NCBI RefSeq assembly: GCF_001294535.1
Contig: NZ_LGIC01000090.1
Span: 124,001-188,000, forward strand
DNA: 64,000 bases
Direction of reading: 5' to 3'
Source: Cypionkella psychrotolerans
GTDB lineage: Bacteria > Pseudomonadota > Alphaproteobacteria > Rhodobacterales > Rhodobacteraceae
Within the stretch, counting starts at the first letter, position 1. The number at the start of each line of letters is the position of its first letter. The notes under the pieces were generated by a model. That model searched no databases, was not told the origin of the DNA, and worked only from the letters and a program-made list of their open reading frames with translations. Shown here piece by piece: positions 1 through 64,000 of this stretch. The position numbers and the translations under genes were made by a program.

Positions 1-833
1 CTGATCTTCTGGCACCCGACAAACTGGTGCAACAGGTGGATGCGCTTGTGCTTTCTGGGGGTTCGGCCTTTGGCTTGGATGCCTGTTCAGGTGTCGCGGA
101 TGCGTTGCGCGCGCAGGGGCGTGGCTTTGCGGTGGGCGATCAGCGCGTGCCAATTGTGCCGGGGGCGATCCTGTTTGATCTGCTGAATGGCGGTGACAAG
201 ACATGGGCGCGCAATCCCTACTACGATCTGGGTCAACAGGCCTATCTGACCGCAACCGAGGATTTCACTGTTGGCACGGCAGGCGCAGGGTTTGGTGCCG
301 CGACCGGATACTGGAAGGGCGGGCTCGGCTCTGCCTCGCTAGTCTTGCCCTCAGGTCTGATCGTGGGCGCGCTGGTGGCGGTGAACGCTTTGGGCTCGGT
401 GACGGTGAATGATGGCCCACATTTCTGGGCCGCTGCATGGGAGCGCAACCGCGAGTTCGGCGGGCTTGGCCCCTACCCGCAGCTCGCGACCCCCGATGCC
501 CCGCTTCCGCGCAAACGGATGGGAGAGGCCACAACCATCGCCATCGTCGCGACCGACGCCAGCCTGACCCAAGCGCAGGCGCAACGCATGGCCACCGCCG
601 CCCATGACGGCATGGCCCGCGCCATTGTGCCCTCACACACACCACTCGATGGCGATCTGATCTTTGCCGCCGCGACCGGAGAAAGACCGCTGGCAGACCC
701 GCCGACCGACACGTTCCAACTCGGCCATGCGGCGGCAATCTGCCTTGCCCGCGCCATCGCCCGCGCGATTTATGAAGCGTCGCCGATGTCGGGGGATTTG
801 CAACCCTGCTACCGCCCGCGCCACGGCGGCTAG
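1..833 (+). CDS. P1-family (DmpA/BapA-like) peptidase, 5' truncated by window edge
   Basis: This is the C-terminal part of a P1-family (S58) N-terminal-nucleophile peptidase. The family includes L-aminopeptidase D-Ala-esterase DmpA and beta-peptidyl aminopeptidases. The reading frame is open to base 3, so the GTG at 27 is probably internal and the true start lies outside the window. Visible signatures are the early LSGGSAFGLDA block, the glycine-rich GTAGAGFGAATGYWKGGLGSAS segment in pieces, and VAVNALGSVTV. In this family the chain cuts itself just before a Ser/Thr; the Ser of NALGS is the likely nucleophile (inference). The gene converges on moaE with one base between the stops. Substrate cannot be told from sequence. 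Confidence 0.85.
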   Translation, partial: DLLAPDKLVQQVDALVLSGGSAFGLDACSGVADALRAQGRGFAVGDQRVPIVPGAILFDLLNGGDKTWARNPYYDLGQQAYLTATEDFTVGTAGAGFGAATGYWKGGLGSASLVLPSGLIVGALVAVNALGSVTVNDGPHFWAAAWERNREFGGLGPYPQLATPDAPLPRKRMGEATTIAIVATDASLTQAQAQRMATAAHDGMARAIVPSHTPLDGDLIFAAATGERPLADPPTDTFQLGHAAAICLARAIARAIYEASPMSGDLQPCYRPRHGG

Positions 834-834
834 A

Positions 835-1284
835 CTACCACCGCTTCAGCGCCGCCTCATCCTCGTCCCGCGCGGCGACCCATTCGGCACCATCCGCAGA
901 CAGCTCTTTCTTCCAGAATGGCGCGCGGGATTTCAGGTAATCCATCAGAAACTCCGCCGCAGCAAAGGCATTCGCCCGATGCCGCGCGGCGGTGGCGACC
1001 ATCATAATCGGCTCACCTCCCGCCAGTCGCCCATAGCGATGCACCACCAAAGCATCGACCAAAGACCAGCGCGCTTTGGCTTCATGCATCATGCCCGCAA
1101 TCGCCTTTTCGGTCATGCCGGGATAATGCTCAATCTCCATCGCGGCCAACGCGCCGCCATTGTCGCGCACCAAACCGGTGAAGGTGACAACCGCCCCGGC
1201 CCCGGCCACCTTTGCTGCAAAGGCGTTGGACAACGCACCCAGATCAAACGGTTCGGCCTGCACAGACACCTGCATCTCAGCCAC
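835..1284 (-). CDS. moaE: Molybdopterin synthase catalytic subunit MoaE
   Basis: Large subunit of molybdopterin synthase, which moves sulfur from the MoaD thiocarboxylate onto precursor Z (cPMP) to make the dithiolene of molybdopterin in the cytoplasm. The 149-residue length is normal. The signature HRYGRL-GGEPIMMV, then RHRANAF, then LKSRAPFWKKE with the family's active-site lysines is complete. It overlaps the end of moaD by 8 bases, which points to translational coupling. It belongs to a pgsA-moaD-moaE operon on the minus strand. Confidence 0.96.
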   Translation of the reverse strand: MAEMQVSVQAEPFDLGALSNAFAAKVAGAGAVVTFTGLVRDNGGALAAMEIEHYPGMTEKAIAGMMHEAKARWSLVDALVVHRYGRLAGGEPIMMVATAARHRANAFAAAEFLMDYLKSRAPFWKKELSADGAEWVAARDEDEAALKRW

Positions 1285-1525
1285 CCGTCATGGGGGGGAA
1301 GAACGCGAGTTCGCGCACGCCGGATAGCGACGCTTCAAAGCCGGACAATTCCTGATCTACCGCCACCCGCAGGCTCGCCAGATCGCCAAACGCCCATTCA
1401 TAGCGTTCTTCACGGGCTTTCAACTCGGTGATCAACTCCATCACCGTCGCCGCCTGCGTCTCGATCCGCTCACGCGGAACGCCGATCCGCTCCCGCACCC
1501 AAGCGAAATACAGCACGTCGATCAT
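1277..1525 (-). CDS. moaD: Molybdopterin synthase sulfur carrier subunit MoaD
   Basis: Small ubiquitin-fold sulfur carrier of molybdopterin synthase. At 82 residues it has normal size and ends in FFPPMTGG; the C-terminal Gly-Gly is adenylated and thiocarboxylated by MoeB-type enzymes. Its ATG overlaps the pgsA stop (ATGA) and its end overlaps moaE, so all three genes should be co-translated. No sign of damage. Confidence 0.96.
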   Translation of the reverse strand: MIDVLYFAWVRERIGVPRERIETQAATVMELITELKAREERYEWAFGDLASLRVAVDQELSGFEASLSGVRELAFFPPMTGG

Positions 1526-2187
1526 TTATCTTCTCGCAGAAATGGCAGCGCTTTGCGGAAGTAATCCAACCCCGTCATCGCCGTCAGCAGCGCCGCAATC
1601 CACATCAACACCAGCCCGGCATCGCCCGCCACGCTTGCGCAATCACGCTTGCCGCAAGCCCGGATCGGATCGGCCAGCCCCTGCATCACGGCATCGGTAT
1701 ATTGCTCGGGCGTCATGCCATGCATCGCGACACCGTTGAGATATTCCAACCCCGTGCCCAGAAATAGCACCGCAATCGCCACCATCTGCGCCGTGGTCTT
1801 CCACTTTGCCAACTTTGTCACTTTCAGCAGCCCCGCCTTGGCCCCCAGAAACTCGCGCAGACCCGAGACAAAAACTTCGCGGAACAAAATCGCCGTCGCA
1901 GGCAGGATCAGCCAAGGGTTCATCCCGGAATACCCGGTCAGCACCAGTATCGCGATGACCACCATCGCCTTGTCGGCAATCGGGTCCAACATGGTGCCGA
2001 ACTTGCTTTCCTGCTTCCACAACCGCGCCAGATAGCCGTCAAACCAATCGGTGATCGCAGCGCCCACAAACAAAGTCAGCGCGAACCAATCCGCCCAAGG
2101 CCGTTGGAAATACAGAAACATCAGCGGCACGCCGGGGGCGGCCAACAGACGCAGCACAGTCAGAGTGTTTGGGATCGACCATTTCAT
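1522..2187 (-). CDS. pgsA: CDP-diacylglycerol-glycerol-3-phosphate 3-phosphatidyltransferase
   Basis: Integral membrane enzyme that makes phosphatidylglycerol phosphate from CDP-diacylglycerol and glycerol 3-phosphate. The CDP-alcohol phosphotransferase motif is complete at about residues 54-80 (DWFDGYLAR, eight residues, G, three, D, three, D). Several hydrophobic helices follow. I start at the ATG giving MKWSIPNTLTVLRL, the usual N-terminus, rather than a TTG 18 bases upstream. The C-terminal half contains a loop with two cysteines (RACGKRDCAS). First gene of the pgsA-moaD-moaE operon. Confidence 0.93.
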   Translation of the reverse strand: MKWSIPNTLTVLRLLAAPGVPLMFLYFQRPWADWFALTLFVGAAITDWFDGYLARLWKQESKFGTMLDPIADKAMVVIAILVLTGYSGMNPWLILPATAILFREVFVSGLREFLGAKAGLLKVTKLAKWKTTAQMVAIAVLFLGTGLEYLNGVAMHGMTPEQYTDAVMQGLADPIRACGKRDCASVAGDAGLVLMWIAALLTAMTGLDYFRKALPFLREDK

Positions 2188-2301
2188 GCGCCAAGTCGTA
2201 GCCAAATCGAGGGCCGGGGGGAAGCGGCATTTCCGGCAGGATATGGGCGCAAAAGCGCCTATCCGCCGAAAAATATGACAAATATGTCAGTTGGGCATAG
2301 G

Positions 2302-3330
2302 TCAGGCGGGCACCGGAGCCCAGATCACATCATCAATCCGCGCTGCCCCCGTCGCCAACATTACCACCCGGTCAAACCCCATCGCGATACCGCTTGCGGC
2401 GGGCATGATCGCCAAAGCCGCCAGAAAATCCTCGTCCAGCGGATAACGCTCGCCATACACCCGCGCCTTCTCGTCCATCTCAAGACCAAAACGGCGGCGC
2501 TGCTCCTCGGGGTTGGTCAATTCGCCAAACCCATTGGCCAATTCCACCCCGCAAGCGTAAACCTCAAACCGCTCCGCCACCCGCGCATCGCTTGGATGCT
2601 TGCGCGCCAAAGCCGCCTCGGCACTTGGGTACTCGTCCAGAATGGTGATCCGCCCCATCCCCAGATGCGGCTCGACCAACTCCCCCAACACGCGACTTAG
2701 CATATCCGACCAAGTGTCATCCGCAGCCACCCGCAACCCGACGCGCGCCAATTCTGCCGCCAACACCGCCGCCACAGGCTCGCCATCCGCCCCAATCGAG
2801 GCCAGCAAATCCACCCCGGCATAGCGCATAAACGCCTCGGACACCGACAGCCGCTCGGGTTCTACAAAAGGATCGCAAACCCGGTCCCGAAACCGCAACA
2901 CCCCGCCGCCGATATCTGCCGCCAGCCGACAAAAGGCCACAACATCCGCCATCAGCACCTCATACCCTTCATCCACCCGATACCATTCCAGCATGGTGAA
3001 CTCGGGTGAATGCAAAGCCCCCCGCTCGCGGTTGCGATACACATGCGCGAAAGCCGCGATGCGCTGCTCACCCGCCGCCAACAATTTCTTCATCGCAAAC
3101 TCAGGCGAGGTGTGCAGATACATCGCCTGCCCCACCCCATCATTGCCGATCGCCTGCGTCATAAACCCATGCAGATGCGCCTCATTTCCTGGCGAAAGGG
3201 CCAACGCCGAGGGATCCACCTCGACAAACTCCCGCTCCGCCAACCACAGTCGCAGCGCCGCCTGTATCCGGTTCCTCGCCAGCAAAATCCCGCGCCTGTC
3301 CGCATGCCTCATCGGATGCCACCACGCCAT
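2302..3330 (-). CDS. epmA: EF-P--lysine lysyltransferase EpmA (GenX/PoxA)
   Basis: Truncated class II lysyl-tRNA-synthetase paralogue that attaches lysine to a conserved lysine of EF-P. It lacks the anticodon domain, so about 342 residues is normal. Motif 2 is seen in VYRNRERG followed by EFTMLEWYR, and motif 3 in GIAMGFDRVV near the C-terminus. The start is uncertain: I chose the ATG of MAWWHPMRHADRR. An upstream ATG at 3351 or GTG at 3417 would lengthen it, the last nearly reaching efp. It is divergent from efp, its substrate. No epmB-like aminomutase is adjacent, so any beta-lysine step must be encoded elsewhere or absent. Confidence 0.92.
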   Translation of the reverse strand: MAWWHPMRHADRRGILLARNRIQAALRLWLAEREFVEVDPSALALSPGNEAHLHGFMTQAIGNDGVGQAMYLHTSPEFAMKKLLAAGEQRIAAFAHVYRNRERGALHSPEFTMLEWYRVDEGYEVLMADVVAFCRLAADIGGGVLRFRDRVCDPFVEPERLSVSEAFMRYAGVDLLASIGADGEPVAAVLAAELARVGLRVAADDTWSDMLSRVLGELVEPHLGMGRITILDEYPSAEAALARKHPSDARVAERFEVYACGVELANGFGELTNPEEQRRRFGLEMDEKARVYGERYPLDEDFLAALAIMPAASGIAMGFDRVVMLATGAARIDDVIWAPVPA

Positions 3331-3438
3331 TTCGCTATTTTCGCCTGCCATCTGGAGATTTCCGATCAAACGCGCTAAAGCCACCGCAACGCTTTCGCCC
3401 TTTACCCGTTGGGCCACTTAACAACAAGGAACCACCCC

Positions 3439-4005
3439 GTGAAAGTCATCGCCTCCTCTTTGCGCAAAGGCAATGTCGTCGAGATGGACGGCAAACTTTA
3501 CGCCGTGCTCAAAGCCGAAAACTTCCACCCCGGCAAAGGCACCCCTACCACCTCCGTCGACATGCGTCGCATCTCGGATGGCGTGAAAGTGGCTGAACGC
3601 TGGCGCACCACCGAGATGGTGGAAAAAGCCAACGTCGATGACCGCGAATATGACTTCCTGTATGAAGACAGCGAAGGCTTCCACTTCATGGAGCCGACCA
3701 CCTACGAGCAATTCGCAGTCCACCCCGATGTGGTGGGCGACGACAAAGCCTTCCTGACAGACGGCCTGAAAGTGTATCTGAAAACCTACGACGGCGTTGC
3801 CATTGCACTGGAATTGCCGCAGCGCGTCAACGTTGAGATCGCCGAGACAGAGCCGGTGGTCAAAGGCCAAACCGCCTCGTCGTCGTATAAACCCGCCACC
3901 TGCACCAATGGCGTGCGCGTGATGGTGCCGCCACATATCGGACCGGGGGCGCGCATCGTGATCAACACCGAAGATTACTCCTACTACGGCCGCGTGCAGG
4001 ACTAA
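3439..4005 (+). CDS. efp: Elongation factor P
   Basis: Three-domain translation factor that rescues ribosomes stalled at polyproline stretches. At 188 residues it matches the usual length. The GTG start follows an AAGGA ribosome site and gives [18 protein letters not shown]. An in-frame TTG at 3409 would add ten unlikely residues. The tip loop HPGKGTP carries the lysine that EpmA modifies (about residue 34), and the modifying enzyme lies divergently just upstream. A strong terminator follows. Confidence 0.97.
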
Positions 4006-4021
4006 GCCTCAAACCGCAGTA

Positions 4022-4053
4022 AAAGCCCGCCCGCACCCCGCGTGGCGGGCTTT
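4022..4053 (+). terminator. Rho-independent terminator of efp
   Basis: A perfect 10-base-pair stem, AAAGCCCGCC with GGCGGGCTTT, closes a 12-base loop 16 bases after the efp stop. The 3' arm ends in TTT followed by CTC. Confidence 0.85.
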
Positions 4054-4077
4054 CTCATGCCCAAACCCCCAACAATT

Positions 4078-4142
4078 AGACTAAAATTATCATCCTCTGT
4101 GCTCAAATATCCTTGGGGGTCCGGGGGCTAGTCCCCGGCGCT
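4078..4142 (+). repeat. Dispersed intergenic repeat, family A (copy 1)
   Basis: Contains the shared block CTAAAATTATCATCCTCTGT followed by GCTCAAATATCC, then a hairpin CCGGGG-GCTAGT-CCCCGG at 4121-4138. It lies between the convergent efp and denD-like genes. The same block recurs at 12271 (inverted), 42825, 49870 and 54551. Confidence 0.85.
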
Positions 4143-4162
4143 AGTCCCCCAAAACCACCCCG

Positions 4163-5119
4163 TCAAACCCGGCGCAAATCATCCTCCATATACGCCTGCA
4201 ATATCTGATCAAAACTGTCCTCCGCCCGAAATCCCAAGGCCTTCGCCCGCGTCGCAGCAAACCGTCTCGGCCACGTCTGCACAATCGCCCAAACTGCAGG
4301 GTCCGGCACATCGCGGATCATCCCCGCCACATCCGCCCCCGCCGCTCGTGTCAAAGCCTCAATCTGCTCCCCCACCGTCACAGCCACCCCCGGCAGCGTC
4401 AGATTCAGCCGGGGCCCCACCACGCTCAAATCCAACTCCGCCGCATGCAGGAAAAACCCCACCGCCGCGCGCGGACTGGCCATGGTGTGCAGCCAATCCC
4501 GTGCCACCGGCAGATCGGCGGGTAAGCCGTTCAACGGCTCGCGGATAATACCCGAGAAGAAACTCGACGCCGCACGATTGGCCTTACCGGGCCGCACGCA
4601 GATCGTCGGCAGCCGCAGCCCGATGCCCTCAAAGAAACCCCGCCGCGAGTAATCCGACAGCAAAGCCTCGCCGATCAGCTTTTGCACACCATAAGAAGAA
4701 TGCGGCGTCGGTGCGAAATCATCCGGTATTTCCTCGGGGAACGGCCCGCCAAAAACCGCCGTTGTCGAGGCATAAACCAGCCGAGGCGCATAGTCCGCCG
4801 CTCGGATCGCCTCAAACAACGCTCGCGTGCCATCGACATTCACCCGATAGCCCAGATCGAAATTCGCCTCTGCCTCGCCAGACACCACCCCGGCCAGATG
4901 GAAAATCACCTCTGGCCTGTGCGAAATCAGCGCCTCAGCCACCCCAGCCACCGACAAATCCCCCACCAGCGCGATATGCGGAGCCTCAGCCGCAGCCGCC
5001 ACAATGTCATGCAAGATCAACTGGCTGATCGCCTTGCCCTGCACGGTCCCGCGCGCATGCAAAGCCGCCGTCAGCTTGCGGCCAATCATCCCCGCCGCCC
5101 CCGTGATCAAAACCCGCAT
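4163..5119 (-). CDS. denD: NAD-dependent epimerase/dehydratase, D-erythronate dehydrogenase-like
   Basis: Short-chain dehydrogenase of the extended type. The NAD-binding GAAGMIGRKL lies at the N-terminus (about residues 7-16), and YGVQK supplies the catalytic Tyr and Lys. The sequence resembles the DenD group that oxidises D-erythronate at C2 in tetronate catabolism. The usual partners (a four-carbon acid sugar kinase and an isomerase) are not in the window, so the substrate is inferred only. The start at 5119 follows GGGAGG; an ATG 21 bases upstream is less likely. It is divergent from the first caspase gene. Confidence 0.8.
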   Translation of the reverse strand: MRVLITGAAGMIGRKLTAALHARGTVQGKAISQLILHDIVAAAAEAPHIALVGDLSVAGVAEALISHRPEVIFHLAGVVSGEAEANFDLGYRVNVDGTRALFEAIRAADYAPRLVYASTTAVFGGPFPEEIPDDFAPTPHSSYGVQKLIGEALLSDYSRRGFFEGIGLRLPTICVRPGKANRAASSFFSGIIREPLNGLPADLPVARDWLHTMASPRAAVGFFLHAAELDLSVVGPRLNLTLPGVAVTVGEQIEALTRAAGADVAGMIRDVPDPAVWAIVQTWPRRFAATRAKALGFRAEDSFDQILQAYMEDDLRRV

Positions 5120-5244
5120 CCAACCCTCCCGTTTGCGCACACCAAAGCATGACCTGCCCCGGCCTCAAAGCCCGATCGTAAAATGCCCCCCGTCAGCCCC
5201 GCAAGATCGCTTGCCCGATGCCGCAACCCGGCTATTCTGCCCCT

Positions 5245-7194
5245 ATGTTGCAGATATTTCGATCAACCCTTTGCAAGATTGTGCAAGCTGGCCTGCTGGC
5301 CGCCCTGCCGCTCCCGGCCCACGCTGAATTGCGCGCGGTTTTGGTTGGGGTCAGCGATTATCTGACCTTAGATGCAGACCTGAAAGGCCCAGTTAACGAT
5401 GTCCGCCTGATGGCCGAGGTGCTGATCGCGCGTGGCATCCCGGCACCCGAAATCGCGGTGCTCACCTCTGACCCCACCGACCTGCCCGCAGGCGTCACCA
5501 CCGCGCCGACCACCAAAGCCGCCATCCTGACCGCCCTCACCAATGTCTCAACCCGCGCCCAACCCGGCGATACCGTGGTGTTCTATTTCTCTGGCCACGG
5601 CGCACAGGCCCCCGACCAAAGCGGCGATGAGGGCGGCGGCTATGATGAGATTTTCCTGCCCGCCGATGCCGCCGGCTGGAAGGGCGATGTCGGCACAGTT
5701 GAAAACGCCCTAACAGATGACGAATTGCAGGCTTGGGCGCAGCCTTTGCTGTCGCGCGGCATCAAACTGATCGGCCTGATCGACGCCTGCCATGCCGACA
5801 CCGGATTTCGCAGCCTGCCGAACAGTGCAGCCGTGGCCCGAGGCCTTAGCCCCGCTGATCTCAATATCCCCGACAACGCCGCCTCCGCCCCCAGCGTCCC
5901 CGCGCCGCCCCTCAGTGGCGATTTCGCCTTCCTCTACTCCTCACAATCCGACCAACGCTCGTTTGAATACCCCGTCGGAGACAGCGACCTCTGGCAAGGG
6001 GCCTTCACCCGCCAACTCGCCGAAGTCCTGCGCAGCAGCCCAAAAGCCCCGTGGGCGCAGATTCTGGCCGCCGCAGCCGCCACAATGCAACAAGGCACAA
6101 GCGCACAAATGCCCGATGGCGAAGGCCCGATGCTGAATGAAAACCTGTTCGGCACCCCTGCCCCGCAACGCTTTCTCGTCCAAAACGGCACTCTCAAAGC
6201 AGGCCTGCTGCAAGGCTTGAACCCCGGCGACGAACTCTCGCTCTATACCGCCCCCGCAGGCGGCACGGCGCTGATGCACGTGACCCTGACCAAAGTAATG
6301 GCCCGCAGCAGCACCCTGCCCCAAGGCGCACCGGCCGCCGCTTGGGCCGAACTGGACCAACCCGCAACCCCGCCCCCCTTGCGCCTCGCCGCCGCCCAGC
6401 TTGCCAACCCGAACGAAGCCTTTGACTACACCCCATGGATCGCCGCCCTAGCCCCCTACGCAACCCAAACCACCCCCGACCTTACCCCAATCCTGACCGA
6501 TGGCGACATCGCCCTCGCAGGCCCCGACGGTCAGCTTGACCCCAAAGGCCCCGGCTCCACCCCCCACATCACCCTGCAAGATGGTGACACCCCCGCCCTC
6601 GCCGTTGCGCGCACCTTGGCGCAGGCCGCGCACAATGTCCGCCTGCGTCGCTTGCTCGCCTCGGTAGCAGGGCGCGGCCTCACAGCAGAGGCCCCGCTCA
6701 AACTGGACTGGCAACGCAAGCCTGCGCCCGGTTGCGCCACGCCAGGCCCTGCCGAGCCCTTCGATCCGGCCAAAGCCGTGCAGCCCTGCGATCAGCTTTG
6801 GCTGGGCTTCCAGAACCAATTCGGTCGTGATCTCGATATCTCGATCCTCTATTTCAACACCGATTTCAGCATCACGCCGCTTTGGCCCGCCGAAGGCCTC
6901 TCCAACCGCCTTGCCGCCGGAGAAAGCGGCAAAGCGGGGTTCCAGATCGACGCAAACTCACCCCCTGTCGATGAAGACATCCTCGTGCTCGCAGTTCCCG
7001 TTGAACCGGGTGCTGCGCGGGTTGATCTGACCACCCTCGCCGACCCTGCAGCGACGCGCGGCGGCGGGGATTGGCTCTCCAACCGCCTTAACCCCGACCC
7101 CACCGCCACCCGCAGCTTTTCCGCCAAACCCGCGCCATTGCTGATGATTCGCCAAGCTATGCGGATCCGCCCCGCGCCACAGGGAGATGAATGA
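5245..7194 (+). CDS. Secreted caspase-like protease (bacterial metacaspase/orthocaspase)
   Basis: Exported C14-family cysteine protease. Residues 1-27 form a signal peptide ending PAHA, after which the p20-like fold starts at once (RAVLVGVSDY). The catalytic dyad is present: His118 in YFSGHGAQ and Cys182 in LIDACHAD. The Asp two residues before the Cys is typical of metacaspases, which cut after Arg or Lys. About 400 residues follow, ending in a beta-rich domain (LWLGFQNQFGRDLDISILYF) whose motif order recurs in the second caspase at 14726. The stop overlaps the ATG of the trypsin-like gene (ATGA), so the two are translationally coupled. An alternative start at 5218 would add nine residues ahead of the signal. 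Confidence 0.87.
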   Translation: MLQIFRSTLCKIVQAGLLAALPLPAHAELRAVLVGVSDYLTLDADLKGPVNDVRLMAEVLIARGIPAPEIAVLTSDPTDLPAGVTTAPTTKAAILTALTNVSTRAQPGDTVVFYFSGHGAQAPDQSGDEGGGYDEIFLPADAAGWKGDVGTVENALTDDELQAWAQPLLSRGIKLIGLIDACHADTGFRSLPNSAAVARGLSPADLNIPDNAASAPSVPAPPLSGDFAFLYSSQSDQRSFEYPVGDSDLWQGAFTRQLAEVLRSSPKAPWAQILAAAAATMQQGTSAQMPDGEGPMLNENLFGTPAPQRFLVQNGTLKAGLLQGLNPGDELSLYTAPAGGTALMHVTLTKVMARSSTLPQGAPAAAWAELDQPATPPPLRLAAAQLANPNEAFDYTPWIAALAPYATQTTPDLTPILTDGDIALAGPDGQLDPKGPGSTPHITLQDGDTPALAVARTLAQAAHNVRLRRLLASVAGRGLTAEAPLKLDWQRKPAPGCATPGPAEPFDPAKAVQPCDQLWLGFQNQFGRDLDISILYFNTDFSITPLWPAEGLSNRLAAGESGKAGFQIDANSPPVDEDILVLAVPVEPGAARVDLTTLADPAATRGGGDWLSNRLNPDPTATRSFSAKPAPLLMIRQAMRIRPAPQGDE

Positions 7195-8222
7195 TGAAAA
7201 CATCCATGCTGGCTTTGCTAGCCCTCACGACCCCCGCGCTGGCCGAGGTCAAACCTGCTTTCAAACAATCCTCACCCTCGGCCTTCGCTTGGGCAAAAGG
7301 CGGCGCCAAGGCGGCGCATGAAGCCAAAGCCGCGACAGGGGGCAAGGTTCTGGGCGGCAAGGTCTCGGCAGACGGGGCGTGGCCGTGGCAGGTGGCGCTG
7401 CTGGTCGGCGGAGCTCCCGTCGGGCCAGACGCGCAGTTTTGCGGTGGCAGCTTGATCATGGAGGAATGGGTGCTGACGGCAGCCCATTGCGTGCATATGC
7501 AGGACGCGCAGGGCAACTGGAGCGATCTCGACCCAAAGGATATCTCGGTGATGCTGGGCAGCAATATCATCGCGGCGGGCAAGGGTGAGGTGATCGCGGT
7601 GAAAGGGGTGTTTCGGCATCCCGATTATGTCGGCACCGGGTTTGACTTTGACATCGCGCTGCTGAAACTCGCCCGGGCGCCACGCTTGCCGCATCAGGTT
7701 ATTCAGGTGCCCGACGCCGCGTTTGGTGATGAATTGGATCAGCCGGGTGTGGTGACTGTGGTGACGGGCTGGGGCTTGGTGGAGGGCGGCGGTCACCCGG
7801 AAGCGCTACATGAGACCGAGATTCAGATGCTGGACCGGGGCCTTTGCAATCAATCCTTGATGGCCGCGCGGACGGAGGCGGCGGCGGAGGGGTTTGGCTT
7901 TGCGGCGGGGATTCTCAGTTTGCGCGATGAGGATGCCTATCAGATCTGGGATGAACTGGTTGGAAAAGCCCCGCCGCCGATGAGTGAGAATATGCTGTGC
8001 TCGGGCACGTTCGAGGGCGGCAAGACGGCCTGTTCGGGCGACAGTGGCGGGCCTTTGGTGGTGCCGCTGGAGGATGGAACGTATATTCAGGCCGGGATTG
8101 TGAGTTGGGGGCTGACCGCGAAAACGGGCGAGGGCTGCGAGGAGAAGGCGCTGTTTTCGGCCTATACGAAGACTGCGAAATTTGTGCCTTGGCTGGATCA
8201 GGTGATCAGCGAAAATCCGTGA
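7194..8222 (+). CDS. Secreted trypsin-like (S1) serine protease zymogen
   Basis: Chymotrypsin-fold protease with a signal peptide (residues 1-17), then a short basic propeptide. The activation site is Lys51|Val52-Leu-Gly-Gly, matching the usual R/K|IVGG. The triad is His98 (TAAHC), Asp153 (FDFDIALL) and Ser284 (GDSGGP); the Asp before Ser284 can bind the new N-terminus. The position equal to trypsin Asp189 is Thr278, so cleavage after Arg/Lys is not expected. Between Asp and Ser the chain is about 35 residues longer than trypsin. An ATG at 7191 also exists, but AGGGAG fits the 7194 start better. Coupled to the upstream caspase. Confidence 0.92.
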   Translation: MKTSMLALLALTTPALAEVKPAFKQSSPSAFAWAKGGAKAAHEAKAATGGKVLGGKVSADGAWPWQVALLVGGAPVGPDAQFCGGSLIMEEWVLTAAHCVHMQDAQGNWSDLDPKDISVMLGSNIIAAGKGEVIAVKGVFRHPDYVGTGFDFDIALLKLARAPRLPHQVIQVPDAAFGDELDQPGVVTVVTGWGLVEGGGHPEALHETEIQMLDRGLCNQSLMAARTEAAAEGFGFAAGILSLRDEDAYQIWDELVGKAPPPMSENMLCSGTFEGGKTACSGDSGGPLVVPLEDGTYIQAGIVSWGLTAKTGEGCEEKALFSAYTKTAKFVPWLDQVISENP

Positions 8223-8230
8223 AAATGGGG

Positions 8231-8249
8231 CGGTCCCGAGTTGGGACCG
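8231..8249. terminator. Hairpin after the protease operon
   Basis: A perfect 7-base-pair stem (CGGTCCC/GGGACCG) with a 5-base loop starts 9 bases after the stop. No T-run follows, so termination is only probable. The rest of 8250-8336 shows nothing recognisable. Confidence 0.4.
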
Positions 8250-8336
8250 TAAGAAAATCCATTTATTTTCCGATTGTTACGATGATCAGATAAGGAATTG
8301 TTAACGCTTTGCGCTGTCTAAAAACGGCGTTGCAGA

Positions 8337-8741
8337 TCACACCGAAAGGTCATCCAGCGTGACGCCCAAGGCCTCTGCCAGTTTGCGCAGGGTGGCGATG
8401 GAGCCTTGTTTGCGCCCGGTTTCAATCTCGGCCACCGTCACGCGGTTGATGCCCGCACGCAGGGCAAGCCCGGCTTGGGTCAGGCCGCGCAGGTCGCGGT
8501 AGACCCGCAGAGGGCTGTCACCATTCAGCAGGCGGTTGGCGTAGGCGGCGGAGATCAATTCTTCTTCGCCAGAAGCCAGAGCGGCCTTGGCGCGGTCATA
8601 GGCTTGCAGATCGGCCAAATCCTCGGCTGCCGCGCGCAGGCGGTCATATTCGGCGCGGGGGATGGATACCATTTCCGTCGTGCCGTCTGTTGACTTTGGC
8701 AACGTCACGGGCCGCGACGATTTCCAGAACTGCCAAAACAT
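8337..8741 (-). CDS. XRE-family transcriptional regulator
   Basis: A 134-residue protein with a Cro/C1-type helix-turn-helix in the C-terminal half (about residues 80-130: YRDLRGLTQAGLALRAGINR then VTVAEIETGRK). The N-terminal half (VSIPRAEYDRLRAA, LADLQAYDRAKAAL) looks like an antitoxin-type helical segment. AGAGGT lies seven bases before the ATG at 8741, supporting this start. No toxin gene is adjacent, so it is better called a stand-alone regulator. An upstream palindrome at 8820 may be its operator. It sits between the protease pair and the two-component genes, but a link is not shown. Confidence 0.82.
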   Translation of the reverse strand: MFWQFWKSSRPVTLPKSTDGTTEMVSIPRAEYDRLRAAAEDLADLQAYDRAKAALASGEEELISAAYANRLLNGDSPLRVYRDLRGLTQAGLALRAGINRVTVAEIETGRKQGSIATLRKLAEALGVTLDDLSV

Positions 8742-8819
8742 GGCTTAAACCTCTATAATCACGTAGAGCAGTCAGCGTGACTTTGAATTAATAGCAATTT
8801 GTGACTTGTCGAGCTTTGT

Positions 8820-8834
8820 GTAGCTTAAAGCTAC
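8820..8834. promoter_or_regulatory. 15-bp perfect palindrome upstream of the XRE gene
   Basis: GTAGCTT-A-AAGCTAC lies about 80 bases upstream of the XRE start and just after the histidine kinase stop. The surrounding 8745-8835 is AT-rich and holds two GTGACTT words. A candidate operator for the XRE protein (inference). Confidence 0.4.
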
Positions 8835-8843
8835 ATCAGGTTG

Positions 8844-10181
8844 CTACCCCATCAGTTTCGGCCACAACATTTCCACCGTCAGGCCGTTTTCCACTTCTGG
8901 CAAGGTCAGCTTCGCACCGTGCCTTGCGGCGATAGCGCGGACCAAGGCGAGGCCTAACCCGTGGCCTTTGATGCCGCGAACTTGGTCGCGAGGGGCGCGG
9001 GTGAAGCGCTCGAAGGCGGCGTCGCGCAGGTCGGGTGGCAAGCCGGGGCCTGTATCGGACAGGGTCAGGCGGTGATGCTCGGGGGTTTGGCAGAGGGTAA
9101 GGGTGAGAGTGTCGCCTGCGCTGCAATATTTGATGGCGTTGTCGATCAGGTTGGCGAGCATTTGGGCGATCAGGTTGCGGTCGCCGAGAATATGTAGGTC
9201 TGGGGTGGTTTGCAGGGTGCAGAGCAGGCCTTTGTCCTCAGCAAGAGGCTCGTACAGATCCCAGACTTCGGCGGCAACGGCGGAGAGATCAACCGGCAGC
9301 AGGCCGCCGCCGCTGCCTTGGTCTGCCTCGGCGCGGGAGATGTCCAGCAGCGAGTCGAAGACGCGGATGGCGTTGCGCATCTCGGCTTTCAGATCGGCGG
9401 CGAGGGTGGGTTGGCCTTCGATCAGGGCGAGTTTTTGCATCATGCGATTGAGCGGGGTGCGCAGCTCGTGCGCGATGGTGTCAGACAAGCGGTGCGTGGC
9501 GCGGTTGAGGTTTTCGATGCGGTCCAGCATGGCGTGGACATGGGTTTCCAACAGGCCAAATTCATCGAGACTGCGCGGACCGGGGAGGCGGGCGGTGAGA
9601 TCGCCGCTTGCCACCTGATCGGCGACGTTGTTGAGGCGGGTGATGCGGGTCATCACCGATTTGGCCGCTAAGGTGCCGATGAGCGCGCCTGCGGCGATCA
9701 GGACCAGACTGAGCGCGGCCATGCCTTTGCGCAAACTGGCGAGGGTAGATTCGACGGGCGCGAGCGAGCGGGCGACCAGCAGCGGGAAGCCTCCGGGCAA
9801 GGTGCGGGCAACGCCGAGCCATTCGGTGCCTTGGTGGGTGAAGCGTTGGGCTTGCGTGCTGGAAAAATTGGTGCCTTGCGGTTGGATTTCAGCGGGCCAG
9901 TCGGCCTCAGCCCCCGCAAGGCGGATGTGATTGCGGTCTTGCAGCAGCAGCAGTTCACTGCCGGTGTTGGCGCGGTCGGTGATGGCTTGGCGCAGCGCGA
10001 TGATGCGGCGTTGTTGGTAAAGTGCAGAATAGCCTGCAAGATCGGCGCTAAGCGCGGCTTTTGTGGCGTCGGTCAGTCGGGATTCTACAAGACGGTATTG
10101 CAGGGCCATCGCCAGCAGCGACAGCAGGCTGATGGCGAGAGCCATGGTGGCGGCGAGTTTCAGGGTGGAGCGGGCGATCAT
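8844..10181 (-). CDS. Sensor histidine kinase
   Basis: Membrane-bound kinase of 445 residues. It has an N-terminal transmembrane helix (about 9-28), a periplasmic sensor region (about 30-150), a second helix (about 153-172), a HAMP domain (RITRLNNVADQVASGDL), the phosphoacceptor His238 in TIAHELRTP, then the ATPase domain with NLIDNAIKY (N box) and DTGPGL (G1). All catalytic boxes are present. Its start overlaps the response-regulator stop (ATGA), so the two are co-translated. The periplasmic domain is not recognised, so the signal is unknown; the HtrA-like gene upstream in the operon suggests envelope stress. Confidence 0.93.
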   Translation of the reverse strand: MIARSTLKLAATMALAISLLSLLAMALQYRLVESRLTDATKAALSADLAGYSALYQQRRIIALRQAITDRANTGSELLLLQDRNHIRLAGAEADWPAEIQPQGTNFSSTQAQRFTHQGTEWLGVARTLPGGFPLLVARSLAPVESTLASLRKGMAALSLVLIAAGALIGTLAAKSVMTRITRLNNVADQVASGDLTARLPGPRSLDEFGLLETHVHAMLDRIENLNRATHRLSDTIAHELRTPLNRMMQKLALIEGQPTLAADLKAEMRNAIRVFDSLLDISRAEADQGSGGGLLPVDLSAVAAEVWDLYEPLAEDKGLLCTLQTTPDLHILGDRNLIAQMLANLIDNAIKYCSAGDTLTLTLCQTPEHHRLTLSDTGPGLPPDLRDAAFERFTRAPRDQVRGIKGHGLGLALVRAIAARHGAKLTLPEVENGLTVEMLWPKLMG

Positions 10182-10873
10182 GGCGGTGGCAGTGGCGCGA
10201 AGATATAGCCTTCGCCGCGGGCAGTCTGGATGGCTTGCGATCCGGTTTCCTCAAGCTTGCGGCGCAGGCGGCCGACATGGACATCGACGACATTGGTGCC
10301 GGGGTCGAAATGCAGGTGCCAGACGTTCTCCAGCAGTTGCATCCGGGTGACGATCTGGCCAGCATTCTGGGCGAAATAGGTGATCAGTTCAAATTCTTTA
10401 GGTGAAACAGCGACATGGGCGCGGTTGATGTGGACGGTGCGGGCTTTCATGCGGATTTCCAGCGCGCCGAACACCAGCAGATCATTGTCCTGTCCCTGCA
10501 TGGTGGCGCGGCGTAGCAGGGCGCGCAGGCGGGCGCGGAGTTCTTCGGGCTCGAAGGGTTTAGGGAGATAATCGTCGGCACCCTTCTCTAGCCCCTCAAC
10601 CCGGTTGGCGGCGCGACCCAAAGCGGAAAGCACGAGGATCATGGCTCGCGCGCCGTGGCTGCGCATTTTGGCGATGGCTTCGACGCCGTCGCCACCGGGC
10701 AGCATCCGGTCCAGCACGATGACGCGGAAGTCTTGGGCGGAGAGGGCGATGCCTTCGGGCAGAGTGGGGACGATGGTGGCGGTGCAGCCGAGGGCGCGCA
10801 CTTCGCAGGCGATGGCTGCGGCAGTCTCAGGGTCATCCTCGATGATCAGGATACTGTCAGTTTGAGCGGGCAT
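10178..10873 (-). CDS. OmpR-family response regulator
   Basis: Two-domain regulator: receiver (residues 1-120) with phosphoacceptor Asp55 in VIVLDRMLPGGDG, acidic pair in IIEDDPE and Lys in LPKPF, then a winged-helix DNA-binding domain ending GEGYIFAPL. I start at the ATG of MPAQTDSILI because GAAGGAA lies just upstream; a longer frame starting at 10930 runs into the HtrA-like gene's end. Partner of the kinase that follows, and likely to control the operon or the neighbouring proteases (inference). Confidence 0.94.
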   Translation of the reverse strand: MPAQTDSILIIEDDPETAAAIACEVRALGCTATIVPTLPEGIALSAQDFRVIVLDRMLPGGDGVEAIAKMRSHGARAMILVLSALGRAANRVEGLEKGADDYLPKPFEPEELRARLRALLRRATMQGQDNDLLVFGALEIRMKARTVHINRAHVAVSPKEFELITYFAQNAGQIVTRMQLLENVWHLHFDPGTNVVDVHVGRLRRKLEETGSQAIQTARGEGYIFAPLPPP

Positions 10874-10898
10874 TGCGGTTCCTTCGCTTTGGCAGATG

Positions 10899-12179
10899 TC
10901 AGAACACCACCACGTCGCGGTCAAGCACATTCGCTCCGCCGACCGGGTGAAGTGTCTTGCCCGTGGCCCAAGGGTCGATGAAGACGTGGCGGGTGCCGGT
11001 GGGGCTTTGGATGAGCAGGAGGACGGGATGGGTGAAGCTTTGGGCGCGTTGGGTGGCGGCGGGCTTGCCGTCGATTTGCAGAATGATTTCGGTGGGGGTT
11101 AGCCCTGCATTGAGGGCGGGGGAGTTCGGTGTGATGGCGGTGATTTGGGTGTCGCTGAGGGTGAGCCCAAGGTCTTGCAAGGTATATGCGGCGCGACGTT
11201 TGGGGGCTTTGAGCTCGCGCAGGGTGAGGGGCGAGGCTTCTGCGGTCAACTCGGCCATCAGGATCAGCACGGTTCCGGCGCGCAAGACGGTGAGGTCGAG
11301 GCGGTTTTGGCTTTGGGCGGATTCAACGGCGAAGGCGAGGTCGCCGGGGGTGGTGAGGGCGGCGGAGTTGACGGCGAGGATGACATCGCCGGGGACGAGG
11401 CCTGCTTGTTCGGCAAGGCTGGCGGGGGCGACGGCATCGACCAGCAAGCCCGTGGCGGCGATGTTCAGCGCCTCGGCCAGTTGGCGGCTGACCGGGCGGG
11501 CGGTGAGGCCGAGTTTTGGGATCGGCGGTAGGGACTCTGTGATCAGGCCTTGCACGATGCGAGTGAGGTCGGCGCTGGGGATGGCGTAGGCAATGCCGAT
11601 GAACATCCGGCTGCCATCGGCGATTTGGGCGTTCATGCCGACCAGTGCGCCGGTGCTGTCGATCAGCGGGCCGCCGGAGGAGCCGGGGTTGAGGGCGGCG
11701 TCGTGCTGGATCATGCGGATCGGGGTGGCGGGATCGGTTTGACGATCGAGGGCCGAGATACGGCCTGAGGTGACGGTGAATTCCACGTCAAGCGGGGCGC
11801 CGAGGGCCCAGACTTCGGCACCGAGTTGCGGTTGGGTGGCTGAGGGGATCAGGCCGGCCTGCCCCGGCTTTACCGCAATCACCGCCACGTCGCGGCTGCG
11901 GTCAGTGGCGATGACTTGGCCGATTTGTTCGTGACCTGCGGCATCGGTGAGGCGGACTTCGCTGGCATTACCTACAACATGGGCGTTGCTGACGGCGACC
12001 GCGCCATCGCCCCAAAGGAAGGCCGAGCCGAGGAAGCGGTCTTCGGCATCAGCGCTATGGACGGTGAACACTTTGGCCATCGCGGTTACCAGCATGGGGG
12101 CGTCGGCGGCTTGGGTCGGGGTGGTGAGCAGGAGGACGGCGAAGATAGCGCGGCGCAGGGTGGGGAGGGAAACGGGCAT
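10899..12179 (-). CDS. Periplasmic HtrA/DegP-like serine protease with two PDZ regions
   Basis: Trypsin-fold protease with a signal peptide (RRAIFAVLLLTTPTQA). The triad is visible as SNAHVVG (His), RDVAVIAV (Asp) and LNPGSSGGP (Ser). A full PDZ domain follows (TGLLVDAVAPASLAEQAGL, GDVILAVN), then a shorter, weaker one (ITAITPNSPALNAGL, EIILQIDG). DegP-type proteins degrade or refold damaged envelope proteins. The start is the ATG of MPVSLPTLRR; 25 upstream codons in frame look non-coding. It is the first gene of an operon with the response regulator and kinase, an arrangement that suggests a stress-response circuit. Confidence 0.9.
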   Translation of the reverse strand: MPVSLPTLRRAIFAVLLLTTPTQAADAPMLVTAMAKVFTVHSADAEDRFLGSAFLWGDGAVAVSNAHVVGNASEVRLTDAAGHEQIGQVIATDRSRDVAVIAVKPGQAGLIPSATQPQLGAEVWALGAPLDVEFTVTSGRISALDRQTDPATPIRMIQHDAALNPGSSGGPLIDSTGALVGMNAQIADGSRMFIGIAYAIPSADLTRIVQGLITESLPPIPKLGLTARPVSRQLAEALNIAATGLLVDAVAPASLAEQAGLVPGDVILAVNSAALTTPGDLAFAVESAQSQNRLDLTVLRAGTVLILMAELTAEASPLTLRELKAPKRRAAYTLQDLGLTLSDTQITAITPNSPALNAGLTPTEIILQIDGKPAATQRAQSFTHPVLLLIQSPTGTRHVFIDPWATGKTLHPVGGANVLDRDVVVF

Positions 12180-12270
12180 GGATATCCTCGGGTTAAGTCT
12201 TGGCGGTGAGCGTAGCGCGAGTGGGTTTGCGTTGCCCGTGACAAAGGCTGTCATTGGGCGACGGGCGATG

Positions 12271-12341
12271 TAAGGGGGCCAAGCCCCCTCGCCTTTGCGG
12301 GCTCACCTCCGGGATGTTTGAGCGCATAGGATGACCTTTAG
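12271..12341 (-). repeat. Dispersed intergenic repeat, family A (copy 2, inverted)
   Basis: Read on the minus strand it carries ACTAAAGGTCATCCTATGCG then CTCAAACATCCC, and ends in a hairpin GCCCCCT/AGGGGGC at 12273-12289. It lies in the 411-base divergent gap between the HtrA-like gene and the multicopper oxidase, unlike the other four copies. Confidence 0.75.
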
Positions 12342-12590
12342 TGCAGGAGCGAGGTGGCTGGGGGCGGGCTGTCACACTTGCGGCGCAGCAAAGAAGCGAT
12401 TGGCAGGGCCTTTTGGGCAGCCTGAAATGTCTCAAGACGGCTAGGCGCAAAAGGCTGTCAGCAATGCTGAGGGTGCGCGCCCGGAACCGGGTGAGGGCAT
12501 CCCGCGAAGATGTGACCAGGGATGCGACATTTTCCGCAAAGCGCGTGGCTTGGTTCCGGGCTATGCTGTCGCAAATCAAGGAGTCTTGCC
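12342..12590. other. Upstream region of the multicopper oxidase
   Basis: No gene is supported here. There is an inverted repeat GCATCCC (12497-12503) and GGGATGC (12519-12525) with a 15-base spacer, a possible operator, and a ribosome site AAGGAG just before the oxidase ATG. No clear copper-regulator box or sigma-70 promoter was seen. Confidence 0.4.
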
Positions 12591-14012
12591 ATGCTGATCC
12601 GTCCCACCCGCCGCCAATTTTTAGCCTCTGCCGCAGCCCTGCCCTTGGCGGGTTTGGCGCGGCCTGCACGGGCTGAGGTGGCGGAAATGAGCATCAGCAC
12701 GCGGCAGATTGAGGTTTTGGGGCGGGCCGCGACGGTTTACGGCATCAACGGCTATGACGGCCAGTTGGGGTTTTATGGCCGCGCCGGGGATCGGTTTCAG
12801 TTGGGCATCCAGAACGACACCGATATCGGCATCGTCACACATTGGCATGGGCAGGTGATGGCGGCGGAGGGGCAGGATCGCTCCTATACCGGCGGCGGAG
12901 AGCTCGCCCCCGGTGCGGTCGATCAGATGGATTTTGCGCTGACCCCCGGCACGCATTGGATGCATTCGCACCAGTTGAGTGAACAGCTGCTGATGGCCGC
13001 ACCGATGATCTGCCGCGAGGCGGATGCTGAGGATATTCAAGAGCATGTCATCATGCTGCATGATTTCAGCTTTAAAACTCCCGAAGATATTTTGGCGGCT
13101 TTGGGTGGCTCGGACATGCACGCGGGTGGGGCTTCGGGTGGCATGGATATGGCGGGGATGGATCATTCTGGCGGCGATATGGCGGGGATGGCGATGAGCG
13201 GCGGCATGATGGTCCATGCCAATGACGTGGCCTATGATGCTTATCTGGCGAATGATCGCACCTTGGCTGACCCCGAAGTGGTGCAGGTCGAGGCAGGCAC
13301 GAAGCTGCGGTTGCGGATTATCAATGGCGGTACGGCGACGGCGTTTTGGATTGATCCCGGCGTGCTGGCCTCAACGGCGATTGCGGTGGATGGCAGTGCT
13401 TGTCAGCCGCTGGCGGCCAAGGCCTATCCGATGGCGCAGGGACAAAGGCTGGATCTGCTGGTGACGATCCCTCCGGAAGGTGGCGCGTTTCCGATCTTTG
13501 CGCAGGTTGAGGCCGCAAAGATGCGCACCGGGATTGTGCTGGCAACGGCGGGGGCGCAGCTGTCACGGCTGAGCGATATGGCCGCGGCAGACAGCCCGCA
13601 TCTGGACACCAGCTTTGATGCCGGTTTGCGGTCGGTGAACGCGCTGCCAGAGCGTGCGGGCCAGATGGCGCATCTGATGCTGGGCGAGGAGCCGGGTTAT
13701 CGCTTTACCATCAACGGCAAAGTTCACGGCGAGGATGTGCCGATTGCAGCCAAGGTCGGCGAACGGCTGGAGTTGATGTTCATGAACACCGGCATGATGA
13801 TGCATCCGATGCATTTGCACGGGCATCATTTTCAGGTGGTCGATGTCGGGGCGGGGCGGTTTAGTGGGCCACGGCGCGATGTGGTGACGGTGCCGCCGGG
13901 CGGTATGGTGACGGTGGTCGTTGATCTGGATAAGCGGGGCAGTTGGTTCCTGCATTGCCATCACCTGTACCATATGGCGACCGGGATGATGACGGAAGTG
14001 CGGGTCAGCTAG
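12591..14012 (+). CDS. Tat-exported multicopper oxidase (CueO/CopA-like)
   Basis: Periplasmic three-domain oxidase, likely oxidising Cu(I) or phenolics with O2. The N-terminus has a twin-arginine signal (RPTRRQFLAS, cleavage near ARAEV). Copper ligands are complete: HWHG (about 84-87), HWMHSH, HPMHLHGHHF and the type-1 motif HCHHLYHMATGM. A Met/His-rich insert (DMAGMDHSGGDMAGMAMSGG in part) near residues 180-205 resembles the Cu(I)-binding loop of CueO. At 473 residues the length is normal. No copper regulator or efflux gene is adjacent. It lies inside the envelope-stress block and probably has its own promoter. Confidence 0.92.
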   Translation: MLIRPTRRQFLASAAALPLAGLARPARAEVAEMSISTRQIEVLGRAATVYGINGYDGQLGFYGRAGDRFQLGIQNDTDIGIVTHWHGQVMAAEGQDRSYTGGGELAPGAVDQMDFALTPGTHWMHSHQLSEQLLMAAPMICREADAEDIQEHVIMLHDFSFKTPEDILAALGGSDMHAGGASGGMDMAGMDHSGGDMAGMAMSGGMMVHANDVAYDAYLANDRTLADPEVVQVEAGTKLRLRIINGGTATAFWIDPGVLASTAIAVDGSACQPLAAKAYPMAQGQRLDLLVTIPPEGGAFPIFAQVEAAKMRTGIVLATAGAQLSRLSDMAAADSPHLDTSFDAGLRSVNALPERAGQMAHLMLGEEPGYRFTINGKVHGEDVPIAAKVGERLELMFMNTGMMMHPMHLHGHHFQVVDVGAGRFSGPRRDVVTVPPGGMVTVVVDLDKRGSWFLHCHHLYHMATGMMTEVRVS

Positions 14013-14133
14013 GCCCTATCTTTAAGCGCGAGACTTTGAGCGCGTGACAAATGTCGTCACCGCGATTTGGCAACTTTACAGGACCAGCGCCGCGCCGCAT
14101 CTTTGGCGTAAGATTTTAACCCGAGGCTTTGAC

Positions 14134-14721
14134 ATGCTGCGCCTGTCGCTTTTGCTCGTCCTGCTGGCTTTGCCTGCAGGGGCGGCTCCGTTGTCGGGGG
14201 TGAAAACCGCTGAACTGTCGGCGCGACTTTATGCGGCGGGGGTGGCGGAAGGCGATCCTGTGTTGCTGATCGCAGCAGCAAAGCTGCGCAAATCGGTGGC
14301 GTTTCGGGGCCCAGACGGCGAGGCTCCGTTGCGATGGGAGGCGATGCTGGCTGCAGCCGAGGATTTGGCTGTGGGCGATGCGGCGCTGCTGGGGCTGATC
14401 AGCGATGTTCGGGCCGAGGGGGTGAAAGGCGTCGCCTCGGGGCCGATGTATAGCATTGGCACATTGGCCAGCGGTGGGGTAGATCGCTTCCCCAGCGTCG
14501 GCTTTGCAGCGGGCGATTATGCCGAGATTTATGTCGAAGCGAAGGGTGAGGCCGATCTGAACCTGCGGGTGTTTGACAGCAGGGGCCAGTTGGTCTGCGC
14601 CGATACCGACCCCAGCCCGATCGCCTACTGCGGCTGGACGGCGGCGAGTGGCGGGGAATTTGTGATGCAGGTCGAAAATGTTGGGCCTCTGGACACGGGC
14701 TATGCCCTGATGACGAATTAA
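14134..14721 (+). CDS. Small secreted protein, PPC-like, partner of caspase 2
   Basis: A 195-residue exported protein; the signal peptide is MLRLSLLLVLLALPAGA. I do not recognise a named family. The first half is helical. The second half (from about residue 105: GTLASGGVDRFPSVGFAAGD, then YAEIYVEAKGEADLNLRVFD, then GEFVMQVENVG) reads like a bacterial pre-peptidase C-terminal (PPC) beta-sandwich often found on secreted proteases. It ends four bases before the caspase ATG, so they should be one operon. A GTG at 14044 would add 30 residues before the signal and is rejected. A role as cofactor, inhibitor or substrate of the caspase is inference. Confidence 0.72.
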   Translation: MLRLSLLLVLLALPAGAAPLSGVKTAELSARLYAAGVAEGDPVLLIAAAKLRKSVAFRGPDGEAPLRWEAMLAAAEDLAVGDAALLGLISDVRAEGVKGVASGPMYSIGTLASGGVDRFPSVGFAAGDYAEIYVEAKGEADLNLRVFDSRGQLVCADTDPSPIAYCGWTAASGGEFVMQVENVGPLDTGYALMTN

Positions 14722-14725
14722 CACC

Positions 14726-16789
14726 ATGACATTGCAAGAGAAACTGCGCGCGGGAATTATGGGGATCGGCTTGGCGCTGATGGCTGCGCCCGGCTTCGCG
14801 CGCGAGAATTACGCACTGCTAATCGGGGCGGCGGAGTATAAGAACCTTGATCCTAAATACTGGCTGAAGGGGCCCGCCAATGATGTGCGGCTGGTGCAGA
14901 CCTATCTCACCATGCAAAGCCCGGTGAAATTCACGCCGCAGGATGTGATTGTGCTGGCCGATGGGGTGGAGGGCGCGCAGGCTCCGACACTGGCCGCGAT
15001 CCGGGTGGCGGTGGCGGATCTGACGGCGCGGGTGCGGCCGGGGGATTTCGTCTATCTGCATTTCTCGGGCCATGGCTCGCAATCGCCGGCGCTGAACCCG
15101 GAAACCGAGTTGGATGGGCTGGATGAGACCTTCATGCCCTCGGACATCGGGCCTTGGGATGATGCGGTTGGGCATGTGCAGAACGCGCTTGTTGATGATG
15201 AGATCGGCGCAATGATCGACGGGTTGCGCGCCAAAGGGGCGGATGTTTGGGCGGTGTTTGACAGCTGCCACTCTGGCACGGTGACGCGGGGGGTGGAGGA
15301 AGATGATGTGCGGTTGCGGGAATTGCCGCCTGAAGCGTTGGGGATTCCGACGGAGTTGATGGAGATTGCAACGCGGGCTTTGCCTGCGGCTGAAGCGCCG
15401 TTTGATGAGACATCAAAACCCGGCATGGGCAGCTTCGTGGGGTTTTTTGCGGCGCAAACCAACGAGGTGACTCCCGAGAAGAACCTGCCAAAAGGCAAAC
15501 CGGGGCGGGTGCCGCAAGGGGTGTTCACTTATACTCTGTTCGAGGTGTTGGCGCAGAATCCCGGTGCCAGCTATGGTCAGATTGGGCAAGAGGTGCTGCG
15601 ATCTTATGCCACCAAGCGGTTGGCCGCGACGACTCCGCTGTTTGAGGGCGATCTGGACCGGGTGGCGTTTTCGGGGGGGGCGCAGGCGCGGGTTTCGCAA
15701 TGGACGGGGGCGGTTGAAGGGGCGGAGTTTTCCATTCCGGCGGGGTCTTTGCATGGGCTGGCCGTGGGCGCGGTTCTGGCGGTGATGGGATCGGCGACCG
15801 ATGAAGATGCGGCGGCTTTGGGGTTTGTGACGCTGACTTCGGTCGAGACGTTTTCGGCCAAGGGCAAGGCTTTGGCGGGGAATAAGCCCTTGCCTGCGGA
15901 GCTGCCTAAAGGCTTTCTGCTGCGAAAAATCGGCAGCGATGTGGACTTTACCCTGACGGTGTCTTTACCAAAAGTCGAGAAATCTCCAGTGGTTACTGCG
16001 CTTGATGCGGCGATGGAAGCGTTGAAGGCGGCGTCTGGCCCTCGCTTGGTTTATGTCGCAGCCGGAGAGGAAGCCGATCTGCGGCTCGCGGTGATCAAGA
16101 ACAGCCCGCGCCCGGATGCGATCTGGGTGCTGCCTGCCACCGGGTTGGTGGCGGATTTTGCGACCACGCCTTCGGTGTCGACCGCAGATAAGGATGCGGC
16201 AGAGTTGGGAGAGGTCTTGGCCGAGACGCTGACCACAATGGCCCGCGCGATCAATCTGCAAAAGCTGGGCGCTGCGGTGGGGTCAGGCAGTCTGAATGTT
16301 GATGTCGAACTGCTGACCGGCAAGGATAAAAACAGCCTGAAGACGGCAAAGGCAGCAGAGGTACCGCGCTTGGTGCCAAACGATCAGGTGCATATTCTGG
16401 CGCGCAACAATATGGATCAGCCTATTGATATTAATGTTCTTTATATCGCTGCGGACTACGCGATCAGCCATTGGTTTTCGGGTCGCTTACAGCCGGGCGA
16501 TGTGCTGAAGAAAGGGCTGTTCAAGATCGGCGCGGATGTTTTGGGCGATGAGCGGATGATCGTGGTGATGACCCCTGCCCTGCCACAATCGCCCGTGGAG
16601 GACCTGAGTTTCCTCGCGCAAGACGCGCTGGATACCACCCGCAGTCTTGGCGGCTCGACTTTGTCGGCGGCATTGTCCGAGGCTGGGTTCGGGCAGACCA
16701 CCCGGAGCGCGACGGCGTTGGAGGATGACACGGCAGGCCCCGCACCGGGGATGATCGAGTTGGAACTGCGCACCGGGTTGGCGGAGTAG
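14726..16789 (+). CDS. Second secreted caspase-like protease
   Basis: A 687-residue exported metacaspase-type protease with the same layout as the one at 5245. The signal region is residues 1-26 (ends PGFARENY), the p20 fold begins at about 28, His116 lies in HFSGHGSQ and Cys181 in VFDSCHSGT. The rest has a middle region and a C-terminal domain (DQVHILARNNMDQPIDINVL) whose motif order matches the first caspase. The two are diverged paralogues rather than a recent duplication. Coupled to the small secreted protein just upstream. Substrates unknown; P1 Arg/Lys is expected from the family. Confidence 0.87.
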   Translation: MTLQEKLRAGIMGIGLALMAAPGFARENYALLIGAAEYKNLDPKYWLKGPANDVRLVQTYLTMQSPVKFTPQDVIVLADGVEGAQAPTLAAIRVAVADLTARVRPGDFVYLHFSGHGSQSPALNPETELDGLDETFMPSDIGPWDDAVGHVQNALVDDEIGAMIDGLRAKGADVWAVFDSCHSGTVTRGVEEDDVRLRELPPEALGIPTELMEIATRALPAAEAPFDETSKPGMGSFVGFFAAQTNEVTPEKNLPKGKPGRVPQGVFTYTLFEVLAQNPGASYGQIGQEVLRSYATKRLAATTPLFEGDLDRVAFSGGAQARVSQWTGAVEGAEFSIPAGSLHGLAVGAVLAVMGSATDEDAAALGFVTLTSVETFSAKGKALAGNKPLPAELPKGFLLRKIGSDVDFTLTVSLPKVEKSPVVTALDAAMEALKAASGPRLVYVAAGEEADLRLAVIKNSPRPDAIWVLPATGLVADFATTPSVSTADKDAAELGEVLAETLTTMARAINLQKLGAAVGSGSLNVDVELLTGKDKNSLKTAKAAEVPRLVPNDQVHILARNNMDQPIDINVLYIAADYAISHWFSGRLQPGDVLKKGLFKIGADVLGDERMIVVMTPALPQSPVEDLSFLAQDALDTTRSLGGSTLSAALSEAGFGQTTRSATALEDDTAGPAPGMIELELRTGLAE

Positions 16790-16800
16790 GGTCTGCGCCT

Positions 16801-16885
16801 TGCTCTTTTTGAAATACTCCCGCCAGAGGCTCCTTGCTTGAGTGTCGGAAGCCTCCGGCGGGGATATTTAGGCCAAGATGAAATG
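16801..16885. repeat. Dispersed intergenic repeat, family B (inverted-repeat form)
   Basis: Left arm GAAATACTCCCGCCAGAGGC and right arm GCCTCCGGCGGGGATATTTA form an imperfect inverted repeat (16811-16870) between the convergent caspase and iolG-like genes. A TGCTCTTTT lead also occurs at 63639 and, inverted, at 23690. Confidence 0.7.
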
Positions 16886-16935
16886 CTAGGCGCGGCAGAG
16901 TTTCCCCTGCCGCGCATGTTCATAACATACTGATT

Positions 16936-17937
16936 TTACATAATTTCAGACATTTTCACCACGCGGCCTTCGGCCACGGATTTCAGCGCGGCATCGGCCA
17001 AGGCTAAGGCGATCAGGCCATCTTCGCCCGAAGGCTCGGCTTTGCCCTTGCCACCCAAAGCCGCGATGAACTGGGCGATTTCGGCGGCATAGGCTTCTGT
17101 GTAGCGGGTCATGAAGAAATCGTGCAGCGGCGGGCGGGTGTAGCCTGCGGCGGTGGCAACCTCAATCGACACCGGGCGCTGGTTTTCCGCCGATACGGCA
17201 CCCAAGGAGCCGTGGACTTCGATGCGCTGATCATAGCCATAGGTGGCGCGGCGCGAGTTGGAGATCATTGCTTGGCGACCGGATTTGGTTTTCAGCATCA
17301 CCTGAACGCTATCAAAATCGCCCGCTTTGCCGATGGCCGGATCGACCAGAACGGCGGCGGTGGCGACAACTTCGGTGATTTCCTCGCCCAACAAGAAGCG
17401 GGCCATGTCGAAATCGTGGATCGTCATATCGCGGAAGATGCCACCCGAGCGTTTGATGTAATCGACCGGGGGCGCACCCGGATCGCGCGAGATGATCACC
17501 ACCATCTCGGGCGTGCCGATGGTGCCCTTGTCTATCTCGGCGCGGACGGCTTTGAAATGCGGGTCAAAGCGGCGGTTGAAGCCGACCATCAGCGTGCCTT
17601 TGTTGGCGCGCACCACTTCAAGGCAGGCTTTGACGCGGGCGAGTGACAAATCAATCGGCTTTTCGCAAAACACCGCTTTGCCGGCTTTGACGAATTGCTC
17701 GATCAGGTCGGCGTGGGTGTCGGTCGGGGTACAGATTACGACGGCGTCGATGTCTTTCGCGGCCAGAATCGCATCAATCGAGCGGACTTCGCAGCCATAT
17801 TGATCGGCAATCGCCTGCGCGGCGGCCGGGAAGGCATCGGCCACGGCAACAAGCTGCGCATTGGCGTCGCCTGTGACGGCTTTGGCATGGACTTTGCCGA
17901 TGCGGCCCGCGCCCAAAAGCCCGAATTTTACTGTCAT
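16936..17937 (-). CDS. iolG: Gfo/Idh/MocA oxidoreductase, inositol 2-dehydrogenase-like
   Basis: NAD-dependent dehydrogenase of 333 residues. The Rossmann motif is GLLGAGRIGKVHA near the N-terminus, the catalytic CEKPID lies at about residues 94-99, and GGIFRDMTIHDFDMARFL matches the IolG group. The likely reaction is myo-inositol to 2-keto-myo-inositol. No other iol genes are nearby, so it is either an outlying member of an inositol regulon or acts on a related polyol. A 13-bp inverted repeat upstream suggests its own repressor control. Confidence 0.82.
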   Translation of the reverse strand: MTVKFGLLGAGRIGKVHAKAVTGDANAQLVAVADAFPAAAQAIADQYGCEVRSIDAILAAKDIDAVVICTPTDTHADLIEQFVKAGKAVFCEKPIDLSLARVKACLEVVRANKGTLMVGFNRRFDPHFKAVRAEIDKGTIGTPEMVVIISRDPGAPPVDYIKRSGGIFRDMTIHDFDMARFLLGEEITEVVATAAVLVDPAIGKAGDFDSVQVMLKTKSGRQAMISNSRRATYGYDQRIEVHGSLGAVSAENQRPVSIEVATAAGYTRPPLHDFFMTRYTEAYAAEIAQFIAALGGKGKAEPSGEDGLIALALADAALKSVAEGRVVKMSEIM

Positions 17938-18017
17938 GTCGTCCTCCTAAAGCAGCAGCCCCGGCTGGGTTTGCGTTTGCGGAACTGATATTCTATTTGC
18001 AGCCAAGATCAATCTGA

Positions 18018-18059
18018 TTTTGCCGAGAATACGGCATTTCGCCTGGATTCTCGGCAAAA
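18018..18059. promoter_or_regulatory. 13-bp perfect inverted repeat upstream of iolG
   Basis: TTTTGCCGAGAAT (18018-18030) and ATTCTCGGCAAAA (18047-18059) are perfect complements with a 16-base spacer, about 80 bases before the iolG-like start. Without a T-run on either side it is a better operator than terminator. The permease gene ends at 18117 on the same strand. Confidence 0.5.
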
Positions 18060-18116
18060 ATCGGCAGGAATTGGCGCGTCAGAGGCGCGCAGTTTTGGAA
18101 TATATATTCCACAACG

Positions 18117-20612
18117 CTACTCCTGCGACCGCAACACCTGCGCGGGGCGGCTGGCGAGCGGGCGCAGCACGAAGATCAGGCTGGCGAGCAACGTGGCCGC
18201 GATTCCCCCAATAACGATGGTCAGCGCCGAGGCGGGTTCGAACGCATAAGGGCTGTCCATCACAAAGCGCATCACCGCCCAGCCTGCGATGCCACCCGCG
18301 ATGATGGCGACCATGCCAGCCGCGGCCCCCATCAGGGCGGCGCGCAAGGCGAAGCTAAGGAGGATGCGGGCCCGCGATGCGCCGAGCACTTTCAGCACGG
18401 CGGCCTCGTAGACCCGCGCCCGTTCGCCCGAGGCGGCAGCCCCGATCAGAACGACGAAGCCGGTCAGCAGGGTTGCCATGGCGGCGATGGTGGTGGCTTG
18501 AGCGATGGCAGTAAGGGCTTCGGTGACGCGCCCGATGGCGGCTTTCACAGAGATCGCGGTGATGTTGGGATAGGCGGTGGCAATCTCGCGCAGAATTTTC
18601 GCTTCGGCCCCCGGATCGGCGTAAACGGTGGCGATTTCGGTGTGTGGCGCGCCTGCGACAGCGGCGGGGTCGAGGGTCAGCACAAAGCCCATTCCGGCGT
18701 TGGAGAAATCGACGACGCGCAGGCTGGTGATGCTGGCCGTGATGTCGCGGCCAAGGATGTTGATGGTCAGTTTGTCGCCGAGTTTCAGGCCGAGTTCCTC
18801 GGCTTCTTCGGAGGCGAAAGAGATTTGCGGTGGGCCTTGGTAGTCTTGGGGCCACCAAGTGCCTGCGGTGAGCTTGGTGTTCGCGGGTTGCGCTGCAGCA
18901 TAGGTCACACCCCGGTCGCCCGACAGCACCCAGTGTTCGCCTGCCACTTTGCGCGCGTCTTGGCCGTTGATCTGGGTGATGATGCCGCGCAGCATCGGGG
19001 CGGACTCCACTTTGGTCACGGCGGGATTGGCGGCGAGTTTGGCACGGAATCCGTCAACTTGGTCGGGCTGGATGTCGACGAAGAAGAACGAGGGCGCGCG
19101 GGTGGGCAGGTCGCGGGAAATCGCAGCGCGCAGGTTGGAGTCGATTTGGCCAACGGCGGCGAGGACCGTAAGGCCTAGGCCTAGGGCGAGGACGACTTGC
19201 GTGGTTTCGGCCCTTGGGGCGCCGATCGAGGCGAGGGCGAGGCGTATCGTGACCGATCTACTTAGGCGCGCGAGGCGGCGGGCAAGGCGGGTCAGGCCCC
19301 AAGCGGCGCAGGCGAGCACGATCAGCGCCCCGATCACGCCGCCCGCCGTGCCGAGGGCGAGGTTTGCGGTGCCAGACAGCCAAACCGCGCCGACGACGAG
19401 GAGCGCGGCGAGTGCCAGCATTGCAAGCGCATAGCGCGCCCGCGGCCAGCCGCCTGCGAGGCCGCCGCGATAGAGCGCTGCCGCACGGACCTGTTCGCTG
19501 CGGGCCAGTGGCCAGAGCGCGAATAGGAAGGCCGAGGTGATGCCGTAGAAGGCGGCCTCGATGATCGGGCGGGGGTAGAGGGCGATTTGGGCGGGGAATG
19601 GCAGGGCGGACTGGATCGGTTTGGCGAGGGCGAGAGGGGCGGCTACGCCAAGGATCAGGCCGAGCGTGACGCCGAAGGCGACGAGGACGGCGATCTGGAT
19701 CAGATAGGTTTGGAAGATCAGGCCGCCGGTTGCGCCTAAGGTGCGCAGGGTGGCGATGGTGGCGATTTTCGCCTCTAGGTAGGATCGCACGGCGGCTGCG
19801 ACACCGACTCCGCCGACGGCGAGACCCGCGAGGCCGACGAGGATCAGGAAGGCACCGATACGGTCGACAAAGCGGGCGACACCGGGGGCGGCTTTGCGGC
19901 TATCGCTCCAGCGCAGGCCGGAATCGCGGAAATTGGCTTCGGCTTTGGTCTGTAATGCGGTGAGGTCTGCGTTGGGGGGGAGCAGCAGGCGGTAGGAGGA
20001 ATCGAACAATGTGCCGGGTTCTAGCAGGCCCGAAGCTGCCAAATCTTTGGTTTTTACGATAGTGCGGGGGGCGAGGGCGAAACCGCCTGTGGCAGAGTCA
20101 GGCTCACGCAGGATGCGGCCTTGCAGGGTGAAGTCTTGCGTTCCGAGTTTGAAATGCTCGCCTAAGCGCAGGCCGATCTGGTCGGCGAGAACACCGTCCA
20201 TCACGGCACCGGACGTGCCGGTGGTTGACAGGGCGGTGGCCAGATCGCCGGATTCAAGCTGCACCGAGCCGAGCAGAGGATAGTTGTCATCCACCGCCTT
20301 CACTTGGGTTAGCACATGGGCGTCGCCCGCCACCACCATCGAGCGGAAATCGACAATCTCCGAGGTTTTCGTCGCAATTTGGTCCAGAAACGCACGTTCC
20401 TCGGCGGTGGCAAAGCGATAGGTGAATTCGACCTGCGCATCGCCGCCGAGCAGGACAGCGCCCTGATCCTGCAAACCCGCCCCGATGGCAGAGCGGACCA
20501 TGCCAACGCCCGCGATTGCGGCCACGCCCAAGGCAAGGCAGGCGAGGAACACCCAAAAGCCGCGCAGACCGCCGCGCAGTTCAGCCCGTGCGATGCGCCA
20601 CGCCAAACTCAC
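18117..20612 (-). CDS. ABC transporter permease, FtsX/YbbP type
   Basis: Large membrane protein (about 831 residues) with two FtsX-like units. One helix near the N-terminus is followed by a long periplasmic region, a block of helices around residues 230-450, then a second periplasmic domain and three C-terminal helices. It matches the YbbP family, partner of YbbA ATPases. I start at the GTG of VSLAWRIARAELRGGLRG, which has GGGAG just upstream. An ATG at 20681 would overlap the ATPase gene and add 23 unlikely residues. The function is thought to be export or extraction of lipids or lipoproteins; the substrate is unproven. Confidence 0.88.
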   Translation of the reverse strand: MSLAWRIARAELRGGLRGFWVFLACLALGVAAIAGVGMVRSAIGAGLQDQGAVLLGGDAQVEFTYRFATAEERAFLDQIATKTSEIVDFRSMVVAGDAHVLTQVKAVDDNYPLLGSVQLESGDLATALSTTGTSGAVMDGVLADQIGLRLGEHFKLGTQDFTLQGRILREPDSATGGFALAPRTIVKTKDLAASGLLEPGTLFDSSYRLLLPPNADLTALQTKAEANFRDSGLRWSDSRKAAPGVARFVDRIGAFLILVGLAGLAVGGVGVAAAVRSYLEAKIATIATLRTLGATGGLIFQTYLIQIAVLVAFGVTLGLILGVAAPLALAKPIQSALPFPAQIALYPRPIIEAAFYGITSAFLFALWPLARSEQVRAAALYRGGLAGGWPRARYALAMLALAALLVVGAVWLSGTANLALGTAGGVIGALIVLACAAWGLTRLARRLARLSRSVTIRLALASIGAPRAETTQVVLALGLGLTVLAAVGQIDSNLRAAISRDLPTRAPSFFFVDIQPDQVDGFRAKLAANPAVTKVESAPMLRGIITQINGQDARKVAGEHWVLSGDRGVTYAAAQPANTKLTAGTWWPQDYQGPPQISFASEEAEELGLKLGDKLTINILGRDITASITSLRVVDFSNAGMGFVLTLDPAAVAGAPHTEIATVYADPGAEAKILREIATAYPNITAISVKAAIGRVTEALTAIAQATTIAAMATLLTGFVVLIGAAASGERARVYEAAVLKVLGASRARILLSFALRAALMGAAAGMVAIIAGGIAGWAVMRFVMDSPYAFEPASALTIVIGGIAATLLASLIFVLRPLASRPAQVLRSQE

Positions 20613-20664
20613 GCGATCTCTCCCGCAGTGAGACTGCAGGATGCGTGTTGACATGCACCGCTGC

Positions 20665-21345
20665 TCACGCTGCTGCCCCATCTATGCGGCCATCAACCAA
20701 GCGCACGACGCGACTGCAGCGGGCGGCGAGTTCCGGGGCATGGGTGACGAGCACCAAGGTCGCGCCATGACGGTCGCGCAGGCCGAAGATCAACTCCATG
20801 ATCGCGGCACCATTGACTGAGTCGAGATTGCCCGTCGGCTCATCCGCCAGCAAGATCGCCGGGCGTGGGGCGGCGGCGCGCGCCAAAGCCACGCGTTGCT
20901 GTTCGCCGCCGGAAAGCTGGGCGGGGTAGTGCTGCATCCGCGCGCCAAGTCCTACGGCGTCAAGTTCGTCTTTCGCGCGGGGGAAGGCGTCTTTGACGCC
21001 TGCAATCTCCATCGGCAAAGCGACGTTTTCCAAGGCGGTCATGGTGGGAATCAAATGGAAGGATTGAAACACTACGCCCATCCGGCCCCGGCGAAACTTG
21101 GCCAAACCGTCTTCATCAAGGCCGGTGATGTCCCGACCCAATGCTTCCACCCGGCCCTTGGACACACGCTCCAGTCCGCCCATCAGCATCAGTAACGAAG
21201 ATTTGCCCGAACCGGACGGCCCAACCAATCCTAAGCTCTCGCCACGCGCTACGCTCAGGGTTATGCCCTTGAGGATATCGACGCGGCCCGCATTGCCGGC
21301 CAAGGTCAGCCACGCATCTTGCAACGCCAGAACGGTTTCAGTCAT
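20665..21345 (-). CDS. ABC transporter ATP-binding protein, YbbA/LolD type
   Basis: Cytoplasmic ATPase of 226 residues. Walker A is GPSGSGKSS, the signature is [14 protein letters not shown], Walker B is ILLADEPT. Closest in style to YbbA/LolD of the MacB superfamily. It pairs with the FtsX-type permease that follows on the same strand, and its ATG overlaps that of the divergent tesA by two bases, so both must share a tiny promoter region or have promoters inside each other. Confidence 0.93.
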
Positions 21346-22018
21346 GCTTCACTTCCTGCTGCCCCGTTTGACATATGCGCCGCTGCGGGCGTTTCGCAAT
21401 GTCACAGCGGCGATTTTTCTGCTGATTTCACCTGCCTATGCGGAAACCACCGTGCTGGCGCTGGGGGATAGCCTGACGGCGGGCTTCGGTCTGCCCAGCG
21501 ATCAGGGCTTTGTGCCACAATTGCAGGCATGGCTGGCGGCCAAAGGTTCTGATGTGAAGATCATCAACGCCGGGGTGTCCGGGGACACCACGGCGGGCGG
21601 GCTGTCGCGCACCGATTGGTCGCTGACGCCGGACATTGATGCCGTGATCGTCAATCTGGGTGGCAATGACATGCTGCGCGGGATTGATCCTGCGGAAAGT
21701 CGCGCCAATCTGGATGCGATTTTGGCCAAGGTAAAGGCGCGGGGGCTGCCGGTTTTGCTGGTGAGTTTACGCGCGCCGGGGAATTATGGGGCGGATTTCA
21801 AGGCCAGTTTTGACGCGATGTATCCCGAACTGGCGGCAAAATTTGGTGCGCTTCTGGCGGATAACTATTTCTTCCCGGTGATCAACCAGCAAACCCGACT
21901 GCTCGACCCGGAGTATATGCAGGCGGATGGCATTCATCCCAATGCCAAGGGGGTGGCGAAGATTTTGGATGCGTTGGGGCCGAAGGTGCAAGAGTTGCTG
22001 GCGCGGGTGGCAAGTTAA
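21344..22018 (+). CDS. tesA: Arylesterase / lysophospholipase, TesA-like SGNH hydrolase
   Basis: Periplasmic SGNH esterase-thioesterase of about 224 residues. A hydrophobic N-terminal export signal ends near SPAYAET. Block I is ALGDSLTAGFG (catalytic Ser), block III is NLGGNDMLRG and block V is DGIHPNAKG (Asp, His). TesA next to YbbA-YbbP is a long-known conserved neighbourhood. The longer frame to 21098 is the shadow of the ATPase gene. Confidence 0.93.
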   Translation: MLHFLLPRLTYAPLRAFRNVTAAIFLLISPAYAETTVLALGDSLTAGFGLPSDQGFVPQLQAWLAAKGSDVKIINAGVSGDTTAGGLSRTDWSLTPDIDAVIVNLGGNDMLRGIDPAESRANLDAILAKVKARGLPVLLVSLRAPGNYGADFKASFDAMYPELAAKFGALLADNYFFPVINQQTRLLDPEYMQADGIHPNAKGVAKILDALGPKVQELLARVAS

Positions 22019-22152
22019 CCGCTCCGCAAGCCTTACGGCTTTCTCCGCTGTGATTGGCGGAGATGCAAGCGCAGAAAGCCGGCACGCGTGATGAGCGCCC
22101 TTGCGCCCGCCTTCGCTTCGGGCACACTGCGCCGAAATTGTCGGAGCTTTGC

Positions 22153-23565
22153 ATGACCCTTCTGACCGATCTTTCCACAGCGCTTGGGGCGGCCCATGTC
22201 ATCACGGGTGTGGATCTGGAGCGCTATCGTTCCGATTGGACGACGCATTATACCTCTGATCCGGTGGCGGCGGTGCGCCCCGGATCGACCGCCGAAGTGG
22301 TGCAGGTGATGCAGATCGCGGCGCGTCATGGCGTGGCGGTGGTGCCGGTATCCGGGCGCACCGGGCTGGTCGGTGGGGCGATGACAGATGGCGGGCTGAT
22401 GCTGTCGGTGGAAAGATTGAACCGTATCCGTGAAATCAAAGCCGGCGCACGGATTGCGGTGGTCGAGGCCGGGGTGGTGCTGGACCGTCTGCATGATGCC
22501 GCCGAGGCTGAGGGTTTGTATTTTCCGCTGTGGTTTGGCGCGCGCGGATCGGCGATGATCGGCGGCGTGCTTTCGACCAATGCGGGCGGCTCGAACGTGC
22601 TGCGCTATGGTTCGACGCGGGCGCTGTGCTTGGGGTTGGAGGTGGTGTTGCCGGATGGCCGGGTGCTGAACCTGATGAGCCAGTTGCACAAGGATAACTC
22701 CGGCTATGATCTGAAACACCTGTTCATCGGGGCGGAGGGCACGTTGGGCGTGATTACCGCTGCCGTGATGAAATTGGTGCCACGGCCGCGTGCCTATGCC
22801 ACAGCGACGCTGTCGGCGCGGTCTTTGCCGGATGCTTTGGCGCTGCTGAACCGCTTGCAAGTGGTCTCGGGCGGCTTGGTGGAAGCCTTTGAATATATGC
22901 CGGAAACCTATATGCGCAGGCTGGCTGAGGCACGGCCAGATATTCGCCAGCCGTTCTCACCCCGGCAAGAGGTGAACATTCTGGTGGAACTCGGCAGCAC
23001 CCGTCCCGCCGATGCTTTGGTCGGGCCGGATGGGGTTTTGCCGCTGGCGGCGATGCTGGAAACCACGCTTGCAGAAATGCTGGGTGAGGGGATGATTTTG
23101 GATGCCGAGATTGCAGCCTCTGCGGCGCAGCGACGCGCGATGTGGCAAAGGCGGGAGTTGGCGGCTGAGATCACTGTGGCAAGGCAGCCTGCGATTGACA
23201 CCGATATCTGCCTGCCAGTCGATGCGGTGGCTGTGTTTTTTGAACGTATTCATGCGCGGTTACCCGCGCTTGATTCGGGGGCAGAGACGCTTTCGGTGGC
23301 GCATCTGGGCGATGGTAATATCCATTTCACGGTGTTCGGCAGCAACGACAGTGCGGCGCTGTATAATGCGGTGGTCGAGGCGGTGGAGGACGAGGTGCAG
23401 GCTTTGGGCGGCAGTTTCTCAGCCGAGCATGGGGTGGGGCTGTCCAAACTGGCCTCGATGCGGCGGCGGAAAGACCCTGTGGCGCTGGAGGTTATGCGCA
23501 GCGTGAAGGCGGCGTTGGACCCGGAGGGACGGATGAATCCGGGCAAGGTTATTCCTGCGGTTTGA
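22153..23565 (+). CDS. FAD-binding oxidase, GlcD / D-2-hydroxyacid dehydrogenase-like
   Basis: Flavoprotein of 470 residues in the VAO/GlcD group. The N-terminal FAD domain has VVPVSGRTGLVGGA and GGVLSTNAGGSNVLRYG. The C-terminal cap ends in SAEHGVGLSKLASM and LDPEGRMNPGKV. The family oxidises D-lactate, D-2-hydroxyglutarate or glycolate. The exact substrate cannot be assigned; no GlcE or GlcF partner is adjacent, which argues for a single-subunit enzyme. The ATG at 22153 follows GGAG. Confidence 0.88.
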   Translation: MTLLTDLSTALGAAHVITGVDLERYRSDWTTHYTSDPVAAVRPGSTAEVVQVMQIAARHGVAVVPVSGRTGLVGGAMTDGGLMLSVERLNRIREIKAGARIAVVEAGVVLDRLHDAAEAEGLYFPLWFGARGSAMIGGVLSTNAGGSNVLRYGSTRALCLGLEVVLPDGRVLNLMSQLHKDNSGYDLKHLFIGAEGTLGVITAAVMKLVPRPRAYATATLSARSLPDALALLNRLQVVSGGLVEAFEYMPETYMRRLAEARPDIRQPFSPRQEVNILVELGSTRPADALVGPDGVLPLAAMLETTLAEMLGEGMILDAEIAASAAQRRAMWQRRELAAEITVARQPAIDTDICLPVDAVAVFFERIHARLPALDSGAETLSVAHLGDGNIHFTVFGSNDSAALYNAVVEAVEDEVQALGGSFSAEHGVGLSKLASMRRRKDPVALEVMRSVKAALDPEGRMNPGKVIPAV

Positions 23566-23568
23566 CCT

Positions 23569-23830
23569 GAAACAGAGGGCCACCTCGGGCCCCATCGAAG
23601 GGCCGCTCGGAGGCGCCGCCGGGGGATAGGTTTGAGGTGGGGCGCTGCGGAAAGGGTGGAGCCTTCGGCGAGAGTATTTCGGAAAGAGCAACGTGGTAGA
23701 GGTTGCGCATTTCGTGAGGTGGATGGTTTGGATTTCCCGCTGAGCAATCCGTGGCAACGCCGTCGCGTGGCCCCTCGATGGGGCCCAAGACGGCACCCGG
23801 GTTTGGTTTCATGCCGCGTGATCTGGACTT
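23569..23830. repeat. Composite intergenic repeat: family C, inverted B, inverted C
   Basis: The 296-base gap between the FAD oxidase and the MFS gene is mostly repeat. Family C occurs directly at 23577-23631 (CCTCGGGCCCCATCGA, then GCTCGGAGGCGCCGCC) and inverted, more diverged, at 23745-23791. A family B element lies inverted between them at 23656-23690 (GAGAGTATTTCGGAAAGAGC). Family C recurs inverted at 63703. Frames crossing this DNA are not believable genes. Confidence 0.7.
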
Positions 23831-23861
23831 CCCCGCTCTGCCCCATTAGCGGTAGCACGAT

Positions 23862-25112
23862 GTGTTCGGAAAGCCTTCCTTGTCCGCCCCTGCTCTGATC
23901 TTTCGCCAACCCGCGCTGCGCCTGATATTTCTGGCGCTGCTGTTGTTGGGGGCGCATAACGCCTCGGTTTACCCCTACCAATCGCTGATCGCGATTGAAC
24001 GGATTGGCCTGAGCAAGCCCGCGTTTGCGCTGGTTCTGGTGTTGGCCTCGATCACTGCCGTCACCGCTTCGGTGCTGTTTGGTATTCTGGGGGATCAGCG
24101 CGGCCATCGGCGGCGGATTGCTTTGGTCGCGACCGTGGCGAGTTTGCTCGGCCTTCTGCTGATGCTTTGCTTTCCGGGGAAGCTCAGCCTGATCCTGTGT
24201 CATGGCATTTTGCTGCCCATTGCCTCCAGCCTTTATGGCCAGCTGTTTGCGCTCGCCCGCCTTGCCACCCCCGGCAGTCACAGCCGCGATACGGTGCAAG
24301 CGGCGTTGCGTTCGGCAATGTCGATCAGTTTTCTGGCGATGTTGGTGTTCTGGACCTTTGGCTTTGCCGCCCAGATCGATGTGATGGCAATTTACCTTAG
24401 CGCGGGCTTAGCGAGTTTTGGGCTGGTGGTGCTGGTCTATTTCAACTGGCCAAAGGATGGCACGACGGAATGGGCGGATCAGCGTTCGGGCCTGAACTTT
24501 GCACAGGCGTTTAAGGAAATCGCGCATCCGACAATACTTTTGCGCCTATTGCTGTTGGGGGCGATCAGTGCCACGGGCATCCTGTATATGGTGCTGATTT
24601 CGCTAGTGTTTGAGGCCTCACCCATCCGCGATGCTTCGGATGTGGCGCTGTATGTTGGACTTGTCGCTGGCTGGGAGGTGCCCTGCCTGTTGCTGTTGTC
24701 ACGAGTCGCCGGGAGGCTCCGCCGCGCGACCTTGCTGGCGGTGGGAGGTGCGGTTTACACGCTGCATTTGCTGGCCCTGCCTATGCTGTGCGACTCTGCT
24801 TGGATCTGGGTTATGCCGCTGGTGGCTGGCATTGGCGGCACGGCGATCATCAGCCTGCCTATCAGCTATTATCAGGATTTGATGCATAGCCGACCCGGCA
24901 CGGCAGGCGCGATGCTGGCGCTGCAAAAGCTGGTGTCGGATGTGCTGGGGGCTGCGGCTTTTGCCATTGGCACCAGCCTTGGCGGCTATGAGACCGTCGC
25001 CGTCATTGGCAGCGCGATGGCGCTGATCGGCGGCGCGGGGCTGCTTTGGGTCGATCGTCATCACAACCTGCCCGCGCGGCAGAGCTCACTGCCCCGCTCG
25101 ACCCGTCTCTAA
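23862..25112 (+). CDS. MFS transporter
   Basis: Twelve-helix major facilitator of about 416 residues. Hydrophobic segments alternate throughout, and the loop after helix 2 reads GILGDQRGHRRRIAL, a form of the MFS GxLaDrxGrr motif. It resembles sugar-efflux (SetA-like) members, but the substrate is uncertain. The start is unclear: GTG at 23862 is used here, while TTG at 23880 has a GGAAAG site. The gene ends 4 bases inside the convergent regulator gene. Confidence 0.82.
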   Translation: MFGKPSLSAPALIFRQPALRLIFLALLLLGAHNASVYPYQSLIAIERIGLSKPAFALVLVLASITAVTASVLFGILGDQRGHRRRIALVATVASLLGLLLMLCFPGKLSLILCHGILLPIASSLYGQLFALARLATPGSHSRDTVQAALRSAMSISFLAMLVFWTFGFAAQIDVMAIYLSAGLASFGLVVLVYFNWPKDGTTEWADQRSGLNFAQAFKEIAHPTILLRLLLLGAISATGILYMVLISLVFEASPIRDASDVALYVGLVAGWEVPCLLLLSRVAGRLRRATLLAVGGAVYTLHLLALPMLCDSAWIWVMPLVAGIGGTAIISLPISYYQDLMHSRPGTAGAMLALQKLVSDVLGAAAFAIGTSLGGYETVAVIGSAMALIGGAGLLWVDRHHNLPARQSSLPRSTRL

Positions 25113-26506
25113 CCATCATAGCGTGTCGCCCCCCGGCGATGCGCGTCAATCGGCTGGGTCAGGATCGCTGCATGATGCGCGCGTTGATCACAATGCGCGC
25201 GCGGGCAGATCCGGCAGTTGATGCCGATCTGGGTGATCGTTGCATGCGCCATGTTGAAGGTTTCGGCATAGGCAATCTCGGGCGCGTATTGCACCGCACA
25301 GCCCATTGCCACGGCGAGGCGGTTGTCTTGGCTGTGACGCTCCCATGTCGGGCGATCCACCGTGCGCGAGAACACGAAGAACTGGCTGCGATCCGGCATT
25401 TCAACAAACTGCGGCATGATCCGCCCCGGCGTGCGAAAGCTGGTATGCACATCCAGTCGCGGGCAAGCGCCGCCATATTCAGCCAGATGAAAATCAGTGG
25501 CGTTAAAGCGTTTTGAGACGTTGCCGCCCTTGTCAATGCGCAGGAAAAAGAACGGCACCCCCATCGCGCCTTCGCGTTGCAGGGTGGTGGCGCGGTGGCA
25601 GGCTTGCTCAAAGCTGACACCGAAGCGGGTGGCGATATGGTCGAAATCGTATTTCGCCGCGCGGGCTTCTTGCAGGAAACTGGTGTAGGGCATCAGCACA
25701 GCGGCGGCGAAGTAATTCGCCAGCTCCACCCGCAGCCGGGCGGTGCCGCGCGGGTCGGTGATGCCGGATTTATGAACCAAAGTGTCGATCAACGGGCGCT
25801 GCTCCAGCAGGCCCAGCATATGCACCAGTTGGAAGATGCGGTTGGGGTGATCAAGGGCTTCGGAGAGCAGGATCTCTCGCCGCGTCTCGTCATATTGCCG
25901 GAGTGCGCCGGGCAGGTCTTCGACACGGACCAGCCGCACCGTCACCCGCAGCTTTTGGGCAAGGCGCTGTTTCAGGGCTGCGTAGACCTCGTCGCGCGGC
26001 ACTGCGGCACTGCCCCAGAACGCTTCCGCCGCCGTTTCCAATGCAGCAAAGTGGTTGCGGTTGCGGCGAAACACGTCATGCACCGCCGCCTCGGGGGAGG
26101 CTGTGGTCTGCGCCGTGTCATTTTGTGACAGCGTCATCAACTGATCGCCGACCGATTGATAGGCGCGATAGAGTGTCAGGAACGCCTGAACCACTGCGGG
26201 GGCATGGACAATTGCCGCGCGGATTTGAGCGATTTCTGGTCGGATTTCTGTAAACAACGGATCGCCCGTCACCGCGCGCAGGTCAGCCAACTGGCTGGTG
26301 CTGTCTTCTTCCGCGATATCGCGCCAGTCAACGCCATAGACATCGAACAGCCGTAGCAAGATCGCAACAGACACCGATCTTTCGTTATTTTCCAGCAGGT
26401 TGACATAGGACGCCGAGATGCCCAAAGCCCGCGCCATCGCGGCTTGGGTTTCCGACCGTTCCAGCCGTAAACGCCTTAAATGGGGGCCAATGAAGGTTTT
26501 CTGCAT
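25109..26506 (-). CDS. ScfR/PccR/RamB-type transcriptional regulator (XRE + ImmA/IrrE-like)
   Basis: A regulator of about 465 residues. An N-terminal XRE helix-turn-helix (HLRRLRLERSETQAAMARAL, ISASYVNLLENNERS) is followed by an IrrE-like domain in which the usual zinc motif is not intact (LVHMLGLLEQR region), and a cysteine-rich C-terminus (INCRICPRAHCDQRA). This is the short-chain fatty-acyl-CoA regulator family; PccR of Rhodobacter sphaeroides and RamB of corynebacteria belong here. Divergent from sgaA-mcl-mtkAB, which it probably controls in response to an acyl-CoA. I start at the ATG of MQKTFIGPHL; an earlier ATG adds four residues. Confidence 0.87.
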   Translation of the reverse strand: MQKTFIGPHLRRLRLERSETQAAMARALGISASYVNLLENNERSVSVAILLRLFDVYGVDWRDIAEEDSTSQLADLRAVTGDPLFTEIRPEIAQIRAAIVHAPAVVQAFLTLYRAYQSVGDQLMTLSQNDTAQTTASPEAAVHDVFRRNRNHFAALETAAEAFWGSAAVPRDEVYAALKQRLAQKLRVTVRLVRVEDLPGALRQYDETRREILLSEALDHPNRIFQLVHMLGLLEQRPLIDTLVHKSGITDPRGTARLRVELANYFAAAVLMPYTSFLQEARAAKYDFDHIATRFGVSFEQACHRATTLQREGAMGVPFFFLRIDKGGNVSKRFNATDFHLAEYGGACPRLDVHTSFRTPGRIMPQFVEMPDRSQFFVFSRTVDRPTWERHSQDNRLAVAMGCAVQYAPEIAYAETFNMAHATITQIGINCRICPRAHCDQRAHHAAILTQPIDAHRRGATRYDG

Positions 26507-26535
26507 ACAGTCGCACACAATCTATGATTTGTCAG

Positions 26536-26616
26536 CTTTACAATATTACAGAATTGTAAGTTTGTAAACTTTCGCATTCACAGCACAACCAATTTTCACT
26601 TTGCACAATTTTGCAG
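26536..26616. promoter_or_regulatory. Candidate ScfR-type operators in the regulator/sgaA divergent region
   Basis: This AT-rich stretch holds TTTGTA-AACT-TTCGCA (26561-26576) and TTTGCA-CAAT-TTTGCA (26600-26615), two direct-repeat pairs each with a 10-base period. An inverted repeat TTACAAT-N8-ATTGTAA lies at 26538-26559. TTTGCAAA-like half-sites are known for the ScfR/RamB family, so these are likely binding sites for the divergent regulator. Confidence 0.55.
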
Positions 26617-26652
26617 CGGTGCAATCACTGCTGTAACAACCGTGGAGGACAC

Positions 26653-27846
26653 ATGCGTACTGGCATCAATCACCTATTCATTCCCGGCCCGACCAACGTG
26701 CCGGAAGTCGTGCGGCAAGCCATGAACGTGGCGATGCAGGATCAGCGCGCGCATGATTTTGGCGCCGGCAATCTGGAGCTGTTCCGCGATCTGAAAAAGG
26801 TCTTCCGCACCACCTCGGGTGAGGTGATGATGTTTTCGGGCTCTGGCACCGGGGCTTGGGAAGCGGCGATCACCAACACGCTTTCGCCGGGCGATAAGGT
26901 GGTGATGGCGCGGCACGGCCAGTTCTCGACCCTATGGGTGGACATGGCGCAGCGGCTGGGGCTGGATGTCGAGGTGGTCGACCTGCCGTGGGGCGCTGGT
27001 GCGCCGATCAGCGAATTTGCCCGGCGTTTGGGGGCGGATAAGCGCGGTGAGATCAAGGCGGTTTTCCTGACCCACAATGAAACCGCCACGGGCGTCACAT
27101 CTTCTGTCGCTGCCCTGCGGCGGGCTTTGGATGAGGCGATGCATGATGCGTTGCTGTTCGTTGATGGCGTGTCGTCGATTGGCTGTCTGGAGTTTCGGAT
27201 GGACGATTGGGGCGTCGATCTGGCGGTCACCGGCAGCCAGAAGGGCTTTATGATGCCTGCCGGTTTGGGGATTTTGGGGGTCAGCCAGAAGGCTTTGATG
27301 GCTTCAAAAACCGCGACCGGACGGCGCTGCTATTTCGATTTTGCCGATCAGTTGAAGCACAATTCCGGGGGATATTTCCCCTACACCCCGCCGACGCAAC
27401 TGCTGCATGGCTTGCGCAAATCCTTGGATCGTATGCTGGAGGAAGGCCTTGAAAACATCCATGCCCGCCATCACCGACTTGGCGCAGGTGTGCGCGCCGC
27501 AGTCAGCGCTTGGGGTCTGCAAACCTGCGCCGAGCATCCCTCGCTGGCCTCTGATACCGTCACCGCGATCCGCACCCCCGAGGGTGTCGATGCCCGCGAA
27601 GTGATCCGCATTGGCTACGACCGCTACAACGCCTCGTTCGGATCGGGCCTTGGGCCGCTGGCAGGCAAAGCGTTCCGCATTGGTCATATCGGCGATCTGA
27701 ATGAGGGGTCGTGTCTGACCGCCATCGCGATTGCTGAGCTCGCTTTGGTCGAGGCGGGGGTCAGTTTGACCTTTGGCTCGGGCGTCGCGGCGGCACAGGC
27801 CGTCTATGCCAAAGCCGCACAATCCCTTCACCTTGCAGCAGAATAA
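26653..27846 (+). CDS. sgaA: Serine--glyoxylate aminotransferase
   Basis: PLP-dependent class V aminotransferase of 397 residues. It converts glyoxylate plus serine to glycine plus hydroxypyruvate, a key step of the serine cycle. The N-terminus reads FIPGPTNVPEVVRQAM. The Schiff-base lysine is in TGSQKGFMMPAG and the PLP aspartate region is LLFVDGVSSIG. A GGAGGA ribosome site supports the ATG at 26653. First gene of an operon with mcl and mtkAB, with 14 bases to the next gene. Confidence 0.93.
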   Translation: MRTGINHLFIPGPTNVPEVVRQAMNVAMQDQRAHDFGAGNLELFRDLKKVFRTTSGEVMMFSGSGTGAWEAAITNTLSPGDKVVMARHGQFSTLWVDMAQRLGLDVEVVDLPWGAGAPISEFARRLGADKRGEIKAVFLTHNETATGVTSSVAALRRALDEAMHDALLFVDGVSSIGCLEFRMDDWGVDLAVTGSQKGFMMPAGLGILGVSQKALMASKTATGRRCYFDFADQLKHNSGGYFPYTPPTQLLHGLRKSLDRMLEEGLENIHARHHRLGAGVRAAVSAWGLQTCAEHPSLASDTVTAIRTPEGVDAREVIRIGYDRYNASFGSGLGPLAGKAFRIGHIGDLNEGSCLTAIAIAELALVEAGVSLTFGSGVAAAQAVYAKAAQSLHLAAE

Positions 27847-27860
27847 CCCGGAGAAAACCC

Positions 27861-28799
27861 ATGAGCCACACACTTCACCCGCTTCGCAAACCCCGGCTGC
27901 AACGTTCGGAACTGGCGGTTCCGGCCTCCAACCCGACGATGATCGACAAGGCCGCCGAAGGCCCCGCTGATTACGTTTTCCTGGATCTGGAGGATGCGAT
28001 TGCGCCTTCGGAAAAGGATCAGGCGCGCAAAAACGCCATTCAGGCGCTGAATGACATCGACTGGGCCGCCAAGGGCAAGACGGTTTCGGTGCGGATCAAC
28101 GGGCTGGATACGCATTACATGTACCGTGATGTGGTCGATGTGATGGAGCAGGCCGGGAGCCGGGTGCATACCCTGCTGGTGCCGAAAGTTGGCGTCACCG
28201 GCGATCTCTATATGGTCGAGGCGATGGTCAATCAGATCGAGCAGGCCAAGGGGTTGACCAACCGTGTGGGGCTGGAGGCGCTGATTGAAACCGCCCTCGG
28301 GATGGCGAATGTCGAGGCCATCGCACAGTTTGGTGGGCGGCTGGAGGCGTTGCACTTTGGCGTCGCGGATTTTGCGGCCTCGATGCGGGCGCGCACCACC
28401 AACATCGGCGGTTTGAACCCGCATTATCCGGGCGATCAGTGGCACGCCTCGATCAGTCGGATGGTGGTGGCTTGCCGGGCTTACGGGTTGCGCGCGATTG
28501 ATGGACCGTTTGGCGATTTCAGCGATCCTGAGGGCTACAAGGATGGCGCACGCCGGGCGGCGGCTTTGGGCTGCGAGGGCAAATGGGCGATCCATCCGAC
28601 GCAGGTGGCTTTGGCGAACGAGGTGTTCTCGCCCCCGGATACTGAAGTTACCCGCGCGCGCCGGATCATTGAGGAGCTGAAAAAGGCGGCCTCGATGGGC
28701 AAGGGGGCTGCGCAACTGGATGGCCGGATGATCGACGCAGCTTCGGAAAAAATGGCGATGAACGTGCTGGTACTCGCCGACGCCATTGCTGCACGCTGA
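27861..28799 (+). CDS. mcl1: L-malyl-CoA / beta-methylmalyl-CoA lyase
   Basis: HpcH/HpaI-type CoA lyase of 312 residues. It cleaves malyl-CoA to acetyl-CoA and glyoxylate, and in Rhodobacter relatives also beta-methylmalyl-CoA. Visible family blocks are RSELAVPASNP, VFLDLEDAIAPSEKD, VRINGLDT, LIETALGM, LHFGVADFAASM and KWAIHPTQV; these hold the metal-binding Glu/Asp and CoA contacts. It lies between sgaA and mtkAB, so glyoxylate is formed where SgaA uses it. The 486-residue frame on the other strand is its shadow. Confidence 0.94.
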   Translation: MSHTLHPLRKPRLQRSELAVPASNPTMIDKAAEGPADYVFLDLEDAIAPSEKDQARKNAIQALNDIDWAAKGKTVSVRINGLDTHYMYRDVVDVMEQAGSRVHTLLVPKVGVTGDLYMVEAMVNQIEQAKGLTNRVGLEALIETALGMANVEAIAQFGGRLEALHFGVADFAASMRARTTNIGGLNPHYPGDQWHASISRMVVACRAYGLRAIDGPFGDFSDPEGYKDGARRAAALGCEGKWAIHPTQVALANEVFSPPDTEVTRARRIIEELKKAASMGKGAAQLDGRMIDAASEKMAMNVLVLADAIAAR

Positions 28800-28811
28800 A
28801 AGGGGGAACAG

Positions 28812-29993
28812 ATGGACATTCACGAATATCAGGCCAAGGAAATCCTTGCCCGCTTCGGCGTGCCGGTGCCGCGCGGCGGGCTGGCCTATAGCCCGGAACA
28901 GGCGGGGTATCGGGCTCGGGAACTCGGTGGCTCGGCTTGGGTCGTCAAGGCGCAGATCCATTCCGGTGGCCGTGGGGCTGCGGGCGGTGTCAAGCTGTGC
29001 CGCTCGGCGGACGAGGTACAGGCTTTTGCCGGGACTTTGTTCGGCAAGCAGTTGGTGACCAAGCAGACCGATGCCAAGGGCAAGGGGGTTTACCGGGTTT
29101 GGGTCGAGGCCGCGTCCGAGATTGCGCAAGAGCTTTACCTCGGCTTCGTGCTCGATCGGCAATCCGAACGCATCATGATTGTGGCCTCGGCGCATGGCGG
29201 CATTGAGATTGAAGATCTGGCGGAGAGCGATCCGAACTCGCTTCGCCGGATGACGATTGACCCGGCGGTGGGGCTGTCCGAATTCCAAGCCCGCGAACTC
29301 GCATTCCAGCTTGGCCTAAAGGGCGGACAGATTGCGCAGATGGTTGCGACCCTGCGCGCCTGCTACCGCGCCTACCGCGATTTGGATGCCGTGATGGTCG
29401 AGATCAACCCGCTGGTGATCACCGGCACCGGTGATCTGGTGGCGCTGGATGCGAAAATGTCGTTTGACACCAATGCCTTGTTCCGCCGCCCCGAGATTGC
29501 CGAGTTGCGCGATCGTTCTCAAGAAGACCCGCGCGAAAGCACGGCGGGCGATCATGGGCTGTCTTATGTCGGGCTTGACGGCGATATCGGCTGCATCATC
29601 AATGGTGCGGGCCTCGCGATGGCGACGATGGATATGATCAAGCTGGCGGGCGGCGAGCCTGCCAACTTCCTCGACATCGGCGGCGGCGCCAGCCCCGAAC
29701 GTGTGGTGCGGGCGTTCCGCACCGTGCTGGCGGACGGCAATGTCTCGGTGATCTTGGTGAACATTTTCGCGGGCATCAACCGCTGCGATTGGGTGGCCGA
29801 AGGCGTGGTGCAAGCCTACCGCGAGGTTGGACTGACCATCCCAGTCGTGGTGCGTCTTGCGGGCACCAATGTCGATGAAGGCCGCGCGATCATTGCAGCC
29901 TCGGGCCTGCCGCTGATCTCTGCCGACACGCTGGCCGAGGCTGCGGCGGCTGCCGTCGCTGCCTCGACTTCCCGCCCCCGCCAAGCTGCATAG
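28812..29993 (+). CDS. mtkA: Malate--CoA ligase (malate thiokinase) subunit beta
   Basis: ATP-grasp subunit of 393 residues, homologous to succinyl-CoA synthetase beta. The N-terminus [20 protein letters not shown] is typical, and ATP-grasp contacts lie in [16 protein letters not shown]. The C-terminal half has [20 protein letters not shown] and the [14 protein letters not shown] CoA-ligase loop. Assigned to malate rather than succinate because it is clustered with mcl and sgaA instead of TCA-cycle genes (inference). GGGGGA precedes the ATG. Confidence 0.9.
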
Positions 29994-30002
29994 GAGGACC
30001 CC

Positions 30003-30908
30003 ATGGCCATTCTCATTACGGAAAAAACCCGCGTCATCGTGCAAGGCATGTCGGGCCGCATCGGCAGCTTTCACGCCGCCGACATGATCAAATACGGCAC
30101 CAATGTTGTCGGCGGCGTCACTCCCGGCCGGGGCGGCGAGGTCCATCTTGGCCTGCCGTTGTTCAACACCGTGCGTGAGGCGGTGGAGGCGACCGGGGCC
30201 GAAGCCTCGCTGGTGTTCGTACCGCCACCCTTCGCCGCCGATGCGATTATGGAGGCCGCCGACGCTGGTATCCGCACTGCAGTTTGCGTGACCGACGGCA
30301 TCCCCAGCCAAGACATGATGAAGCTGAAGCGGTTTTTGCGCCGCTATCCAGCGGAGCGTAAATTGCGGCTGATCGGACCGAATTGCGCGGGCGTGATCTC
30401 TCCCGGTCGTGGCTTTATGGGCATCATGCCACCGCATATCTATCTGCCGGGGCGTATTGGCATCATCGGGCGGTCTGGCACTTTGGGCTATGAGGCGGCG
30501 AGCCAGTTGAAAGACCTTGGCTTGGGAGTTTCCACCAGCGTCGGCATCGGCGGCGATCCTATCAACGGATCGAGCTTCCGTGATATTCTGGCGCTCTTTG
30601 AAGCGGACCCAGAGACGGATGCGGTGATGATGATCGGGGAAATCGGGGGGCCGCAAGAGGCGGAAGCCGCGATCTATGCGCGCGATCATATGAAAAAGCC
30701 CGTGGTCGCCTATATCGCCGGGCTGTCAGCCCCCAAAGGCCGCAAGATGGGCCATGCGGGGGCCATCGTCAGCGCCTTTGGCGAAAGCGCACAGGAAAAG
30801 GTGGTCTTGCTGGAGGCCGCAGGCATCACGGTTGCGCCAAACCCGTCGAGCATGGGCGAAACCATGGCCCGATTGCTGGCCTCGCGCGCGATGGGGGCGG
30901 TGGCCTAA
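30003..30908 (+). CDS. mtkB: Malate--CoA ligase (malate thiokinase) subunit alpha
   Basis: Subunit alpha of the ligase, 301 residues. The CoA-binding Rossmann start reads [28 protein letters not shown] in part marks the ligase domain, and the phosphohistidine is in KMGHAGAIV (about residue 250). Together with MtkA it makes malyl-CoA from malate, CoA and ATP. Last gene of the operon; GGAGGA lies just before its ATG. GTGGC-CTAAA-GCCAC at the stop could form a small hairpin. Confidence 0.91.
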
Positions 30909-30918
30909 AGCCACACGG

Positions 30919-31947
30919 CTAAATCCGCGCCGTCCACAGCCGATAACGGCCCTGCCCAGTGACTTCGCGGATCAGGTTGCGCTGGGTGAGACTCTGCAAG
31001 TTGCGCTGTACGGCGGCGCGACTTGCCGCGGTTTCCGCCTCGGCCATCGGGGCGGAGACCATCGGCCAGCGCGCCAGCAAAGCCACCAGTAAACTGGGCG
31101 TGCGGCCCGACAAATCGGCCACCGCCTGCGTGGCATGGCTTTGCCACGCCTGCACCCGGTCCAAATGCAAAAGCGCCGCCAGCACCGCTTGGTGCGCGCC
31201 GCTGATCCATCCGGTCAAGCGCCGCTCGGCTGAGCCTGAGACAGTCAGCGCGGTCAATCCCACCAAGGCCAACGGTAAAAATCCGGTCGTCGCTGCAAGT
31301 CTTGCGCCCAGCACTGCCGCTTCAACATCACGACCGGGGCCGTCAGAGGCGGCACGCCAAAGGTGGAACAGCAAAGCGCCTTGGGTGACGCGGTGCAGAC
31401 CCTCCGCGCCGTTAAGGCTGGCAGCAACTTCAAAAACCCGGTCGGGTGGCGGCTGCGTCAGACCCAAATGTGCGGCGATGCGCCCAGCCCAATCGCGGCT
31501 TGCAACCTGCGGGGCTTGCAACCGCCGCACCGCCCAAGCCGCGCGGGCCAGCGCCTGCGCGCCATCGTCGACGGCGCCTTGGCGCAGGCTGAGCCACAGC
31601 GCCAGCCGATCCGCGCTGATCCGCTCGCCCAGCCACCAACCCAAGCCTGCCGCCTCTTGCAACGCCAAGCGATGCAACGCGCCTTGCCCTGAACTGTGCA
31701 ATCTTTCCTGCAAGCGACCGAAATCAAAGCACAAGGCCGCAAGATCGCCTGAAAGATTGGCCTCGGTTGTCCGCCAATCTTGAATGTTGAACAGCGGTGC
31801 GTGATCAGCGCGCGGGCCGGGTTGCGCGGCGTTATCCGCAGCGTCTTCGGGAAGAAACCACAGATCATCCTCGGCCGGCGTATCGGCATCGTAGGGGCCG
31901 GGCCTGTCCGGCAGCGATGCGGAATCCGCTGGGCGGGCCGATGTCAT
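30919..31947 (-). CDS. RHE_PE00001-like protein (DUF1612 plus C-terminal HTH)
   Basis: A 342-residue cytoplasmic protein of unknown function. After an acidic, proline-rich first 45 residues comes a helical domain (LCFDFGRLQERLHSSGQGAL, LGWWLGERISADRL) like DUF1612, then a C-terminal winged-helix region (AVQRNLQSLTQRNLIREVTG, YRLW). The same architecture is known from rhizobial plasmid proteins. It faces mtkB convergently, 10 bases away. DNA binding is likely; targets are unknown. Confidence 0.7.
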   Translation of the reverse strand: MTSARPADSASLPDRPGPYDADTPAEDDLWFLPEDAADNAAQPGPRADHAPLFNIQDWRTTEANLSGDLAALCFDFGRLQERLHSSGQGALHRLALQEAAGLGWWLGERISADRLALWLSLRQGAVDDGAQALARAAWAVRRLQAPQVASRDWAGRIAAHLGLTQPPPDRVFEVAASLNGAEGLHRVTQGALLFHLWRAASDGPGRDVEAAVLGARLAATTGFLPLALVGLTALTVSGSAERRLTGWISGAHQAVLAALLHLDRVQAWQSHATQAVADLSGRTPSLLVALLARWPMVSAPMAEAETAASRAAVQRNLQSLTQRNLIREVTGQGRYRLWTARI

Positions 31948-32022
31948 GGCAAGATTTCCTCAAACGGGCATGGCACAAGTTTGCCCGCAGCCTTGCGCAA
32001 AGGCCATAGCCATTTCGAGGGA

Positions 32023-33095
32023 TCAGACCTGCGCCAAAGCCAGCCCGGTTTGATCAAACACATGCAGCTTGTCACGGTCGATGCTCAGCCCCACGGTGGC
32101 CCGGTTTCGAGGCTTTCCGAGCCATCCGCCTCGACAATGACCTGCCCGAAGGCAGACTCGATATAGGCGTAAGAGGTATTGCCGAGATATTCCACCAGCA
32201 GGGCTTTGCCCGCAATATCGCCCGTGCCTGCTGCAACCAAGTGCAGATGCTCGGGGCGGATGCCAAGTTCTACCGGCTGCGCCGCTGTCATCCGCAGCGG
32301 GAGGTCAATCCGCGTGCTGTCGCCCAGAGCCACCGTGGCCCCCTGCCCCGAAGGCGTGGCGCGCGCGGGCAGAAAGTTCATCCCCAGCGAGCCAATGAAG
32401 CTGGCGACAAAGCGGTTGGCGGGCTGGTTGTACAACTGCCAAGGCGAGCCGACCTGCTGGATCTTGCCCTTTTCCAGCACCACGATCTGATCGGCCAAGG
32501 TCATCGCCTCGACCTGATCATGGGTGACATAGATCATCGTGGTTTTCAGATCCTTGTGCAGTTTGGTGAGTTCCAGCCGCATCTGCACCCGCAGCATGGC
32601 GTCTAGGTTTGAGAGTGGCTCGTCAAACAAGAACACTTCCGGGTTGCGCGCCAAGGCCCGGCCAATGGCGACGCGCTGGCGCTGCCCGCCGGATAGTTGC
32701 GCCGGGCGACGGGCCATCAGCGATTCCAGTTGCAGCATCTTCGCCACCCCGGCCGCGCGTTCTTTTTGGGCGGCTTTTGGCATCCCGGCCAGCGACAGCG
32801 AGAAGCAGACGTTTTCCTCGACCGTCAGATGCGGGTAAAGCGCGTAGGACTGGAACACCATCGCCACTTTGCGCCGCGCCGGTTCCTCGTTGGTGATGTC
32901 AACACCACCAATCAGCGCGCGACCTTCCGAGATCTGCTCCAGCCCCGCGATCATCCGCAACAAGGCGGATTTGCCGCACCCCGACGGCCCCAACAATGCG
33001 GTGAACGAGCCATCCGGCACCGTCAGGTTCAGATTGTCGATCACCCGAAGGCCGCCGAACACCTTGCTGATATTTTGCAACTCGACCGAAGCCAT
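32023..33095 (-). pseudogene. Sugar ABC transporter ATP-binding protein (UgpC/MalK type), frameshifted at C-terminus
   Basis: CUT1-type ATPase with Walker A GPSGCGKSA, signature LSGGQRQRVAIGRA and Walker B FLFDEPLSNLD all intact. The C-terminal regulatory domain follows (GIRPEHL). Near 32100 a run of three C where four are expected shifts the frame: the reading stops at 32085 (ETGPPWG), while the other frame continues ATVGLSIDRDKLHVF to a TGA at 32023. Only the last 25 or so residues are affected, so the protein may still work. Last gene of a damaged transporter operon. A base-call error at the homopolymer is possible. Confidence 0.85.
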
Positions 33096-33120
33096 CAGGC
33101 GCGCTCCCCTTGCATCGCAC

Positions 33121-33972
33121 TCATCCCTGGATCCCCACCGTCAGCATGATCGCTTGCGTCACCCGGCGTTGAAAGATCAGGTACACCAAAGCCACCGGCA
33201 GGCCCGCCAACACCGCAGAGGCCAGATCGCGGGCGTATTTTACCCCAAACGCATCGGTGACTTGGGTGATCCCGACGGTGACGTTCATCTTGTCTTGCGT
33301 GGTCACCGCAAGGAAGGGCCAGAGAAACTGGTTCCACGCGCCGATGAAGGTGATGATCGCCAGTGCCGTGGTGATACCCCAGTTCATCGGCAGATAAAGC
33401 CGGAACAGTAGTTGCATCTGCGTGGCACCATCCATCACCGCCGCTTCGCGGAACTCTTTGGGAACGCTGTCGAAAAACTGTTTGTAGATCATCACAGTGA
33501 CCGGGGCCAAAAGCTGTGGCAAGATCACCCCGGCCCAAGTGTTGAGCAGCTTGATTTGGCTCATCAGCACGAAGTGGTTCACGATCAGCGCTGGGATTGG
33601 CACCATGAAACTGGCGAGGATCAGCCACCACAAAAGCTTTCGCCCCGGAAACTCCAACAGCGAAATCGCATAGCCCGCCGCGGCACTCATCAGCACCACC
33701 GCGAAGGTCACCGAGCCCGCCGTCACAAGTGAATTCAGATACCATTGGCCGATCTGGGTGTTGAACAACACATAGGTATAGGCGTCAAAGGTCAGCCGAT
33801 CCGGCCACAGATCAATGCCGGGGCGGACGATGTCTTGCTCGGGCTTCAGCGTGGTGACCAGCACCCAATAGATCGGGAAGGCCCAAAAGATCGCCACCAG
33901 CACGTTCAACGCCGTCAAGGCTCCGGCAGCGTGGTTGATGCGGCGGGCGGAGGGGTTGCTGATCGCCGTCAT
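33121..33972 (-). CDS. Sugar ABC transporter permease (UgpE/MalG type)
   Basis: Intact inner-membrane permease of 283 residues with six predicted helices and the EAA loop EFREAAVMDGATQMQLLFRL. The start is the ATG of MTAISNPSARR, which overlaps the stop of the other permease (ATGA); an in-frame extension to 34230 is only that gene's shadow. It is the only member of the transporter operon without a lesion. Substrate unknown; nearby GH2 and GH51 genes suggest an arabinoside or other plant-type oligosaccharide. Confidence 0.9.
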   Translation of the reverse strand: MTAISNPSARRINHAAGALTALNVLVAIFWAFPIYWVLVTTLKPEQDIVRPGIDLWPDRLTFDAYTYVLFNTQIGQWYLNSLVTAGSVTFAVVLMSAAAGYAISLLEFPGRKLLWWLILASFMVPIPALIVNHFVLMSQIKLLNTWAGVILPQLLAPVTVMIYKQFFDSVPKEFREAAVMDGATQMQLLFRLYLPMNWGITTALAIITFIGAWNQFLWPFLAVTTQDKMNVTVGITQVTDAFGVKYARDLASAVLAGLPVALVYLIFQRRVTQAIMLTVGIQG

Positions 33973-34847
33973 TTCTCGCCCCGCGCCCGCAAAAGTTGAT
34001 ATTGCAGCACCGACAGCACCACGATCAGCAGGAACAGGATCAGCGCAATCGTCGCACCATAGCCGCCCTGATTTTTCTGGAAAGCCGAGCCGTAGATCAG
34101 TTGCACCAGCACCATGGTGCGATCTGACTGCCCGCCTTGGGTGAACAGATAGACCTAATCGAAAATCTTCAACTGCATGATCAACTGAATGGTAGCCACC
34201 AGCACGGTGATCGGCCAGATCAGCGGCCAAGTGATGCGGCGAAACATCTGCCAGCGCGTCGCGCCATCCAAGCGGGCCGCCTCATAACTCTCGGACGAGA
34301 TATTACGCAGCCCGGCGATGAACAGCAGGATGTTAAAGCCGATCAGCCACCACACCGTGATCCACGCTACCGTTGGCATGAACAAGGAAACCGTGCGAAA
34401 GATCGCCACATTGCCGCCAACGATCATCGCAATCGGGTATTGCGCGATGCCAAACTGGCTGTCGAGCATCCAGTTCCATGTGCGATAGACCACCGAAACC
34501 GGCAGGATATAGGGGATGAAAAAGCAGGCCAGCAGCACGCTTTGCAGCCAGCCTTTCAGCCGATTGACTCCCATCGCCACGAACAATCCGAGCAGCGTCG
34601 AAGGGATCACCGTCAGCGCCACGAAATAGAAGGTGTTGGTGACGGCATTGAAGAACAGCTTGTCCTTGAATAGGCGGGAGTAATTCTTCAGACCCACCCA
34701 CTCACCTTCTCCGATCAGCGTGGCCTTGGTGAAGGTCATCGCCACCATTTTCAGCGTCGGATAGACGAACAGCACCGCGTAAACGATCACAAACGGCACC
34801 AACAGCACAAAGGCCGTCATCACTTCCGAGCCACGATATTTCGACAT
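33969..34847 (-). pseudogene. Sugar ABC transporter permease (UgpA/MalF type) with in-frame TAG
   Basis: Homologue of MalF/UgpA-type permeases. The N-terminal 230 residues read normally, including the EAA loop SYEAARLDGATRWQMFRRIT. At 34155-34157 a TAG replaces what should be Gln in LKIFD-Q-VYLFTQGG; the frame then continues unbroken through the last two helices to TGA at 33969. The stop lies inside the membrane domain, so the product is probably inactive without suppression. A single CAG-to-TAG change explains it. Confidence 0.88.
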
Positions 34848-34870
34848 GGGCAACCCCTGAATGAAGGCCG

Positions 34871-34907
34871 AAAAACTCTGCTGGCGCGGAAGGTTACGCC
34901 AGCAGAG
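34871..34907 (-). terminator. Intra-operon terminator/attenuator between binding protein and permease genes
   Basis: On the minus strand a perfect 11-base-pair stem (CTCTGCTGGCG/CGCCAGCAGAG) with a 10-base loop is followed by TTTTT. It lies just after the binding-protein gene, where ABC operons often attenuate to favour the binding protein. Confidence 0.8.
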
Positions 34908-34923
34908 CCCGAGGGTCAGTGGG

Positions 34924-36195
34924 TTATTCGGCCTGACCGTTCAGATCATCGCGCATGGCTTCCATGGCTTCTTGCGCGGTCACCTCGCCGTTCACCGCAG
35001 GCATCAGGAAGTTGCCGGCCGCGTCGTAAACTGGTGACGCCACACCGGCCAGAACCGAGGACAGATCAAAGATCGCGGTATCGGCCAGTTTGGCAGAGGT
35101 GGCATTTGGCTGAATGTTACGGAACTCGTCTTTATCCCGCGCCTGAGTATAGGCGGGCAGATGGCCAGCCGCCACCCAGAAGGTCGAGTTCTTGTTCATC
35201 CATGCAATCACCTCCAGCACCGCCTTTTTCTTCTCGGGCGTCATCTCTTTGCCGACGTTGTTCGGGATGGCAAAGGCATGGCTGTCGGCTCAAGTCGCGG
35301 GGTGATCAAAGAATGTCGGCAGTTGGATCGCGCTCCATTCAAACAGCTCACCCTTGGCTTTCAGGTCGGTCATCGTCGGGACTTCCCAGACATCATTGAT
35401 GTGCATCGCCGCTTTGCCACCAGTGAACAGCGCGATCGAGGCGGGATACTTGATCGAGGCTGGGGCATAGCCGTCTTTCACCCTGTTCTGAATCACTTCG
35501 GTGGCTTTCACCGCTTTGTCGAGGTTATCGCCGGTCAGAAAGCCCTCATCCGTCAGGAACTTGCCGTCCTGATGACCAAACAGCGAATAGAAAATCCGCC
35601 ACAGCGAGTCGCCCGCGCCATCGTGGATCGAGATGCCATATTCCGCGCCGCCCTCTTGCAGCTTTTTCAGCGCGGCGGTGAAGTTGTCGATGCCGTCAAG
35701 GCCCGTCGGCAGACCATCCGCACCGATCAACCCGGCTTTCGCCAGCATGTCCCAGTTATAATATAGCACAGCGGCATGCATATCGAAGGGCACGGCGTAA
35801 AGCTTGCCATCGACCTGTGCGGCTTGGAGGTTTGCGGCGGCGCAGTCTTCGGCCTTCAGCCCGACCGAAGCCAGATCTTCGGGGGTTATCTCGGACTGCG
35901 TGCCAGTTGAGACGCCCAAGGGCAGCCGCGACAGATGATAGATCATCACGTCCTGACCTTCACCGACGGCAGCCGCAGTTTGCACCTTGGTGTAAAACGG
36001 CACGCCCGATTCCAGCGTTGTCGCTTGAATTTCGATGCTGTCGGCATGTTCCGCGTTGAACTTTTCGATCAGTGTCTTCATCCGCGCGCCGTCACCGCCG
36101 CTGAGGAAATCCCACCAGACCACGGTTTCCTTCGCCATCGCCGTCTGCGCCAACATCATGACAGACACGGCAACGGCACTCAAAAGCTTCTTCAT
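34924..36195 (-). pseudogene. Sugar ABC transporter substrate-binding protein with in-frame TGA
   Basis: Family 1 extracellular solute-binding protein. The start at 36195 has a GGAGGA site and a signal peptide ending QTAMAKET. The frame reads to about residue 301, meets TGA at 35290-35292 where Trp is expected (HPAT-W-ADSHAF), then continues without shift to the normal stop at 34924. The product would lack its last 120 residues. First gene of the transporter operon. The TGG-to-TGA change is a simple nonsense mutation. Confidence 0.88.
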
Positions 36196-36387
36196 CGCGT
36201 TATTCCTCCCTGCGTAGCGGGGCATATCGCCGCTGCGCCTTTTGCTGTTGTCGCACCCCGCTGGCGCCTGCGGGGCAAACTGTCACGGAAAAATGGTTTG
36301 GGCCGCGCTCCTCCTCGAACGCAAGCCCGACTCCTCGCTCAACCCAAGAGTAGGGATGCGGGCGCGGATATGTAAAACATAATTTCA

Positions 36388-36412
36388 GATATACATCTAT
36401 TAGTAGGATATC
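36388..36412. promoter_or_regulatory. AT-rich candidate operator upstream of the sugar transporter
   Basis: The 36196-36411 gap separates the transporter operon from the end of the GH2 pseudogene. It contains GATATACATC (36388-36397) and ATATC at its right end, giving GATAT-N15-ATATC. GATATACATC recurs inverted at 41200-41209 before the GH51 pseudogene, which suggests a shared regulator. The rest of the gap shows nothing clear. Confidence 0.4.
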
Positions 36413-39099
36413 TATATCGTATCGGGCGCGGTTTGCGCTGCCAACCGGATCAGCGCATCCAGCAGATATTGCGCCACCGGACCAACCCCCGGCGCATCGT
36501 TGGGGAGACGGAAGGTTGTCGCGACCAAACCACCGCGTCCGATCCGGCGCTCTGCAATCAGCGCGGCGGGTTTATGTGCCCAGCGAACTACGATGCCCGC
36601 ATACAAAGGGCCGCCATATTCCCAAGCGCGAAAGCCCGTCAGCACATGATGCGGGATCACCCGATCCAGCGACAGATCAACCAGCGGCTCGCCAGACATG
36701 TCAGCAAACACCCCATCGCGCCGGATCCACGAAAAGCCCGCAATCCAATCGCCCCGCCACATTGAACCGTGCCGTGCGTGTAGCAGCATGTTCGGCAACT
36801 GTCCTTCTATGCTGCTCGGCAGGCCAGGAACCTCATCGACAGGCGGGATGAACAGTTGCTCGCGATGGGGCGGGTCAAGGCGTATTTTCCCTTTAATTTC
36901 AGTATTTTCATCCTAAATCAATAGATAGCGCACCGGCCTGCATCAGGGTGATATCGGTCGCGTCCAGCGCCAGCACCACCGTCACATCTGCCGACTCTGC
37001 ATCCACCACCACACAGCCCAGCGCCGCACAATGCGCTGCAAAAGCTGCGTCAGTGGTCGCGATCTTAGGCAGGCTTTGCGTGGTTGGGGTATCGTAAACC
37101 GCTATCTCAATCTGGTTGCGCGCAGGCTCTACCCCAGCGGTTTCCGGCACAAACTCCACCAGCAGCATCCGATTGGCCCCGCTGCAATCTGCAAGCCGGT
37201 CTGCCCCAGCTCCACCACCTGATGCGCCTCCCCCGAGACGGCAATCTCGCCGATCGGCGCCTCGGCCCGCCACCGCAGCATTTACTGCCTTCCCGCCCAT
37301 CGCCAGTGCCAACCCGAACTGGAACGCCTCCCCCAACCGGCCCGCGTAATGCGTGACCCTTGGCACGATCACCAAATAAGCGTTAATTTGTGCAAATTGA
37401 TCGTGAAACACTCTGGGGTTGCGGTTCATATCCAGAAGTCCGTTAGACTCCCAATGGACATCGGTAAATTCGGTGATCACATAGCCGATGATCTGCGGCC
37501 AAGACCGCATCACCTCGATCTGATATTTCAGATTGGCGAATTGATACCACTGCGCGGCTTGAACAAACCGGCTGAAATCGCCGAACACTATCGCAAGCCG
37601 CAGGGTGTTAAAACGGTTCTCGATGCCATGCGGATAGGCCGTGCCTTCACCCCAAGCGCCGCCGGTTTCCATCCACCACGGCTCGGCTCCATTGATCTGC
37701 ACCTGCGCAGGATTGGCCAGTCCCCAGACGCCAAACTCCGACACCACCAGCGGCCCGGACCCGCTGCGCTGGCGATCACCAAACGGCGTGTAGGTCCAAT
37801 CCGCACCCGCCGCGAACTCAGCGGTCAGCGCGTCCCATTCGCTGCGCCGTTCTGGCACCGAGCGGTAATAGTGGAAATCATTGATGTCAGATTTCATATG
37901 GAAATTGCCGTGGCAGGGTGAGATATCGGCCACCAGCCGCGACGGATCGCGCTGCTTTAACCAATCATATTCCGCCGCCAGCCAAGCCCGATGCGCCGGA
38001 TCTTCGCAAAGCCGGGCGCCCCAATCTTCGTTGATCAGCGTCCAGATCACGATGCAGGGCGCATTGCCATCGCGCCTCAAAATCCTCTCCATCGTCTCGC
38101 GCATCCGACGCGCCGAGGCGGTGGTGAATTGACCAACATTTGGCATTTCTGTCCAGATCAGCATCCCCAGCCGATCCGCCACTTCATAATAGCGCGGGTC
38201 TGGCACCTTGATGTGACAGCGCAGCATATTCAGGCCCCGCGCCTTGGCCTTATGAAGTTGGTCCTCCAGAAACCCCATCGAGGGCGGGGTGCAGATGCCC
38301 TCGAGATAGTAATCCTGATCCAAGGCCGCGCGCATGTAATAGGATTCACCGTTGAGGAAAAACGGCCCTGCCCGCGTTTCAAAGCTGCGAAAGCCGAAGC
38401 GGTGCAGCGTGGTATCGCCCGCTAATCTGACCCGCAGATGTTAAAGATTTGGCTGATCCGGCGAGCACAGCGCTGGGTTTGTCACCAGAAGTTGCGTCTG
38501 GGATTCCCCAGCCGCAAGCCTGCCCTCGCCTACCACCCGGCCCGCGCCATCCAGCACCTCAAGCCCCGCCGCAGCCAGCCTCGACACTTCCAACACGACC
38601 GCACCACGACCCAAAACACCCGCCGAAATCGCGCAATGCTGCAGATGCACGGGCGCACGCAGCTCCAGCCTGACCTGCTGCCAGATGCCGCCAATCGGGC
38701 CATACCAGCTTTGCTTGCCATGCGGGATTTCGGCAAAAGCAGGGGCGATCTCGGCATCGCCTGGCAGCAAAACCCGCACTTCTATCTAATTGTTATCGTG
38801 TAGTATTTCATCCGTCAGCACGAATTCAAACGGCAGATACCCGCCTCGTGCGATCCCAACAGATGTCCGTTTAACCAAACCTCGGCCAGATAGCTGACGG
38901 CCCCAAAGCACAGTACCGCCACACGCCCCGTCAGATCAAATCCGGCAAATTCGCGCCGATAGACCGCACACCCCGACGCCTGCCGCAGATCGGCGAATTG
39001 CGCTTTCCACGGCCCCGGAACTATCGCTTCTCGCGAAGCGCCACCCTCATGCGAGAACTGCCAAACTCCATCCAAGCTGATCTGTTCACGCTGTGTCAC
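36412..39099 (-). pseudogene. GH2 family glycoside hydrolase (beta-galactosidase/mannosidase-like), heavily degraded
   Basis: Remains of a GH2 enzyme of about 890 residues. Recognisable parts are the N-terminal sandwich (ISLDGVWQFSHEGG, AEVWLNGHLLGSHE), SPDQPNL just before a lost Tyr, the barrel with acid/base Glu in WTLINEDWG and nucleophile Glu in VVSEFGVWG. Lesions include a frameshift near 38850, TAG at 38786-38788, TAA at 38441-38443, a shift that is restored between about 37280 and 37170, and another shift near 36910. The GTG at 39099 with GGGAAG upstream is the likely old start. Too damaged to yield enzyme. Confidence 0.87.
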
Positions 39100-39217
39100 G
39101 GTTACTTCCCTAGCTTGATTATATTTTAGTAATAATATTATCGCCGTATCCCACAAGCCGAGTCGTCACAACCATCCGGGACAGCTACGGACCATAGCGA
39201 TAACCAAACGCGCCACG
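39100..39217. promoter_or_regulatory. Divergent control region between GH2 and LacI pseudogenes
   Basis: Contains a very AT-rich segment at about 39115-39143 with partial dyad symmetry (ATATT...AATAT), in strong contrast to the surrounding GC-rich DNA. It probably held the divergent promoters. No clean operator can be defined. Confidence 0.35.
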
Positions 39218-40184
39218 ATGACGGATTTGCCCAAAGGGCCGGGGGTCTCGCAGGCCACGGTTTCGCTGGTTTTGGGCGGGGTGAAGAACGCCCGTATCTC
39301 GGAGGACACCCGCGAAAAGGTCCGCGCCATTGCTGAGGAGATGGGTTATTTGCGCAAACCCGGCCTTGCCCGCTCCAGCGATGTGAGGGGGATTGGCCTG
39401 CTGATTGACGAGGTGATGGCCACCCTGTTTGCCACGCAATTCATCGAAGGCGCGCGGTTGGAAGCCGCCCGTCAAGGCGCGCTGGTGGCGGTCTATTGCA
39501 CCGGGGGATGCGCAGACCGAGGCTGCGGCGCTGGAGGTTTTGGCGGGCAGCGCCCTGATCGGCGTGCTTTACACCTCGCTGATGACGCGCACGGTGCAGC
39601 CGCCTGTGGCGCTCGCCATCGTGCCGACAATCCTGCTGAACTGCCATGTCGCTGGGGCCAGCTACGTCTCGGTTGTGCCCGCCGACGTCACCGGAGCTTA
39701 TGCGCGACCGAGGCGCTGATCCATGCCGGGCACAGCCGTATGGCGCATATCACGGACGAAGGCTGGGCGAAGCCGCGCGCTGGCCTCGCACGACATCGCC
39801 TTCGCGCCGGAGCTGCTGACAGGCCCGGTCTGGACCGTTGCCTCAGGCCGCGAAGTGACATTTCAACTGCTGGATTTGCCGAAGCCGCCCACCGCGATTT
39901 TCTGCTTCAATGATCGCATTGCTTTGGGCTGCCACGAGGCTTTGGCTGAACGCGGCCTGCGCGTGCCCGAGGATGTCTCGGTAATCGGCTTTGACAATGA
40001 CTATATCGCCGCCACCCTGCGCCCGCCGCTGACCACGATGATCCTGCCACACGAGGAAATGGCCCGTTGGGCGGTGGCCGAACTGCTGGATCGCGCCGCT
40101 TTGGGCCGTCCGCTGTCGCCTGCCCGCATCAAAATTGACTGCGATCTGATCCTGCGCGGCTCGGTGGCTCGGCCAAAAGTTTGA
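39218..40184 (+). pseudogene. LacI-family regulator, multiple frameshifts
   Basis: The N-terminal LacI helix-turn-helix is readable (GVSQATVSLVLGG, then RISEDTREKVRAIAEEMGYL). The frame shifts near 39505 (five G where four fit), again near 39705 (one G missing, YA-ATEALIHAGH), and near 39775. The final part reads well ([34 protein letters not shown]), the sugar-binding domain. Even the first codons look eroded. It presumably once repressed the GH2, GH51 and transporter genes. Confidence 0.87.
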
Positions 40185-40235
40185 TCAAACCAAAAAAGCT
40201 GATACACATGGTCAATCCCGCGAAAGGCCACCGGT

Positions 40236-41165
40236 ATGAGCCGCAATTTTCTGATCGTCGACCCGGTTGAGGGTATCGAAACTCTGAAGGCGCTGGCTTC
40301 TGCGGTGCGCGTCAGCATCCTGAAACTGCTGCATGATGAGGGGCCGCAGAACGTCAATGCCATCGCCGCAGCGCTGTCGATGCCGCAATCCTCGGTCTCG
40401 GCAAATGTGCAGGTGCTGGAAGATGCAGGCCTGATCCGCACCGAAACTCTGCGTGCCAAGAAGGGCAATCAGAAGCTGTGTCACACGCTGTTTGACGAAG
40501 TTCTGGTGATGTTCAAGAAAGATCCCGCCAGCGATGGTGCCGATACGATTGAAGTCGCAATGCCACTGGGCCTGTACACCAGTTGCGAAGTGTCAGCGCC
40601 CTGTGGGTTGTGTTCCGGCGATGGTATCATCGGCCTCTTGGATGTGCCCGATACATTCCTTGATCCGGGCCGGATGAGTGCGGGGTTGATTTGGTTCACC
40701 CGTGGCTATGTCGAATACCAATTTCCAAACAATATCAAGCTGATGAATGGGCAGTTGGATGCGGTGGAATTCTCGATGGAGCTGTCCTCCGAGGTGCCCG
40801 GCACCGCCGCCGACTGGCCTAGCGATATCACCTTTTCGATCAATCAGACCGACATTGGCACTTGGACCTCGCCCGGCGATTACGGCGATCAGCGCGGGGT
40901 TTACACGCCAAATTGGTGGAAGCTGAAAGGCAGCCAATACGGCAGGTTGAAATCGGTACGTGTCACGGCGGATGCCAGCTATATCGACGGGCGGAAGATG
41001 TCGCCGCTGTCACTGAAAGACCTCGATCTTGGCGCGCACCGCTCAATCCGGTTGCGCATCGCAGTGAAAGACGATGCGCGCCATCCCGGTGGGTTGAACA
41101 TCTTCGGGCGCGGTTTTGGTAATTACGACCAAGACATCGTGATGCGGTTGATCATACATCGCTAG
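40236..41165 (+). CDS. ArsR-type regulator with large C-terminal domain
   Basis: An intact 309-residue protein. Residues 10-85 form an ArsR-like winged helix (LASAVRVSILKLLHDEGPQN, SSVSANVQVLEDAGLIRTET). Residues 110-130 have a cysteine cluster, Cys117-x5-Cys-x2-Cys126, plus Cys82 earlier. The remaining 180 residues are beta-rich, with Trp and Asp/Asn typical of carbohydrate-type sandwiches, but I do not recognise the domain. It lies between the broken lacI and GH51 genes and was probably a sugar-responsive regulator of them. Its survival is unusual for this locus. Confidence 0.78.
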   Translation: MSRNFLIVDPVEGIETLKALASAVRVSILKLLHDEGPQNVNAIAAALSMPQSSVSANVQVLEDAGLIRTETLRAKKGNQKLCHTLFDEVLVMFKKDPASDGADTIEVAMPLGLYTSCEVSAPCGLCSGDGIIGLLDVPDTFLDPGRMSAGLIWFTRGYVEYQFPNNIKLMNGQLDAVEFSMELSSEVPGTAADWPSDITFSINQTDIGTWTSPGDYGDQRGVYTPNWWKLKGSQYGRLKSVRVTADASYIDGRKMSPLSLKDLDLGAHRSIRLRIAVKDDARHPGGLNIFGRGFGNYDQDIVMRLIIHR

Positions 41166-41176
41166 GCTTAAGGGTG

Positions 41177-41264
41177 CTTGACGATAGACCTGACCTCCTG
41201 ATGTATATCCATTACTTCGATATTAATGCCTCCCCTGCGAGGGCCCGTCGGGGAGGACGATTCT
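41177..41264 (+). promoter_or_regulatory. Promoter and operator region of the GH51 pseudogene
   Basis: TTGACG at 41179 and TGTATA about 17-18 bases later could be a sigma-70-type promoter. GATGTATATC (41200-41209) is the inverse of the motif at 36388. A GGGGAGGA ribosome site lies before the ATG at 41265. Confidence 0.45.
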
Positions 41265-42778
41265 ATGAAAGCCAGCGTTACCGCGCATAAAGACTTCACC
41301 ATCGCCCAGATCGACAACCGGATTTAGTCGGCCTTCCTCGAATATCTTGGCCGCACGATCTACACGGGTATCTACGAGCCCGACGGCCGATGCCAATAGC
41401 ATGCGCGGCGATGTGGCGGAGCCGATGCGCGATCTGAACATTCCCTTCGTGCGCAATCCCGGCGGCAATTTCGTTTCGGCCTATAACTACTGGGAAGATG
41501 GCATCGGCCCGAAGGATCTGCGCCCGGTGCGGCTGAATCTGGCTTGGCACACCTCGGACGCCAATCAGGTGGGCGTGCACGAAGTTCAGGATTGGTACGA
41601 CACCGTCGGCACCCAGATGATGCTGGCGATCAACCTCGGCTCACGGGACCTCGATGATGCGCGTAACTTTGTCGAATATGTCAACGGTCCGACCGGCAGC
41701 CATTGGGGCGATCTGCGCGCCAAGAATGGCCGGGAGGAACCGTTCAACTACCGTCTATGGTGCCTTGGCAATGAGATGGACGGCCCTTGGCAGATCGGCC
41801 ACGAGACTGCCGATGAATATGGCCGTCTGGCCAATGAGGTCGCCAAAACCCTGCGTGCTTTCGACAAAGGGCTGGAGTTGATCGTTTGTGGGTCCTCCAA
41901 CGCCGACATGAAGACTTATCCCGAATGGGAACGCATCGTGTGAGATGCACACCTACGAGTGGGTGGGTTACATCAGCCTGCATATGTATTTCGCCAATCG
42001 CGCCAAGAATACCGGCAACTATCTGGCGTCGAACGAAAAAATCGACCGCTACATCAGCACGATTGAATCGACGATCAAGATGGTGAAGGCCAACAAGCGC
42101 TCCAAGTATGATGTCTATATCAGCTTTGACGAATGGAACGTCTGGTATCATTCCAACGAGCAGGACAAGGCGATTTTGTAGGGTAATGCGGGTTGGCCGC
42201 ACGCGCCGCGCTTGCTGGAGGACATCTATAATTTTGAGGATGTGCTGCAAGTCGGCTGCATCCTGAACACCTTCATCCGCAAAGCCAACGTGGTGAAGAT
42301 CGCCTGCATTGCACAACTGGTGAACCTGATTGCGCCGATCATGACCGATCCGATGGGCAAGGCGTGGCGGCAAACCATCTACTATCCCTATTATTTCGCC
42401 TCAATCTTCGGGCGCGGCACGGCGCTGAACTTGGCGGTCAGCAGCCCAGGCTATGATGCTGAAGCCGCCAAGAACGTGCCCTATCTCGACGTCTCGGGTG
42501 TGCATGATACTGAGACAGGCGTGCTGACCTTCTTCGTCGTCAACCGCCATCCGACCGAGGCGCTGGACATGGCGGTTTCACTGCACGGTTTCGCGGGTGC
42601 GGCGCAGGTGGTCGACCATCAGGTGATGACCCATGCTGACATGGGCGCGGTCAACACCTCTGCCAATCCGATGGCGGTTGTGCCGCAAAAGGCCAGCGGT
42701 GCCAGAATTGACGGAGACACCCTGAGCGCCACACCGCCGCCGCTGTCCTATCAGATGCTGCGGGTCAAATTGCGCTGA
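41265..42778 (+). pseudogene. GH51 alpha-L-arabinofuranosidase, degraded
   Basis: Homologue of intracellular AbfA enzymes that remove arabinose from arabinan or arabinoxylan fragments. The start MKASVTAHKDFTIAQIDNRI is typical, but codon 21 is TAG (41325-41327, expected Tyr). A frameshift follows near 41390. The middle is readable, with acid/base Glu in CLGNEMDGPW. Another shift occurs near 41941, then nucleophile Glu in SFDEWNVWY, then TAG at 42179-42181 before GNAGWPHAP. The C-terminal sandwich is clean to the end. Both catalytic Glu codons survive, but no full product can be made. Confidence 0.9.
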
Positions 42779-42824
42779 AACTGCAAAAATCCTGCCCTTA
42801 TGGCGGTCTCTTTGTCTGAATCTT

Positions 42825-42915
42825 ATCTGAAAATGTCATCCTTCGCGCGAAAACATCCCACGAGGTTTGCCATTGGTTCAAGAGACCAATGGCATGGGGG
42901 TGTGAAACCCCATGC
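42825..42915 (+). repeat. Dispersed intergenic repeat, family A (copy 3, long form)
   Basis: Begins TATCTGAAAATGTCATCCTT and ends in the usual hairpin, CATGGGG/CCCCATG (42893-42914). It has an extra hairpin in front: TGCCATTGGT/ACCAATGGCA, a perfect 10-bp stem at 42868-42894. Lies between convergent GH51 and hemC. Confidence 0.75.
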
Positions 42916-42921
42916 GCCGCC

Positions 42922-43857
42922 TCAGCCAAAGAACCCCTTGCCCGCCTGCGCCAGCAGGTCAGCCGCCAAACCTGTGCCCAAAGCCGCCGCATCGGCCTGT
43001 GGCCCACGCACCTCGCCCTTGATCACCCGACTGCCATCCGGGCGTAAAATCTCGCCGCGCAGCCAAAGCTGATCGCCGTCCAGCACCGCAAGTCCGGCAA
43101 TCGGCGTCTCACAAGAACCATCCAGCCGCGCCAGAAACGCCCGTTCGGCGGCCAGTTGCACCCCTGTCGGGGCATGGTGGATCGCGGCCAGCATCGCCTC
43201 GGCGCGCGCATCATCGACCCGACGCTCCACCCCAATCGCGCCTTGCGCCACGGCCGGCAGCATATCCGCCACCTCAATCGGTCGCGCCACCTGCGCCATG
43301 CCCAACCGCACCAGCCCGGCCATCGCCAAAAACGTCGCCTGCGCCACGCCGTCCTCCAGCTTGCGCATCCGCGTCTGCACATTGCCGCGAAACTCGACCA
43401 GTTGCAGATCGGGCCGCCGATGCGCCAGTTGTGCCCGCCTGCGCAAGGATGACGAGCCGACCACCGCCCCTTGGGCCAAATCCGCCACGCCCTGCGCCAC
43501 ATGCGATACAAAGCCATCCCGCACATCCGCGCGCGGCAGATAGCAATCCAGCAGCAAGCCTTCCGGCTGCAACACCGGCATGTCCTTCATCGAATGCACG
43601 GCAATGTCGATTTCACCCACATCCAGTGCTTCCTCGATCTCGCGGGTGAACAGCCCCTTGCCGCCGATCTCTTTCAGCGCGCGGTCCTGCACCAAGTCGC
43701 CGGTGACCTTGATCACCACCACCTCAAACGCCTCGATGGGCAGATCAAACGCCGCCATCAGCGATCGGCGCACCTCATGCGCCTGCCACAGGGCCAGTGG
43801 AGAGCCACGGGTACCGATTTTGAAAGTGCGTGCGGGGGTGGGCATTGCATATGTCAT
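42922..43857 (-). CDS. hemC: Hydroxymethylbilane synthase (porphobilinogen deaminase)
   Basis: Cytoplasmic enzyme of tetrapyrrole synthesis that joins four porphobilinogens. At 311 residues it has normal length. The N-terminal KIGTRGSPLALWQAHEV, the catalytic AVHSMKDMP and the dipyrromethane cofactor Cys in LDGSCETPIAG are all present. Divergent from hemE with 107 bases between the ATGs, a common arrangement in related genera. Confidence 0.96.
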   Translation of the reverse strand: MTYAMPTPARTFKIGTRGSPLALWQAHEVRRSLMAAFDLPIEAFEVVVIKVTGDLVQDRALKEIGGKGLFTREIEEALDVGEIDIAVHSMKDMPVLQPEGLLLDCYLPRADVRDGFVSHVAQGVADLAQGAVVGSSSLRRRAQLAHRRPDLQLVEFRGNVQTRMRKLEDGVAQATFLAMAGLVRLGMAQVARPIEVADMLPAVAQGAIGVERRVDDARAEAMLAAIHHAPTGVQLAAERAFLARLDGSCETPIAGLAVLDGDQLWLRGEILRPDGSRVIKGEVRGPQADAAALGTGLAADLLAQAGKGFFG

Positions 43858-43964
43858 GCGCCAGACTTACCCGCGACACTTGCGCCTTTCAACCGATTGC
43901 CGCATGGGCGCGCTTGACACGCCGTCGCAGGTAAGGGACGCAAGCGCGCAACTGGAGGCAACCC

Positions 43965-44993
43965 ATGTCAAAACTGATCCTGCGCGCCCTGAGCGGCGAA
44001 ACCCTGTCCACCCCGCCAATCTGGATGATGCGGCAAGCGGGCCGCTATCTGCCGGAATACCGCGCGACGCGGGCGCAGGCCGGGGATTTCCTGTCTTTGT
44101 GCTATAATTCGGACTTGGCCGCCGAAGTGACGCTGCAACCGATCCGCCGCTATGGCTTTGATGCCGCGATCCTGTTTGCCGACATTCTGCTGTTGCCGCA
44201 GGCCTTGGGGGCCGATCTGTGGTTCGAGACTGGCGAGGGCCCGCGCCTGTCAACCATCACCACGATGGCCGAGGTGCAGGCGCTGCGCTCAAAAGACAGC
44301 ATCCACGAAACCCTTGCACCGATCTACGAAACCGTCCGTATTCTCGCGCATGAATTGCCGCAGCAGACCACCCTGATCGGCTTTGCAGGCGCGCCTTGGA
44401 CGGTTGCGACCTATATGATCGCAGGTCGTGGCACCAAGGATCAAGGCCCAGCCCATGCCCTGAAAGCCACCGACCGCGCCGCCTTCGCCGCCCTGATCGA
44501 CGTGATCACCGAAGCCACCATCGACTATCTCTCGATGCAGGTTCAGGCCGGTGCCGAAGTGGTCAAGTTGTTCGACAGCTGGGCCGGATCGCTGAAAGGC
44601 CAAGATTTCACCGATTTCGCCGTCAAACCCACCGCCCGCATCATCTCGGCGTTGAAGGCCAAGCACCCCGGTCTGCCGATCATCGCCTTCCCGCGCGAAG
44701 CGAGCGCGGGCTATATCGGTTTCGCCAAAGCCACCGGAGCCGACTGTGTCGCCATCGACAATTCGGTCAGCCCGGAATGGGCGGCGGAGAACGTGCAATC
44801 GACGGGCTGCGTGCAGGGCAACCTCTCACCCACCCATATGGTGACCGGCGGGCAAGACTTGATCGACGCCACCCGGCGCGTCAAAGCCGCCTTCCAAGGC
44901 GGCCCGCATATCTTCAACCTCGGCCACGGCATCACGCCGGATGCCGATCCAGAGAATGTCGCGCTGATGGTGGAAACCGTGCGGCAGCGGTGA
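43965..44993 (+). CDS. hemE: Uroporphyrinogen decarboxylase
   Basis: Converts uroporphyrinogen III to coproporphyrinogen III in haem and chlorophyll synthesis. At 342 residues it is complete. The N-terminal [20 protein letters not shown] signature is exact, [14 protein letters not shown] follows, and [16 protein letters not shown] is at the C-terminus. GGAGG lies before the ATG at 43965. Confidence 0.97.
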
Positions 44994-45085
44994 AAATTCG
45001 CCGCGTTTCCACCCGGCCCGCTTCTTGAGGGGCGCTTGTCGGCACGTTGGGCTAAACATCGCGACTTGAATCTTGGAGTCCCATA

Positions 45086-46278
45086 TTGCCCCTTCTGCCC
45101 GTCCTGCGCCTCGCCGCGCTCTGCGCATTTATGCCCGCCGCCGCTTTTAGTGCCGATCTGATCAGCTTCTGGGACAGCCCGCAGAAAGGTGCCAATGGCT
45201 TCAACGCCAAGCCGCAGGATGATGCCTATTTTAAAGCCTTGGCCGATACCGGGGCAACATGGGTACGGCTGACCTTCAGCAAATGGCAGGGCACAGGCCG
45301 CGACTTCCTGATCGGCGATGCTGACCATTACTCTGGTCTCGTGCCCGAAGATCTGGCGGTTTGCGGGCCACTCTGGACGCCGCTCAAGCTGCCGGGCTGA
45401 AAGTGGTGATCGTGCCGCTCAGCCTGCCCGATGCGCGTTGGGTCCAGCAGAACGGTGGCAAATTTGATGATCGGCTGTGGTCTGATCCGGCCTTCGCCGA
45501 TCAAGCGGTGCAGTTCTGGGGCGATCTGGCCGCCGCGCTAAAGGATCATCCTGCCATCGCGGGCTATAACCTGCTGAATGAACCCGCGCCGGAAAAGACC
45601 ACGGGCCTTGCTGAAAACGGCGCGATGCCGGATTTGCTGGCGTGGCAAGCCGCCCAAGCCGGAACCCCGCGTGACCTGCCCAAGCTTTACACCCGCATGA
45701 TCACCGCGGTCCGCGCCGTTGATCCGGTGCCCCCGGTGATGGTGGACGGCGGCTCTTACGCCAATCCGCGCGCGCTGGCGGCATGGCCGGAAAAACTCGA
45801 CGATGATCGCGTGCTCTACGCGTTCCACATGTATGAACCCTACGCCGCCACCAGCGCGCCCAACATGAAGCGCGATGTGCCGCTGCGCTATCCGGGTGTG
45901 ACAACCGATTATGCCGGGGGCGAACAGGTCTGGAATCGGGCTGCCGTCGTCGCCCATATCGACCACGCCTTCGATTGGGCCGCAGCGCAAGGCCTGCCCC
46001 CCACCCGCATCGTCGCCGCCGAACTCGGCTGTATGCGGCTGTGGCCGGATTGCGCGACCTATCTGACCGACGTGATAGATGCTGTCGAGGCGCGCGGCGG
46101 CCACTGGGCGTTCTATTCCTTCCGCGAGGATGAATGGGAGGGCATGGACTATGAATTGCCCAACTCCGTGACTCCTGGCCGCTTCTATTACCTGTCGGAA
46201 GAAGGCAAAGCCGACAAGCTGCCAAGGGACGGCGCGCTGATTGGGATATTGCGGCAGCGGATGGGCGGTTCAGAGTAG
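45086..46278 (+). pseudogene. GH5-type glycoside hydrolase (cellulase family), one frameshift
   Basis: Secreted endoglucanase-like enzyme. A TTG start with GGAG upstream gives a signal peptide ending MPAAAFSAD. The first frame runs to VPEDLAV and then stops at 45400. The second resumes with RATLDAAQAAGLKVV, implying one missing T in the TTT run at 45360-45362. Downstream parts are intact: NLLNEPAPE (acid/base Glu), FHMYEP and VAAELGCMR (nucleophile Glu), ending normally. A single homopolymer indel separates this from a working gene, so recent loss or a base-call error are equally possible. Confidence 0.85.
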
Positions 46279-46395
46279 CAGTCAAATACCCGCCCCGCTG
46301 CCATGCGGCCCAACCGATCACATTTTAGGTCATAGATATTGACTTACCCTCCGCCCAGCGCAAATGTCGCCACCAAACCGTTTGGGAGGACTGTC

Positions 46396-47607
46396 GTGGA
46401 GTGGAATAGTGTTCTGGCGACGCGCAATGCGCGGATGAAAGCCTCGGAAATTCGTGAGCTTTTGAAGCTGCTGGATCAGCCCGACATCATTTCCTTCGCG
46501 GGCGGTATTCCCGACCCTGCCTTGTTCCCCACCGAAGCTTTTCGCGATGCCTTCTCGGCGGCTTTGACCGGCCCCAAGGCGGGGGCTGCCCTGCAATATT
46601 CGGTATCAGAGGGCTATAAGCCGCTGCGCGATTGGATCGTGGCCGAGATGGGCAAGATCGGTGTGCCCTGCACGGCGGATAACATTCTGATCACCTCAGG
46701 CTCACAGCAAGCGCTTGATTATCTGGCGAAACTGATGATCTCACCGAATGACACCGTGCTGGTCGGCTGGCCGACCTATCTGGGTGCTCTGGGCGCGTTC
46801 AACGCCTACGAGCCGACCTACGACCGCCTTGACCCCAACTCCAACCGCCCCGCCGCCGATTTCACGGCAAAGGCCGAAGCCGCGGGGGGCCGGGTGAAAT
46901 TCGCTTATCTTTCGGTCGATTTTGCCAATCCCACAGGTGAAACCATCGCCCGCTCTGCCCGTGAGGCGGTGATTGATCTTGCTGATGAAATGAACATCGC
47001 CGTGGTTGAGGACGCCGCCTATCAAACGCTGCGCTATGACGGCGAGGCGATTCCGCCGATTCTGGCGCTGGAAATCGCCCGCAAGGGTAGCATTGAAAAC
47101 TGCCGCACGTTGTACTGTGGCAGCTTTTCCAAATCGCTCGCCCCCGGCCTGCGGGTGGGCTGGGTTTGCGGCGCATCCGAGGTGATCAGTCGCCTTGTAC
47201 TGATGAAACAAGCCGCCGATCTACATTCAGCCACAACTAACCAGATCGTCACCCACCATGTCGCCAGCACCCAATTCGACCCCCATGTCGCCAAGCTGCG
47301 GCAAACCTACAAAGCCCGCCGCGATCACCTGCTCAAGGCGCTGACCCGTGAGATGCCCGACGGCGTCAGCTGGACCAAACCCGAGGGCGGCATGTTCATC
47401 TGGCTGACCTTACCGGAACGGATGGACGGCGCAGATCTGCTCGCGCAATCGTTGCAAACTGAGCGGGTGGCTTTCGTCCCCGGTCGCGCCTTCTTCGCCG
47501 ATGGCAGCAATGGCAACACCCTGCGCCTGTCGTTTTCCTGCGCCGATGAGGCCGCGATTGACGAGGGCATGAAGCGTTTGGGCCGCCTGATCGCCAGCCA
47601 GCCATGA
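46396..47607 (+). CDS. PLP-dependent aminotransferase (class I, 2-aminoadipate-type)
   Basis: Fold-type I aminotransferase of about 403 residues. The start MEWNSVLATRNARMKASEIR is from a GTG with GGGAGGA seven bases upstream; an ATG-like extension to 46339 is not needed. It reads IISFAGGIPDPALFP, TSGSQQALDYLAK, VDFANPTGET, and the PLP lysine in YCGSFSKSLAPGLRVGW. The family includes LysN-type 2-aminoadipate and MocR-related aminotransferases acting on branched or aromatic amino acids. Substrate not assignable. Followed 13 bases later by a DMT exporter. Confidence 0.88.
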   Translation: MEWNSVLATRNARMKASEIRELLKLLDQPDIISFAGGIPDPALFPTEAFRDAFSAALTGPKAGAALQYSVSEGYKPLRDWIVAEMGKIGVPCTADNILITSGSQQALDYLAKLMISPNDTVLVGWPTYLGALGAFNAYEPTYDRLDPNSNRPAADFTAKAEAAGGRVKFAYLSVDFANPTGETIARSAREAVIDLADEMNIAVVEDAAYQTLRYDGEAIPPILALEIARKGSIENCRTLYCGSFSKSLAPGLRVGWVCGASEVISRLVLMKQAADLHSATTNQIVTHHVASTQFDPHVAKLRQTYKARRDHLLKALTREMPDGVSWTKPEGGMFIWLTLPERMDGADLLAQSLQTERVAFVPGRAFFADGSNGNTLRLSFSCADEAAIDEGMKRLGRLIASQP

Positions 47608-47620
47608 ACGGTTTCGGGGC

Positions 47621-48514
47621 ATGAGCAGCCTTTGGGTGCTGGCAGCGCTGCTTGGCTCCATCGGCCAAGTTGCGCGCAACGCCATGCAGTCGAGCCTCAC
47701 CCGGCAGATCGGCACTGTTGGGGCGACGCAAGTGCGCTTCCTGTTCGGCCTGCCGTTTGCGGTGCTGTTTCTTGCGCTGGTCACGCTTGCGACAGGCGAA
47801 GCCATTCCGATCCCTAACCTGCCCAGCCTCGGCTTCACCGTCGCGGGCGCTTTGGCGCAGATCGCCGCCACTGGCCTGATGCTGGTGGTGATGAAGTCGC
47901 AAAGCTTCGCCGTCACCACCGCTTGGCTGAAAACCGAGCCTGTCATCGTGGCGCTTGCCGCAGCGCTGATCCTGCGCGATCCGATCAGCCTGCCGGTTCT
48001 GGCCGCCATCGTGATCGCCAGCGCCGGGGTAATGCTGATGTCGATCAAACCCGGCACCCGTGTCTGGCAGTTGGGTCGGCCCGCCCTTACCGGTCTTCTG
48101 GCGGGCGGGTTGTTTGGCGCATCAGCCATCGGCTTTCGGGGTGGCATCACCCATCTCGACCAAGGCGGCTTTCTGATCCGCGCCACCTCGACCCTCGCGC
48201 TGAGCCTGCTGATCCAAACCGCCACCCTGCTGATCTGGATGGCACTGTTCAACCGCGCCGCGTTGCGGGCCTCTTTCGCGGTCTGGAGGTCATCGCTGTT
48301 TGCAGGCTTCCTTGGCGCTTTCGCCTCGCAGTTCTGGTTCATTGGCTTCGCGCTGACCTCCGCCGCCAATGTCCGCACCTTGGCGCTGGTCGAGGTGATC
48401 TTCGCCACCGCCGTCTCGCGCTATGCGTTCAATCAGCCCGTCACCCGCCGCCAGATCATCGGCATGACGGTGATTGTGCTGGGCGTCGGCCTGTTGCTGC
48501 GGCTGCAAGCCTAG
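47621..48514 (+). CDS. EamA/DMT-superfamily transporter
   Basis: Ten-helix membrane transporter of 297 residues built from two EamA repeats. Small-residue-rich helices alternate throughout, and FLGAFASQFWFIGFAL with VIFATAVSRYAF marks the second repeat. Such proteins often export amino acids or metabolites, fitting the aminotransferase directly upstream. It overlaps convergent hemF by 4 bases. Confidence 0.87.
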   Translation: MSSLWVLAALLGSIGQVARNAMQSSLTRQIGTVGATQVRFLFGLPFAVLFLALVTLATGEAIPIPNLPSLGFTVAGALAQIAATGLMLVVMKSQSFAVTTAWLKTEPVIVALAAALILRDPISLPVLAAIVIASAGVMLMSIKPGTRVWQLGRPALTGLLAGGLFGASAIGFRGGITHLDQGGFLIRATSTLALSLLIQTATLLIWMALFNRAALRASFAVWRSSLFAGFLGAFASQFWFIGFALTSAANVRTLALVEVIFATAVSRYAFNQPVTRRQIIGMTVIVLGVGLLLRLQA

Positions 48515-49365
48515 GTCCACTTGGCAATCGGCGGCAGGCTCATCAGCACCGCATTGGCATCATGGCCGGATTCCAGACCGAATTTCGTGCCGCGATCATA
48601 GACCAGATTATACTCGGCATAGAGCCCGCGATGGATCAGTTGCGCCTCACGGTCAGCGTCCGACCAAGGGGTGGAAAGGCGGCGTTCGGTGAGCGGGACA
48701 AAGGCAGGCAGGAAGGCACGGCCCACATCCTGCGTCAAAGCAAAATCCTCTGCCCAATCGCCGGTGTTCAGATCATCGTAGAAAATCCCGCCGACACCGC
48801 GCGCGCGGCCCCGGTGCGGGATGAAGAAATACTCATCCGCCCAAGCCTTGAATTTCGCATAGTAATCAGGGTGATGCACATCACAAGCCGCCCGCATTGC
48901 GCTATGGAAATGCGCGGTATCCTCGGGGTATTCCAGACAGGGGTTCAAATCCGCGCCGCCGCCAAACCACCAAGCATGCGGCGTCCAGAACATCCGCGTG
49001 TTCATATGCACCGCCGGACAATGCGGGTTGACCATATGCGCCACCAGAGAAATCCCGCTGGCCCAAAACCGGGGGTCTTTGTCCATGCCCGGCACCCCAC
49101 GCGCCGCCATCGCCTTTTGCGCCCGCTCACCCAAAGCGCCATGCACTTCCGAGACGTTGACCCCCACCTTCTCAAACACCGCACCGCCGCGCAGCACCGA
49201 CATGAGGCCGCCGCCGCCATCCGCGCGGGTGGTCGGTGTCACTTCAAAGCGCGCAGCCTTGCCGTAGCTCGCCTCAAGCCCTTCAAAAGTCAAAATAATC
49301 TGATTGCGCAAGGTGCGAAACCAAGCCGAGGCTTGCGCCTTTTCTATGCTGAAATCCTCGGCCAT
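48511..49365 (-). CDS. hemF: Oxygen-dependent coproporphyrinogen-III oxidase
   Basis: Oxidatively decarboxylates coproporphyrinogen III to protoporphyrinogen IX using O2. At 284 residues it is slightly short but complete. The family block VHMNTRMFW, WWFGGGADLNPC, then RGVGGIFYDDL and GTKFGLESGHDANAVLMSLP are exact. Indicates aerobic haem synthesis. The long plus-strand frame covering this gene is its shadow. Confidence 0.96.
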   Translation of the reverse strand: MAEDFSIEKAQASAWFRTLRNQIILTFEGLEASYGKAARFEVTPTTRADGGGGLMSVLRGGAVFEKVGVNVSEVHGALGERAQKAMAARGVPGMDKDPRFWASGISLVAHMVNPHCPAVHMNTRMFWTPHAWWFGGGADLNPCLEYPEDTAHFHSAMRAACDVHHPDYYAKFKAWADEYFFIPHRGRARGVGGIFYDDLNTGDWAEDFALTQDVGRAFLPAFVPLTERRLSTPWSDADREAQLIHRGLYAEYNLVYDRGTKFGLESGHDANAVLMSLPPIAKWT

Positions 49366-49467
49366 GCCTCGCCCTTTTCGCTTATAATCCGGGGCCAGCG
49401 CCCGTGTTATGGCATATCAAGCGCGTGGCCCTATAGTAAAGCCAGCATCCCATTTTGTGAGTCGCCC

Positions 49468-49857
49468 ATGAAACGCATCGTCCTGCCTGCCCTGCTGATC
49501 CTCGCCGCCTGTGGCACTCCACAAGAAAACTGCATCAGCGGGGCCACCCGCGACATGCGTGTGGTGGATCGCCTGATTGCCGAGACCGAAGGCAATATTC
49601 AGCGCGGCTATGCCTATGAAACCGTTACCCTTTCGCGCACGGTTTGGCGGCAATGCGGATATCGCGGCAAACCCGGGAAACCGGATATGGGTCCGCAAAT
49701 GTGCCTTGATGATGTAGATTACACCGAGCAACGCCCCAAAGCCATCGACCTGAACGCCGAATCCGCCAAACTCGCCAGCCTAAAAGCCAAACGCGCGGTG
49801 CAAGCCAAGGCCGCTAGCCCGTCGATCAAGGCATGTAAGGCGCAATACCCGGAGTAA
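49468..49857 (+). CDS. Small putative lipoprotein
   Basis: A 129-residue protein not matched to a family. It begins MKRIVLPALLILAACGTP, a clear lipobox with Cys15 as lipidation site. The mature part has four more Cys (CISGA, QCGY, MCLDDV, ACKAQ) that could make disulphides, and a helical Lys/Ala-rich C-terminus (AESAKLASLKAKRAVQAKAA), possibly coiled coil. It is the end of a much longer spurious frame; only this part has a signal and a sensible start. Single gene, followed by a family A repeat. Confidence 0.78.
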   Translation: MKRIVLPALLILAACGTPQENCISGATRDMRVVDRLIAETEGNIQRGYAYETVTLSRTVWRQCGYRGKPGKPDMGPQMCLDDVDYTEQRPKAIDLNAESAKLASLKAKRAVQAKAASPSIKACKAQYPE

Positions 49858-49869
49858 ATTGCTACAATT

Positions 49870-49933
49870 TGACTAAAATTGTCATCCTCTGTGCTCAAAT
49901 ATCCCACGGGGTCTGGGGTGTGAAACCCCAGCG
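49870..49933 (+). repeat. Dispersed intergenic repeat, family A (copy 4)
   Basis: Carries GACTAAAATTGTCATCCTCT and GTGCTCAAATATCCC, then a hairpin CTGGGGT-GTGAA-ACCCCAG at 49913-49931. Sits between the convergent lipoprotein and rsmC genes. Confidence 0.85.
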
Positions 49934-49960
49934 CGTAGCCCAAGAGCCTAACCAAGAAAC

Positions 49961-50929
49961 TTACCGCGTGCGGATCGGATACGACGCCCGCGTTACCCGA
50001 AACGCCTTGTCGCCGCCGATTTCCTCGACCTGCTTGAACAAGGTGACCAGCAACTTGTCGTAAGGCAGATGCCGATTGGCAACCATCCACAGGCTGCCTG
50101 AGGGGCTTAGGCCGCGCCGCGCGGCTTTGATAAACGCCATGCCCAGCCCCGCATCCGCCTCGCGCGCGGTGTGGAAGGGCGGGTTCATCACCACGCTGTC
50201 CCACAGCCGCACAGGCTTGAAGGTGGTCGCATCGGCCCAGTGAAACTTTGCGCGGGGGTCGGGGATGTTGACCCGAGCGCAGACCAAGGCCTCGGCCTCT
50301 GCCTCGACCAGATCGAGTTCCTTGACACCTTCCCGCGCCAAGATCGCCCGTGACAGATAGCCCCAGCCCGCCCCCAGATCGGCGACACGCGCCCCGAGTT
50401 TGGCAGGCAGCGCGGCTGCCAACAGGGCTGAGCCGCGATCCGGCCCATCAGACGAGAACACCGCGGGCAGGGTTTGGAAGCCGCCTTCAACCTGCATGGG
50501 GTTCGCCGCCCATTCAGCCAATGCCGGGCCGGGTTTCACCACCGCCAGCTTACCATGAGCTTTCGACAACGCCTCGCCGACCTCAAGGCCCAAGGCCTTG
50601 CAATCTTTCAGCAACGTTTCAACCCCGTCGGTCTTTTGGCCATCGACGACGATAATATCCGCACCCAAAGCCTCGGCCATCAAAGCCCGTGCTTCGGCTT
50701 TCGCGCGTGGCACGCAGACGATGGCAATGCTGCCCGAACCCTCGGTCCGGTAGCCTTGCGCTGCAAAATAATCGTGGTCGGGTTTAAAGCCGGTTTTCAC
50801 CACCACGCGGTCCTGCGGCAAAGCCGACAGATCATCCCCCGCGCGAGGCCGCAACACCACAATATCGCCCACAGCAGGCAACACCAAAGCGCCGCTTTGC
50901 AGCGCCAATTCCAACCGGGCCGAGCGCAT
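49961..50929 (-). CDS. rsmC: 16S rRNA (guanine1207-N2)-methyltransferase RsmC-like
   Basis: Class I SAM methyltransferase of 322 residues with the twin-domain layout of RsmC/RlmG. The C-terminal catalytic half has ADLGAGWGYLSRAIL (SAM motif I) and SVVMNPPFHTAREAD (NPPF motif for base N-methylation). The N-terminal half is the degenerate copy. RsmC and RlmG are not separable by eye. Confidence 0.85.
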   Translation of the reverse strand: MRSARLELALQSGALVLPAVGDIVVLRPRAGDDLSALPQDRVVVKTGFKPDHDYFAAQGYRTEGSGSIAIVCVPRAKAEARALMAEALGADIIVVDGQKTDGVETLLKDCKALGLEVGEALSKAHGKLAVVKPGPALAEWAANPMQVEGGFQTLPAVFSSDGPDRGSALLAAALPAKLGARVADLGAGWGYLSRAILAREGVKELDLVEAEAEALVCARVNIPDPRAKFHWADATTFKPVRLWDSVVMNPPFHTAREADAGLGMAFIKAARRGLSPSGSLWMVANRHLPYDKLLVTLFKQVEEIGGDKAFRVTRASYPIRTR

Positions 50930-50956
50930 GAAAGCCGCCTGTTCTTTGCTAAAAGT

Positions 50957-51277
50957 TTATTCTTTTTCCATCGTGCATTGCAACGGATGCTGGTGCCGGC
51001 GGGCGAAATCCATCACCTGCGCCACTTTGGTCTCCGCGATCTCATAGGAAAACACGCCGACCACCGCCAGACCCTTTTTGTGAACCGCCAGCATGATCTC
51101 AAAACTTTGCGCGTGGTTCAGGCCGAAAAACCGTTCCAGAATATGCACAACAAATTCCATCGGCGTGTAATCATCGTTCAAAAGCATAACCTTATACAGC
51201 GGAGGTCGCTGCGTCTTGGTCTTGGTTTTGGTCAGAATCGAGGTATCATTGCCGGGGCCATGCGGCGCGTCGGACAT
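50957..51277 (-). CDS. clpS: ATP-dependent Clp protease adaptor ClpS
   Basis: N-end-rule adaptor that hands substrates to ClpA. At 106 residues it has the expected size; an in-frame extension to 51370 is unlikely. Pocket residues are visible in [14 protein letters not shown] (Asn, Asp) and LAVHKKG (His). A repeated Lys-Thr linker (TKTKTKT) precedes the fold. No clpA follows in this window. Confidence 0.94.
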
Positions 51278-51424
51278 CGTGGGTTCAGTCAGGCCTGCAA
51301 TGGGGTTCACGCGGATAGGCTCCGTTTGGCAGATTCGGAATTTCGGTTGCACTATCGTAATATAGCGCATTTCTGCCTTGCGAAAAGACCCTCAGCTTGG
51401 ATGATGGCGCGACAGGGGGACAAT

Positions 51425-52132
51425 ATGCTGACAACGATAGGTTTTGATGCCGATGACACGCTGTGGCAGAACGAAAGTTTCTTCCGCCTGACGCAAGATC
51501 GCTTCACGCAACTGCTGGCGGATTACTGCGACGCGGATCATTTGCACATGCAGCTTTTGGCAGCCGAGCGGCGCAATCTCGGGCATTATGGCTTTGGCGT
51601 CAAAGGCTTCACTCTGTCGATGATTGAAACTGCGATTGAAGTCACCGAAGGCCGGGTGCCATCCTTGGTGATTGCCGAGATCATGGCGGCGGGACGCGAG
51701 ATGTTGGCGCATCCGATCGAACTTTTGCCCCATGCGCGGGCGGCGGTTAAAACCTTGGCGGCCAGCCACCGAGTCGTTTTGATCACCAAGGGCGATCTGC
51801 TGGATCAAGAGCGCAAGCTGGCGCAATCGGGCTTGGGCGATCTGTTTCACGGCGTCGAAATCGTCTCGGACAAGACCGCCAAATCCTATTCGGCGATTTT
51901 CGCCCGTCATGGCACCGGGGCGGATCAGGCAATGATGATCGGCAACTCGTTGAAATCAGACGTGCTTCCGGCATTGGCTGCGGGAGCCTACGGCGTGCAT
52001 ATCCCACATGGGCTGACCTGGGCGCTGGAACACGCCGATGCGCCGCAGGGGATGGACAGATTCTTCAGCCTGCCAAGCCTTGCCGAACTGCCCGATCTTG
52101 TGGCCAGCCTGCCAAATCACCACCATCCCTAG
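51425..52132 (+). CDS. HAD-superfamily hydrolase
   Basis: Haloacid-dehalogenase-type phosphatase of 235 residues. Motif I is FDADDTLWQNE (nucleophile Asp), motif II VVLITKG, motif III lysine in VSDKTAKSY, motif IV MMIGNSLKSDV. Small cap domain between I and II. The substrate is unknown. AGGGGGA precedes the ATG. Only the last 235 codons of the much longer frame are real. Confidence 0.88.
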   Translation: MLTTIGFDADDTLWQNESFFRLTQDRFTQLLADYCDADHLHMQLLAAERRNLGHYGFGVKGFTLSMIETAIEVTEGRVPSLVIAEIMAAGREMLAHPIELLPHARAAVKTLAASHRVVLITKGDLLDQERKLAQSGLGDLFHGVEIVSDKTAKSYSAIFARHGTGADQAMMIGNSLKSDVLPALAAGAYGVHIPHGLTWALEHADAPQGMDRFFSLPSLAELPDLVASLPNHHHP

Positions 52133-52180
52133 GGTGCAAGCGGCAATTTCGGCACATAAACCACAGTTTATATTCCCCAG

Positions 52181-52205
52181 AACCCCTTTTAGAATAAGGG
52201 GTTTT
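52181..52205 (+). terminator. Rho-independent terminator after the HAD gene
   Basis: AACCCCTT (52181-52188) pairs with AAGGGGTT (52196-52203) around a 7-base loop, followed by TT. The remaining sequence to 52284 is the leader of the carboxypeptidase gene and contains CCCCC-GTTTAATGA-GGGG. Confidence 0.75.
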
Positions 52206-52284
52206 CCTGAATCACCTGCTGTGCTAGCTTTTTAGCAAGCAGAACAAAGCCCCCGTTTAATGAGGGGTAAATGAGGCAGACCAA

Positions 52285-53856
52285 ATGGGCAAATCGGCAC
52301 TATGCCAGCTTGGGCAGTATCTCCGTCGTTTTATGGTTTTGGCAACGCTCAGCGTTGTCGCGGCCTGCTCCGGCCCGCAAGAGTCCAAAGCCGCGCCCTA
52401 TGCCGCTTATGTGATGGACGCGCGCACGGGTGAGACGCTGTATTCCGAAAATGCCGACACCCGACTGCATCCGGCCTCGCTGACCAAAATGATGACGCTC
52501 TACATCACGTTTTCCGAGATTGAGGCGGGCAATGTCTCGCTGGATACCATGATCACCGTGTCCAAAAACGCCGCCGCACAGCCGCCCTCGCGTTTGGGAC
52601 TGAAGGCCGGGCAGAAGATCCAACTGCGCTACCTGATCCGCGCCGCAGCCGTGAAATCGGCCAATGACGCGGCTGCCGCGATTGGCGATTATTTTGAGGG
52701 CACGCCGGAAAAATGGGGTGCGCGGATGACCCGCACCGCGAAACAGCTGGGGATGAAGAACTCCACCTTCAAGAATGCCAATGGCTTGACGGCGAAGGGG
52801 CATCTGTCCACCGCGCATGACATGTCGATCATGGGGCGGCATCTGTTCTACGATTATCCACAATATTACAACATCTTCTCGCGCCGCAGCACCGATGCGG
52901 GCATGGCAACGGTGGCCAACACCAACCGCAAATTCCTTGATCAATACAAGGGCGCGGATGGCATCAAGACGGGTTACACCGGGCCCGCGGGCTTCAACCT
53001 GACCGCCTCGGCGGAACGGGATGGCGTGCGGATCATTGCCACCGTGTTCGGCGGCACCTCGACCCCAATGCGCAACGCCAAGATGACAGAATTGCTTGAT
53101 CTGGGCTTCCGCAAGGCCCAAAAAGGCAGCGGTTCGCAACAGCCGATTGCGCCGACCTACAGCGCCGATCAGGAATTGGTGGCGCAGGCGGATACGGGTG
53201 CCGAGTCTGGAACCGAAATGGAAGAAGAAGGCGGCGGTGGTCCGGCCAAGACGATCAGGCTGGTGATGGCAGTGTCCAGCTCACCCCGCCCCAATGCGCG
53301 TCCGGTGCATGACCCTGTTGCTGTCGCCGCTGTCGAACAAGCAGGCAACGCGATGGCCGATGACATCGCGGGTGCCTTGGCCGAAGCCACCGCAGAACCT
53401 GCACCAGACTCGCTTGAAGCCCAAGCTGTCGAACTCGCCGCTGTTGAGGCCCCGGCAGAGCTGTCGATCAAAGCCACAGCAGCCAATCCACAATCGGTGC
53501 AACTGGTTTCGGCCCCGGCCAAACCGAAGCACAAAGCCCCGATTTATGATGAGGCCCTTGTGGTGGCCCAAGCCGAAGAACCTGCCGCAGAGGAGGTGGT
53601 GACCAATGTCTCCACCTCGGGCGGCAAGGGTTACGGCATCAATATTGGCCGTTTCAACAGCTATGGCGAGGCGGATCGCATTTTGATGAAAACCCTGCTG
53701 TCGGAAAACGCCACGCTAGGCGATGCCTTGCGCAAAGTGGTGCAGAAAAGCGGTGGCTTTGACGCCAACTTCCTCGGCCTCAGTCAGAAAGAGGCCGATC
53801 TGGCCTGTCGCCGTCTGCAAGCGCGTGGCGTGACCTGCTTCACGATGGGGTCCTAA
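52285..53856 (+). CDS. dacA: D-alanyl-D-alanine carboxypeptidase (DacA/PBP5-like) with C-terminal SPOR-like domain
   Basis: Penicillin-binding protein that trims pentapeptides in the periplasm. An N-terminal signal ends near VVAACSG (possible lipobox). Active-site motifs are SLTK (SXXK), SAN in VKSANDAAAAIG, and KTGYTG. After residue 300 there is a long acidic, Ala/Glu/Pro-rich linker, then a roughly 75-residue domain (GYGINIGRFNSYGEADRIL through ARGVTCFTMG) resembling SPOR repeats that bind denuded peptidoglycan at division sites. At 523 residues it is longer than E. coli DacA, as usual in this lineage. Confidence 0.93.
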   Translation: MGKSALCQLGQYLRRFMVLATLSVVAACSGPQESKAAPYAAYVMDARTGETLYSENADTRLHPASLTKMMTLYITFSEIEAGNVSLDTMITVSKNAAAQPPSRLGLKAGQKIQLRYLIRAAAVKSANDAAAAIGDYFEGTPEKWGARMTRTAKQLGMKNSTFKNANGLTAKGHLSTAHDMSIMGRHLFYDYPQYYNIFSRRSTDAGMATVANTNRKFLDQYKGADGIKTGYTGPAGFNLTASAERDGVRIIATVFGGTSTPMRNAKMTELLDLGFRKAQKGSGSQQPIAPTYSADQELVAQADTGAESGTEMEEEGGGGPAKTIRLVMAVSSSPRPNARPVHDPVAVAAVEQAGNAMADDIAGALAEATAEPAPDSLEAQAVELAAVEAPAELSIKATAANPQSVQLVSAPAKPKHKAPIYDEALVVAQAEEPAAEEVVTNVSTSGGKGYGINIGRFNSYGEADRILMKTLLSENATLGDALRKVVQKSGGFDANFLGLSQKEADLACRRLQARGVTCFTMGS

Positions 53857-54537
53857 TTGGATTTCGTGCTGCCGCCCGCCGCCGTGCCTTCGGTGGCGGT
53901 GGCAGGCAGTTCCGCACGCTTTGCGGTGCGGCGGATCTTCTGCGTCGGTCGCAACTATGCCGAACATGCCCGCGAGATGGGCCATGACCCCAGTGCCGAG
54001 CCGCCGTTTTTCTTCACCAAACCCGGTGATGCGGTGGTTGATTCGGGTGCCGCACTCCCCTACCCCACCGCCACCGCCGATCTGCATCATGAAGCGGAGC
54101 TGGTGGTCGCCTTAGGCGCAACTGGCAGCTTTGTGACCGAGGATCAGGCTTTGGCACTGATCTGGGGTTACGCTGCGGGCAACGATCTGACTCGCCGCGA
54201 TCTGCAAGCCGAAGCGAAAGCTGCGCGCAGGCCATGGGATATGGCGAAGGGGTTTGACAACTCGGCGGTGGTCGGGGCTTTGCGGCCCGCGGATCAAGGC
54301 GCGCCTGCGGGCCGTATCCGTTGTCTGGTCGATGGCCGTATCACCCAAGACGCCGATCTGGCCGAGATGATCTGGCCCGTGGCGGGTATCATCGCGCATC
54401 TGTCGCGGCTGGTGGCCCTACAACCCGGCGATCTGATCTTCACCGGCACCCCTGCCGGAGTGGGCCCCATCGTGCCCGGACAGACCTGCGATGTGCAGAT
54501 TGACGGACTGGAGCCTGCAAGCGTCACCCTGCTATAA
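53857..54537 (+). CDS. Fumarylacetoacetate hydrolase family protein
   Basis: FAH-fold hydrolase or isomerase of 226 residues. It reads IFCVGRNYAEHAREMG, PFFFTKPGDAV, then LHHEAELVVALG (metal-binding Glu region), KGFDNSAVVG and LIFTGTPAGVGPI. Related proteins are acylpyruvases or oxaloacetate decarboxylases. The TTG start directly abuts the previous stop, so expression probably depends on read-through from dacA. Followed by a family A repeat. Confidence 0.88.
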   Translation: MDFVLPPAAVPSVAVAGSSARFAVRRIFCVGRNYAEHAREMGHDPSAEPPFFFTKPGDAVVDSGAALPYPTATADLHHEAELVVALGATGSFVTEDQALALIWGYAAGNDLTRRDLQAEAKAARRPWDMAKGFDNSAVVGALRPADQGAPAGRIRCLVDGRITQDADLAEMIWPVAGIIAHLSRLVALQPGDLIFTGTPAGVGPIVPGQTCDVQIDGLEPASVTLL

Positions 54538-54550
54538 CCCGCTAAAACTT

Positions 54551-54615
54551 ATCTAAAATTGTCATCCTCTGTGCCTAAATATTCCACGGGGGTTCGGGGG
54601 TGTGAAACCCCCGGC
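54551..54615 (+). repeat. Dispersed intergenic repeat, family A (copy 5)
   Basis: Shares ATCTAAAATTGTCATCCTCT with copy 4 and ends in CGGGGGT-GTGAA-ACCCCCG (54595-54613). Between the convergent FAH and sua5 genes. Confidence 0.85.
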
Positions 54616-54643
54616 GCGGCTGATGCAAGCAGACAACGCTCTA

Positions 54644-55591
54644 TCACCCACGCGGGGCCGCAGCCCTGCGCAAACGATCATTGATCGCGCGACCAAGGCC
54701 ATGTTCGGGAATCGGCGCAATCGCGATGGTTTGACCGGGTAGCGCCAGCCGATCTGCCTCGCGCAGCAGATGAAACAGGTTCGCCGCAGCCTCGATCAGA
54801 TCACCGCTGACCGACAAGTTCAGATCCGCCTGCCCCGCGCCAAACCCCAACCGCACCTCGCCCGGCAAAGCGCTTTCCGCATTCAACCGCACCGCAGCCC
54901 CCGGCGCGTAATGCGAGGCCAACTGACCCGGTGCATTGGGTTTTTGCGCATTGCCGCCCGTGGCAAGCGGCCCCAGCATCGCTTCCAAAGCCTCGGTCGC
55001 GATACCACCAGGACGCAAAAGCGCGGGTTCTCCGACCAGCCCGAGGATGGTGGATTCCACCCCAACCGCACAAACGCCGCCATCCAGCACCGCGTCAATC
55101 CGGCCCGACAGCCCTTCCAAAACATGCGAGGCCCGTGTGGGCGAAACCCGGCCCGACGGGTTCGCCGAGGGTGCGGCCAAAGGTCCGCCAAACGCGCGCA
55201 GCAAGACTTGCGCCACCGGATGCGCGGGCACCCGGATGGCGACGCTATCAAGCTCTGCCGTCACCAGCGGCGACAGGCCTGCGTCAGCCCGCAGCGGCAA
55301 AACCAGCGTCAGTGGGCCGGGCCAGAACGCGGCGGCCACGGCTTCGGCGCGGGCATCAAAGATTGCAAACGCCGAAGCTGCCGCCAGATCGGGCACATGC
55401 ACGATCAAAGGGTTGAACCTTGGCCGTCCCTTGGCATCGAAAATCCGGGCCACCGCCAGATCCGAGCGCGCATCGCCGCCCAGCCCGTAAACTGTCTCGG
55501 TCGGGAAGGAGACAAGCCCCTGCGCGCTCAGGATCTGAGCAGCACGGGTCAGGCCCTCGGGCGTGGCGGTAAGGGTTTCTGTTTCGTTCAT
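54644..55591 (-). CDS. L-threonylcarbamoyladenylate synthase (Sua5/YrdC/YwlC)
   Basis: Makes threonylcarbamoyl-AMP for t6A37 of tRNA. The N-terminal YrdC domain has SFPTETVYGLG, KGRPRFNPLIVHV and SANPSGRVSPT. The extra C-terminal Sua5 domain (about residues 210-315) gives the long form, 315 residues. Start at the ATG of MNETETLTATPEG; 17 upstream codons are likely leader. Confidence 0.95.
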   Translation of the reverse strand: MNETETLTATPEGLTRAAQILSAQGLVSFPTETVYGLGGDARSDLAVARIFDAKGRPRFNPLIVHVPDLAAASAFAIFDARAEAVAAAFWPGPLTLVLPLRADAGLSPLVTAELDSVAIRVPAHPVAQVLLRAFGGPLAAPSANPSGRVSPTRASHVLEGLSGRIDAVLDGGVCAVGVESTILGLVGEPALLRPGGIATEALEAMLGPLATGGNAQKPNAPGQLASHYAPGAAVRLNAESALPGEVRLGFGAGQADLNLSVSGDLIEAAANLFHLLREADRLALPGQTIAIAPIPEHGLGRAINDRLRRAAAPRG

Positions 55592-55719
55592 CTTTTGTGA
55601 CGTAGCGTAGGACTTGATGCCCAGAGTGGCAGGAATAACCATAGCAAGAGTGTCCCTTTACGCCCGATCCTTGCCCTTGCCAAGCCGCCTGCCCCATACT
55701 GCCTGCCCCGGAGTTCGCC

Positions 55720-57417
55720 ATGCCCTACCGCGCCCCGCTGTCTGAATTTACCTTTCTGCTGGATGTGGTCGGATTTGCCGAGGTTTCCGCGACGGAGCGC
55801 TTTGCGGAGGCAAGCGCCGACACCGTCGCCGCAATCTTGGCCGAGGCCGGCAAGCTGTGCGAAACCACCCTCGCACCGCTGAACCGCGCGGGCGACAAAA
55901 ACCCGGCAAGGTTGGAAAATGGCGTCGTACGCACCTCTCCGGGCTTTGCCGAAGGCTACCGCGCGATTGCCACGGGCGGTTGGATCGGCATGGGGGCCAG
56001 CCCGGAATATGGTGGCATGGGGCTGCCGATCTCGGTTGCCACCTGCGTCAATGATATGATGGGCTCGGCTTGTCTTGCGTTGCAGTTGAACCCGCTGATG
56101 ACCCAAGGCCAGATTGAGGCGCTGGAACATCACGCCTCGGATGCCTTGAAAACCCTCTATATCCCTAAGCTCGTGTCGGGGGAATGGTGCGGCACGATGA
56201 ACCTGACTGAACCGCAGGCGGGATCAGACGTGGGCGCAGTGCGAACGAAAGCGGAAGATCGCGGCGATGGCACTTATGCAATCACCGGCCAGAAGGTTTA
56301 TATTACTTGGGGCGATAACGATTTCTCCGGCAACGTCTGCCATCTAGTGCTGGCGCGGCTGCCGGATGGGCCAGAGGGCACCAAGGGCATCAGCCTGTTC
56401 ATGGTGCCAAAGCTGATCCCGGATGCAGATGGCAACCCCGGCAAACGCAACGATCTGAAGGTGGTCAGTCTGGAACATAAGCTGGGCCTACACGGCTCGC
56501 CCACCGCTTTGATGCAGTATGATGCTGCGCAGGGCTGGCTGGTGGGAGAACCCCACAAAGGCATGGCCGCAATGTTCACCATGATGAACAACGCGCGGTT
56601 GGGCGTGGGAATGCAGGGGGTCGCCGTGGCCGAAGCGGCGTTTCAGCAGGCTTTGGCTTATGCAATGGAACGCAAGCAGGGCAAGACGCCGCTGGGGACC
56701 GGTGCGATCATCGACCATGCAGATGTGCGTCGGATGCTGGCGCAGATGAAGGCCGAGGTGTTCAGTGCCCGCGCGATTGGCCTCGCCTGTGCGGTGGCGA
56801 TTGATATGGCACGCGCCACGGGCTCGGTTGAATGGCAGGCGCGGGCGGCTTTACTCACCCCTATCGCCAAAGCTTACGGCACCGACATTGGCTGCGAGGT
56901 GGCGCATCTCGGCGTGCAAGTGCATGGCGGCATGGGGTTCATTGAGGAAACCGGCGCGGCACAGTTCTCCCGCGATGTCCGGGTGACGGCGATTTACGAA
57001 GGCACCAACGGGATACAGGCGATGGATCTGGTGGGGCGCAAGATGATGGACAATGGCGAGGCTGCCTATCGGCTGTTTGACGAGGTGCAGGTGGTGGCGG
57101 AAAGCGCGCGTGTGGCGCATCCCGATCTGGCAGGCGCGGTTTGGACGGCCACCGAAGCCTTGCGTGAAGCAACCGAAGCGCTTAATCTGATGTCACCGAA
57201 TGATCGCTTTGCGGGCGCGGTGCCCTATCTGCGCGCCTTTGCGCGGGTGTTGGGCAGCCATTTCCACTTGAAAGGCGCGCTGGCCGATCCGGCACGGCTG
57301 AGCTTGGCGCAGTTTGCCATCAAACGGCTGCTGCCGGACTATGCGCCGTTGTTGGCGCAGGTGCGGGAAGGTGCGGCGGGGCTATATGCGCTGACGCCAG
57401 AGGCTTTGAGCGCGTGA
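55720..57417 (+). CDS. Acyl-CoA dehydrogenase with C-terminal extension (FadE/DmdC type)
   Basis: FAD enzyme of 565 residues, longer than classic 380-residue members because of a helical C-terminal domain (Acyl-CoA_dh_C, PF12806). It reads MNLTEPQAGSDVGAVRT, YITWGDNDFSGN, QVHGGMGFIEE and the catalytic Glu in IYEGTNGIQAMDL. The same subgroup includes the methylthiopropanoyl-CoA dehydrogenase DmdC, but substrate cannot be read from sequence. It overlaps the next gene's GTG by 4 bases. Confidence 0.9.
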   Translation: MPYRAPLSEFTFLLDVVGFAEVSATERFAEASADTVAAILAEAGKLCETTLAPLNRAGDKNPARLENGVVRTSPGFAEGYRAIATGGWIGMGASPEYGGMGLPISVATCVNDMMGSACLALQLNPLMTQGQIEALEHHASDALKTLYIPKLVSGEWCGTMNLTEPQAGSDVGAVRTKAEDRGDGTYAITGQKVYITWGDNDFSGNVCHLVLARLPDGPEGTKGISLFMVPKLIPDADGNPGKRNDLKVVSLEHKLGLHGSPTALMQYDAAQGWLVGEPHKGMAAMFTMMNNARLGVGMQGVAVAEAAFQQALAYAMERKQGKTPLGTGAIIDHADVRRMLAQMKAEVFSARAIGLACAVAIDMARATGSVEWQARAALLTPIAKAYGTDIGCEVAHLGVQVHGGMGFIEETGAAQFSRDVRVTAIYEGTNGIQAMDLVGRKMMDNGEAAYRLFDEVQVVAESARVAHPDLAGAVWTATEALREATEALNLMSPNDRFAGAVPYLRAFARVLGSHFHLKGALADPARLSLAQFAIKRLLPDYAPLLAQVREGAAGLYALTPEALSA

Positions 57418-58442
57418 GCAACGCTATTCATCACCCGTGGGATGCTCCGCCAGCCGAGGGCGAAGCGGTTGAAATTGCTCCAGATATCCTATGGATGCGC
57501 CTGCCGCTACCGATGGCACTGGATCACGTCAATGTCTACGCTTTGGATGATGGTGACGGCTGGACCTTGGTGGATACCGGCATGTCCAGCCGCAAGACCA
57601 AGACGATTTGGGACAGGCTGATCACGGGGCCGCTGGCGGGCAAGCCGGTGCGGCGGCTGATTGTGACTCATCACCACCCCGACCATATCGGGCTTGCAGG
57701 GTGGTTTCAGGCGCAGGGGGTGGAATTGATCGCCACGCGCACGGCTTGGCTATATGCGCGGATGTTGGTGTTGGACGAACAACCAAAAGCCACACCCGAG
57801 GCGCTGCTGTTCTACCAGCGCGCCGGGCTCAATGCCGCTATGCGTGCGCAAAAGGCCGAGGAGCGCCCGTTCAACTTCGCCGATGTGGTCGAGGCGATGC
57901 CGCAAGGCTTCACCCGCATTGCCGAGGGCGACATTCTGACCGCAGGCGGGCGGCGCTGGCTGGTGCGTCTGGGTCAGGGCCATGCGCCCGACCACGCGAC
58001 TTTGTGGAGCCTAGATGACCATCTGATCTTGGCCGGCGATCAGCTCCTGCCCGGTATCTCGGCCAATATCGGCGTCTACCCGACAGAACCCGACGCGGAC
58101 CCGCTAGGCGAATGGCTCGACAGCACGCGCGGCTTTGCGCCCCATGCGCGGTTGGATCATCTTGTGCTGCCGGGGCACAAACTGCCCTTCACCGGCCTGC
58201 CGTTCCGGCTGATCCAGATGGCCGAAAACCACGAAAGCGCGCTCACCCGGTTGCTTTCCCACTTGGCCACCCCGCACACCGCCGCCCAGTGTTTCGTGCC
58301 ACTGTTCAAGCGCGAGATCACCGGAAGCCAACACGGCCTCGCCCTTGTCGAGACGGTGGCGCATCTGAACTACCTCTTGAAGCGCGGCCATGTTTCGCGT
58401 TCTCTGGATGCTGAAGGGGCTTGGCATTGGCAGGCCCACTAA
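57414..58442 (+). CDS. MBL-fold metallo-hydrolase
   Basis: Beta-lactamase-fold hydrolase of 342 residues. The metal site is THHHPDHIGLAG (HxHxDH), then GQGHAPDHATL and AGDQLLPGIS. It resembles the glyoxalase-II-like proteins encoded beside acyl-CoA dehydrogenases; a thioester substrate is plausible. GTG start overlapping the acyl-CoA dehydrogenase stop, so coupled. Confidence 0.88.
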   Translation: MSNAIHHPWDAPPAEGEAVEIAPDILWMRLPLPMALDHVNVYALDDGDGWTLVDTGMSSRKTKTIWDRLITGPLAGKPVRRLIVTHHHPDHIGLAGWFQAQGVELIATRTAWLYARMLVLDEQPKATPEALLFYQRAGLNAAMRAQKAEERPFNFADVVEAMPQGFTRIAEGDILTAGGRRWLVRLGQGHAPDHATLWSLDDHLILAGDQLLPGISANIGVYPTEPDADPLGEWLDSTRGFAPHARLDHLVLPGHKLPFTGLPFRLIQMAENHESALTRLLSHLATPHTAAQCFVPLFKREITGSQHGLALVETVAHLNYLLKRGHVSRSLDAEGAWHWQAH

Positions 58443-58451
58443 GGAGCCGGA

Positions 58452-58952
58452 ATGCCGAAAGAACTTGATCCAGCCGCCGAAGCCGCTCTGAACGCCGCTG
58501 TAGCCAAAGCCGCAGGCCTGCCGCGCTGTCATGCAATCCACGCCGATCCCGCGGCGCCTTTGACCGCCGAGCAACTGCCCCTGCCCGCTGCCTTGCAACG
58601 CCGCCCCTTGGCCGAGAAAAGCCCCGCTGAATGGGCCTATGAGCGGATCATCCTGTATATCCGCAACTTTGAAAGCCATCTTGACGCTCAGCAAGAGATC
58701 GCCATGGGCTTCACCGGATCACAAGCCGGCGTGCTGAAGATCGAGGGGCTTGGATTCTTTGAGCCCGATCTGCTGACCTTCTATGGCCGCGATGAAGAGG
58801 GCATGAAAACCCAACTGATCCAGCATGTCAGCCAGCTTTCCGTCATGCTGCGCGCCGTGCCGAAATCGGCACCAGAATCCCCGCCGACCCGTATCGGCTT
58901 TCGCCTTGCCACGGGCTGGATGGGCGGCGAGTCTGGCGATGCCTCGGCCTAA
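58452..58952 (+). CDS. DUF6173-like protein
   Basis: A 166-residue soluble protein of unknown function, common in Rhodobacteraceae. The first 55 residues look disordered (Ala/Pro-rich). The core reads SPAEWAYERIILYIRNFESH, LDAQQEIAMGFTGSQAGVLK, IEGLGFFEPDLLTFYGRDEE, GMKTQLIQHVSQLSVMLRAV. Nine bases after the MBL gene, so in the same operon. Confidence 0.72.
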   Translation: MPKELDPAAEAALNAAVAKAAGLPRCHAIHADPAAPLTAEQLPLPAALQRRPLAEKSPAEWAYERIILYIRNFESHLDAQQEIAMGFTGSQAGVLKIEGLGFFEPDLLTFYGRDEEGMKTQLIQHVSQLSVMLRAVPKSAPESPPTRIGFRLATGWMGGESGDASA

Positions 58953-59049
58953 AGCGCGACATTTTCTGTGCACCGCAAACCGCTACGCCCCGTGACAGCC
59001 GGAACTGAATCAGCTATTGGCAAGGCAACAACTCTGAAAGGACGCTCAA

Positions 59050-59184
59050 ATGGCCGAACACAAACCGGGCAGCATGGATATTCGCGTGCAGGAAAAGACC
59101 TTTGACGGCTTTGTCCGCATGGCGACGTGGGGCGCGATCATCTCGGTCGGCATCCTGATCTTCATGGCACTCGCCAACGCCTGA
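59050..59184 (+). CDS. aa3-type cytochrome c oxidase subunit IV
   Basis: A 44-residue single-helix accessory subunit of the aa3 oxidase (COX4_pro_2, PF07835). It starts MAEHKPGSMDIRVQEKTFDG and has one transmembrane helix (about residues 26-43). The AGGA ribosome site is ten bases before the ATG. It is often encoded away from the main oxidase genes, as here. Confidence 0.9.
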   Translation: MAEHKPGSMDIRVQEKTFDGFVRMATWGAIISVGILIFMALANA

Positions 59185-59207
59185 TCCTTTAACGCCGGAA
59201 CTGTAAT

Positions 59208-59825
59208 ATGAATTTCAAGGCCTTTGCCGTTCTGGCGCTTTTTGCGCTGTCTGCCTGTGCGGGCGACAACAAATGGGCGACAGATGCCCAGATGGCGGCC
59301 CCCTCGGCGCATTATGTGGCAGAACCGCCACGCTCCATCACCCTGTTCACCGTGCAAAGCACCCGCAACGGCTCGGGCGCGCATTCTGGCCTGTTGATCA
59401 ACGCCTCGGAACAGGTGATGTTTGACCCCGCAGGCACCTGGTATCACCCCTATCTGCCCGAGCGTGGCGACGTGCATTACGGCGTCACCCCCAAGATGGT
59501 CAGCTTCTACATCGACTATCACGCGCGTGAGACCTTCAACGTCATCGAGCAAACCGTGGTCGTCACCCCTGAAATCGCCGAACGGGTCAAGCAGCGCGCG
59601 GAGGCCTATGGCTCGGTGCCCAGCGCGCAATGTGCCCATTCGGTCTCGTCGATCCTGCACGGTGTTCCGGGATTTGAGGCGATCAGCGGCACTTGGTATC
59701 CGAACAAGCTGATGAAAGAATTCGGCCAACTGCCGGGGGCTACGCGCAAGGTGATCACCGATGATGATGCCGATAACAACCATGGTGTGCTGATGGTGCA
59801 GGCCGAACACGCCGTCACGCAGTAA
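59208..59825 (+). CDS. Lipoprotein, possible permuted NlpC/P60-like
   Basis: A 205-residue lipoprotein; the lipobox is ALSACAGD with Cys17. The mature part has an early His in GAHSGLLINASEQVMFDPAG, and a later Cys in AQCAHSVSSIL (about residue 145). His before Cys is the order expected of circularly permuted NlpC/P60 (YaeF/YiiX/LRAT-like) proteins, so an amidase or acyltransferase activity is possible; this is inference. Strong terminator follows. Confidence 0.7.
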   Translation: MNFKAFAVLALFALSACAGDNKWATDAQMAAPSAHYVAEPPRSITLFTVQSTRNGSGAHSGLLINASEQVMFDPAGTWYHPYLPERGDVHYGVTPKMVSFYIDYHARETFNVIEQTVVVTPEIAERVKQRAEAYGSVPSAQCAHSVSSILHGVPGFEAISGTWYPNKLMKEFGQLPGATRKVITDDDADNNHGVLMVQAEHAVTQ

Positions 59826-59846
59826 GCTGCAAACCCACGAAGACTC

Positions 59847-59875
59847 AAAGCCGCGCTGACCTCAGCGCGGCTTTT
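59847..59875. terminator. Rho-independent terminator (bidirectional)
   Basis: AAAGCCGCGCTGA (59847-59859) and TCAGCGCGGCTTT (59862-59874) are perfect complements around CC, with a T tract at the 3' end. It can serve both the lipoprotein gene and the convergent azlD. Confidence 0.88.
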
Positions 59876-59885
59876 GTCATTGCTG

Positions 59886-60221
59886 TTACAGCAGAAACGG
59901 CAGCCCCAGCAGGGTGACCACACCGGCCAAGGCGGCGATGATCATCTGCCGCGTAGCCAGCCCCACAACCATCGTCACTACAGCGGCCAGCAGACGCGCC
60001 GCATCCGGTTCACCCCCCGTAGCAGGCGGCCACAGCACAGCAGGGGCCACCAGCGCAGGCAGCACCGCCACCGCCGTATAGCGCAAACTGCGCTGCAACC
60101 AGCCCGGCAAGACGCGATTGCCGAGCAGTCCGAGGAATGAGAATCGGATGGCATAGGTCGCAAGCCCCAGCACCACCACGACAATCCAGAATTGGACTCT
60201 GTCAATATTCGGATCAATCAT
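59886..60221 (-). CDS. azlD: AzlD-family branched-chain amino acid transport protein
   Basis: A 111-residue membrane protein with three or four helices, reading ATYAIRFSFLGLLGNRVLPG. AzlD is the small partner of AzlC in exporting branched-chain amino acids. Its ATG overlaps the azlC stop by 4 bases. Confidence 0.88.
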   Translation of the reverse strand: MIDPNIDRVQFWIVVVVLGLATYAIRFSFLGLLGNRVLPGWLQRSLRYTAVAVLPALVAPAVLWPPATGGEPDAARLLAAVVTMVVGLATRQMIIAALAGVVTLLGLPFLL

Positions 60222-60922
60222 GTTGCGGCCTTCTCGCGCCAGTATTCAAACCCCGCCCCCGCCGCCATGCCGATGGTGGACCCCACCAGCAACCCAGTGC
60301 CATAGGGCAAAAATGTCAAAACCAGCGTCAACACCACCGAAAGCCCCGCCGCCAGCGCATGCGGCCAAGAGCGGATCATCGGTGCTGTCATCGCCAGAAA
60401 CGCAATCGGCACCGCGAAATCCAGCGCATATTCCGGCGGAATCGCTCGCCCCGCCAAAGCCCCGGCCACGGTTGATCCCATCCACAGCGGCAGAACCGGC
60501 GTCACCGCACCAAAAAAATACGCAGTCTTTTCCGGCAGTGTCATGCTGGGCCGCTTGTCATATTCCGCGACCGACAAAGCAAAACTCTGATCGACCAGCA
60601 GATAGGCCATCACCGCCCGCACCCCCAACGGGGCCGCCCCCACATGCGGCGCAAGCGTCACCGAATACATCAGCATCCGCAGATTGACCGCCAAGGATGT
60701 CGCCAAAATCACCAGCAGTGGCGCTTGATCCTGCAACAGATGCAGCGCTGCAAATTGCGACGCCCCGGCGAACACACTCACCGAAAACGCCACGATTTCA
60801 TAGAGTTGCAACCCGGCCTCAGAGGCCAGCAGGCCAAACAGCATCGCAAACGGCACGATCACCACGGCAAAGGGCAGCGCTGCGCGCACACCGCGCAGAT
60901 AGCTTTCACGAGAGGCAGACAT
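60218..60922 (-). CDS. azlC: AzlC-family branched-chain amino acid exporter
   Basis: Main subunit of the AzlCD exporter, 234 residues with about seven helices. It reads SYLRGVRAALPFAVVIVPFA, FAGASQFAAL and YLLVDQSFAL, all family hallmarks. Start at the ATG of MSASRESYLRG; 60 upstream in-frame codons are the shadow of mobA's leader. Confidence 0.9.
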   Translation of the reverse strand: MSASRESYLRGVRAALPFAVVIVPFAMLFGLLASEAGLQLYEIVAFSVSVFAGASQFAALHLLQDQAPLLVILATSLAVNLRMLMYSVTLAPHVGAAPLGVRAVMAYLLVDQSFALSVAEYDKRPSMTLPEKTAYFFGAVTPVLPLWMGSTVAGALAGRAIPPEYALDFAVPIAFLAMTAPMIRSWPHALAAGLSVVLTLVLTFLPYGTGLLVGSTIGMAAGAGFEYWREKAAT

Positions 60923-61003
60923 AGAACCTCGGCAGCTTGGGGCGGCTTTACGCCGGATGCAGAACGGCTTAGGCCTTTGCACAAGCAATTTGAAGGGGCC
61001 AAG

Positions 61004-61591
61004 GTGCGGATTTTTGGATGCGTTCTGGCGGGCGGGATCGGTCGTCGCATGGGAGCCGACAAGGCGTTGCTGCGCTTGGCGGGCCAAACCCTGCTGGGCC
61101 ATGCCATCGCGCGGTTGGAGCCGCAGGTGGAACGCTTGGCGATCTCTGCCAATGGCGATCCCGCCCGACTGGCAGCTTATGGCCTGCCGATTCTGCCCGA
61201 TGAAACCCCGCTCGGGCCTTTGTCTGGCGTGCTGGCCGCCCTGCGATGGGCCGCCCCGTTGGGAGCAACAGCGGTGGTGACACTGGCCGTAGACACTCCC
61301 TTCGCCCCCGGCGATCTGGTGCCGCAGCTCTGCTTGGCCGCCGAAACCGCGCCCGAAGCCCTAGCCATAGCGTCCTGCGCCAAAGATCACCCCACCTGTG
61401 GGTTATGGCCTGTCAGCCTTGCCGACCCCCTCGCCGCCTTCCTCGCCTCAGGCGCAAAACCCCGTGTACTGGCCTTCACCGATGCCCACCACGCCGCCCG
61501 CGCACATTTCCCCGATGAAGCCGCCTTCCAAAACCTCAACACCCCCGAAGACCTCGCGGCAGCCGAGGCCCTGATCAAGGCCGCATCATGA
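61004..61591 (+). CDS. mobA: Molybdenum cofactor guanylyltransferase MobA
   Basis: Transfers GMP from GTP to molybdopterin, making the MGD form needed by DMSO-reductase-family enzymes. It begins VRIFGCVLAGGIGRRMGADK, the nucleotide-binding LAGGxxxRMGxDK motif; LAVDTPF is the metal site. About 195 residues. The GTG at 61004 has AAGGGG six bases upstream. Overlaps mobB by 4 bases. Confidence 0.93.
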   Translation: MRIFGCVLAGGIGRRMGADKALLRLAGQTLLGHAIARLEPQVERLAISANGDPARLAAYGLPILPDETPLGPLSGVLAALRWAAPLGATAVVTLAVDTPFAPGDLVPQLCLAAETAPEALAIASCAKDHPTCGLWPVSLADPLAAFLASGAKPRVLAFTDAHHAARAHFPDEAAFQNLNTPEDLAAAEALIKAAS

Positions 61592-62088
61592 GGGTCTATG
61601 GCGTCATAGGCTGGAAAAACTCCGGCAAAACCAGCCTGATGGAGCGTTTGGTGGCCGAAATCACCCGGCGCGGCTTCACGGTGTCCACCGTCAAGCACGT
61701 CCATCACGATGTCGATCTCGACCAACCCGGCAAAGACAGCCACCGCCACCGCGCAGCAGGCGCGTCCGAGGTGGTTTTGGCCTCCGCCCACCGCTTTGCG
61801 CTGATGCGCGAACATCGCGGGCCGGAGCCTGATCTGGCGGAAGTGCTGTCGCGCATGGCCCCCGTCGATCTGATCTTGGTCGAAGGCTACAAGCGCGACG
61901 CCCATGCCAAGATCGAGGTGTTCCGGCAGGAAACAGGCCATGATCTGATCCAACCCAATGATCCCTTGGTGCGGGCCGTTGCGACCGATATGGCGCTTGC
62001 CGCCCTGCCCGTATCGGTACTCGACCTGAACAACACCCTGCAAATCGCCGATTTCATTCTCGCCGAGGTCGGCCTTGCAACGCTTTGA
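61588..62088 (+). CDS. mobB: Molybdopterin-guanine dinucleotide biosynthesis protein MobB
   Basis: GTP-binding accessory protein of 166 residues. It has Walker A GWKNSGKTSLM, VKHVHHD, then LILVEGYKRDAHAKIEVFR. Coupled to mobA upstream and overlapping the next gene by 14 bases. Confidence 0.93.
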   Translation: MRVYGVIGWKNSGKTSLMERLVAEITRRGFTVSTVKHVHHDVDLDQPGKDSHRHRAAGASEVVLASAHRFALMREHRGPEPDLAEVLSRMAPVDLILVEGYKRDAHAKIEVFRQETGHDLIQPNDPLVRAVATDMALAALPVSVLDLNNTLQIADFILAEVGLATL

Positions 62089-62932
62089 CCGGGTGATCGT
62101 GGCGGACTGGTCGGCATCCTCGACACTGTCCCCCGCCCGTCCTTCTGCCGACGCGATCTGGCTTGGCAGCATCGACGCCACAGGCGCGCAAAGCACCTAC
62201 CACCGCAGCCGTGGCAGCGCCGAAGCAGCACTGTCGCTGGCTATCGAAAACGCACTCGTTAACGGCCAGTCCCTGCTGATCGGCTGCGATTTCCCGATGG
62301 GCTACCCCAAAGGCTTCGCCGCCCGCCTGACCGGAACCGCCAGTGCCCGCGCCGTCTGGGCATGGCTGGCCGAGCATATCGAAGACGCGCCCAACAACGG
62401 CAACAACCGCTTCCAGATCGCTGCCCAGATCAACCGCCAGTTTGCAACTGCCACCTCAAAAGGCCCGTTCTGGGGCCGCCCCGCCAGCCTGAACCTCCCC
62501 GATCTCCCCCCCACAAAATCCATCAATTACAACGTCCTGACTCTCCCCGAGCGCCGCGAAGTCGAAACCCTAGTCCCCCGCGCCCAACCCGTCTGGAAAC
62601 TCTACACCACCGGCGCCGCAGGCAGCCAAGGCCTGATCGGCCAACCGATGATCCACCGCCTCTCGCAGCGCCACGGCACCGCTGTCTGGCCCTTCGACAA
62701 CCCCGCCCAGATCACCCTGGCCGAGGTTTACCCCTCACTCATCGCCGCCGCCGTCACCGCCGATCCTGCCTCCGTGAAAGATGAGGCCCAAGTCCGCCTG
62801 CTCGCCGAAGCCCTGTTCAGCCTCTCCCAGCAAAACCTCCTCGCTCCCCTGCTCGACACCTCGCCCTGCGCAGAAGAAGGCTGGATCCTCGGCGCGGGCC
62901 ACACCGCTGCCCTGCTTGGTGCGCTGTCATGA
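62075..62932 (+). CDS. DUF429-like protein of unknown function
   Basis: A 285-residue soluble protein. VIVADWSASS near the N-terminus and LLIGCDFPMGYPKGFA at about 75 resemble the RNase-H-like fold of DUF429 proteins (acidic residues in the same order). No catalytic role is established. It overlaps mobB by 14 bases and the GNAT gene by 4, so it is part of the mob operon; a job in cofactor insertion or quality control is only inference. The start could lie slightly downstream. Confidence 0.65.
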   Translation: MQRFDRVIVADWSASSTLSPARPSADAIWLGSIDATGAQSTYHRSRGSAEAALSLAIENALVNGQSLLIGCDFPMGYPKGFAARLTGTASARAVWAWLAEHIEDAPNNGNNRFQIAAQINRQFATATSKGPFWGRPASLNLPDLPPTKSINYNVLTLPERREVETLVPRAQPVWKLYTTGAAGSQGLIGQPMIHRLSQRHGTAVWPFDNPAQITLAEVYPSLIAAAVTADPASVKDEAQVRLLAEALFSLSQQNLLAPLLDTSPCAEEGWILGAGHTAALLGALS

Positions 62933-63513
62933 AAATCACCTACCAACTCGGCCTGCCCGAAGCCCTGCGCGCCGAAGCTGTGGAGCTGTACTGGCAGGCC
63001 TTCGGCGGCAAACTCGGTCGTGTGATGGGCCCCATCCCGAAAGCCCACCGCTTCCTCACCCGCGTGCTGCGCGCCCATCATGCCATTGTGGCTTTGGATG
63101 ACACCGGCCACCTGCTGGGAATGGCTGGCTTCAAGACCCCAGCCGGCAGCTTCGCGGGCGGCGAGGTCGCCGATATCCGCGCGATCTATGGCATCCTTGG
63201 CACGGCTTGGCGGCTGCCGCTGCTGTGGATGCTCAGCGATGCGGCCGAGCAGGATTACTTTCTCCTCGACGGAATTTGTGTCGCCGCATCGGCTCGCAGT
63301 TTGGGCATCGGAAGCGCGCTGATGGCCGCGATCGAAGATCAGGCGCGGGCGCGCGGCTATGGATCTGTGCGACTGGAGGTGATCGACAGCAATGGGCGGG
63401 CGAGGGAGCTCTATCAGCGGCTGGGGTATCGCGTCGAGAAGACCCAGCAGCTGGGTTTGCTGCGCTATGCGTTCGGATTTCGCGCCGCGATCACGATGGT
63501 AAAATCGGTCTAA
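62929..63513 (+). CDS. GNAT-family N-acetyltransferase
   Basis: An acetyl-CoA-dependent acyltransferase of 194 residues. The acetyl-CoA loop reads ARSLGIGSALMAAIEDQARA (motif A), and RARELYQRLGYRVEKTQQLG is motif B. Substrate unknown. Last gene of the mob operon. Confidence 0.88.
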   Translation: MKITYQLGLPEALRAEAVELYWQAFGGKLGRVMGPIPKAHRFLTRVLRAHHAIVALDDTGHLLGMAGFKTPAGSFAGGEVADIRAIYGILGTAWRLPLLWMLSDAAEQDYFLLDGICVAASARSLGIGSALMAAIEDQARARGYGSVRLEVIDSNGRARELYQRLGYRVEKTQQLGLLRYAFGFRAAITMVKSV

Positions 63514-63638
63514 GGCCTGGATGTCCACGCGTGGATACGAGATGGCCCTATATAAAATCAATGCCTTACAGATGCGCGTTCAGAATTTGTTAATCTTTCA
63601 TCCGCACCGCACCGTTCTGCACCAGACCAACCAGGCCA

Positions 63639-63756
63639 TTGCTCTTTTGGAAATACTTCCGCCGGAGGCATCCGAAATCTCAGCCAAACCCACACGTCCA
63701 ATCATCCCCGGCAGCGCCGCCGAGCGGGGCCTCGATGGCCCCCGAGGCGGCCATGG
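63639..63756 (-). repeat. Dispersed intergenic repeats, families B and C
   Basis: Family B TTGCTCTTTTGGAAATACTT then CCGCCGGAGGC (63639-63669), and inverted family C (63703-63756; CCCCGGCAGCGCCGCCGAGC then CCTCGATGGCCCCCGAGG). The 63514-63638 leader shows nothing recognisable. Lies between convergent genes. Confidence 0.65.
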
Positions 63757-63764
63757 GTTCTAGG

Positions 63765-64000
63765 TCAGTCAAACGTCCCCGTCACCCGACCAAACAGCAT
63801 GAAGGCCCGCGCGGTGCGGGTGTCGGCGAGGTCGGACAGATCCTGATCGCTCGCCACTTTCTCGAATTCTGAAAACACCCGGTCAAAGGTGCGCAAAAAG
63901 TGGTGGGCGGCGTCGCGGAACACCGGGTCTTCGCGCATCCGGCCTGCAGTCAGCGCCAGCGACGAGCGGTCGCGGATGCCACCCAAGGCGGCGATGCCAC
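63765..64000 (-). CDS. Conserved hypothetical protein, 5' end outside window
   Basis: C-terminal 78 residues of a protein whose frame is open to the right edge (GIAALGGIRDRSSLALTAGR and on to ARAFMLFGRVTGTFD). Helical and charged, with no signal or membrane segment visible in this part. I do not recognise the family. Confidence 0.6.
   Translation of the reverse strand, partial: GIAALGGIRDRSSLALTAGRMREDPVFRDAAHHFLRTFDRVFSEFEKVASDQDLSDLADTRTARAFMLFGRVTGTFD

Follow-up and report, generated by a model that had tools for sequence, protein, structure and literature searches.

The window analysed here, a 64,000-nt stretch of the Cypionkella psychrotolerans genome (contig NZ_LGIC01000090.1, positions 124,001 to 188,000), carries on one strand two adjacent genes for putatively exported proteases, a C14 caspase-family peptidase (CASP1) and a serine protease zymogen (S1). 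The same region encodes a two-component system, an HtrA-type protease and a second C14 peptidase, CASP2 (Table 1). The starts and order of the two genes were as given in a preliminary description made from the letters of this DNA alone.

Table 1. Features of the protease island in the window (↓, predicted cut)
Feature	Position (nt)	Strand	Description	Basis or remark
Operator remnant GTAAAATGCCCCCCGTCA	5176..5200	+	Degenerate	At the conserved location 5' of CASP1
CASP1	5245..7194	+	Predicted exported metacaspase-type C14 peptidase, 649 aa	Pfam Peptidase_C14, E = 5.8e-26
CASP1 catalytic residues	His118, 5596-5598; Cys182, 5788-5790	+	Predicted dyad	Dyad conservation
CASP1 Asp residues			Predicted pocket Asp52 and Asp180; Ca-site Asp134, Asp158 and Asp159	Conservation across orthologues
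S1	7194..8222	+	Predicted exported chymotrypsin-fold zymogen, 342 aa (343 aa from ATG 7191)	Pfam Trypsin, 1.1e-45
S1 residues			His98, Asp153, Ser284 (=195), Thr278 (=189), Asp283 (=194)	Numbered from ATG 7194
Activation cut, codons of Lys51↓Val52	7344..7349	+	Predicted	Basic P1 conservation; low-confidence model segment 47-53
Sensor histidine kinase	8844..10181	-	Linked two-component system	Pfam HisKA/HATPase
Response regulator	10178..10930	-	OmpR-type by sequence reading	Beside kinase in most loci
HtrA/DegP-type serine protease	10899..12254	-	With PDZ domains	Pfam and NCBIfam; conserved in island
Operator TGACAAAGGCTGTCA	12239..12253	+	Upstream of HtrA-type protease gene	Top PWM match of the window
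Operator TGACAAATGTCGTCA	14045..14059	+	Upstream of ORF14128-CASP2	Exact pattern match
ORF14128	14128..14721	+	Small predicted exported protein, conserved	No Pfam match; upstream of CASP2 in islands examined
CASP2	14726..16789	+	Second predicted exported C14 peptidase, 687 aa	Pfam C14, 1.2e-16; dyad intact

The ATG of CASP1 matches that of the sister species in alignment, and its His118/Cys182 dyad is invariant among orthologues, as is Asp180, the residue two positions before the catalytic Cys that the preliminary description had likened to metacaspases. A profile built from 22 orthologues gave significant PDB matches to metacaspases (Yca1, 3.2e-28; MCA2, 2.1e-21; AtMC4, 7.2e-22) and to bacterial GSU0716, and the closest folds to the predicted structure (pLDDT 81) were metacaspases and MALT1. 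In the alignment with Trypanosoma brucei MCA2, Asp52 and Asp180 correspond to the two Asp of its acidic S1 pocket, Asp95 and Asp211 (numbering derived by hand), and the calcium-site residues Asp173, Asp189 and Asp190 fall on invariant Asp of CASP1, so that three of the four calcium ligands are aligned and invariant, with the fourth outside the aligned part. Profile and predicted fold thus support placing CASP1 in the Arg/Lys-cutting metacaspase/paracaspase branch and not in the Asp-cutting branch. Its long C-terminal region has no Pfam family. Signal peptides with A-x-A cleavage sites were recognized by eye at the N-termini of both CASP1 and S1, which suggests a periplasmic location for the two proteins. 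PADLOC returned only a generic caspase model with a partial match to CASP1 (5e-19) and a weak match to S1, leaving an assignment to a known defence system unsupported. At one related locus (L033 4884-6980), a single in-frame TGA breaks the CASP1 reading frame and the downstream S1 is intact.

S1 has the GDSGGP motif, and its His98-Asp153-Ser284 triad and Asp283 are invariant in 18 relatives. The activation site fits the pattern K/R↓(I/V)xGG, of which the Gly-Gly is invariant in paired S1s, and Asp189, the mark of trypsin proper, is replaced by Thr278. With numbering from ATG 7194, the preliminary assignments of Lys51↓Val-Leu-Gly-Gly and of residues 189, 194 and 195 were correct. The ATGA overlap of the two genes that it described holds for ATG 7191, but the ATG 7194 of its own numbering overlaps by 1 nt, and conservation of the overlap was ruled out, as the S1 start of relatives ranges from -3 to roughly +78 nt relative to the stop codon of the caspase gene. 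Its basic propeptide is likewise found in the window but not in relatives, where P5/P6 are mostly acidic or Ala. The structure predicted from 18 sequences (pLDDT 79) has the S1A fold with thrombin and tryptase as nearest structures, and its low-confidence segments (47-53, 280-283 and 306-316) match, suggestively at most, regions that are flexible in known zymogens.

We then assessed how regularly the two genes occur together. In a protein search with S1 at E<=1e-10, matches came from 27 of the 296 family genomes, and each relative above ~34% identity with enough contig had a C14 gene immediately before it on the same strand. Conversely, S1 lay directly downstream in 15 of the 16 informative genes among 17 close CASP1 genes; the contig of one (G028) ends early, and another (G005, locus L169) has no S1. 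In a Trypsin-family search independent of the window sequence, 27 true S1A genes were obtained from 297 family genomes at a threshold of 118 bits or more. Twenty-two of these directly adjoin a C14 caspase, 19 of the CASP1 type and three of another type (L051, L054, L055), and five have no C14 neighbour; kinship of the genomes inflates such counts, which do not represent independent events. PF00089 counts at class level, which HtrA proteins dominate, served for the top scorers alone. Pairing in every relative with enough contig, save one caspase copy, is far beyond chance, and the conserved order of the two families, for which the preliminary description had proposed a search across genomes, was borne out. 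The two-gene unit is present in many marine and freshwater Rhodobacter-group bacteria, in genera including Tabrizicola, Rhodobacter, Fuscovulum, Pseudorhodobacter, Shimia, Szabonella, Paracoccus, Pseudogemmobacter, Oceaniglobus and Phaeobacter, with Shimia aestuarii, Pseudorhodobacter wandonensis and Tabrizicola thermarum as named strains. The CASP1 copy of L169 (9835-11811) lies within a full island, precedes genes for small membrane proteins and has neither S1 nor an upstream operator.

The S1s beside CASP1-type caspases in the 297 genomes carry Thr, Ser or Gly at position 189 in 19 of 19 cases and never Asp. In a set of 36 paired S1s lacking Asp189, which includes L089 although its contig stops before the caspase, residue 189 is Thr in 33, Ser in two and Gly in one, position 190 holds Ala, Ser or Met, and no acidic residue occurs at 189 or 190 or was seen at the 226 position. 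The P1 residue of the activation cut is Lys (15) or Arg (21) in all 36, and the main clade of 29 S1s has the consensus G-[GAS]-[KR]↓V-I-G-G with variable positions farther upstream. Lys and Arg interchange freely at P1 across the 36 sequences and most other propeptide positions drift. A non-basic P1 is more frequent in unpaired S1s (Glu in L181, Gln in L053 and L139, Ser in L185, Thr in L058). A trypsin pocket without an acid cannot readily cleave after Lys or Arg, so that an acid-less S1 with such a site implies an outside activator of basic specificity. The need for an outside activator, deduced in the preliminary description from the altered residue 189, would hold for partners of CASP1-type caspases but does not extend to several other C14-paired S1s that keep Asp189.

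Asp189 is retained in the C14-paired or fused S1s of L103, L109, L138, L051/L054/L055, L116, L121 and L186, where L103 is a paired S1 with Asp189 and L109 and L138 are likewise paired but in another gene arrangement. A simple rule that paired S1s lack Asp189 and unpaired S1s have it was accordingly broken by the L103, L109, L138 and L051/L054/L055 pairs. A tree of 69 S1 sequences, weak in its deep branches, showed at least five changes in total and split the non-Asp189 state between two distinct paired clades. Pairing itself thus does not demand lost self-activation, and the C14-S1 association extends beyond the loss of Asp189 and probably predates it.

The kinase was found in 17 of 17 CASP1 genomes versus none of 21 others tested (E<1e-70), the latter having been picked by genome label number together with genomes with other C14-S1 pairs. 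The usual gene order is HtrA, response regulator, kinase, patatin-like lipoprotein, CASP1 and S1, with ORF14128 and CASP2 divergent, and these pieces are rearranged in the window. In three genomes (G121, G034 and G443) the pair lies outside the island yet is still together, and in G121 and G034 CASP2 remains with the kinase. In most genomes with the island, the patatin-like phospholipase lipoprotein gene separates the kinase gene from CASP1 (L037 11203-12654 and equivalents). It was not found in a search of the window genome run without a positive control, and was dropped as an invariant member of the island.

A palindromic, operator-like motif derived solely from the DNA between HtrA and ORF14128 in 14 genomes (consensus ACATGACAAATCCCGTCATGA) also turned up upstream of CASP1, where the operator TGACAAATnCCGTCA in most loci precedes the mature N-terminus by ~110 nt. 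Of 29 loci, 19 had a match of at least 13 bits, a score reached by 2.7% of random stretches. The distance from these matches to the mature N-terminus is almost always 95-135 nt, and a TTGc/TAT promoter-like pair lies just 3' of them. Thirteen of the 14 loci scanned had no separate operator upstream of S1. The 5.08 Mb window genome has three exact matches to the pattern, two of them the island copies at 12239 and 14045. The CASP1 operator scores 13.2 bits in the sister species and is intact in most relatives, but reaches no significant score in the window. Judging from co-occurrence, the operator is probably the site of the linked response regulator. Pairing and co-regulation of CASP1 and S1 are well supported, and the regulon of HtrA, CASP2 and CASP1-S1, probably that of the two-component system, is real and largely undescribed; the shared operator, the two-component system, HtrA and CASP2 are additions to the preliminary description.

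Three further operator matches were observed. A one-mismatch copy (G000:C61:99563; L206 1500) stands at the start of a signal-peptide ORF running toward a C14 match 3 kb away (C61:95690), and this ORF is possibly a third caspase of the regulon. At L169 17391, a match of 29.8 bits stands in front of a gene resembling ORF14128, and the gene divergent from it encodes what by eye looks like a CHAT-type protein. A PWM match of 18.1 bits at window position 34802 lies inside sugar ABC-transporter genes and is not evidently a promoter.

We propose that CASP1 and S1 would form one transcription unit for two exported proteases, in which S1 would be synthesized as an inactive zymogen whose acid-less specificity pocket hinders removal of its own propeptide, while its activation site would still call for a protease cleaving after Lys or Arg. 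CASP1, as a metacaspase-type enzyme with the conserved calcium-site Asp, would be the likeliest candidate for the periplasmic cut at Lys51↓Val52, and the new Val52 N-terminus would then pair with Asp283 and switch S1 on. The linked kinase and regulator, which by the shared operator would also govern the HtrA-type protease and CASP2, may control the unit in what is likely an envelope-stress or envelope-remodelling response. Calcium, a misfolded envelope protein or the signal of the kinase may be the trigger. That CASP1 activates S1 by cleavage at the predicted site is, in our judgement, probable, with the direction of cleavage and the biological role inferred, and it is the simplest reading because a basic site has been kept on a poor self-cutter beside a protease of a basic-cutting family. 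We counted against it that the CASP1 operator of the window itself is degraded, that the CASP1 of L169 has no S1 and that the basic P1 would suit any trypsin-like activator. Since Asp189 S1s also stand beside related caspases (L103, L109 and L138), activation by the caspase is not a necessity at those loci. Far more tentatively, the island may encode an envelope protease cascade of Rhodobacter-group bacteria under two-component control, comprising HtrA, CASP2, CASP1 and S1 as terminal zymogen and joined in most genomes by the patatin-type phospholipase lipoprotein whose gene immediately precedes CASP1; this cascade would resemble animal clotting or complement cascades and end in envelope self-destruction or remodelling.

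It is unlikely, though worth weighing, that S1 is activated by some other protease specific for Lys/Arg, either CASP2 or an unlinked enzyme, while CASP1 and S1 are co-expressed partners that act side by side on envelope proteins. The pocket of CASP2 is the same as that of CASP1, its gene pair with ORF14128 has an operator, and HtrA, CASP2 and S1 are all proteases in one apparent regulon; however, the transcription unit of S1 includes CASP1 and not CASP2, and off the island it is CASP1 that stays with S1, CASP2 being seen with the kinase in two of these genomes. A reversed order, in which S1 processes CASP1 or the two activate each other, appears improbable. Metacaspases can undergo processing in the loop past the catalytic Cys, and the CASP1 model has low confidence in the loop at mature residues 158-168, but the conserved candidates there are Arg (mature Arg163 and Arg173), which fit self-cleavage and not an acid-less pocket. 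We consider it highly improbable that S1 slowly activates itself despite Thr189 and that its basic P1 is an inherited relic; related paired S1s with Asp189, as in L103, could self-activate, but a P1 that is always Lys or Arg, with free exchange of the two amid drifting neighbours, implies continuing selection. Adjacency that merely reflects co-regulation, with no proteolytic cascade, is scarcely credible, as the regulon evidence, strong and independent of any cleavage as it is, leaves C14-S1 pairs outside the regulon (L051/L054/L055) and fusions (L121, L186) unexplained.

CASP1 activation of S1, if true, would be a bacterial example of a periplasmic zymogen activated across protease families, from cysteine to serine. 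To our knowledge, hardly anything has been learned about what secreted caspase relatives do in bacteria, and CASP1 is such a relative with a physically linked and testable candidate substrate, a single predicted cut site and a candidate regulator and operator. In the type III CRISPR SAVED-CHAT/PCaspase system, a caspase-family enzyme cuts another protease zymogen in bacteria; that cascade differs in that both members are caspase-family and cytoplasmic and the trigger is CRISPR signalling. Eukaryotic metacaspases (Yca1, 4f6o; T. brucei MCA2, 4af8; Arabidopsis MC4, 6w8s; MC9, 9n3f) share with CASP1 the p20 fold, the His-Cys dyad, two pocket Asp and three Ca-site Asp, whereas CASP1 is an exported bacterial protein with ~20% identity to them and an unrelated C-terminal region of ~300 residues. 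Similarly, S1 has in common with eukaryotic trypsinogen-type zymogens (thrombin and tryptase folds) the Lys/Arg↓I/V-V-G-G activation site, Asp194 and three conserved cysteine pairs, but differs in Thr189, a ~40-residue helical insertion near the 170 loop and a conserved SPFAFA-type propeptide motif.

The nearest proven logic, by analogy, is that of the Canu caspase-nuclease and trypsin-nuclease pairs, in which a protease (the caspase-family CanA in one case) activates a neighbouring pro-nuclease (PMC12799240). There too a protease gene adjoins that of a pro-enzyme, with activation proven in Canu and inferred here, but Canu is antiphage with a nuclease target, whereas the target of CASP1 would be an exported serine protease. 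Caspases and trypsins have also been described as alternative modules of conflict systems (PMC7159879). The two-gene pair, of which the preliminary description knew no described bacterial example, and the island did not appear in the open-access literature, to which our search was confined; related arrangements were nevertheless known, namely S1-C14 fusions with a QC pseudo-dyad in alphaproteobacteria (Klemencic et al. 2019, PMC6426788) and caspase operons containing proteases in Rhizobium (PMC3501461). The QC pseudo-orthocaspases, with an N-terminal trypsin-like domain and DUF4384 (PMC6426788), link S1 and C14 in alphaproteobacteria as here, but are fused, with an inactive Gln-Cys dyad and Asp189, whereas CASP1-S1 comprises two genes with an active-type dyad and Thr189.

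A second, distinct exported C14-S1 pair was found in the same family of genomes (L051 8917-10368 and 7518-9059; L054 and L055 likewise), consisting of a caspase with a DACRNN motif and an S1 with a long C-terminal region and Asp189. S1-C14 fusions adjoining another C14 gene were observed at L121 (5779-8658), L186 (5854-8877) and L116 (5869-8469), the last, from Rhizobium lusitanum, being of the QC pseudo-orthocaspase type. In L121 the upstream C14 is without the dyad and the fused C14 has it, and in L116 the arrangement is the opposite.
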